Both the position numbers and the translations under genes were made by a program. Of a stretch of DNA of 34,399 bases, positions 1-34,399 are shown piece after piece; positions within the stretch are counted from its first letter, which is position 1, and every line of letters starts with the position of its first letter. A model generated the notes under the pieces. That model searched no databases and was not told the origin of the DNA. It saw only the letters and a list, made by a program, of their open reading frames with translations. The DNA is from Gloeocapsopsis crepidinum LEGE 06123 (GTDB lineage: Bacteria > Cyanobacteriota > Cyanobacteriia > Cyanobacteriales > Chroococcidiopsidaceae): assembly GCF_015207655.1 (NCBI RefSeq), contig NZ_JADEWN010000069.1, forward strand, positions 1 to 34,399, written 5' to 3'.

Positions 1-114
1 CATCGTAGTCCCGTCAATTTTGGTGTTAATGTCCTCTGTGGTTTGATTGCTTATTGTCATCAGCCCAAAAAGCCCTCCCTTCACTTAGAATGGGCTTTAC
101 CTCCATCTGCTTAA
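1..114 (+). CDS. C-terminal end of a protein cut by the window edge, possibly a transposase
   Basis: The first 37 codons are open in frame 1 and end with TAA at 112-114. The tail reads with HRSPVNF near its start and CHQPKKPSL towards its end. This resembles the C-terminal ends of IS4-like transposases of cyanobacteria as I remember them, but so short a tail is not decisive. The start lies outside the window. The DNA just after the stop (113-130) contains a short imperfect inverted motif that could be an element end; no matching partner end can be seen in this window. Confidence 0.4.
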
Positions 115-140
115 CCCGAACTCAGGTTACGTTAGAAAAG

Positions 141-245
141 AGCTAATTCGGTTGAAACCGCAGCTACACAGATAAAACCTGTCTTCACAGGTTTGTATGA
201 CCCTTATTTTCGCGGTAGTCAACACAGATAGACAAAGTTGGTTTC
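141..245. repeat. Interspersed hairpin repeat
   Basis: A perfect 8-bp stem lies at 175-182 and 187-194 (AAACCTGT, loop CTTC, ACAGGTTT), preceded by GAAACCGCAGCTACACAGA. The same style of module (pyrimidine-rich text around CTACACAGACAAA and a GC-containing stem) is a common small repeat in cyanobacterial intergenic DNA. No gene is visible between 115 and 263. It could also act as a bidirectional transcript end for the ABC gene, which stops at 264. Confidence 0.45.
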
Positions 246-263
246 GTGACTTTATTCACCCAA

Positions 264-2045
264 CTACACCAAAAAATCTGTTGTTCCTGTTTTTAATAAT
301 TGGGAGAAATGAGAATGAGGATTATTAAGCAAACTTTGGCGATCGCCGTACTCTAATATGCGTCCGCGATCCAAAATCAAGATTTGATCCGCGCGTTGTA
401 CAGTTTGTAAGCGATGGGCAATGATAATTCCTGTACAACGATTGAGTAATCTATCGACAGCTTGTTCAATTAAGTGTTCAGTGACAGGATCGAGGCGTGA
501 AGATGCTTCATCAAGAATAACTAAACCAGGATTTTTGAGAAAAACACGCGCAAAAGTTAAAAGTTGCGCTTGTCCTGCGGAGAGTCCACCGCTGTTGGAA
601 TCTAGTTGAGTATCAAGATCTTCAGGAAGCGATCGCAACCAAGTTCCGAGTCCCAATAGTTCTAGCGTCTGTCGAATTTGTGTATCGGGAATTGTAGAAT
701 CAAAAAAGGTCAGATTATCGCGCACACTCGCTTGGAATAGTTGCACATCTTGCGTTACTAAACCAACACGTTGTCGGAGTGTTGTTAATGATGTTTGGGC
801 GATCGCTACATTCCCCAAACGAATGCAACCTAATTGCGCGTCATAAAACCTTAACAACAGCCGCGCTAATGTTGTTTTACCACTGCCTGTACGCCCTAAC
901 AAACCCAAAACTTGACCTGCAGGAAGATAAAACGAGATGTCTTGAAGTGTCCACTCTTGAGGCGTGAGGTAGGAGTTTGAGGCTGTTTGCTGCGCTAACT
1001 GGTAAGAAAACCAAACTTGTTCGCACGATACTGACAGCGCACTTTGAGAAAGAATGCGATCGCCTCCTGTACTTAAATGCGACTGTACTTGCAAAAGTTC
1101 GCGGATGCGATGGATACTTGCTTCGACTTGTTGTAGTTCTTCGAGTTCTTCGCGGATGCGTTCGATGGGTTGATTGAGTAAATTAGTATAGTGAAAAATT
1201 AGGTAAGCACTGCCAATCGTAATCGCATTTTGATTCCAGAGATAGGCACTCACCCCAAGGGCGATCGCATTGCCAATTGTGAATAAACCAACAGACGTTG
1301 ACCAAAGGATAGTACTTGTAAACCGAGCTTTTTGGTAAACTGGCAGCCAGCGTTGCAAAATTTGATGAAAACGCCGCATCACATAGCTAACCGCACCATT
1401 CGCCCGAATATCTTCTCTCCCAACTAAGTGTTCTCCGATAAAGCCAAAGAATTCTGCACTAACTTGGAGATAAGTTGTCCAGGGTGCTACCGCAAAAGAA
1501 TGTAAACTCAATAATATCATCAAAGCAAAGAGTGAAAATAGCGTTAAGCTGACTCCTGCTAACCAATTCTCGAAAAATAGTGCTACTAAAATACCTACTA
1601 AAAGGATGCCATTACCTAATGTATGAATTGCTAGTTGAGAAAAGAAGCGCGATAAAACATTAACATCTCCATCTACTCTTTCTAATAACTCGCCCGATGT
1701 GCGTAATTTATAGAACGATAAATCTAATTGAATGCAGTGTTCTACAATATCTGCTCTAAGTGCATTAGTCGCAGTCCAAGCCACATTTTCGCCTAAATAA
1801 GTTGAAATAACCGACAATAACTGTGTTAAGAAGGCAGCACCAATAAATAGTAATGCTGCAACAAATAAAACTTGTCCAGATGCGCCAGCAAGTGAAGTAT
1901 CAATAAAATACCCTAGAATTTGCGGACTCAGAACTTGCAAGCCAATACTTATCAGCAATGCAACTGCAAACAGCGCAACGCGCCCTTGCTGCGGCTTTAA
2001 ATAGCCGCCCAGTAGCTTGGCATACTGTTTAATAGGAACATTCAT
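264..2045 (-). CDS. ABC transporter, fused permease and ATPase (exporter type)
   Basis: A half-transporter of about 593 residues: an N-terminal six-helix ABC membrane domain (roughly residues 15-310) and a C-terminal nucleotide-binding domain. The ATPase motifs are all present: Walker A GRTGSGKT, signature LSAGQ (an LSGGQ variant), Walker B LVILDEASSRLD, and the switch His in IIAHRLQTV. It would work as a homodimer or heterodimer exporting a lipid, peptide or drug across the inner membrane; the substrate cannot be read from the sequence. I place the start at the ATG ending at 2045 (MNVPIKQYAK). The longer reading to 2120 translates low-complexity intergenic repeat DNA into a spurious hydrophobic extension. 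No partner ABC gene is next to it. Confidence 0.9.
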   Translation of the reverse strand: MNVPIKQYAKLLGGYLKPQQGRVALFAVALLISIGLQVLSPQILGYFIDTSLAGASGQVLFVAALLFIGAAFLTQLLSVISTYLGENVAWTATNALRADIVEHCIQLDLSFYKLRTSGELLERVDGDVNVLSRFFSQLAIHTLGNGILLVGILVALFFENWLAGVSLTLFSLFALMILLSLHSFAVAPWTTYLQVSAEFFGFIGEHLVGREDIRANGAVSYVMRRFHQILQRWLPVYQKARFTSTILWSTSVGLFTIGNAIALGVSAYLWNQNAITIGSAYLIFHYTNLLNQPIERIREELEELQQVEASIHRIRELLQVQSHLSTGGDRILSQSALSVSCEQVWFSYQLAQQTASNSYLTPQEWTLQDISFYLPAGQVLGLLGRTGSGKTTLARLLLRFYDAQLGCIRLGNVAIAQTSLTTLRQRVGLVTQDVQLFQASVRDNLTFFDSTIPDTQIRQTLELLGLGTWLRSLPEDLDTQLDSNSGGLSAGQAQLLTFARVFLKNPGLVILDEASSRLDPVTEHLIEQAVDRLLNRCTGIIIAHRLQTVQRADQILILDRGRILEYGDRQSLLNNPHSHFSQLLKTGTTDFLV

Positions 2046-2154
2046 GATGGTTGATAAGCCAATAATTACGAATAATTTTAGTGGTAAATGGTAAATGGTA
2101 ATTGATAATAATATGAGCAAATTTTTTTGGCATAATGACGCAATTCATCGGCTT

Positions 2155-2160
2155 ATTATA
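2155..2160 (-). promoter_or_regulatory. Possible -10 element upstream of the ABC transporter gene
   Basis: On the minus strand this reads TATAAT, about 110 nt upstream of the preferred ATG. A weak -35-like TTTTAT lies 16 nt further upstream. It is a motif match only. Confidence 0.25.
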
Positions 2161-2322
2161 GTTAGCTTTTAACTTGATAAAATTGTCAGTTTGCAGAATT
2201 TATATGACAAAAAAAGGACTTTCCCTTTATAATTATTTTATGTATGTATAGAAGGAATTATCATTTTAAGATGTCATAAGCATTAATTAAATAATATGAT
2301 TTCGACTATTACCCATTACCAA

Positions 2323-2748
2323 TTACAATTTCTTACCAAATACATACTTTTCGGCTACTTTCCAGTAACGTGAGAAACGCTTGAGGTCGATATAGCCGTC
2401 ATAATTTAAGAATGGTTCGATAGCCAGCACTTCTAATGACATCGAGTTTTCAATTTCATCACAGATTGCATCAAGGCGCGGGCTAGGGCTTTCGGCAGTG
2501 ACGACAAGGTTAGCATTGTGTTCTTGGGCAAATGCCATAACTTCGGTTGCGACATCGCCGCGCCGGATGATTACAGGTAATTCGAGTAAGCACTCGTAAA
2601 TAAAAGTCAGGCGTTTGAGGCTTAATTGCCATTCTGCAATCAGTGCATCATCCCAAACCCAAATCGCTGGTGCATTTGCGTAAGCTTTAAGCGCAGGATT
2701 GTATGGACTAAGACAATCACCGTGTACCCAAATAATCGATTTATTCAT
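2323..2748 (-). CDS. Photolyase/cryptochrome N-terminal-domain protein (split photolyase half)
   Basis: A stand-alone 141-residue protein that matches the layout of the Rossmann-like N-terminal domain of DNA photolyases. An initial strand (IIWVHGD) is followed by NPAL, a second strand (AIWVWDD), a helix like the RL-FxxExLxELP stretch (RLTFIYECLLELP), then the RGD-containing strand (VIIRRGDV) and LVVTAESPSPR. In photolyases this domain can bind the antenna chromophore. The FAD-binding half is encoded separately at 3576-4439 on the same strand, so the two products may assemble into one flavoprotein. The transcription order is reversed relative to a fused photolyase (FAD half first). The stop is followed by short repeat DNA. 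The function (repair, light sensing or neither) is not shown. Confidence 0.7.
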   Translation of the reverse strand: MNKSIIWVHGDCLSPYNPALKAYANAPAIWVWDDALIAEWQLSLKRLTFIYECLLELPVIIRRGDVATEVMAFAQEHNANLVVTAESPSPRLDAICDEIENSMSLEVLAIEPFLNYDGYIDLKRFSRYWKVAEKYVFGKKL

Positions 2749-2913
2749 TCAAATTCTGAAAGAGTATTTGTAGTAGCTAGAAAATTATGCCATTAGCTGC
2801 TATTGAATAGATGATGCTTTGAAATGCATTTTTTTGCTCTGGTACACGAGAATCGCGCTACATTTGCTTCAACTTTGATGAAAATCTCGTTTAGAACTAT
2901 TATTCTCGGCGCG

Positions 2914-2928
2914 ACTACCTTCGGTAGT
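2914..2928. repeat. Small palindrome
   Basis: ACTACC TTC GGTAGT forms a 6-bp stem with a 3-nt loop; flanking GCG and CGC extend it with one bulge. This is a common cyanobacterial intergenic palindrome. It sits immediately upstream of the truncated TrkA remnant and may mark the breakpoint. Confidence 0.4.
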
Positions 2929-2980
2929 ACGCTGCAGTAATGGGGTATGTGCTAGCGGGCTAGAGTTTCTTAGATGCAGT

Positions 2981-3421
2981 GTATATGTCAGCCGTGGTGA
3001 ATTACCATCAACTGAGAAGAAACTCCGCTTAGCTAGTGCAGATCAAGTTGTTTTACCAGCTGAACCTGGTGCAGAAATGATGGCACATATGATTACGCAT
3101 CCTACTGCAATGGACTTTTTACAGCAAGATGACAGACGCAACACTTTAAATGAACTTCTTGCAGGAATTGACGTACAAGTTGACGAATTAGCGATTCCTG
3201 CTGATTCTCCTTTGGCAAATCAAACCATTAGTGATATTGAAATTAGAGGGAAAGGAGCCTTTATTGTCGTTGCATTACGAAAAACCGACGGTACAATGGT
3301 TATTCACCCCAAACACGAGATGTTACTCGAAGTAGGCGATACAGTCATTGTCATGGGACATCGCGGCGACATCCCCCAATTTGCCAAGAATTACGTGTTA
3401 AAGCGTGATATTAGATACTGA
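2981..3421 (+). pseudogene. 5'-truncated TrkA-type K+ channel/transport regulator (TrkA-N end plus TrkA-C)
   Basis: From 2981 the frame reads VYVSRGELPSTEKKLRLAS and then ADQVVLPAEPGAE, the end of a TrkA NAD-binding (RCK) domain. It continues without interruption into the ATG at 3077 and a complete TrkA-C domain (GIDVQVDELAIPADSPLANQ, and later VGDTVIVMGHRGDI). The coding text loses similarity before 2981, and an in-frame TAG lies at 2924-2926. The channel pore and most of the NAD-binding fold are therefore missing. A 114-residue protein from 3077 (TrkA-C only) could still be made, but the homologous residues upstream of that ATG show it is not the original start. It lies on the strand opposite to the two photolyase halves that flank it. 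Confidence 0.75.
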
Positions 3422-3439
3422 GGTTCTCGAAAATAAAAA

Positions 3440-3574
3440 GCAGGGAAGTAGAAGAGTTATGAGTGTTGAGTTATGAGTTAAGAAAATTCAAAATTCAAAA
3501 CTGAAAATAATTGCCTCCAGCACCTTTCTTCGCTTTCCAAAACTCACGCACTAGTCACTAGCTACTAACCACTA
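3440..3574. repeat. Degenerate short-repeat intergenic DNA
   Basis: The stretch contains near-tandem GAGTTATGAGTGTTGAGTTA text, AAAATTCAAAATTCAAAA, and CACTAGTCACTAGCTACTAA-type units. This is the low-complexity spacer found widely in cyanobacterial genomes. Similar units (ATTACCATTTACC and ATTACCCATTACCAATTAC) occur at 2083-2108 and 2309-2328. No gene is seen in it. Confidence 0.5.
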
Positions 3575-3575
3575 A

Positions 3576-4439
3576 TCACTTTTTCCCTCGCCCCTTCTTT
3601 CCTCGTTGCCAACTTTGACTACCACGATTGTTGCTAAACTCTCCTTTAGGAAACAGTCTTTGTTCTATCTGTTCGTAACTACCTTCAAAGTCGCAGTGAC
3701 CATATAAGGGACATTCATGACAATAAACTCCTGCAGTGTATTTTTCCAAATTCTCACGGTTGAAATAATAAGGCTTGTGGCTAAAAGTACTCGCAACCCA
3801 TTGCCATGACATATTATTACTTGCCGGATCGCCATCTAAAAGATGTTCTAAAAACCACTTTGCTCCTGTTTGCCAACGAACACGCCGCCAATGCACAATA
3901 TATGCTGCCAGCCACATTCGCATATGATTGTGTAAATAGCCTATTTCCCTTAAATGGCAGCTAAAGCTATCAATACAGACTCTCCCGCTCGTTCCGTTAA
4001 CAATATCATCCGGTAGTTCTTGTTGATATTCTTGAACTTTATAGCCAGTTTTATAAGGTTCTTGATCTTCCCAAATCCCATTACCTAATTTGACATACAA
4101 TCGTTGCCAATAGTCGCGCCACCCTAGCTCGTTAATAAGTTTAGTTGCTTCATCTTGATGTTGGATTTGCAAAACATAATCTCGAATTTCAGCTAAACTT
4201 AAAACTCCATAACGAATGTATGGTGAAAGCTTTGTTACTGCACCTGTTAAGAAATTTCGTGACTTAGCATACTGTGCTGCATCGACTTTTTCTAGTGTTA
4301 CTTCTGCAACTTTTCGTCCTCCTACTATTTGAGAAATATGATTGTCACGTTTTGCTGCATCTGGAAATTGCTCGCATAAGTAGGCAACTAATTCATCACG
4401 GCTGCCGAATTCACGTCGCATATTCTTGCTCATTTGCAC
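3576..4439 (-). CDS. FAD-binding domain of a photolyase/cryptochrome as a stand-alone protein
   Basis: This 287-residue protein is the helical FAD-binding half of the photolyase family. Visible hallmarks are the TKLSPYIRYGVLS loop that contacts the FAD phosphates, WRDYWQRLY, the helix MRMWLAAYIVHW, and DGDPASNNMSWQWVASTF followed by KPYYFNREN. All are standard in photolyases. The antenna-binding N-terminal half is absent here and is encoded at 2323-2748. A short cysteine cluster (CHECPLYGHC) near the C-terminus is unusual, and its role is unknown. The lysine/arginine-rich tail is low complexity. A second ATG six bases in is an equally possible start. Confidence 0.85.
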   Translation of the reverse strand: MQMSKNMRREFGSRDELVAYLCEQFPDAAKRDNHISQIVGGRKVAEVTLEKVDAAQYAKSRNFLTGAVTKLSPYIRYGVLSLAEIRDYVLQIQHQDEATKLINELGWRDYWQRLYVKLGNGIWEDQEPYKTGYKVQEYQQELPDDIVNGTSGRVCIDSFSCHLREIGYLHNHMRMWLAAYIVHWRRVRWQTGAKWFLEHLLDGDPASNNMSWQWVASTFSHKPYYFNRENLEKYTAGVYCHECPLYGHCDFEGSYEQIEQRLFPKGEFSNNRGSQSWQRGKKGRGKK

Positions 4440-4548
4440 ATTTTTTATATAGTTTACTTATCAATATTCAATTGAAAATTAATTACAAAAATAATACTCT
4501 TTAAAAGATAACATAATTTAATTATTAGATTTCTCCTCTTGTCAAAAA

Positions 4549-5172
4549 ATGATTCAAATCATCCAAGCTCCTAATGTTGGTATTGCCTACTTAGAGGAAA
4601 AGTTTGGTCTTCAGCTAACTAATGAGGAACAGTTTTTTACAGAATGCTTAGAATACCATCTAGATGCTGAGCAAGAAAGATGTTATCTAGACAGAGTTAA
4701 ATCAAATTACTTAAGTCTTATTAAGCAACGCCCAATTTTAGAAGAACTAGCAAAAATGGTAGTGTTATCACCATTACTTGATTTGGTAGGTTTTTATCGT
4801 CCTCCTTTTTATGTAGAAACAGAAGAATCTGTAGAAATTAGACAAGAAGATGAAGGAGAAGTCGTAAAAGGTAGAATTGATGTATTAGTTTTAAAGCATC
4901 AATTCTGGCTACTTGTTATCGAATCAAAAAGTACTGTATTTTCTTTGCATACAGCAATACCGCAAGCTTTAGCTTATATGCTGAGTAACCCTTATCTAGA
5001 AAACCCAGTATTTGGATTAGTTACGAATGGTAGCGAATTTATATTTCTTAAGCTACTGAAACACAATATTCCTCAATATGCATTGTCTGAGCAGTTTACG
5101 CTGCTCCAGCGTGAAAATGAGTTATATAAAGTTCTCGGTATATTAAAAAATATAAGACAAGTACTAAGTTAG
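4549..5172 (+). CDS. PD-(D/E)XK nuclease-like protein, type I restriction R-subunit N-terminal type
   Basis: This 207-residue protein has the nuclease core GRIDVLVL then WLLVIESK, giving candidate metal-binding residues D111, E125 and K127. A following segment (AIPQALAYML, GLVTNG) is typical of the HsdR N-terminal-like proteins common in cyanobacteria. There is no helicase domain, no methyltransferase and no specificity subunit nearby, so a restriction role is not established. Such orphan proteins are widespread in cyanobacteria. The stop lies 5 nt before the cysteine desulfurase ATG, so the two genes are probably cotranscribed. Confidence 0.75.
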   Translation: MIQIIQAPNVGIAYLEEKFGLQLTNEEQFFTECLEYHLDAEQERCYLDRVKSNYLSLIKQRPILEELAKMVVLSPLLDLVGFYRPPFYVETEESVEIRQEDEGEVVKGRIDVLVLKHQFWLLVIESKSTVFSLHTAIPQALAYMLSNPYLENPVFGLVTNGSEFIFLKLLKHNIPQYALSEQFTLLQRENELYKVLGILKNIRQVLS

Positions 5173-5177
5173 GAAAT

Positions 5178-6341
5178 ATGGCTAATCGCCCGATTTATTT
5201 AGATAACCATGCAACTACACCTGTAGACGAGCGCGTGTTAGTAGCAATGTTACCGTACTTTACGGAACGCTTTGGAAATCCATCAAGTACAAGTCATCTT
5301 TATGGTTGGGAAACTGAAGCGGCGGTTAAACAAGCACGGAATACCTTAGCAGAGGCAATTGGTGCGACGCCAGAAGAAATTATCTTTACAAGTGGGGCAA
5401 CAGAAGCAAATAATTTAGCAATTAAAGGTGTTGCAGAAGCTTATTTTCAGAAAGGGCGGCATATTGTTACTGTACAAACTGAGCATAATGCAGTGCTTGA
5501 CCCGTGCGAGTATTTGCGATCGCTTGGTTTTGAGGTAACATTGTTGCCTGTACAAAATGACGGATTAATTGATTTAGCACTTTTAGAAAAGGCGTTTCGC
5601 CCTAATACCGTTTTAGTTTCCGTGATGGCGGCTAATAATGAGATTGGCGTGTTGCAGCCTTTGGCAGAAATTGGGCAAATGTGCCGCGATCGCAATGTCC
5701 TATTTCATACTGATGCCGCGCAAGCGATTGGTAAAATTCCGCTAGACGTGCAGGCGATGAAAATTGATTTGTTATCAATGACTGCACATAAAGTTTATGG
5801 TCCTAAAGGTATTGGTGCATTATACGTACGGCGGCGCAATCCTAGAGTACAACTCGCACCACAGTTACATGGTGGAGGACACGAACGCGGAATGCGATCG
5901 GGAACGCTGTATCCTCCGCAAATTGTTGGATTTGCAAAAGCGGTAGAAATTGCGTTAGTAGAACAAGAAACGGAAGCTAGACGCTTGACTGCGTTAAGAG
6001 ATAAGTTGTGGCAACAGTTGAGTCAAACTGGAATTCATCTGAATGGACATCCTACGCAAAGATTACCAGGAAATTTGAATATTTCTGTGGAAGGTGTGGA
6101 TGGTGCAGCATTGTTACTCGGATTGCAGCCTGTGATGGCGGTTTCTTCAGGTGCGGCGTGTTCTTCGGCAAAAACTACGCCTTCTCACGTTCTGATGGCG
6201 TTGGGGCGTACTGAGAAACTCGCTTATGCGTCGGTTCGGTTTGGAATTGGGAGATTTAATACAGATGAGGAGATTGATCGCGTGGGAGAATATGCGATCG
6301 CAACGATTGCTAGTCTGCGTCAGCAGGCGATGATTGTGTGA
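5178..6341 (+). CDS. Cysteine desulfurase, NifS/IscS group I
   Basis: A PLP-dependent enzyme of 387 residues that takes sulfur from L-cysteine as an enzyme persulfide for Fe-S cluster and thio-cofactor assembly in the cytosol. It shows H104 in TEHNAVLD, the cofactor-contacting DAAQAIGK, the Schiff-base lysine K205 in TAHKVYGPKG, and the catalytic cysteine C328 in the loop SSGAACSSAK. The long active-site loop and this length place it in group I (IscS/NifS) rather than SufS. AGGAA just before the ATG overlaps the end of the upstream nuclease gene, which suggests coupled expression. No nif, isc or suf partner is adjacent, so a housekeeping or accessory role is inferred. Confidence 0.93.
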   Translation: MANRPIYLDNHATTPVDERVLVAMLPYFTERFGNPSSTSHLYGWETEAAVKQARNTLAEAIGATPEEIIFTSGATEANNLAIKGVAEAYFQKGRHIVTVQTEHNAVLDPCEYLRSLGFEVTLLPVQNDGLIDLALLEKAFRPNTVLVSVMAANNEIGVLQPLAEIGQMCRDRNVLFHTDAAQAIGKIPLDVQAMKIDLLSMTAHKVYGPKGIGALYVRRRNPRVQLAPQLHGGGHERGMRSGTLYPPQIVGFAKAVEIALVEQETEARRLTALRDKLWQQLSQTGIHLNGHPTQRLPGNLNISVEGVDGAALLLGLQPVMAVSSGAACSSAKTTPSHVLMALGRTEKLAYASVRFGIGRFNTDEEIDRVGEYAIATIASLRQQAMIV

Positions 6342-6372
6342 CGAAGCTTATTAGGTGCAGAGTCGCAGAGGA

Positions 6373-7389
6373 TTATAGCCATTGAGGGGGGGTTGGTAGG
6401 GTGGTGTAGAGTTGTTTGAGTTTTTGGATGTCGTGGTGGAACCAGGTGTGTAGCCAATGATTGTAGGCTTGAATTGCGGTTTGTTCGGGTTGGGTGTGGT
6501 TGATGATTTGGGCGATCGCGTGTCCTGCCATCATACCTGACATGATTGCTTTAAGTACACCGTGGGAAGCTGCGGGATCGAGGACTGCGGCTGCATCGCC
6601 AACGAGGAAGTATCCTTTACCTGCTAGATGTTCGACAATGCGCCAAGTGACATCGGCGGAGTTGGTTCTCATTGGTTGCAGTTGGGCAAATTTTGGAGGA
6701 ATCCAGTGTTTATCGACTTGTTGCTGGAAGGATAATCGCGTCCATTGGTACAGTCGGGGGCGTACTTGGGCTGTCCATGTCCAACCTTGATGATCTGCGG
6801 CGATCGTGGGTGTCTGTTGGGAACATTCTCCAATAGCGTAACCGTAGCGGGCAATTAGTCGAGGAGTGTAATGTGTAATTAGGAGTTTTAATTGACGTGC
6901 TAGCCAGTGTTGACTTCCTGTTGCATCCACAACAAAGGTTGAATGTAAAGCGCCTTGTGATGTTTCTACACCTGTCACTCGATTATTATTCAATAGTATT
7001 GCTTTAGCGTGGCACGGTTGTAGTACTCTGACTCCTAAGTCTTGAGCATGGTTGAGTAAAGCAGCATCAAAATCTGCCCGCCAGATCTGAAAGCCACGCC
7101 ATACGCCTGCATCATCTTTACCGTAGGGGATAAATTGCGATTGATTCCATTGCACATATATTCCTGTGTGACGCAATAAGTCAGAAGTTAAAGTTTCAGC
7201 AACACCTAATTGTTGTAGTAAAGGTTCAATTCCTGGGTGCAGTGTTTCTCCAGGGCGATCGCGCGGAAATTGTTCGCGTTCAACGATCGTGACATTTAGT
7301 CCAGCTTGAGCACATTGTATCGCTGTCGCAGTGCCTGCGGGTCCTGCACCGAGAATGAGTACATCTATTGTTTCTTCAGATCGGTTCAT
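6373..7389 (-). CDS. LodB-like FAD-dependent oxidoreductase
   Basis: A 338-residue flavoprotein with an N-terminal FAD dinucleotide motif GAGPAG (residues 14-19), RPGETLHPG (45-53), and GDAAAVLDPAASHG (264-277). This is the pattern of the flavin monooxygenase/tryptophan-halogenase-like group that includes LodB. LodB proteins install the cysteine tryptophylquinone cofactor in LodA oxidases. The ATG overlaps the end of the LodA-like gene by 14 nt, the arrangement typical of lodAB pairs, and implies translational coupling. It has a WTWTA segment rather than the exact WxWxIP motif of flavin halogenases, so halogenation is less likely. A geranylgeranyl-reductase-like role would be the alternative if the neighbour were not LodA-like. 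Confidence 0.75.
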   Translation of the reverse strand: MNRSEETIDVLILGAGPAGTATAIQCAQAGLNVTIVEREQFPRDRPGETLHPGIEPLLQQLGVAETLTSDLLRHTGIYVQWNQSQFIPYGKDDAGVWRGFQIWRADFDAALLNHAQDLGVRVLQPCHAKAILLNNNRVTGVETSQGALHSTFVVDATGSQHWLARQLKLLITHYTPRLIARYGYAIGECSQQTPTIAADHQGWTWTAQVRPRLYQWTRLSFQQQVDKHWIPPKFAQLQPMRTNSADVTWRIVEHLAGKGYFLVGDAAAVLDPAASHGVLKAIMSGMMAGHAIAQIINHTQPEQTAIQAYNHWLHTWFHHDIQKLKQLYTTLPTPPQWL

Positions 7390-9646
7390 TGACTACACAT
7401 CGAAATTCACTATCGTCTTGTTGCCAACACAAAGTATCCTGTGTTATTTGGCAAGTGAAACGATTTCGCACGCGCAGACGTTTGCGACGGACATCGCGGG
7501 TAAGTTGTTCGCTTCCTTGAACTGTGGCAAATACATATAAATAGCCAGAACCTTGCAATGTTGATTGGGCGCGATCGCTTCTTGATGACCAATCGGCAAT
7601 TTTTTCCGCACAGACGAGTATCAACTGAGTCGTACTGACTGTATCGTTTGGCGGTAATACGCGAATGCAAAAGTGTAAGGCTTCCATGCGTTGAATCAGT
7701 TCTCTACTATCTACCTGCGCGAGTCCGGATACGCGAATTTGTCCTGCAAGCGCGTTAGAAATGTAATCAGAACGGTCTTTATTCGCAAAATTGACAAATA
7801 GTCCATCAAAGTCTTCAAAAAATGGTCCATACTCGCCATCCCATCCCTTTTGTGAGGTGACTTCTGCAGCTTTTACTCGTGGATGCTGTGGGTAATAACC
7901 GAGTTCGCTATCGAGTAAAGGTAATGCTGTCGGTGCAGAAAGAATTCCAAAAGTTCGTGCAGCATCGGGTGCAACTGCAGGCCAAAATGAATTTAGCGCC
8001 GCACAAAGCTTAGCATCTTCAGGAAAAGGACTACCCAAACCGTAAGCTGCGTAGAAGTTTCCTTGGTTATCTTGCCCTAATGATACATCCCAGCCAGGGG
8101 CAAAAACATTAGAAGCTGCATCAGGAAGAAAACTGACTAAGCTATCAAGTTGACTTGCGACAGGATTAGTATTACGAGGTGCAGTACTAACGATCGCGGC
8201 GATCGCTGTTTCATTGCGTTGAAAAGCTTTTGCGTTACTATTCGGTAAAAGTAGTTCTGGATTTGGGGGTTGTCTACCTTCAGATAAGGGTGATGGTCCT
8301 CCTTGACTAAATTGATCGCGTAAAGTCGGTAAAAAGTTATCTACCCAACGTTCAATGGCGATTTGATCGGCGAGGGGAAAGAAATCTGGGGCTGTTACTA
8401 AAGAATATGCTGGACGCACCGCAAGATTTCTAGCTAAACCATTCACTTTGACACTAATGCAACCATCACAAGAATTATCGCTAAAGTGTGCGGCTTCATA
8501 GTTTCCATCAGCAAGAAATCGTAAAAATTCGTCTTCTGAGGCAATTTCTTGATTCAAGTCAACTAATCTTTGTTCGCCGGTTGCACTTGTTGCTACCAAA
8601 TGTCGCATATTGACGTATTCAGGTGCTTCGCGTCCTCGACCATTTGCGGCAATCTGATAAGAGGTCCAAAATCGATTGTTAAAGTTTTCTGGCGGTACCT
8701 GAAACCGGACAATTTCATCGCGTCCAGTGACAGAATTGCGCTGCGTTGAGGTGTAAACTAACTGTGGTGTTGGCTGTGGTACAAGCAAAACCGAGGCATT
8801 GACTGATTGTAATTGTACTAAGTCACGCGAATTATGCGAATCGCGCACAAATGGAGGTTTATTAATATCAAATCCACTTAAAACAGGAATTCCACCACGG
8901 GTGTGTACTCGCTGTAGTTTTTCGTTGCGGTGATATTCGAGAAACTCCAAGGTGATATTTGCATCGCGCAAGCATTCGTCACCAGGAAACAATTTATGTA
9001 CAGGAAACAAAAATTGTCGCGTGCGATCGCCTGATTGTTCTTCTAAAATGGCATCATCGATACTCGGACGACGTTCTACGGCAAGAAAAGCGGCATAACG
9101 TGCGGGCATGACTGCAAGGCGATCGCCATCGTCAGATTCTACCCAAAAACTACGCCGAGCAGCACTGTAATTTGCGACTTCTGTCCCCACCCGCGCCACT
9201 CCAGTGCGTGAAAATGCCATATCTGCATGAATTCCATGCGGACTCCGTGCTGCAATACGATACTGATACGCAAATACTGCAATAACTGCATTTGGAAAAT
9301 CGGCTAAGCTACGATTTGCGAGGCTATAGATGTAGTTTTCAATAACATCCAACTCTGCCAAGGTAGGATAAGCTTCAGAGTTGTTATTGACAGAATGCAC
9401 CGCTGAACTTGCTAGCGCATGATACAACAAACTACGTGCAGGGCTTCCTGGTTCAATACCGCGAATTCCATCTGCTGCAAAATCAGTAAATCCTGGAAGA
9501 TTGCGATCAATTGTTGATAATTCTTTTGTCAGTTCTCGCTGTAAGTCAGTTGCAGTAATATCTAAACCATGATGTAAAAGTAAGTCTCGCCATCCTTGAA
9601 GCGCTAGGCGATCGCAAACTTGTTGTACTTGATCAATTAAAGCCAT
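7376..9646 (-). CDS. LodA-like cysteine-tryptophylquinone amine oxidase candidate
   Basis: This 756-residue protein has no signal peptide. Residues 514-566 contain VFAPGWDVSLG, C548, then WPAVAPDAARTF, which recalls the Cys and WPAxxPD stretch of the LodA/GoxA family. W602 in GWDGEYGPFF lies 54 residues further on and is my candidate partner for a Cys-Trp quinone. LodA enzymes oxidise the side chain or alpha amine of amino acids and release NH3 and H2O2. A good ribosome site (GGAG, 7 nt before the ATG) supports the start, and the overlapping LodB-like gene supports the family call. The first 500 residues match nothing I recognise with certainty, so this is a divergent member at best. The substrate is unknown. 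The decisive test is a profile match to the LodA N and C domains. Confidence 0.6.
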   Translation of the reverse strand: MALIDQVQQVCDRLALQGWRDLLLHHGLDITATDLQRELTKELSTIDRNLPGFTDFAADGIRGIEPGSPARSLLYHALASSAVHSVNNNSEAYPTLAELDVIENYIYSLANRSLADFPNAVIAVFAYQYRIAARSPHGIHADMAFSRTGVARVGTEVANYSAARRSFWVESDDGDRLAVMPARYAAFLAVERRPSIDDAILEEQSGDRTRQFLFPVHKLFPGDECLRDANITLEFLEYHRNEKLQRVHTRGGIPVLSGFDINKPPFVRDSHNSRDLVQLQSVNASVLLVPQPTPQLVYTSTQRNSVTGRDEIVRFQVPPENFNNRFWTSYQIAANGRGREAPEYVNMRHLVATSATGEQRLVDLNQEIASEDEFLRFLADGNYEAAHFSDNSCDGCISVKVNGLARNLAVRPAYSLVTAPDFFPLADQIAIERWVDNFLPTLRDQFSQGGPSPLSEGRQPPNPELLLPNSNAKAFQRNETAIAAIVSTAPRNTNPVASQLDSLVSFLPDAASNVFAPGWDVSLGQDNQGNFYAAYGLGSPFPEDAKLCAALNSFWPAVAPDAARTFGILSAPTALPLLDSELGYYPQHPRVKAAEVTSQKGWDGEYGPFFEDFDGLFVNFANKDRSDYISNALAGQIRVSGLAQVDSRELIQRMEALHFCIRVLPPNDTVSTTQLILVCAEKIADWSSRSDRAQSTLQGSGYLYVFATVQGSEQLTRDVRRKRLRVRNRFTCQITQDTLCWQQDDSEFRCVVNEPI

Positions 9647-9668
9647 AATGTCTCTCCAATGCGCTGTC

Positions 9669-10913
9669 TCATACGTTAATTTCTTGTTTCACAGAATTTA
9701 TTTTCTGCGGTTTTTCGTACAAAAAGTTTTTAGCAACACTGTCAAAGAAGTTTGGATCTTTCCAATAACCACCATGTGCTTTCGCACCCCAAGCTGCAGT
9801 AAAATTAAGCTGTTGATTATTTACATCTTCGTAACAGTCTAAATTGCCACTAATTGGATCTTTTCTGTGATAATAGTTAAACCATTTTAGATGCTGCATT
9901 TGATAGCATACTGGATTCTTTCTGAAAAATGATTTTAATTTAGTTTGATCGGTAATAACTGATGACTGCATCCGAAAAGAGGTAAGTTGTTCAATAATTC
10001 GCTGCCGTACATACTGAGTTTTTGCAACTTTCTCTCGTAAGAAAAATGCAATTTTATCTAGAGGTGAACCGAAAGTAACTAATCCTTGGATTTTATTTAA
10101 GTGTAATTCTTCAGGTGTGACTTTATTTTCATTTAAATCAAGGGAAGTTTTGATACACAATTCATTTAAAGTATCATAAGCGATCGCACTTCCCAACGAA
10201 TGACCAGCAATGATAACTTGGTCATATTTGGCTTCTTTATCATGAAGAATTTCTTCTAAAAAAGTTTGGGATTCTGCTAATATCTTTCGCCGAATATTAA
10301 AGTAAGGAGATTTGCGATCTGTAGTTGTATAAATAGCAATATCGCCAACATAACCCACAATGCTAGGAATTACTAACTTTTTGCTATACGACCAAGCTGA
10401 TTTAAAAAAAGAACCAACTGGCAATAAGTTTAGAGTAGAAAGTCCTAACCATGCTCCTACTCTCAAAACGGGATATAGTAAGCTAAAGAAATATATAAGC
10501 CAAGCAAGTTTTCTGAGAGGAAACCGGCGGTTTACCTTCATATCTAGATGCTGATCGTAAAACTTGAAAGTTCCGTGTAGAGTTTTTTGCATCCATTGCA
10601 GAACTTCACAAATTTGAACTTTCTCCTCAGTTTGATATGCCCAATAGTATTCATGAACGTCAATTAACCAGTCTGCTTGACTGTTTTCTGAAGTTAATCG
10701 AACAAAACTCTCTGTCCAAATTGAGTCATTTGCTTGTTTTCTTTTAGCAAGTCTATGTGATAAATCAAAAGATAATTTATCGCCAAAATAATCAACTAAG
10801 CCACGGGTAAAATTATCTAGAGTATCAAGAAGATTTTGATCGCCAATACCGTGAATAACAATAATTGCTGTTCTACCTTGTGGAACGAGAGAATTAGATT
10901 CTGTATTAACCAT
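9669..10913 (-). CDS. Lipase-like alpha/beta hydrolase with a hydrophobic segment
   Basis: A protein of about 414 residues. The oxyanion-side motif VIHGIGDQN comes early, and the nucleophile elbow is VIIAGHSLGSAIAYD. A late AHGGYWKDPNFF offers the probable catalytic His. A hydrophobic stretch in the middle (LIYFFSLLYPVLRVGAWLGL) could anchor it to a membrane. The substrate (lipid or ester) is unknown. I start it at the ATG ending at 10913 (MVNTESNS); the longer reading begins with TTG at 10991 and has no ribosome site. The stop lies 22 nt from the LodA-like ATG, so the two genes are almost certainly cotranscribed. It may supply or clear a substrate for that enzyme, but this is conjecture. Confidence 0.75.
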   Translation of the reverse strand: MVNTESNSLVPQGRTAIIVIHGIGDQNLLDTLDNFTRGLVDYFGDKLSFDLSHRLAKRKQANDSIWTESFVRLTSENSQADWLIDVHEYYWAYQTEEKVQICEVLQWMQKTLHGTFKFYDQHLDMKVNRRFPLRKLAWLIYFFSLLYPVLRVGAWLGLSTLNLLPVGSFFKSAWSYSKKLVIPSIVGYVGDIAIYTTTDRKSPYFNIRRKILAESQTFLEEILHDKEAKYDQVIIAGHSLGSAIAYDTLNELCIKTSLDLNENKVTPEELHLNKIQGLVTFGSPLDKIAFFLREKVAKTQYVRQRIIEQLTSFRMQSSVITDQTKLKSFFRKNPVCYQMQHLKWFNYYHRKDPISGNLDCYEDVNNQQLNFTAAWGAKAHGGYWKDPNFFDSVAKNFLYEKPQKINSVKQEINV

Positions 10914-11026
10914 AGCTATTGTAAAATTAGTAATCAAATTGACTTCAATAAATATGAGTTGTGCCCTAGGTAACTTACCTGATGACTGCAACTAACATTG
11001 AAAATTACTCTTCCTAATAAAGAAAA

Positions 11027-11055
11027 AGTAGGGTAAAGAGGGAATATACCCTACT
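11027..11055 (-). terminator. Intrinsic terminator after the heme peroxidase gene
   Basis: On the minus strand AGTAGGGTA, an 11-nt loop and TACCCTACT form a perfect 9-bp stem, followed at once by TTTTTCTTT. It lies 25 nt past the peroxidase stop codon and before the hydrolase start. It therefore separates, at least partly, peroxidase transcription from the hydrolase-LodA-LodB genes. Confidence 0.8.
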
Positions 11056-11080
11056 CTTTGGTCTTGTACGGAGTGCTTAA

Positions 11081-12676
11081 TTAATCACCAATTGGATTAA
11101 TATCATTAACAAGCCTGAGTAAATCAGCCATTGTAAATGTTCCTGGATTTTGTGCAGGAAGTGTTGGTTTCCAATCAGGTTTTCTTGCTAAGAATGAACT
11201 ACTATCTTTTTGCAATAAACCGACAAAAACTTCAGCAACAATGCGGCTGCCTACTTTTCCTAAATGTTCGCCGTTGCCTTGAATTTCTGCTTCTTTAAGA
11301 ATGTAGTACCATAAAGGAGATTCAATATCAAAACCATGTTCTTTAGCAACTTTGCCATCTTCTCCTGTTGCAATATCGGCAGGTGATAAGGGTTGAAATC
11401 CCATCAATTTAGCAACACTTTGACCAGGTGGTAAACCTACTTTCAGTCCGCGTAGTAAGTTTCTTACTGCTAAAGATCTCGGTTCTGGAACGTTTGGCAA
11501 GTCTTTAAGAGGATCAACAAGTAAAGGATCTAATTTACGACTTAAACCTACTGGTATGTTTGAATCAATTTCAAAAAACCTTCTCCAATCAATAATCCAG
11601 TTACTAGGAAGTGTAGGGTTAAGTCCTAGCGGTGTATCTCTTCTTCCTGATTTGGCAGTAAATTCAAAGAGGAGTTGGAGTGTGGCACTGTCAAACTTGC
11701 TATCTGTTTCTAGGAAGGTAAAGACTCGGTTATAGTCGTATGCTGTGCGTACCATACTGTGTCCGAGGCGGTAAGCAGCAACAGAAAACTCTAGTGGAAT
11801 AAATGCATCGCCTTGAGGTTTGTAGAAAGATGGTCCCTGATTGAGAACAAGATTGAGTTGTTCGTTGTCAAGAATACGCTTGAGAAAATCATGGAGAACA
11901 ATCCACTGATAGTGCCAAATAACTAAATCTCTCGCTTCTTCAAATGCAGACTTGCGGATAGGAGATTCTTGTTGAATTGTGCCATCTTGAATGCCTTGCA
12001 CTACCTTATTGTGGAACTTGAGGAACGCAAGATGTAATTGAGAAACAATCAGATTTTCATCATTCCGAGGATCGCCGAGTAGCCCCAGCATACTCGATGC
12101 GCGGGGAATATCATTTGGTAGTATGCCTAATTGTTCGCCTTGTCTTCCTGTAGGACTTTCAGTAGTTTGTCCGATCAAGAAAAACTCTGGTCTTTCAAGT
12201 TCGTAAAGATAGGGTTGCACCTCTGGACCTGCACCATAGAGGCTATCTAGGTCAAGCATTGGGGTGCGGAAGTTTCTGAGTGCTAAAGGATCGTTAAGTG
12301 TTTCTTGCAGCGCAGTGATATCAAAAGTGATGTCGTGGTCGATAAATTGTCCTAAATATGTATAACCTGCAGGAACTGTTTTATTGTCGCCTGCAGGATC
12401 ATTTTCACTCGGATCGTCTGGAAATTTAGGATCAGTCATGGCATTTCCTAGGGCTTCCAAACTCTTTTTAAACTCTTCTAAACTTTTATTTGCAGGTGCT
12501 AGCGGACGCAATTCGGGAAATAATCTGCCAAACTTACCTGTAGGGACAAATTGACCAATCGGTTGATTGTCTTCTTTGCGCGGACCAAAGCCATGCATTC
12601 TCCCAACACGTTCTCCTGCAGGTCTACGTGGAGTAAAACCTTGAATTTTGCTTTGAATTTTTTGCTGTATATTCAT
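11081..12676 (-). CDS. Animal-type heme peroxidase (peroxidase-cyclooxygenase superfamily)
   Basis: A 531-residue peroxidase that uses H2O2 to oxidise halides or organic substrates. By analogy with myeloperoxidase, GQFIDHDITFD carries distal Q110, D113 (heme-ester Asp) and H114. GDPRNDENL carries catalytic R204 and E207 (heme-ester Glu), and YRLGHSMVR carries proximal H306. All expected heme-pocket residues are therefore present, including both residues that form ester bonds to heme in the mammalian enzymes. There is no signal peptide. The N-terminal segment (GFTPRRPAGERVGRMHGFG) is like that of other bacterial members. It lies upstream of the hydrolase, LodA-like and LodB-like genes on the same strand. 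A LodA product (H2O2) would be its co-substrate, which makes a shared pathway plausible. Confidence 0.88.
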   Translation of the reverse strand: MNIQQKIQSKIQGFTPRRPAGERVGRMHGFGPRKEDNQPIGQFVPTGKFGRLFPELRPLAPANKSLEEFKKSLEALGNAMTDPKFPDDPSENDPAGDNKTVPAGYTYLGQFIDHDITFDITALQETLNDPLALRNFRTPMLDLDSLYGAGPEVQPYLYELERPEFFLIGQTTESPTGRQGEQLGILPNDIPRASSMLGLLGDPRNDENLIVSQLHLAFLKFHNKVVQGIQDGTIQQESPIRKSAFEEARDLVIWHYQWIVLHDFLKRILDNEQLNLVLNQGPSFYKPQGDAFIPLEFSVAAYRLGHSMVRTAYDYNRVFTFLETDSKFDSATLQLLFEFTAKSGRRDTPLGLNPTLPSNWIIDWRRFFEIDSNIPVGLSRKLDPLLVDPLKDLPNVPEPRSLAVRNLLRGLKVGLPPGQSVAKLMGFQPLSPADIATGEDGKVAKEHGFDIESPLWYYILKEAEIQGNGEHLGKVGSRIVAEVFVGLLQKDSSSFLARKPDWKPTLPAQNPGTFTMADLLRLVNDINPIGD

Positions 12677-12987
12677 AGTTTTTGACTTCTGTCGTTAATG
12701 TTGGGGTTAGTTAGGAAAACTGAATCTGTGAAGCTAGAGACAGTGAGTAACCCAGGATTTGAGAGGTGAATTCTAATTGAATATGAATGAACGCGATCGC
12801 ACTTCGTTGGAATTGTTTGATGTCTGCATACCAATTTTGGTGACTTCATCACGCTTCACCTTGAGATTGTTGTGGTTGTTAGCCTTGCGACTAAACTGTA
12901 AGTGTATTAATGTCTACTAGTTGCAAATAGAGTTTTTCGGAATTTTCACTAAAACTCTTTGTAAATAATTTTTAAGTAATATAAAGT
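12677..12987. other. Intergenic region between divergent peroxidase and hydrolase genes
   Basis: This is the upstream region of the peroxidase gene (minus strand) and lies before the repeat copy at 12988. It has one HIP1 site (12793-12800). I see no convincing promoter. A 45-codon frame at 12783-12920 lacks a ribosome site and is not called. Confidence 0.4.
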
Positions 12988-13109
12988 TGCTCTCCGACTA
13001 AAGTCGGGGCTACTCAAACAAAGTGTACCTTTGTACACTAAGGTAAAAATGTTAGCAGTAAATCCACGGTGATGGATACTTAATTTAGTAGCGAATTTAT
13101 TTGCCAAGC
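12988..13109 (-). repeat. Interspersed repeat of about 120 bp, copy A (inverted relative to copy B)
   Basis: The reverse complement of this stretch aligns along its whole length with 15373-15489. GCTTGGCAAATAAATTCGC is shared exactly (13091-13109 here), followed by a diverged middle with a CCGTGGA core. CACTTTG and GTAGCCCCGACTT-AGTCG complete the match at the other end (12995-13013 here). It carries a 7-bp hairpin AGTGTAC/GTACACT at 13022-13039. It is noncoding. Confidence 0.75.
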
Positions 13110-13225
13110 ATTAATGCAAAAGGTTTACTTTACCAATAACTTTAAGCTCAGCATTAAAATCTCATAATTTGCTAATCTAACAAAAACTATCCTTAATGTC
13201 CTAACTCTGAGTAAATGCAGTTTCT

Positions 13226-14218
13226 ATGTGTAGTATGAGCGTTCGAGCAATTTTCCAAGCAGCTAAAGTAGCCGATGCTTCTTCCCCTTACGACACAATT
13301 CACCTCAAGGTTTTCTATCCAGCCCAGATGTCAGGTAGCGATCAAGAACAAGATATGGGAGTTGTTCCTGCGGATGAAAAGCGATCGCCTTTTAAAGTGG
13401 TGATTTTCTTTAATGGTATCAACTGCGGTCCTGAAATTTATCAATGGCTTGCTGTGAAATTAGCAGAACGCGGACTAGTCGTTGTGACCTTTGCTTGGGT
13501 ATCGCAAAATATACCTGGAATGGTTGCGCTAACTCCTGGTGTCGATCTCAAAAATCTAGCTCCAAATACCTATGGTACTGCTCCAACTGCTTCTGCTTTA
13601 CCTACGCTATTAGCTGAGCTGGAGCGTTTACAATCCGAAGGAGTTCTCGCTGGCTTACTCGATTTACAAAATATCATTTTAGGTGGGCATTCTGCTGGAG
13701 GTAGAGTTGCAATTGAAAGTGCCAGTCCACAGTTTTTTCCGCAAGTTGTTGCAGCTTTTGCTTATGGCGCTCATACAGCAGCAATTTTACAGCTAGGATA
13801 TCCGCCAAACACAATCTTACCCTTACCTGATGCTTTACCTTTAATGTTAATTGGAGGAACCTGTGATGGAGTGATTGCTAAAAGCAGCCATCGCTACGGA
13901 GTTGATTGGGAACAAGCAACAACCCCAGTTGCACGTACATTTAAGGAAGCGATCGCAGCCAATAGAGGTGATAGTTATCTTCTTCTTTTAGAAGGAGCCA
14001 ACCATTTTTCTATCGCCCATCCGTTTGATTCTACAACAGGTAGACCTTTCTTAGATTTTCCGGCAACTCAACCAGAAGAACAATTAAGGAATTTAATCGC
14101 AGAAGCAATTGGTTTATTTATTGACGCTCATGTTTGTCATCAATCTAGTGCCATAGAAACTCTCAATCAACACTTAGTGACTCACAACCCGTTAATTGCC
14201 TCATTTGAGTGCAAGTAG
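13226..14218 (+). CDS. Alpha/beta hydrolase, chlorophyllase/polyester-hydrolase-like
   Basis: A 330-residue protein (or 327 from the ATG at 13235). The fold markers are VVIFFNGINCGPEIY, the long loop AWVSQNIPG, and the nucleophile elbow GGHSAGGR with S156. GGTCDGVI carries the likely acid and EGANHFSI the likely catalytic His. The arrangement resembles cyanobacterial chlorophyllase-like and dienelactone-hydrolase-like esterases. No signal peptide is present, so it should act in the cytosol. The substrate is not predictable. The gene is convergent with the DHOD-like gene with 7 nt between stops, and the pair is flanked by an inverted repeat pair. Confidence 0.8.
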   Translation: MCSMSVRAIFQAAKVADASSPYDTIHLKVFYPAQMSGSDQEQDMGVVPADEKRSPFKVVIFFNGINCGPEIYQWLAVKLAERGLVVVTFAWVSQNIPGMVALTPGVDLKNLAPNTYGTAPTASALPTLLAELERLQSEGVLAGLLDLQNIILGGHSAGGRVAIESASPQFFPQVVAAFAYGAHTAAILQLGYPPNTILPLPDALPLMLIGGTCDGVIAKSSHRYGVDWEQATTPVARTFKEAIAANRGDSYLLLLEGANHFSIAHPFDSTTGRPFLDFPATQPEEQLRNLIAEAIGLFIDAHVCHQSSAIETLNQHLVTHNPLIASFECK

Positions 14219-14225
14219 TTCATCT

Positions 14226-15230
14226 TTAGCCAAAGTAGTAAGATGACTCGTAAATGCGTGCCCATTCAGGTTTGTAAGTTTGGAGCGATCGCACGTACTG
14301 AGCGCGTTCAAATGCACTTTGATCGGGAGAATTTTTCTGACTTAAAGTTCCTTGCAACTGCTGTAGCGATTCATACTCGTGTTCTGTCATCCATTGCTCT
14401 AGTTCTCGCTCAATTGCGTGTAGGTGAAGAATGCCATGCTGCAAGAGGACTGAACACAGCATTGTCACATTAGCTCCTACCATTAGTAGTTTAACTACAT
14501 CTTGCCCAGTGTGAATTCCACTTGTTGCAGCTAAGCTAGCGTTGATGCGGCCGTATAAAATTGCAATCCAGCGTAGCGGTAAGCGCATTGCTTGGGGTGT
14601 GCTTAATAAAACATTTGGCTCAACTGCGAGAGTTTTGAGATTAATATCTGGTTGATAAAAGCGATTGAACAAGACTAAAGCGTCTGCACCGGCATCATCT
14701 AATCGCTTCGCCATGTTTGCCATGTTGGTAAAGTAAGGGCTAAGCTTAATTGCGACAGGAATCGACACCGATGCTTTAACTGCTCGCAGAATATTAATAT
14801 AAGTTTGCTCGATCTGCTCGCCCGTCACTTCCATATCGGTAGGAACATAGTAGACGTTGAGTTCCAGCGCATCTGCACCAGCTTGCTCAATTTGTCGAGC
14901 ATAATTTGTCCAACCACCAACCGATGAACCATTGAGACTAGCAATGATCGGAATATTGACGTGTTCTTTAGCACGACGGATGTGATTAAGATATTCTTCA
15001 GCCCCAGTGCGAAATGCAGTGTTGGCAGAAGTGACACTGCTGTGTGTGAGATCGTAGGCTTCTTGGCGTTGTGAACGTAGTTGTTCCTCAAAAAGTGAAT
15101 GCAAGACAATAGCAGCTGCACCTGCATCTTCCATCAGTTTGAGGTTATCAATATCTTCTGATAAGGGTGATGCTGCTGGAATCAATGGCGATCGCAGTGT
15201 TAACCCTAGATAAGTTGTTGTTAAGTCCAT
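14226..15230 (-). CDS. Dihydroorotate dehydrogenase-like flavoprotein
   Basis: A 334-residue TIM-barrel FMN protein of the DHOD-like family. It opens with TYLGLTLRSPLIPAASPLS. PIIASLNGSSVGGWTNYARQ and ALELNVYYVP correspond to substrate and FMN-side loops, VAIKLSPYFTN carries the FMN-binding Lys, and GADALVLFNRF follows. It differs from true PyrD in lacking the standard orotate-site sequence, and it belongs to the group annotated as DHOD-like in cyanobacteria and anaerobes, some members of which lie near pyruvate:ferredoxin oxidoreductase genes. No such neighbour is present here. The real reaction is unknown, and I would not assign a pyrimidine pathway role. Confidence 0.85.
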   Translation of the reverse strand: MDLTTTYLGLTLRSPLIPAASPLSEDIDNLKLMEDAGAAAIVLHSLFEEQLRSQRQEAYDLTHSSVTSANTAFRTGAEEYLNHIRRAKEHVNIPIIASLNGSSVGGWTNYARQIEQAGADALELNVYYVPTDMEVTGEQIEQTYINILRAVKASVSIPVAIKLSPYFTNMANMAKRLDDAGADALVLFNRFYQPDINLKTLAVEPNVLLSTPQAMRLPLRWIAILYGRINASLAATSGIHTGQDVVKLLMVGANVTMLCSVLLQHGILHLHAIERELEQWMTEHEYESLQQLQGTLSQKNSPDQSAFERAQYVRSLQTYKPEWARIYESSYYFG

Positions 15231-15372
15231 ATATCAATGTTGATGTAAATTACCTGGTTTGCAGTTCGAGATTTGCAATTGAAACCCAGCTATCTATAGT
15301 TTCTTTCGTCACCCATCTACTTTTATATAAAAATGGTGTGAGGAAATTGTGATTTTTTTTTGGCGATCATAG

Positions 15373-15489
15373 GCTTGGCAAATAAATTCGCAGCTAAACA
15401 AGCCTTATCCACCTCCGTGGACTTACTACTACCTAATAGTATGCGGAGGCACACTTTGTCTGTGTAGCCCCGACTTCAGTCGCAGGGCA
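15373..15489 (+). repeat. Interspersed repeat of about 120 bp, copy B
   Basis: This is the partner of 12988-13109 in the opposite orientation. It has exact GCTTGGCAAATAAATTCGC at 15373-15391, a TCCAC/GTGGA hairpin at 15408-15421, then CACTTTG, and GTAGCCCCGACTTCAGTCG at 15464-15482. It is noncoding and lies between the DHOD-like gene start and the end of the ClC gene. Confidence 0.75.
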
Positions 15490-15510
15490 TCTACGATTCA
15501 TGTAGCAAGT

Positions 15511-18189
15511 TTATTGTAGATTCAACGAACCGCGTAACAACATCACAGTGCATTTTGCCCGACTAGCGATCATAGCCGGAATATTGCCTTTAATTGTTTG
15601 TTGCAATAATCCTTCGCGACTTGCTCCCAGCATGACAACATCAATATTGTCTTTTTCAATTAAATCGAGCACGCCATCAACCACAGAAGAAGCTTTCACC
15701 GGAGTTGCAACAACTGTCGCCACAAAATGACGTCGCCGAATTAAATATTGCAGTGCTGTTTTCAATACTTTCATATCAGGCTGAGTTTCTGACAGGGGAA
15801 AAATCTGACACAACCGAACGTAAGGCGCACTACCTATACTAATTAACCCAGGCAGCAGTTTGACTGCTACATTTGCATTAGGACCACCTGCCATTGGCAC
15901 AAGCCAGCGATTAAAATTTGGAGAAGCTTGCTCTACATCTTGTAATAAAGTTCCAGTATCTGTGTCTTGAATAGCTAGTTCTTTACTCGAACTGAGTTCT
16001 TTAACGTTTGAAGCTGTGCCAAATCTTACCAAAACAACATCACAAGTTGCTTGTCGAATTAAGGTATCAACAACATTCCCAAAAACTCTACCTGGAGTAA
16101 TTGTTTTTCCTTTCCAACCCATCAACAATAAATCGATATGGCGTTCTTCTACTGTTTCTAGAATTGCTTGCGACACATCATGTGCAACGCGAATTTGCGT
16201 ATGAATCGGAATATTCCATTTTCTTGCTAAAATTTCAGCTTCGCGCAACAACCGCCGACTTTTTGCGGTACTCACTTCAGTTTCTGCAGGGGAACTACGG
16301 CGAGGAACGAGAATAATTTGCAGACACTCTAACTCATAATGACGTTCGCGGGCGATCGCTGTTGCTAAATGTAGTAAAGAAACAGCGGTTTGAGGATTTG
16401 CTAATGGAACAAGTAACCTTCCTCTCCCAATACTCGGCGATCGCGTTTGATAAACTACGTAAGAAGGCTGTGGTTGGGGACCAATTTCGCGTGTTTCACC
16501 ATTGAGCTTATCAGCTTCTGCCCGAATAATATCAGCCCGCGTGATAATGCCAATTAGTCTTTTGTTTTCAACTACGGGTAAACGACTCAAGTTAAACCGA
16601 TCTAACCGATACAACACCTCACTCAAACTATGCAAAGGATGAACTGTTACTGGTTGAGGTGTCATGATTTCGCTTAACAGCATATCCCCAGAAAGTTCTA
16701 GTTCTCGCGCTTTAGCTAAGTCTGCTTGCGTGACGATTCCAACTAATTTACCTTCATCAACGACAGGAAAGCCGCGATGTTGAGAGCGTGAAAATGCTTG
16801 TATGGTTTCATCTAAACTTAATTGCGCTGCTAAAGTTTCTACGCGTGGTTGCATCACATCTTTAGCTTTGAGTTCAATTAAAAGTCCTTGAATAGGACCT
16901 TCTTTTGGCAAACGAATGCCTTTTAATTCCAAAAGTTTGTCATATAATGAGCCAGGGAAAAACTTATCTGCAATCAGGTACGCTGTCACTGAACCAATCA
17001 TTAACGGCAACACCAAGTTGAAATCTGTTGTCATTTCAAACACAATGACGATCGCCGTAATCGGAACCTTGGAAACTACGCTAAAAAATGCCCCCATCCC
17101 TGCTAGTGCGTATGTAGGTGGCGAACCAAATCCAAATAAACTTTGTTCAGCGACACCAACGAGATATCCTAAAGACGAACCCAAAATTAGACTCGGTGCA
17201 AACAATCCTCCAGGCGCACCCGAACCAAATGCAATAAGTGTAAGCGTAAATTGCGCAACAAAAGCGATCGCAGCTAAAGACCAATCTGCGCTTCCTGCTA
17301 TTAAAAACTCGCGTAAACCCGTATTATCGCGAAACGCTGCGGGGAGAAAGGCAACGATTAAACCAGAAGTTCCACCAGCGATCGCCATGCGTAGGGGTAA
17401 ACCCAAGCGCGATTGATTATAAAACTTTGAGCTAGCAATAATTCCTCGGTTAAACAATGAACCGAGGACTCCTGCCAAAATTCCCAGTAACAAAAAAAAG
17501 GGCAGTTCAGCAAGCGAAAAACTTGTTTGAGAAGCTGTTAAGACAAGATTCAGTTGTAAAGTTCGTCCCCCTAAGATACGCGAGACAACCGCACCAATAA
17601 ACGAGGCGATAATTGCTGTACCTAGAGTTAATCCCGATAAATCTTGCAGTAACTCCTCAATCACAAATAATACCCCTGTAATGGGGGCATTAAATGCTGC
17701 TGCTAATCCTGCACCTGCACCCGCTGCAATCATTTGTCGTCGATGTTCTGGAGATGTGGGAACCCAGCGACTAAATTGTGCAGCTAAAGCCGCACCGACA
17801 TGAACAGTAGGTCCTTGTCTTCCTAGAGTTAATCCTGAACCTAAAGCAATTGTTGAGGTAATTAGTTTAACTAAGGCTTCGCGCAGTGAGAGTTTAACAG
17901 GTGCATCTGCAAGACTCGCCTTAACTTGCGGAATTCCACTACCTGATGCTTCAGGTGCTAAACGTTCTATGAGAAACCCAGCTATGTATCCTAAGAAAAA
18001 ACCAATTCCTGGTAGTATCAGCCATGCTGGAGATAAGTTAGCGGTTTGAACTCGCCATGCACCAATCCAGCCGACTCCGACACGCAGTACGATAGCAGAA
18101 AAGGCGGCGACTAATCCGATTAAACAGGCTTCAGCGATCGCTAAGCGACGGCGCGGTAACAGCCATTTATGGAAGGGCTGAACTGACAT
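15511..18189 (-). CDS. ClC-family chloride channel/transporter with CBS pair and two USP domains
   Basis: An 892-residue inner-membrane protein. Residues 18-435 form the ClC membrane domain, with the anion-filter motifs GSGIP (82-86), GRQGP (123-127) and GAPGGLFAPSLILG. The gating glutamate of the GxEGP motif is Gln125 here (codon CAA). The inner proton-path glutamates in VIEEL (178-179) are kept. Residues about 443-560 form two CBS domains that likely bind adenine nucleotides. About 590-720 and 760-890 are two universal-stress-protein-like domains (DLLLMGWKG; DVVMLGASREG). Loss of the gating Glu argues for channel-like or uncoupled conduction rather than Cl-/H+ exchange. The nucleotide domains suggest control by energy state. 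It is a single gene, with no obvious operon partner except the downstream repeat. Confidence 0.92.
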   Translation of the reverse strand: MSVQPFHKWLLPRRRLAIAEACLIGLVAAFSAIVLRVGVGWIGAWRVQTANLSPAWLILPGIGFFLGYIAGFLIERLAPEASGSGIPQVKASLADAPVKLSLREALVKLITSTIALGSGLTLGRQGPTVHVGAALAAQFSRWVPTSPEHRRQMIAAGAGAGLAAAFNAPITGVLFVIEELLQDLSGLTLGTAIIASFIGAVVSRILGGRTLQLNLVLTASQTSFSLAELPFFLLLGILAGVLGSLFNRGIIASSKFYNQSRLGLPLRMAIAGGTSGLIVAFLPAAFRDNTGLREFLIAGSADWSLAAIAFVAQFTLTLIAFGSGAPGGLFAPSLILGSSLGYLVGVAEQSLFGFGSPPTYALAGMGAFFSVVSKVPITAIVIVFEMTTDFNLVLPLMIGSVTAYLIADKFFPGSLYDKLLELKGIRLPKEGPIQGLLIELKAKDVMQPRVETLAAQLSLDETIQAFSRSQHRGFPVVDEGKLVGIVTQADLAKARELELSGDMLLSEIMTPQPVTVHPLHSLSEVLYRLDRFNLSRLPVVENKRLIGIITRADIIRAEADKLNGETREIGPQPQPSYVVYQTRSPSIGRGRLLVPLANPQTAVSLLHLATAIARERHYELECLQIILVPRRSSPAETEVSTAKSRRLLREAEILARKWNIPIHTQIRVAHDVSQAILETVEERHIDLLLMGWKGKTITPGRVFGNVVDTLIRQATCDVVLVRFGTASNVKELSSSKELAIQDTDTGTLLQDVEQASPNFNRWLVPMAGGPNANVAVKLLPGLISIGSAPYVRLCQIFPLSETQPDMKVLKTALQYLIRRRHFVATVVATPVKASSVVDGVLDLIEKDNIDVVMLGASREGLLQQTIKGNIPAMIASRAKCTVMLLRGSLNLQ

Positions 18190-18217
18190 TAAGGGCGAAG
18201 GGAATAAACACTACTCA

Positions 18218-18802
18218 CTACAACCAAGATAACCAAGAAGACCAGTTTTGGACGATGTTCGCAAATTCAGTATAACCGCCCGCACTAGGATGGTAGCCAT
18301 CATTCGCTGCGGCTTCCTTGAACCAAATCGTTGAAGATTGCAACTGAGTAAAAGTATCTAAATATGCAATGTCTATTTTTTGACAAACATCAGCATATTC
18401 TGCGGATAAATGCGCAATTCTTTGATTTTGCTGGCGATCTGGGGTTGGTGGTGGCCCTATCATTAACACAGGAAATATTTGCTTTGCACTATTAAGAATG
18501 TGAGATAAGTTCTCAATAGATGTAGAAAAATTTACACGAGTTTTACTGTCTTCTTGCGTTGTGTCATTTACACCGAAAGAAAACACAAGTCGGCTATCAA
18601 ACTCTGAACTCAGGCGACAACTTGCTTCTGCCAACCAACGATTTTTGAGTTCTGTACTCGTTTGTCTACGTACTCCTAAGTTGTAATAGGTGATGTCATA
18701 TCCTTGTTGACAAGCCGCAGCACAGATTCTTCCTGCCCAGCCCAGACACTCTGGATCGCCAGTACCATTGACAAAAGAGTCTCCAAAAAAGCAAATGCGC
18801 AT
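18218..18802 (-). CDS. SGNH/GDSL-type hydrolase
   Basis: This 194-residue esterase-like protein shows the block I GDS motif with S9 (CFFGDSFVNG), block III GVNDTT with the oxyanion Asn, and block V DGYHPSAGG carrying the catalytic Asp and His. No signal peptide is seen, so it is probably cytosolic. The substrate (acyl ester, thioester or polysaccharide acetyl) cannot be told. It starts 28 nt upstream of the ClC gene start and runs in the same direction, so the two may be cotranscribed. Confidence 0.88.
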   Translation of the reverse strand: MRICFFGDSFVNGTGDPECLGWAGRICAAACQQGYDITYYNLGVRRQTSTELKNRWLAEASCRLSSEFDSRLVFSFGVNDTTQEDSKTRVNFSTSIENLSHILNSAKQIFPVLMIGPPPTPDRQQNQRIAHLSAEYADVCQKIDIAYLDTFTQLQSSTIWFKEAAANDGYHPSAGGYTEFANIVQNWSSWLSWL

Positions 18803-18848
18803 GATAAAAGGAGCGAGGGGCGAGGAATAGGGTTGCTAGATGAGAATA

Positions 18849-20156
18849 TTATCTTCCTGTGGTTGATAATCCCTCGACAATTACAGACGGAGTGTAGCAA
18901 CTCCCGTTCCAATCGGCATCGCCACCAAGTGCGACTAATTGTTTCAGTGCTGTGTAAACATTGCCAGCAACCATTGTATCTTTGACGCGCCCTAAAACTT
19001 GACCGTGTTTGACGCGGTAGCCTAAGTCAACGTTGATAGAAAAGTCCCCAGAGATGCTACCACCACCACCCAACATTTGATCGACGATAATGCCATCATC
19101 AAGCTTATCGATTAAGTCAAGCAGTGAGCCAGAACCAGGCTGAATCAGTAAGTTAAACATTCCTGGTGTAGGGTAACTTCCTAACCCAGGGCGAAAGCCG
19201 TTACCTGTACTACTGATATTCAGTTGACGTCCGGTGGTGCGATCGCAGTAGAACTGTTGCAAAATACCATTTTGAATAAAGACGACTCGTTGCGTAGGCG
19301 TACCTTCATCGTCAAACGGGCAACTATAAGGTCCTGCTTCAGGATCTTGGTATAAAGTTAAAACAGGAGAAATCACTGGTTTACCCAAGCGATCGCTCCA
19401 CGGAGAAGCCTTTTCAAGAACACGCTTGCCATTCAATGCTGCTTGTAAGGTTCCCCAGAGCATATCCGCAGCTTTAGAAGTAAATAACACCGGAACCCTC
19501 CCTGTGGGAGATGCGACATTTTCTGCTGCCCACTCAAGGCGTTGGATAATTTGCTGAGCGATTTTTTCGGGGTGTAAACTACCGCGTTCGGTTTGTCCGT
19601 CAGAGACACTCAAAAAATCATCGCCGCGTATCCACTCGGCAGATAAGTAACAACCTAAAGTGGTATCAGTATAGTAGCAATCTAATCCTAAGGAGTTGAC
19701 TAGTCGGGTTGTTTCAACATCACTATCCCACTCAGCACTCATTAACACTTCAGGGTAGACATCCCGAATCAGAGCGATCGCTTGTTTTCCCCACTCGATC
19801 AGTTGTTCGACACTGACTGCCTCACCCAAGTCAGGATAACGGGATTGCGAATGACTCTCAATTTCAATTATTTCGGGTTCATTGAGTTGACTCAGCGCTA
19901 TAGCGCGTTCTACTAAGGCTTGAGGTTCTACAGATCCATAAGCGACTGCAAGTCCTGGACGTCCGTTACGCCACAATCGCAAGGCGGTTCCTTCGGCTTG
20001 AGTACTTTCTAGCTGTTTGAGGCGATTGGCTTCAAAAAAAATTGGTCGAGAAAGCGATCGCGATTGATACACTTCAGCTACCTCAGCCCCTGCTTGTGCG
20101 GAGAGATCGAGTAGTTGTTCTGCGAGTGTCGAGTGTGGCAAATTTTCAGAACCCAT
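18849..20156 (-). CDS. TldD/PmbA family protein, TldE/PmbA-like subunit
   Basis: A 435-residue protein of the TldD/PmbA family. These act as a TldD-TldE heterodimer that degrades unfolded or modified peptides, including leader peptides of ribosomally made products and antitoxins. The C-terminal half has the family pattern VDQMLGGGGSISGDFSINVD and VAGNVYTAL. No HExxxH zinc site is present, so this is the TldE/PmbA-like partner and needs a TldD encoded elsewhere. It runs in the same direction as the Tab2 gene 88 nt upstream and the SGNH gene downstream. Confidence 0.85.
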   Translation of the reverse strand: MGSENLPHSTLAEQLLDLSAQAGAEVAEVYQSRSLSRPIFFEANRLKQLESTQAEGTALRLWRNGRPGLAVAYGSVEPQALVERAIALSQLNEPEIIEIESHSQSRYPDLGEAVSVEQLIEWGKQAIALIRDVYPEVLMSAEWDSDVETTRLVNSLGLDCYYTDTTLGCYLSAEWIRGDDFLSVSDGQTERGSLHPEKIAQQIIQRLEWAAENVASPTGRVPVLFTSKAADMLWGTLQAALNGKRVLEKASPWSDRLGKPVISPVLTLYQDPEAGPYSCPFDDEGTPTQRVVFIQNGILQQFYCDRTTGRQLNISSTGNGFRPGLGSYPTPGMFNLLIQPGSGSLLDLIDKLDDGIIVDQMLGGGGSISGDFSINVDLGYRVKHGQVLGRVKDTMVAGNVYTALKQLVALGGDADWNGSCYTPSVIVEGLSTTGR

Positions 20157-20244
20157 GAGCGATGCTGAGTGTGGAAGTGATGATAAAGCGCTAAGTACTT
20201 AGCAATAAGTGATTGCTGGTACTTTATATAGCTCTGCAACCAAT

Positions 20245-21108
20245 TTACGGCAGATTGGGTTCTTGTAATAGCCAAAATCCTGCAAAAGCCTCTACCTCTG
20301 GGTTTGATTGAACTGCCAAAAAGTGCACTCCGTTAGCTTGTTGCTTAGCTGTCTCAAAGTTTTTCGCTTCTGCGATCGTTGCAGAATCTTTAAAGTTTGC
20401 CAAGATCCAGCTTTCAGTAACGCCAGTTTCTAAGATGAGTTGTGGTGTCTGTTGGCTGTCAAATCTAATATTGGCTAACTCTAAACCTGACATCCACCCC
20501 GCTAAAGGAACTGCACGAGGAGAAAAGACAATCAGTCCTGGAATTTGTGTCTCAGGTTGGACGCCAGTAATTGATAGTGGGAAAGCTTCACTAAATCCAA
20601 TCTCCCACTCTGGCATTTCAGCAAACGCCGCAGCTTCTAGGGAGACAAATGCCCATTGTTGTCCGATTAAGGCATCGGGTAAACGTTGTGGTAGAGGTAC
20701 TTCCATGCGTACCGAAGGATTTGTTGCTGCTTGATACCCAGGTTCTTGGGGATAAACTTCCTCCATGCGTTGTTGCAACCACTGATTTAGTGCCAGTGTC
20801 CGACGACTGAGTTGCGCGGGAATTCCCAAGTCTTCACAGGCTTTAGCGATCATGTTGTTCATCTGACGACGGAAGAAGCGAAACTTGACAGGAGTAGTGT
20901 TGGCGTCTTTGATGGCTTCTTCTAGTGCAGTGCGCAACCAAACTGAGTTAACTTGCGTACTCGGACAATACTTGGCAAAGCGAAACAGTGAATTAGGTTC
21001 TGCACGAATATCCGTAAGACTTTCGCATACTAAAACTTCCCAAACTTTTTTTTGGTTTTCATCCAAAATTGGACGCGAGTAAAAATCAATTTCCCAGATA
21101 TTGCCCAT
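20245..21108 (-). CDS. Tab2/Atab2 family RNA-binding protein
   Basis: This 287-residue protein begins with GNIWEIDFYSRPILDENQKK and contains WEVLVCES, FRFFRRQM and a C-terminal GFWLLQ. This is the pattern of the Tab2/Atab2 family, found only in oxygenic phototrophs. In algae and plants these proteins bind the psaB or other photosystem mRNA and promote translation. In cyanobacteria the role is less certain but is thought to be linked to photosystem biogenesis. It supports a cyanobacterial source. The start ATG is at 21106-21108. Confidence 0.88.
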   Translation of the reverse strand: MGNIWEIDFYSRPILDENQKKVWEVLVCESLTDIRAEPNSLFRFAKYCPSTQVNSVWLRTALEEAIKDANTTPVKFRFFRRQMNNMIAKACEDLGIPAQLSRRTLALNQWLQQRMEEVYPQEPGYQAATNPSVRMEVPLPQRLPDALIGQQWAFVSLEAAAFAEMPEWEIGFSEAFPLSITGVQPETQIPGLIVFSPRAVPLAGWMSGLELANIRFDSQQTPQLILETGVTESWILANFKDSATIAEAKNFETAKQQANGVHFLAVQSNPEVEAFAGFWLLQEPNLP

Positions 21109-21362
21109 GCTTTGCCGTAAGAATATGGCTTACTTGATTAGATCGTACAAGGTAATGCAGCGATCGCTACGTCGCATTTTCTTTCAAGCTACTACAGCAA
21201 TCTCCTCAAGTAAAAGCTGAAACTGCTCTACTAAATCAGCAGTCATGCATAGTCATAAAATGTTGTCATTGTTGCACCTAGCCAAAATAATTGTTGTGAG
21301 ACACAACCGTTTATTCAACCATAATGATGCATAGCTCACTGGGTGGCGATACCAAATGAATC
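21109..21362. other. Intergenic region with no supported gene
   Basis: It holds one HIP1 site (around 21160) and a 20-codon minus-strand frame at 21184-21246 without ribosome site or recognisable family. It separates the Tab2 gene from the degraded spermidine-synthase-like gene; part of it is probably decayed sequence from that gene. Confidence 0.4.
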
Positions 21363-22184
21363 AGGATAATGGGTACAGGTATCACAGCGGGTGCTGCTCT
21401 GGCGTTTTCAGTCAAGTGAGTTGTTTTGTGTGAACTATTTGAGGTAGTTGCTTTATCAAAAGCCTACTTTACGGCTTGGACGAGAGGACTCTTTGAAGAT
21501 GAACGGGTGACAGTTCATGCCGAAGATGGACGTAACTGTTTAAGCGGCAGCCGCGATCGCTATAACTTGATTATCAGTGACTTATTTACGCCGTGGGAAC
21601 GGGGTACGGGTAATCTCTACACGTTGGAGAATTATCAAATTGCCAAGGAACGCCTAGAGCCGGATGGTATCTTTGTGCAGTGGATTCCTCTTTATCAGGT
21701 GTCGCAGCAGGGGTTTGGCATCATTGCCCGCACAATGACAGAAGTTTTTCCTCAGGTAGTGATGTGGCGCGGTGATTTAGCAGCTAGTCGCTCTACAGTG
21801 GCACTGGTTGGACAAAAACAGGCACAGCCACTCGATCCCCAAGTTATTGCTCGGCATGGACGCTATCTGATGAACCAGTTAGAGGCGATCGCTACTCCTA
21901 CCTCCGATGAGGCTTTAACAGCCCTTTTACTCCGATTGTATGTTGGCAACATTACCGCAAGTAGACTATTTGACAACTACCCGATTAACACTGACGATTA
22001 CCCTCTAATTGAATATCTTGCACCGCGAACTCATCGACAGGTACAAACTGGCACAGCGCGTTTTCTAGTTGGCTCTAAGCGAGAATATCTGTACGATCAG
22101 ATCCGTTCAGCTATTAATCCTGCAGCCGATCCCTACCTCATTAACCTCATTTCGCAGTGTATTTTGTGTAATGTCAATTACTGA
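21363..22184 (+). pseudogene. Degraded spermidine-synthase-like methyltransferase-fold gene (fused MFS type)
   Basis: The frame reads GTGITAGAALAF (the SAM/dcSAM-binding glycine motif, from about 21372), then an in-frame TGA at 21417-21419. It continues as VVLCELFEVVALSKAYF and on through DGRNCL, YNLIISDLFTPW, GNLYTLENYQIAKERL and FVQWIPLY to TDDYPLIEYL. These are typical of spermidine-synthase-like domains, often fused to MFS transporters. The region ahead of the glycine motif is missing, and an in-frame TGA also lies at 21357-21359. The part after the stop could be made as about 252 residues from TTG at 21426, but it would lack the cofactor-binding loop. I therefore call it a pseudogene. 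Confidence 0.8.
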
Positions 22185-22581
22185 ATTGTGCTCAATATTT
22201 TTCTATTTCATTCAATCAAACTTGCATAAATGTTGATTGTTTTACTTGATATTTGTTTTTATTCTTTATATCAAATCAAATAGGAAATAACTATGTTAAC
22301 TACAGCAGAAATTAGTAATAAAAAGTTTGAGATGAATCAATAGCCAATTTTCATAGTTTTGTAATTTACTGTTTATCATTATTTACAGCTTTCTTAATCA
22401 CTAGTCTTATTAGCACTATTTAAGACAATATATCGTTCTGATAGGTGTTAAATAGTAGGACAAAAATAGCGCTCGCTCTTAAGCAAATATTTAGTTTTTA
22501 TCAATTTACGTAGAAGTATAATCTAGAACACATCACTCCAGAACGAGATCAAAGTCATCAGTGTGTTGAGGCAATAAACCC
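22185..22581. promoter_or_regulatory. AT-rich upstream region of the two-partner secretion locus
   Basis: It contains AGGAAATAACT and an ATG at 22293 opening a 16-codon frame (MLTTAEISNKKFEMNQ, TAG at 22341-22343) that could be a leader peptide or chance. The rest is AT-rich and probably carries the promoter of the TpsA gene, but no clear -35/-10 pair stands out. Confidence 0.35.
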
Positions 22582-25500
22582 GTGACGACTACAAGTGAAA
22601 TTGGTTTACGTGGATTGAAAGTAGCAGGATTTATAGGAATTGTCGGAGCGATCGCACTTTCACAAACTGGCGTTCAAGCCCAGATTACCCCAGATACCAC
22701 GCTTGGTAGTGAAAACTCGGTAGTGGCACCTAATCTTATTATTAATGGGACTTCGAGCGATCGCATTGATGGTGGTGCAATTCGCGGCGCTAACCTATTT
22801 CACAGTTTCCAAGAATTTAATATTGATGCAGGAAGAGGCGCTTACTTCAGTAATCCTGCGGGAATTGAAAACATTCTCAGTCGAGTTACAGGAAACAATC
22901 CTTCTAACATCCTGGGTACGCTTGGTGTTTTAGGTAATGCCAATCTATTCTTGATGAATCCCAGTGGTGTTATTTTTGGGGAAAATAGTAGTTTGAATGT
23001 TGCAGGCTCTTTTGTGGCGACAACGGCTAATGCAATTGGGTTTGGCGAACAAGGTTTCTTCAACGCATCAAATCCTAATGTACCTTCTTCACTTTTGACA
23101 GTGAGTCCTTCAGCATTTTTGTTTAATCAAATTAATGCTAATTCGATCGAAAATAGATCAAAAGCACCAGCAGGACAAGATGCAGCAGGTAATCCAGAAT
23201 ATTTTGGTCTAAGAGTTCCAGATGGTCAAAGTTTACTACTCGTTGGTGGAGACCTAACCGCAAATGGCGGTGGAATTGTGGCTTTTGGTGGGCGCGTTGA
23301 TCTTGCAGCAGTAGCAGGAATAGGAACTGTAGGCTTAGAGCAAAATGGCGATAATTTTAGTTTGTCAGTTCCAGACGATCTACCAAGGGCTGATGTCGCT
23401 TTGACAAATGGTGCAGGGTTTATTGTTGCAGGTGGCGGTGGTGGTGATATTGCGATCGCAGCACAGAATATCAATATCTTGGAAGGAAGTAATCTTACTG
23501 CTGGGATATTAAGCAATTTAGGTTCAGACGACGCTCAAGCTGGAGACATTAGGCTCGACGCGAAGGAAACTGTCAACATAGCTGGTTCTGGAAGGAGCTT
23601 AATTGAGAATGATGTCAATCAGAACGCAATAGGGAATGGTGGCAACATTGATATCCAAGCTGGAGGATCAATTTTTTTGAAAGATGGGGCTGTACTTAGT
23701 ACTAATACTTCTGGAAAAGGAAACGCAGGTACTATGAACCTTACAGCCAATAGTAGTGTTTTTATTGAAGGTATTGGTGATACTCGGTTTAATACTTTAG
23801 TTCTTAGTAGAGTAGAAAAAGGGGCAGTTGGCAATGCTGGAGCAATAAAAATTACAACAGGATCGCTTGTCATAAACAACAATGCTCAAATATCCTCTAT
23901 TACTGAAGGTGAAGGCAACTCAGGAAACGTAGTTATTGAAGCACAAGACCTTGTGTCTCTAGACAATGCCACTATTTTCTCGGAAGTAAGTGATGGAGAA
24001 GTTGCTGGTAGTGAAGGTGGAATTGGAAATGGAGGTGATATTAAGATTACTAGTCGTAATCTTTCTTTAGTTAATGGTTCGCAACTACGATCTGATACTG
24101 AAAATCGAGGAAACGCAGGTAGTGTAACAATCATTGCTACTGATAAAGTAACTCTTTCTGGAAGAGGACCAGCAACAGGACCGTTTAGAGACCAGATTAT
24201 ATCTAGTGCTATTTCTAGCACAGTGGAGGAAAAGGCAATTGGTGAGGGAGGTGATATCACACTTAAGACGAACTCTTTGGTTATGAACGATGGTGCTTTC
24301 CTGGATACGAGAACAATTGGGGAAGGAAACGCAGGAAATATTTTTATCGAAATAGAAAATTTTGTATCTCATACTGCTCAACTACGTGCTAGAACTCAGG
24401 GACGGGGAAATGCAGGCAATATCAAGATTGTTGCTCGTGATAGCGTTTCCTTCAATGATTCTCCTGCTGGAGCATTTAGCTCAGTAGATGCTGGCTCTGT
24501 AGGAGATGGAGGAAATATTGAAATTTCTGCAAGAGCGTTTTCACTTACCAATGGTGCTGTATTGAGTACGAGTACCTCTAGTACTGGTAAGGCTGGTAAC
24601 ATTGTAGTCAACGCCACTGGGCAAGTTACATTAGATGGCGCTGGTAGCAGATTGCTAGCGACAACACAAGACTCACCTATTGTTAGGGAAGCTGGAAATA
24701 ATAATGATGCAGGTCAGCTAACTAATACATCTCAAGATTTAACATTTGGGGCAACTGGACAACTCGTGTCTGGTATCGCTGGATTTCTTTCTAGTAATAA
24801 CGATGTAGATCTCTACAAAATCTACTTGAATGGGAATCAAACCTTTTCAGCAACTACCGTTGGTAACACTAATGTCGATACTCGATTGTTTCTCTTTGAT
24901 GCCAACGGCCGGGGTGTTTACTTCAACGATGATGCCAGTGACAACACATATCAATCAACCTTACCAGCAGGTCATCCATTAACTCCAGCCGCAGCAGGCG
25001 AATATTACTTAGCAATCACAAGCTGGGCAAACGATCCTTTAAGTAATAATGGCAAGGTTTTTGGCTCTGGTGATTTCACGGATATTCTAGGTGCAACAGG
25101 TTCTGGGGGCGCATTGCCATTAAGTGACTGGAGTAATGATGGAAGTAACCTTGGCGCTTACACTATTGGTCTTACAGATATTTCTGCTACACCAGCAACA
25201 ATTCCTGGTGGAAATGGAGGTGACATCAAAATCACAACAGGGTCACTTTCAATTACAAATGGCGCTCAGATGCAAGCTAGTACTGCTGGACATGGTAATG
25301 CTGGAAACATTGATATCCAATCTAGGTTTTTAATTGTTCAAGATAGTGCTCGGATAGCTGTCAACAGTGAAGGCTCAGGAAATGCAGGCGGGCTGACACT
25401 TAAATCAGGGCAATTGCTTATCCAAAATGCAGCAGAAGTATCAGCGTCAACGACGAATAGTGGTCGGGGAGGTAATATTGATATTCAAGCTGGAGCAGTG

Positions 25501-26259
25501 AGATTAAGCGATCGCGCCCAAATTAATGCAAGTTCTCAAGGTCAGGGAAATGCAGGAAGCATCACTATCAATGCAGATGGTTTTATTGAGTCTACTAACA
25601 GCGACATTCTGACTTTTGCCGATCAAGCTTCCGGTGGTGCGATCGCTATTTCTGCTCAAGATATCCGCCTACACGGTGACAGTGACATTCAAACCAATGT
25701 TGCTAGTGGTACTGGTGGCGGTGGTAACATTACCCTAACTGCTAACTCAATCCTCGCATTCGATGACAGCGATATTCTCGCGTTTGCCCAAGATGGTCGC
25801 GGTGGTAATATTGCTTTAAATACCCCCGTATTTTTTGGTGAAAACTTTCAACCAGCTGCACTTAATAGTGACCCAAATACTCTAAATGAAAATAACCGCG
25901 TTGATATTAATGCCAGTGGTGCAGTCGCAGGTGTTGTTAATATCCCCGATGTTAGCTTCATCCAAAATAGCCTCACAGAATTGCCTGCAAACTTAACTAA
26001 CACCGAAACTTTAGTAGCAAATAGTTGTGTAGCACGTAGTCGCAACCAAGTAGGTAGTTTCCTGATTACAGGTGCTGGTGGTTTGCCAAGTCGTCCAGGA
26101 GAGCAAGCTGCTTCTACATATTCTACTGGTAGTGTACGTTCGATACCTGATACAAGTTCTTCTCGTACATGGCAATTAGGCGATCCTATCGTCGAACCGC
26201 AAGGTGTGTACCGCTTGAGTAATGGGCAACTGATTTTGAGTCGTGAGTGTTCTTCGTAA
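22582..26259 (+). CDS. Two-partner secretion exoprotein (filamentous-hemagglutinin-like TpsA) with an inserted PPC domain
   Basis: This 1225-residue secreted beta-helix adhesin starts at GTG, with GAGG about 12 nt upstream. A signal peptide ends near GVQAQ. The TPS secretion domain follows (to about residue 290) with NLFLMNPSGVIFGENS and GSFVATTA. Degenerate repeats of about 45-60 residues then carry GNGGDI-ITTGSL-NGAQ-type cores. Between about 705 and 870 lies a bacterial pre-peptidase C-terminal (PPC) type domain (VDLYKIYLNGNQTFSATT, DTRLFLFDANG, GEYYLAITSW) that interrupts the repeats. The C-terminus has the conserved cyanobacterial tail (LVANSCVARS, GSFLITGAGGLP). It would be exported through the TpsB pore encoded next and act at the cell surface. 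Its role in adhesion is inferred from the family. Confidence 0.9.
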   Translation: MTTTSEIGLRGLKVAGFIGIVGAIALSQTGVQAQITPDTTLGSENSVVAPNLIINGTSSDRIDGGAIRGANLFHSFQEFNIDAGRGAYFSNPAGIENILSRVTGNNPSNILGTLGVLGNANLFLMNPSGVIFGENSSLNVAGSFVATTANAIGFGEQGFFNASNPNVPSSLLTVSPSAFLFNQINANSIENRSKAPAGQDAAGNPEYFGLRVPDGQSLLLVGGDLTANGGGIVAFGGRVDLAAVAGIGTVGLEQNGDNFSLSVPDDLPRADVALTNGAGFIVAGGGGGDIAIAAQNINILEGSNLTAGILSNLGSDDAQAGDIRLDAKETVNIAGSGRSLIENDVNQNAIGNGGNIDIQAGGSIFLKDGAVLSTNTSGKGNAGTMNLTANSSVFIEGIGDTRFNTLVLSRVEKGAVGNAGAIKITTGSLVINNNAQISSITEGEGNSGNVVIEAQDLVSLDNATIFSEVSDGEVAGSEGGIGNGGDIKITSRNLSLVNGSQLRSDTENRGNAGSVTIIATDKVTLSGRGPATGPFRDQIISSAISSTVEEKAIGEGGDITLKTNSLVMNDGAFLDTRTIGEGNAGNIFIEIENFVSHTAQLRARTQGRGNAGNIKIVARDSVSFNDSPAGAFSSVDAGSVGDGGNIEISARAFSLTNGAVLSTSTSSTGKAGNIVVNATGQVTLDGAGSRLLATTQDSPIVREAGNNNDAGQLTNTSQDLTFGATGQLVSGIAGFLSSNNDVDLYKIYLNGNQTFSATTVGNTNVDTRLFLFDANGRGVYFNDDASDNTYQSTLPAGHPLTPAAAGEYYLAITSWANDPLSNNGKVFGSGDFTDILGATGSGGALPLSDWSNDGSNLGAYTIGLTDISATPATIPGGNGGDIKITTGSLSITNGAQMQASTAGHGNAGNIDIQSRFLIVQDSARIAVNSEGSGNAGGLTLKSGQLLIQNAAEVSASTTNSGRGGNIDIQAGAVRLSDRAQINASSQGQGNAGSITINADGFIESTNSDILTFADQASGGAIAISAQDIRLHGDSDIQTNVASGTGGGGNITLTANSILAFDDSDILAFAQDGRGGNIALNTPVFFGENFQPAALNSDPNTLNENNRVDINASGAVAGVVNIPDVSFIQNSLTELPANLTNTETLVANSCVARSRNQVGSFLITGAGGLPSRPGEQAASTYSTGSVRSIPDTSSSRTWQLGDPIVEPQGVYRLSNGQLILSRECSS

Positions 26260-26375
26260 TTCGTAGCTTTTTATTAAAAAGTATAAGAATGAACATCTTT
26301 TGTAGAGCATTTTAGTGTATAAAAGACACTTAAAAATAATAAAAATTCAGCAAAATTACTGATAAAATTTAATAG

Positions 26376-28106
26376 ATGAATATCAATATTCTTAGTACAC
26401 TTCAAACTGAGAAAGGGATAGCGATCGCCCTCAGCATCATCCCTATTTTCATTAGCAAAAGTGTCCTAGCACAATCTCCACCACCAGGATTCACACTTCC
26501 GCCCGATACACCAGAAACAATTGAACGCACGATTCCTCAACCGCCACAACCACCGCAAACGCCACCAGAATTACCATCACCCGCACCGAGATTAGAAGTT
26601 CCTCCAACTCCATCACCGGAGACACCTCCTCCAATAGGCGATCGCTTTCTTGTTAAGCAAGTAGAAGTACTAGGAAGCACAGTTTTACAAGATGAAATTG
26701 CTGAACTAACTGAAGCTTTCACAAACCGTGAAGTCACTTTTGAAGATTTAATTCAACTCCGCACAGATATTACTCAGCTATATATCGATAATGGCTATGT
26801 CACCTCTGGTGCATTTTTACCTGTCAATCAAGATATTACTAATGGTATTGTCACAATCCAAGTTGTTGAAGGCGAACTCGAACGTATTGATATTAGTGGT
26901 TTACAAAGGTTGCGTTCAGAGTATGTGCGATCGCGTTTAGAAATTGCAACTAAACCACCCGTCAACCAACAACGCCTAGAACGTGCATTACAACTATTGC
27001 AAATTGATCCCTTAATTCGTCAAGTCAATGCAGAATTAACTGCAGGAAGTACCGCTGGACGCAATGTTTTACAAGTCAGTTTGCAAGAAGCCCCTCCCTT
27101 TACCGCTGGCTTGACAACAGATAATCGTCAGTCTCCTAGCATTGGTTCGTTCCAAGGAAGTGTGTTTGCAACACATAATAATTTATTAGGGTTTGGCGAT
27201 CGCTTGAGTGCTGAGTATGGTATCACCGAAGGACTCGATATCTATGACATTAACTATGCAATTCCCGTAAATGCTAGCAATGGGACACTTGGTTTACGTT
27301 ACGGTAATAGCGATAGCCGTATTATTGAAGATCCTTTTCGCGATTTCGATATCAAAAGCGATACCCGCACTTTGTCACTGTCATTTCGTCAACCAATATC
27401 ACAATCCCCCAGCAACGAATTTGCATTATCTTTAGCGTTTGATCTGCGCCGCAGTCGTACTTTTTTACTTGATGAACCATTTTCCTTTAATGAAGGTCCT
27501 GACAATGGAGAATCACGAGTGAGTGTAGTACGCTTTGCTCAAGATTGGGTAGACCGTGGAACCACACGAGTTTTAGCGGCGCGATCGCAATTTAGTTTTG
27601 GTATTGATGCGTTTGATGCCACAATTAACAATACTGGCACTGATGGTAGATTCTTTAGCTGGTTAGGTCAATTTCAATGGGTACAACAACTCTCACCCAG
27701 AATTCTTTTACTATCTCGACTTGATGCACAGCTGACACCAGATTCTTTATTGTCGCTAGAAAGATTCGGTCTTGGTGGAGTAGATACTATACGCGGTTAT
27801 CGTCAAAACGAAATTGTTGCAGATAATGCCATTTTAGGTTCAGTAGAAGTTCGCGTTCCGTTGACATCTGATCCGAACATACTGCAAATCGCACCTTTTA
27901 TTGAAATTGGTACAGCTTGGAATAATCGCTTTCCCAATCCTGATCCGGCGACGCTTGCTGGTTTGGGGTTAGGTTTGCGCTGGTTAGTTAGCCCGAATCT
28001 AGCATTACGTCTCGACTATGGAATTCCCTTAATCCCCGTTGCTAACCGAGGTGACTCACTACAAGATCAAGGTTTTTATTTTTCACTACGCTATCAACCA
28101 TTTTGA
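26376..28106 (+). CDS. TpsB outer-membrane transporter (ShlB/FhaC/HecB family)
   Basis: A 576-residue outer-membrane protein that moves the TpsA exoprotein across the outer membrane. A signal peptide (cleaved near SVLAQ) and a Pro-rich linker (residues 35-90) are followed by two POTRA-type domains (VKQVEVLGSTVLQ, VTIQVVEGELERIDISG, about 90-240). A C-terminal beta-barrel carries the family motif as LGGVDTIRGYRQNE. It ends in an aromatic residue (RYQPF), as outer-membrane barrels do for BAM recognition. It lies 116 nt downstream of the TpsA gene on the same strand, the normal two-partner arrangement. Confidence 0.93.
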   Translation: MNINILSTLQTEKGIAIALSIIPIFISKSVLAQSPPPGFTLPPDTPETIERTIPQPPQPPQTPPELPSPAPRLEVPPTPSPETPPPIGDRFLVKQVEVLGSTVLQDEIAELTEAFTNREVTFEDLIQLRTDITQLYIDNGYVTSGAFLPVNQDITNGIVTIQVVEGELERIDISGLQRLRSEYVRSRLEIATKPPVNQQRLERALQLLQIDPLIRQVNAELTAGSTAGRNVLQVSLQEAPPFTAGLTTDNRQSPSIGSFQGSVFATHNNLLGFGDRLSAEYGITEGLDIYDINYAIPVNASNGTLGLRYGNSDSRIIEDPFRDFDIKSDTRTLSLSFRQPISQSPSNEFALSLAFDLRRSRTFLLDEPFSFNEGPDNGESRVSVVRFAQDWVDRGTTRVLAARSQFSFGIDAFDATINNTGTDGRFFSWLGQFQWVQQLSPRILLLSRLDAQLTPDSLLSLERFGLGGVDTIRGYRQNEIVADNAILGSVEVRVPLTSDPNILQIAPFIEIGTAWNNRFPNPDPATLAGLGLGLRWLVSPNLALRLDYGIPLIPVANRGDSLQDQGFYFSLRYQPF

Positions 28107-28281
28107 AGGAGACAGTGTTATGTGATGTACTAAATGTAGATTTCGGCAATCAAATTTACATAAAAAGCGAGTGAATTAATTTATCTGGAATTCTAATCTA
28201 TAAATCAAAGGAAAGTTGAGCCAGCATTACTGAGTGTTTCTCACTTAAAGTTTACTTTCTTATTGAATTCCAGGTAAGAGT

Positions 28282-28941
28282 ATGAAATTAAGCAGCACAA
28301 GTTTAGCTACACGAGTTAATTCAGTTGTCCGTTTAATTCCTAAACTTGTTTTTGCTAGTACTACTATCATAAGTTTAGCTGTTTTTGATACTAATCCAGC
28401 AGTAGCACAAACTAATGAAATTATTTATTCTGGTGTTGCTACTACAACAATTCAGTATCCTGATGTTTATGGCACGTCTTTTCATCAACAAACCATCCAA
28501 ACCCCTGTACAATGTGTCGTTAGTGCTCAACAAAGTGATGGAAGTTCTACTGAAAGCAATCCATTTAATCTTCAAATTGGGTTTGTAGATCCAAGTGTCG
28601 GAACTTCAGTAGGTGCAATTTCTATGTGGTCAGCTGCAGTGGCTACTACAAGTACAGGATCACTTCTAGTACAATACTGGAACTATCAACTAAATGGCAA
28701 TCAATTTTCAGGACAACTAGTCAATAATGCAACTTCGCTAGCCACAGCTTTTAACTTAGTGAATTTTCCCTTAATAATTCCTCCTAATTTAAATCTTGGA
28801 GGATATCCATATGCTATGGCTAATGGTACGCAAATTATTGGGGTTTTTAGTCAAGATATCAATAGACTTAATGTTCAAATTTCTGGGCAAACAGTAGACT
28901 TAGCTCGTTCTTTTGTATCTGAAATTGTTTGTACAAGATAA
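28282..28941 (+). CDS. Exported small protein of unknown function
   Basis: A 219-residue protein with an N-terminal hydrophobic segment (LVFASTTIISLAVF) and a likely signal-peptidase site near NPAVAQ. The rest is rich in Ser, Thr, Gln and Asn with alternating hydrophobic residues, suggesting a beta-rich secreted domain; two cysteines (in PVQCVV and near the C-terminal EIVCTR) could pair. No family is recognised. It sits 175 nt downstream of TpsB on the same strand and may be an accessory of the secretion locus. Confidence 0.65.
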   Translation: MKLSSTSLATRVNSVVRLIPKLVFASTTIISLAVFDTNPAVAQTNEIIYSGVATTTIQYPDVYGTSFHQQTIQTPVQCVVSAQQSDGSSTESNPFNLQIGFVDPSVGTSVGAISMWSAAVATTSTGSLLVQYWNYQLNGNQFSGQLVNNATSLATAFNLVNFPLIIPPNLNLGGYPYAMANGTQIIGVFSQDINRLNVQISGQTVDLARSFVSEIVCTR

Positions 28942-29283
28942 GGCAAAACTTAATAATTAGTAAAAACCAATTTAGTTAACAAGTATTTTTTCATAAACTC
29001 AAGTGAAACATAAATTCTCTTTTTGTATGGGTTTTAAACACAACTTCTAAATTTGGACTGCCACAAAACTGTATTTTTTACAACATAAATATTAAATATT
29101 AGTTTTAATAGTAACACTAAATTTAATTAAGCAGTAGTTTTACAAATCCTGAAATTTGATTCTACATAAATATGTAATGCATTATATATATATTCCAGTT
29201 TATTGTTTTAGTTAAGGACACAGATAAGTGACCTAGAAGTTACAGATTTTTAAAAAGATTACTTCAATTGATGAGAGAAGATT
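28942..29283. other. AT-rich intergenic region
   Basis: No gene or repeat is seen. It precedes the small exported-protein gene and likely contains its promoter; GAGAAG just before the ATG at 29284 is a usable ribosome site. Confidence 0.4.
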
Positions 29284-29643
29284 ATGCTACAAAACACATT
29301 GCGTAAAGTTTTAATTGCAACTAGCTTATTGCTACCAGCAACACTTACGTTGAATGTTTCAAAAGCTTTGGCAGATCAACGGGACTTTATAGTTCACAAC
29401 AAGACAAGTTATGCGATCGTGAATTTATATGTTTCTGACTCACATAGTGATAGTTGAGAAAAAGATTTAGTTCCGTCTGGTTATATTTTACCTAGTGGAA
29501 ACTCTGACTTAATATACTTTGAGGGGCGTGGAAATTCATGTATCTATGACATTAAAGCTGTGTTCAGTGATGGTGATACTGCAGAAAAGTACCGAGTTAA
29601 CCTTTGCAAAATTTCTGACTTTACATTCTTCAATAACCATTAA
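29284..29643 (+). pseudogene. Small exported protein gene with an in-frame TGA at codon 58
   Basis: From ATG 29284, with GAGAAG upstream, the frame encodes a signal peptide (VLIATSLLLPATLTL, cleavage near SKALA) and DFIVHNKTSYAIVNLYVSDS. It meets TGA at 29455-29457 and then runs on cleanly as EKDLVPSGYILPSG, NSCIYDIKAVFSDGD and VNLCKISDF to TAA at 29641-29643. This matches the cyanobacterial small secreted proteins in which the stop position is normally Trp (TGG). One G-to-A change therefore explains the break. It could be a recent pseudogene, a sequencing error or, less likely, readthrough. The total is 119 codons and the function is unknown. Confidence 0.8.
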
Positions 29644-29822
29644 AGTTTAATTTGAACTCCAGTACTAATGATTAAACTTCTTGCAGAAGTAGGTTAAAGG
29701 AGAAAAGTAAAAGGTTAAAAGTTAATCTAACAGTTGGTTTCATACGCAATTATCAGTACTTTTGCAAGAGCATTATTGAGTAATCACCATTGTTTTCATT
29801 ATTAAAAAATAGGGAAATTAAT

Positions 29823-29903
29823 ATGAACTATGCAAGTTTTTGGTATAGAGTTACTGCTAGATTTATTGATAGCATTATTGATCGTTTACTCTATTACATC
29901 TAA
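29823..29903 (+). pseudogene. N-terminal fragment of an RDD-like membrane protein
   Basis: The 26 codons MNYASFWYRVTARFIDSIID and six more residues resemble the start of RDD-family membrane proteins (Y-x-x-FW-R---A-x-IDS pattern). The frame ends at TAA 29901-29903, which is also the left copy of the IS target duplication. Removing the element still leaves TAA in frame, so the fragment was already short before the insertion. Confidence 0.45.
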
Positions 29904-30814
29904 GAGGATGTTTTAAAAGTCAAAGCGAGTTGAAAATCATGCAAGTCGTCGAACCATGATACGTATCATGGCAAGATAAATAAAAGTTTCCGAGGTTTGT
30001 GGTAGTCGTTCATAATCTTTAGTGAAACGCCGACACCAATTAAGCCATCCAAAAGTGCGTTCTACAACCCAACGTTTGGGTAAGATGACGAAACCTTTCC
30101 TCTCCAAAGGTCGAAGTACAATTTCCACAATCCACCGAAACATATCCATTACCCATCGGAGAAACTCTTGCCCTCGGTATCCACCGTCCATCCAAATGGT
30201 GTGCAAGCGGTTTACCTGATTACCTGTATCATGAACTCTTTTGAGGACTTCTTTGGCTCCAGTACGCTCTGGAACACTCGCAGCCCTTACCAGCACTCGT
30301 AAAACTAACCCTAACAAATCCACGCTCAGATGTCGTTTGCGACCATGTATCTTTTTACCCGCGTCATAACCCACTTGTATTGAAATCATGGTTGCTGTTT
30401 CCACCGATTGGCTATCGACTACAATTTCAGATGGGCTAGCTTCACGTCCCGCTGCTACCCTCGTCCACTGGTAGAGTTTATCGTGTATTTTTAACCATGT
30501 ACCATCTTTGCTCCACCTCCAAACATAACCATAGACTGTTGACCAAGCGGGAAAATCTCCAGGTAATGCTCGCCAAGTACATCCTTCACACAACACGTAG
30601 AGAATCGCATTGACTACGGTATATATAGCTAATTTGCGAGGACGACCGCCTGGTTTCGCTTTTGGAAAAAGCTCTGCAATTAATTCCCACTGTTCCCACG
30701 TTAGATTGCTACGGTATGCTTTAGTCATTCGCTCACAAGGTGCTGGTTTCTACAAATCTCAGCATAAGCTTTGTGAGCTTTCTTACAATAGTTCCCTACT
30801 TTTAAAACATCCTC
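29904..30814. mobile_element. Complete IS5-family insertion sequence, 911 bp
   Basis: Perfect terminal inverted repeats of 17 bp (GAGGATGTTTTAAAAGT at 29904-29920, complement at 30798-30814) are flanked by a direct TAA on each side (29901-29903 and 30815-30817). This 3-bp TNA duplication is as expected for the IS1031/IS427-type members of the IS5 family. It contains one intact transposase gene on the minus strand, so it may be active. It is inserted at the end of the RDD-like fragment. Confidence 0.9.
29937..30728 (-). CDS. IS5-family DDE transposase
   Basis: A 263-residue single-frame transposase. The N-terminal insertion-element domain (LTWEQWELIAELFPKAKPGG, CTWRALPGDFPAWSTVYGY) is followed by a DDE catalytic core with VVDSQSV (first Asp), WMDGGYRG (second Asp) and VVERTFGWLNWCRR (Glu in the YREK-like position). 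It is full length, has no frameshift, and lies between perfect inverted repeats. Confidence 0.95.
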   Translation of the reverse strand: MTKAYRSNLTWEQWELIAELFPKAKPGGRPRKLAIYTVVNAILYVLCEGCTWRALPGDFPAWSTVYGYVWRWSKDGTWLKIHDKLYQWTRVAAGREASPSEIVVDSQSVETATMISIQVGYDAGKKIHGRKRHLSVDLLGLVLRVLVRAASVPERTGAKEVLKRVHDTGNQVNRLHTIWMDGGYRGQEFLRWVMDMFRWIVEIVLRPLERKGFVILPKRWVVERTFGWLNWCRRFTKDYERLPQTSETFIYLAMIRIMVRRLA

Positions 30815-30821
30815 TAAAGTG

Positions 30822-30965
30822 ATGAGTACAATGGGGCAAGAACATCCTTGGACAGTTATGCGAGCATCTGAGCTGTTTAAGTGGGTAGAAACTGGCGCAT
30901 ATAACCGAGTATTGCAAAAACGAGACTGGCGGCAGCAGAAGCTTCGAGAAATTCCTATTTATTAA
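30822..30965 (+). CDS. Short unrecognised reading frame beside the IS element
   Basis: This is a 47-codon frame from ATG 30822 to TAA 30963, 4 nt after the IS target duplication. It is rich in Trp, Arg and Gln (VMRASELFKWVETGAYNR). No family is recognised. The frame continues past the stop for another 17 codons, so it may be a remnant of a longer gene. Confidence 0.25.
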   Translation: MSTMGQEHPWTVMRASELFKWVETGAYNRVLQKRDWRQQKLREIPIY

Positions 30966-31024
30966 ATTGCAGCAGCTGAAAGAACTTCTGTTAAACACTA
31001 CAAAATAATATTAGTTTGATTCAA

Positions 31025-31582
31025 ATGATTGCCTATCACGATCGCGACGGACATTTATGTCGTCCCTATCCTCAATATGTTCCAAATTGGGAAACTCTTA
31101 CTCCATACCAAAGAGGAAATCCACTCTATATTAAAGCTCCAGATCAACAGCAAATCTTACCAGGAATCAAGCAACTACTTAGTACCTACAAATACAATTT
31201 TGTCGTCAGCAATCAACGTTGGCATTCTGGAGAGAAAACGATAGAAGATGTTGTGATGGAAGCCAGATGGCTAATGTATCAGTTACCTTTAAATGGCTTT
31301 GGCTTCTGTTACGACTCAGGAGAAACAGCTTGGTTGTTGGAGAGTCCTGATAGCCCGCCTATTTTACTGTCATTGCTTTACCCTCACCTAATTGGTACAT
31401 TTCGCAAACCACAAGCAGGGATGATTAAAGCGCTACAACTGCACTATAACATTCTTCCCGAAACACCTCAAATTTTGATTGGCGATCGCTTAACAGATCA
31501 AGCATGTGCGATCGCAGCATCAATTGATTTTCAATGGTCAGATGTCGCTCGTGGCTATCCCGATCCAGCAACTCGAAACTAA
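31025..31582 (+). CDS. HAD-superfamily phosphatase (HAD-IIIA/HisB-N-like)
   Basis: This 185-residue protein has the nucleophile motif as HDRDGHL near the N-terminus, FVVSNQRW as motif II, a Lys in FRKPQAGMIKAL (motif III), and LIGDRLTDQACA as motif IV. This is the order of the HAD-IIIA group that includes histidinol-phosphate and heptose-bisphosphate phosphatases. Motif I ends with His where Thr is usual (DxDG-H instead of DxDGT), which may alter substrate choice. ATG 31025 is preferred over the TTG at 31016. It is convergent with the RNase D-like gene. Confidence 0.75.
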   Translation: MIAYHDRDGHLCRPYPQYVPNWETLTPYQRGNPLYIKAPDQQQILPGIKQLLSTYKYNFVVSNQRWHSGEKTIEDVVMEARWLMYQLPLNGFGFCYDSGETAWLLESPDSPPILLSLLYPHLIGTFRKPQAGMIKALQLHYNILPETPQILIGDRLTDQACAIAASIDFQWSDVARGYPDPATRN

Positions 31583-31687
31583 TTTAGCTCTTGTTACAAT
31601 AAGTTTGCACAGGCTAATCGAGTCATCTGTTAGTATTGTTATTCATGGTTTGCAAAAGACTAAAAAATATTTTTGTATGAATTAGCT

Positions 31688-32617
31688 TTAAAAATCCAAC
31701 TCATCTTGCTGATTTTTATTTTCAGATTGCTTTGCTGTTAATCGCCAACTATTTGTTGTTTCTACCTGAAGTGAAAGTTCTGAAATGACATCTCCTAATT
31801 CTTTTTGTAACTTTTGAGTTAAAGTAATTGGAAAATTAAACTCTAATCCATGCTCTTGAATGAGTGCGGCTAATTGAACAAACTCTGCTTTTATTGTTTT
31901 GCGTTGCGACTGTGAAAGTTTTAAATTATCAGTTTCTAAAACTTCCTGGGTTTGCATGGCTGATTTTAAACGTGTTTCAATATGCTCAAATTCAGAGGTC
32001 AGTAGTTGTAGTTGTTGTTTTAATTCTAGATATCTTGTCGTCAAATAGCTTAAATCTTCTGTTGCAGGATTAGGATTACTAAGAAGTTGCAATTGCAATA
32101 GTTGTTGATGTACCATTGCTAGATAAACTGGATCCATCTTTGCATAGTGTAGTTGAATGTCACTTAAAGGTCGCTGTCCCCAGTCACTTGTTTGCTCAGT
32201 TTTATCCACTGCTATGTGACACAAAGCTTCAGTTAAAGTTTTCAAAGATAGGTTAGGCAATGGCAAAAGATAATATGGAATTTTTTTCGCCATTTCTAAA
32301 GTACAAGTAATATTTTTTGCCTTGCTTTTCCCAAGAAACTTTAAGTCATAACTAGCTTGATGAAAGACTTTTTCAATTGCTGGATTAAACATAATTGTAC
32401 AAACGAAATCCTCTACAATCTCAGGCTGATTCAGAACATCTAAAATAACTACTGTTTGTCCTGTAATGTCCCTCGAATTATCTGAAAACTGAATCAATGA
32501 TATACGAGGATTACGAGTATTAAAATCTGCTATTTCTGTATCGACCCATAGTGTTTTTGCTTGAGCATATTGGAAAATTAAAGCACGAATTTCATTAATG
32601 TTTCTTAAATAAAGCAT
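31688..32617 (-). CDS. RNase D-like 3'-5' exonuclease (DEDDy type)
   Basis: A 309-residue protein with an N-terminal DEDDy exonuclease domain (residues 20-185). Exo I appears as WVDTEIAD, Exo II as HQASYDLKFLG, and Exo III as YAKMDPVYL, with Tyr four residues before the Asp. It lacks a standard C-terminal HRDC domain. Instead, about 195-290 is a Gln/Leu/Glu-rich helical stretch with coiled-coil character (LELKQQLQLLTSEFEHIETRL). A role in RNA processing or DNA end trimming is inferred from the family. Confidence 0.88.
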   Translation of the reverse strand: MLYLRNINEIRALIFQYAQAKTLWVDTEIADFNTRNPRISLIQFSDNSRDITGQTVVILDVLNQPEIVEDFVCTIMFNPAIEKVFHQASYDLKFLGKSKAKNITCTLEMAKKIPYYLLPLPNLSLKTLTEALCHIAVDKTEQTSDWGQRPLSDIQLHYAKMDPVYLAMVHQQLLQLQLLSNPNPATEDLSYLTTRYLELKQQLQLLTSEFEHIETRLKSAMQTQEVLETDNLKLSQSQRKTIKAEFVQLAALIQEHGLEFNFPITLTQKLQKELGDVISELSLQVETTNSWRLTAKQSENKNQQDELDF

Positions 32618-32634
32618 TAGAGATTTATACAGAA

Positions 32635-33561
32635 CTAATTGCTACTTTGAGTAAATTTAGCATTACCTGCGTGAGCATGAACACTAGGACTAAGACTGAT
32701 CAAATCTTCAATGTTGCGTAGCATTGTGTCACAAATAGTATTGAGAGGTAAATCATTACGGTCATAACCAAAAGGGTTTTCTATTTCAATACCAATTTCT
32801 TCAACGCCGAAGACAATAAAACTTACTAAAGCAACAAAAGCTCCAGTCCACCAACCTAGATTTCCAACAAGATTAAAAGGTAATAATGAGCAATAAATTA
32901 ATAATAACTGTTTTAGATGAATTGCATAAGCAAGTGGAATAGGTGTTTTTAAGATGCGTTCGCAGGCTCCTAGTACATCTACCATGCTATTGAGTAAATT
33001 TTGCAGTGCAACTAACTGATAAGCATCGATGCAACCATGGGTATACTGACTTTGTAAATAATCTCCAATCCAAAAAGCTATTTCTAGTGGAGGATTATTC
33101 ATTGTTTTTAATTTATGAAATTGGGCTGGCGATATTAAATTTGCTAATTCTTGGTTAATAGGCTTTGCTCTCAAATGTAGTTTAGTTGCTATAGCAAAAG
33201 CAACTAAAAGCCTTAAAGTCATAATCTTGCTTTCTCTATCTTCTGGGTTAACTTCGATAACTGCTACCCAAATTTGTCGTGCTAAGTTCCGTACATTATT
33301 AACCAAAGTCCCCCAAGCTTTACGTCCTTCCCAAAAGCGTTCATAAGCTGTATTGGTTCTAAAAACAAGCAGTAAACCAATAACAACGCTAGGAACAAGA
33401 TTACCAAAAACAGGTTGGGATACAGGAAATTTTAAATGATATAATAGCGAAATAAAGAAGCCAAATAAGCCACATATTAATACTCGGTGAAAAATTGCTG
33501 GAATGACTGAACCACGAAGCCGAAAAACTAATTTAAACCAGTGGATTTTTTCGCTGTGCAT
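32635..33561 (-). CDS. Bestrophin-family (UPF0187) anion channel
   Basis: An inner-membrane protein of 308 residues with the bestrophin-like pattern. An N-terminal hydrophobic pair of helices is followed by RTNTAYERFWEGRKAWG and NNVRNLARQ, and late helices by FGVEEIGIEIENPFGYDRNDLPL, a signature of the family that includes thylakoid voltage-dependent chloride channels in plants. In phototrophs such channels help balance ions during proton-motive-force formation. A GGAG eight nt upstream supports the ATG ending at 33561 over the TTG before it. The RNase D-like gene lies 17 nt downstream, so the two are probably cotranscribed. Confidence 0.9.
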   Translation of the reverse strand: MHSEKIHWFKLVFRLRGSVIPAIFHRVLICGLFGFFISLLYHLKFPVSQPVFGNLVPSVVIGLLLVFRTNTAYERFWEGRKAWGTLVNNVRNLARQIWVAVIEVNPEDRESKIMTLRLLVAFAIATKLHLRAKPINQELANLISPAQFHKLKTMNNPPLEIAFWIGDYLQSQYTHGCIDAYQLVALQNLLNSMVDVLGACERILKTPIPLAYAIHLKQLLLIYCSLLPFNLVGNLGWWTGAFVALVSFIVFGVEEIGIEIENPFGYDRNDLPLNTICDTMLRNIEDLISLSPSVHAHAGNAKFTQSSN

Positions 33562-33684
33562 CAATTATACTCCGTTTAAATCTATATAATGGCAGACTCA
33601 TTAATAAATAACTTTCTTTGTTTTTGATAACTTCAAGAATAATAACCTAAGAAATAAGCCTAGATTTACATAGAGGGATATATC

Positions 33685-34399
33685 ATGAATACCCGTTGGG
33701 AATTTTGGATTGATCGCGGAGGTACATTTACCGATATTGTGGCGAAAAGTCCTGCTGGGAAATTAGTCATTCACAAACTATTATCAGAAAATCCCGATCG
33801 CTATACTGATGCTCCCATACAAGGTATTCGAGAAGTCTTAGGTATTGCCTCTGATACACCCATACCAGCAGATCAAATCGCTACAGTGAAAATGGGAACA
33901 ACAGTCGCGACAAATGCATTGCTCGAACGTAAAGGCGATCGCACAGTGTTAGTCATGACAAAAGGCTTTGGCGACGCACTCCGCATTGGCTATCAAAATC
34001 GCCCTGATATTTTTGCTCGGCAAATTGTGCTGCCAGAAATGCTGTATGAGCAAGTGATTGAGGTAGAAGAACGCTACACCGCTCAAGGCGAAGAACTGAT
34101 TAAGTTAAATATCGATTCTATTAGCAGTAAATTACAAGCTGCTTATCAAGATGGTATCCGCTCATGTGCCATTGTTTTAATGCACGGTTATCGCTATCCG
34201 ACGCATGAGAAGGAGATCGCCACTCTAGCGAGGACCATCGGCTACACTCAAGTATCAGTATCGCATGAAGTTAGCCCGTTGATGAAATTAATTAGTCGAG
34301 GCGATACAACAGTTGTTGATGCCTATCTGTCTCCCATCCTCCGCAGATATGTAGACCAAGTATCAAATCAACTATCACTAAGCAATACGACAACCAACC
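33685..34399 (+). CDS. 5-oxoprolinase / hydantoinase (OPLAH type), N-terminal part, cut by window edge
   Basis: From ATG 33685 (AGAGGG about 10 nt upstream) the frame is open to the window end: 238 codons. It starts [20 protein letters not shown], then has [19 protein letters not shown] and [19 protein letters not shown]. This is the N-terminal hydantoinase A/oxoprolinase domain. The DRGGTFTD phosphate loop suggests ATP-dependent 5-oxoproline hydrolysis to glutamate, possibly a fused HyuA-HyuB protein. The rest is outside the window. It is divergent from the bestrophin gene with a 123-nt shared spacer. Confidence 0.92.

Follow-up and report, generated by a model that had tools for sequence, protein, structure and literature searches.

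Four neighboring genes on the minus strand of a contig of Gloeocapsopsis crepidinum LEGE 06123 raise the question whether an oxidase that would release H2O2 and a peroxidase that could consume it act together there. The genes lie in the window, by which we mean the whole stretch of DNA that was analyzed (34,399 nucleotides). They encode an animal-type (MPO-like) heme peroxidase (11081..12676, 531 aa), an alpha/beta hydrolase with a GHSLG motif (9669..10991, 440 aa counted from TTG), a putative oxidase of divergent LodA type (7376..9646, 756 aa) and a LodB/GoxB/QhpG-like flavoprotein, its putative maturase (6373..7389, 338 aa). The peroxidase and hydrolase genes are separated by 89 nt, the hydrolase and LodA-like genes by 22 nt (9647..9668), and the reading frames of the LodA-like protein and the flavoprotein overlap by 14 nt (7376..7389). 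An earlier, sequence-only reading had seen a peroxidase-oxidase module in these genes; it had placed all four on one strand, as they are, and both its 22-nt spacing and its 14-nt overlap proved exact.

In searches of Pfam and NCBIfam, the 756-aa protein matched no LodA or GoxA model (LodA_N, LodA_C, LodA, GoxA) at E-values up to 10, and the same holds for all 17 members of its family that were searched; the positive controls L005 and L006 matched the LodA models. The other curated profiles found with these members were Ig-like_POM152 (0.03) and LptC (0.013), each at chance level in three of the 17, and one member had a weak match (0.071) to QH_gamma, the CTQ (cysteine tryptophylquinone) subunit of quinohemoprotein amine dehydrogenase. 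No LodA structure was found for the protein in the PDB, where its sole matches were two formate dehydrogenase chains (E-values 0.56 and 1.1). It heads a family so far unlabelled by curated models.

Profile-profile comparison nonetheless hints at a distant relationship with LodA. Aligned with hhalign to 13 LodA/GoxA-type proteins, the family obtained a score of 40.5 (E-value 8.4e-4) at a probability of only 23.8%, over a segment that stops short of the cofactor region. None of 200 column shuffles attained this score (maximum 27.8), the reversed profile scored 19.6 and the maximum of 30 unrelated comparisons was 24.7. Against two LodA proteins instead of the set of 13, the probability was 1.4%; the best pairwise E-value with a protein of the set of 13 was 3.4e-4.

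The two families further share a series of ordered, collinear motifs, including the P-[WF]-x2-D-x3-C ... W-P-A pattern of the CTQ site. This pattern, which was composed once both families had been inspected, is present in 25 of 25 members of the 756-aa family, in 11 of 13 LodA-type proteins and in none of 191 other ORFs. Three of its residues, all with checked codons on the minus strand, are invariant in the 17 aligned members: Asp544 (8015..8017), the conserved aspartate of the D-x3-C motif; Cys548 (8003..8005), which is motif-aligned with the LodA-type cysteine and is the predicted CTQ cysteine; and Trp555 (7982..7984), the predicted CTQ tryptophan, located in a W-P-A as in LodA-type proteins. 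Trp602 was considered as the CTQ tryptophan and ruled out, having a cysteine in its place in L052. Trp519 is also invariant, but forms part of a PG-W-D motif ahead of the D-x3-C motif. An AlphaFold2 model computed from two sequences (the window protein and L003) had a mean pLDDT of 27.5.

Compared with the LodA/GoxA oxidases (L-lysine epsilon-oxidase and glycine oxidase; PF18417 LodA_C, NF038172, NF038173), the 756-aa protein is similar in size and likewise has a flavoprotein gene immediately downstream, but its family lacks matches to their curated models and it carries about 140 additional N-terminal residues ahead of the first common motif. In addition, only seven residues lead from Cys548 to Trp555, as against 65 from C516 to W581 in LodA (PMC4417212). 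A short Cys-Trp spacing is also seen in L006, a LodA-type protein. We retain the label LodA-like, which the sequence-only reading had given and which no profile match bears out, because of the profile-profile score with its controls, the collinear motifs and the flavoprotein partner.

This partner had been called LodB-like, and its best NCBIfam matches agree with that label, being to QhpG (2.7e-38), GoxB (2.1e-30) and LodB (8e-28). It nevertheless differs from these maturases in staying under all three curated cut-offs (132 of 240 bits for QhpG, 106 of 400 for GoxB, 97.5 of 400 for LodB). FAD families match above cut-off and its PDB matches include a QhpG chain (7ctq, 5.2e-9); in a LodB tree, unrooted and poorly resolved, it forms a group of its own. 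Like the maturase genes, its gene follows that of the oxidase: the two adjoin in 21 of 25 loci, with overlapping reading frames in 17 of these 21 pairs (ORFs as called), and in two further genomes the flavoprotein gene is on a separate contig. Its top Pfam match is Trp_halogenase and its top PDB match a halogenase chain, which, together with the missing curated match of the 756-aa family, would suit a different assignment, namely that the 756-aa protein is no quinoprotein and that the flavoprotein has some other target, for example by halogenating or hydroxylating a small molecule or a different protein. The Trp_halogenase match, however, weighs little against a LodB-type identity because the halogenase and LodB/QhpG models overlap, and LodB partners of ordinary LodA genes carry the annotation 'tryptophan 7-halogenase'. 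As the D-x3-C and W-P-A motifs also recur in all 25 members, we give this assignment little credence and consider it likely that the two genes form a divergent LodA/LodB pair.

The peroxidase label of the earlier reading was confirmed by a match to PF03098 (1.5e-19, 70.4 bits against a cut-off of 25). The catalytic residues (distal Gln/Asp/His, R-x2-E, proximal His, Asn) are kept in 12 of 12 homologues, and in both respects the protein resembles the cyanobacterial members of the peroxidase-cyclooxygenase superfamily (LspPOX, peroxicins; PMC4420034). Fatty-acid dioxygenases have a tyrosine three residues before the proximal histidine. The peroxidase lacks this tyrosine, its proximal stretch reading RLGHS as in MPO, and a dioxygenase function was therefore rejected. 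Peroxidases of this type occur in 33 of 353 genomes, of which only seven have a full-length LodA-like gene. In 15 other fetched loci the peroxidase has no LodA-like neighbor; the one in the window differs from these in lying near a LodA-like gene.

Full-length members of the 756-aa family were found in 23 of 388 sampled cyanobacterial genomes and on three plasmids. No relatives were found in phages, nor on viral contigs among 47 pattern matches, and the search for further members in the families of G396 and G491 returned only these genomes themselves (one of two and one of 11 genomes, respectively). In one subclade, a heme peroxidase is located nearby in eight of nine cyanobacterial genomes or plasmids. 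Two lineages have the animal type there, and a third has DyP, which is unrelated to it. The animal-type gene is upstream of the LodA-like gene in six of the 23 genomes, and 16 of the 23 have no peroxidase near it; the five f1 genomes count as one evolutionary event.

The pair could be the entire functional unit, with peroxidase and hydrolase as mere neighbors. Consistent with this, no peroxidase lies nearby in the other subclade (none of 15 genomes) or in two proteobacterial relatives (Burkholderia, Cupriavidus), the peroxidase stands alone in the 15 fetched loci mentioned above, and the hydrolase is clearly recent. Yet linkage occurs in three lineages and with two unrelated peroxidase superfamilies. 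The probability of such closeness by chance is roughly 1.4e-3 in G396 and, in the case of both G491 DyPs, 2.1e-5, and DyP genes adjoin ordinary LodA genes in proteobacteria as well. We therefore regard a unit consisting of the pair only as unlikely. If the divergent LodA/LodB pair is accepted, functional coupling of the peroxidase is the better-favored outcome, though with less assurance than the pair itself.

The explanation as a whole, a divergent LodA/LodB pair feeding H2O2 to the neighboring peroxidase, we hold at an even chance of being correct. The flavoprotein would oxygenate the tryptophan, as LodB, GoxB and QhpG do with their partners, and cysteine tryptophylquinone would be formed from Cys548 and Trp555, with Asp544 nearby. 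The mature enzyme could then use O2 to oxidize a primary amine (an amino acid, a peptide or a small amine) and release H2O2, which the MPO-like peroxidase may spend on a further substrate such as a halide, thiocyanate or an aromatic compound, the peroxide staying local. DyP-type peroxidases would fill the same role in the sister lineage, and the hydrolase would be a late accessory.

The same gene layout is compatible with a protective role, in which the peroxidase clears H2O2 from the LodA-like oxidase. MPO-like and DyP peroxidases, however, require a reducing substrate and are poor as plain scavengers, ordinary catalases would be better suited, and most relatives have no peroxidase nearby. 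Although a catalase-type domain is fused to some LodA-like proteins (PMC4417212), we judge protection rather improbable. The peroxidase might also use H2O2 in assembling the quinone cofactor, for which di-heme MauG and tryptophan tryptophylquinone offer a precedent (PMC7876137); in line with this, a stretch from Acaryochloris has the LodA-like gene and a DyP, and no flavoprotein gene was found there in a search limited to non-chromosomal sequence. But the flavoprotein is retained in lineages with and without a peroxidase, the other subclade has no peroxidase nearby in any of its 15 genomes, and PMC4417212 and PMC7876137 already present LodB and GoxB as the required maturases, which makes such assistance very improbable.

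A search of open-access PMC for a link between LodA and peroxidases yielded nothing relevant. Fusions of LodA-like proteins to catalase-type domains and operons of LodA with tyrosinase and multicopper oxidase (both PMC4417212) resemble the present loci in coupling a heme-binding or second redox partner to LodA. In contrast to these fused domains and copper enzymes, the partners of the 756-aa family are separate genes for animal-type or DyP peroxidases. On plasmids of proteobacteria, a DyP and an unknown partner protein (c45) accompany some of the ordinary LodA genes; none of 36 plasmid records with ordinary LodA is among the 40 records, out of 41, that were listed with the window's own peroxidase type. 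We tentatively suggest, and hold it rather doubtful, that cyanobacteria and proteobacteria share widespread, undescribed mosaic clusters. In these, a protein-derived-quinone oxidase would be combined with c45 and with heme peroxidases from two superfamilies that are unrelated to each other. The oxidase would be ordinary LodA/LodB, divergent LodA/LodB, or a ferritin-like/LodA_C protein accompanied by a radical SAM enzyme. The clusters would act as H2O2-fed oxidation machines or, at the boldest, in peroxidase-assisted cofactor assembly.

To our knowledge, few enzyme types with self-made quinone cofactors have been described. If our interpretation is correct, the family would be extended by a branch that curated models miss and that has a maturase of its own and little distance between Cys and Trp, and the divergent pair would offer a new test case for cofactor making by a flavoprotein. 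In animals, MPO-type peroxidases are supplied by a dedicated oxidase. The repeated occurrence of heme peroxidases from two unrelated superfamilies near the oxidase gene raises the question whether bacteria have local H2O2 relays from quinoprotein oxidase to peroxidase akin to this supply.

The sequence-only reading had named two observations that would speak against it, no LodA profile match and no conservation of the four genes together in relatives. Literally taken, both were made: all four genes occur together in the window only, G442 having three of them at the locus and the flavoprotein gene on another contig. What survives is the weaker claim of a divergent LodA/LodB pair, present in most relatives, that is often joined by a heme peroxidase, in several lineages; membership of the hydrolase in this module found no support. 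Described earlier as lipase-like, it resembles Lipase_3 weakly and under the cut-off. A lipase from Acaryochloris was considered as a relative and dismissed, the two having no detectable kinship (blastp E-values of about 0.4-0.6). Among the loci examined, the hydrolase gene is present only in the window (G000) and G442, two genomes of one genus, where it is inserted between the peroxidase and LodA-like genes, clearly a recent, lineage-specific accessory addition. For its start, an ATG further downstream than the TTG looks more likely.

Four minus-strand ORFs found in the window lie where the sequence-only reading had placed them: an animal-type heme peroxidase (11081-12676; PF03098, E 1.5e-19), an alpha/beta hydrolase (9669-10991; Lipase_3 at 0.00067, below cut-off), a 756-residue protein (7376-9646) and a FAD protein (6373-7389), whose top three NCBIfam matches were QhpG, GoxB and LodB, each below its curated cut-off. 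The spacings reported between them, a 22-nt gap and a 14-nt overlap, were also correct. The same strand carries, at 15511-18189, an 892-residue chloride channel (Voltage_CLC) fused with CBS and universal stress protein domains.

The 756-residue protein had been called LodA-like, with a LodA profile match set beforehand as the test. Curated models gave none: no Pfam family matched it in a search to E 1, LodA_C was unmatched at its locus, the LodA/GoxA models matched 0 of 17 family members at E values up to 10, and a PDB search returned nothing except two chance-level chains. Profile comparison suggests a distant relationship. We aligned 25 relatives by hhalign to 13 LodA-type references, comprising two cyanobacterial proteins found via LodA_C (L005, L006) and 11 encoded on plasmids (L099-L109; eight annotated as LodA/GoxA family or GoxA, three from unannotated stretches), and obtained a score of 40.5 (E 8.4e-4, probability 23.8%). 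None of 200 column shuffles reached this score (mean 16.7, sd 2.7, maximum 27.8); the reversed profile scored 19.6, and 30 comparisons of both families with 15 other neighbour clusters gave at most 24.7. The alignment pairs a GVARVG...Y stretch and a D..DG...AYSLVTAPDFFP stretch with their LodA counterparts and stops short of the cofactor region. There, comparison by eye showed PG, P-[WF]-x2-D-x3-C and W-P-A in identical order in the new family and the LodA-type proteins; this pattern, written after both families had been seen, occurs in 25/25 new-family proteins, 11/13 LodA-type proteins and 0/191 other ORFs of at least 200 residues. The cysteine tryptophylquinone (CTQ) residues of LodA are C516 and W581 (PMC4417212). 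An aspartate near the cofactor is described as strictly conserved in tryptophylquinone enzymes, yet the cofactor was not eliminated when this residue was mutated in GoxA (PMC7876137). Judged by sequence, the 756-residue protein is likely a distant LodA relative, which falls short of proof, and we do not count it as a LodA member.

Within the order, 388 genomes were searched by profile and 24 matched, one of them (G123) by a 28-residue fragment only; in an evenly drawn sample of the phylum 3 of 386 genomes matched, the G123 fragment among them. Further relatives are on plasmids of Acaryochloris marina, Burkholderia stagnalis and Cupriavidus, and flanks were examined in these three plasmids and in each of the 23 genomes whose match was long. 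L003 (Oscillatoria sp. HE19RPO 303) and G462 are seemingly one contig, with equal length and nearly equal BLAST values, and were counted once. The 2015 LodA survey, using BLASTP with GoxA at E <1e-10, reported 9 of 313 cyanobacterial genomes as positive. As the best pairwise E-value of the new family to the 13 references, a tiny set, is 3.4e-4, that survey would probably have missed it.

A flavoprotein ORF adjoins the LodA-like ORF in 21 of 25 loci (a count that missed the Burkholderia LodA-like ORF), and as called the two overlap in 17 of these 21 pairs. The flavoprotein gene lies on a separate contig in G442 and G414, was recovered by a weak tblastn match only in Burkholderia and Cupriavidus, and was not found in the Acaryochloris plasmid stretch. 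Behind the LodA-like gene of G442, where the flavoprotein gene is gone (L041, about 5400-7450), are broken frames resembling transposase remains.

The hydrolase had been proposed as part of a possible four-gene module. Of the loci surveyed, only those of the window and G442 carry it, between the peroxidase and LodA-like genes, which directly adjoin each other in G454, a third genome of the genus. It is an insertion. A relation to the lipase near the Acaryochloris gene was undetectable.

An animal-type peroxidase lies upstream on the same strand in 6 of 23 genomes: G396 and the five of family f1 (G000, which is the window's genome, G442, G454, G431, G406), which represent one linkage event. In G491 (1/23), genes for DyP, an unrelated heme peroxidase superfamily, flank the LodA-like gene on both sides, and on the Acaryochloris plasmid a DyP gene lies 2.6 kb downstream on the opposite strand, behind the lipase gene. 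Neither type is nearby in 16 of 23 genomes, some on short contigs or contig ends (G527, G535, G414), and Cupriavidus has no peroxidase near its LodA-like gene. Whole-genome searches with PF03098 and DyP_N covered 37 genomes, including all 23.

In a LodA tree of 19 rows (six rows of the g174 genus, L014, L034-L037 and L040, had been removed earlier, and L057 was left out), one subclade (f1, G392, G396, G491, Acaryochloris) has a peroxidase nearby in 8 of 9 cases, the exception being G392, and 8 of 11 with Cupriavidus and Burkholderia counted; the latter branches on this side, on a very long branch and without a peroxidase. The other subclade represents 15 genomes, none with a peroxidase nearby. 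'Any heme peroxidase' is a category widened post hoc, with the data already seen. G491 and Acaryochloris are sisters (99/100), the remaining forks there being weakly supported; the f1 peroxidases group with an unlinked peroxidase of G538 (99/97), and that of G396 sits on a long branch of unsure placement. These placements imply either some three separate origins of the linkage or one old linkage followed by much reshuffling. Two short DyP-like pieces (E 7e-5; about 4614-4830 of L053) just before or within the start of the G396 peroxidase hint that one peroxidase type replaced the other. This peroxidase (L053 4936-6699, plus strand) also carries an N-terminal beta/gamma-crystallin stretch.

That the peroxidase and the LodA-like pair are plain neighbours remains a rival explanation. 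For G396, which has a single animal-type peroxidase, the rough chance of closeness within 5 kb is 1.4e-3, and for both DyPs of G491 it is 2.1e-5. The window-type peroxidase occurs in 33 of 353 genomes, 7 of them with a full-length LodA-like gene (G123 fragment not counted). In fifteen examined loci that carry the peroxidase elsewhere, we saw neither a LodA-like gene nor a neighbour present in most of them; neighbours recurred mainly among close relatives. G298 and G661 have both genes on different contigs (peroxidases about 61-68% identical to the window's). This distribution counts against tight coupling.

Our best reading is that the 756-residue protein may be a CTQ-type amine oxidase, which the flavoprotein would mature and which would supply H2O2 to the neighbouring peroxidase. 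Distal Gln, Asp and His, the R-x2-E pair, and proximal His and Asn are kept in 12/12 homologues of the latter, a pattern that fits an active MPO-like enzyme. The distal Gln, Asp and His are typical of such active enzymes. R-x2-E and His-Asn are likewise expected of them (PMC4420034). LodA-type enzymes are known to release H2O2, with antimicrobial or biofilm roles (PMC4417212; PMC4699246). A protective role of the peroxidase and a part in cofactor assembly remain rivals to its use of oxidase-derived H2O2. In open-access PMC we found no paper joining LodA/CTQ-dependent enzymes with heme or DyP-type peroxidases; the closest precedents found in print are some LodA-like proteins with a fused catalase-type domain, and tyrosinase/multicopper-oxidase operons (PMC4417212).

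In G491 and Acaryochloris, DyP is directly adjoined by c45, a protein of about 330-390 residues without a Pfam or NCBIfam match. We located c45 at L052 4610-5767, L055 14661-15647 and L168 14742-15872 (all minus strand) and at L169 8140-9258 and L178 about 9052-10041 (both plus); it recurs across phyla, beside DyP and near LodA. Among 72,556 plasmid records, c45 occurs in 25 and ordinary LodA (LodA/GoxA-type) in 36; seven have both, against 0.012 expected if independent, a comparison that is too favourable because large plasmids carry more of everything. Five of the seven have the two within 10 kb of each other (Mycetohabitans CP132745, Microvirga CP141049, Bradyrhizobium CP088279, CP049702 and CP096257, of which CP088279 and CP049702 resemble near-duplicates), and the remaining two have them far apart; the Acaryochloris plasmid is a further c45 case, with a divergent LodA. 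The gene order in Mycetohabitans, all on one strand, is LodB, LodA, two unknowns, DyP, c45; on two Bradyrhizobium plasmids, LodA and LodB share about 11 kb with c45 and a DyP or DyP-like gene. DyP is near ordinary LodA in at least 3 of the 36 records, among 60 of 73 DyP records listed; the window's peroxidase type was in none of the 36, among 40 of 41 listed. In Microvirga sp. VF16 (L172 9001-11490), c45 is fused with phospholipase D-like domains.

Both c45 and DyP also occur in Nostoc sp. UHCC 0302 and Rhizobium sophoriradicis, with a ferritin-like protein and a radical SAM enzyme in the vicinity. The ferritin-like protein matches LodA_C, just above cut-off for Nostoc; for Rhizobium the match is below it, and an animal-type peroxidase with 35% identity to that of the window lies nearby as well. 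The genes at L007 418-2229 (minus strand), L173 4413-6308, L176 6765-8519 and L178 about 3984-5678 (all plus) encode ferritin-like proteins that have a LodA_C-type D-x3-C-x3-W stretch upstream, and a radical SAM gene adjoins them. These may be a further family with a self-made quinone, served by a different maturase; we found no paper in open-access PMC joining LodA with ferritin-like and radical SAM proteins. On plasmids of Azospirillum and Hymenobacter (L099 1-530, L109 1-183), ferritin-like genes also stand just ahead of ordinary LodA genes, resembling those reported alongside fungal lodA genes (PMC4417212).
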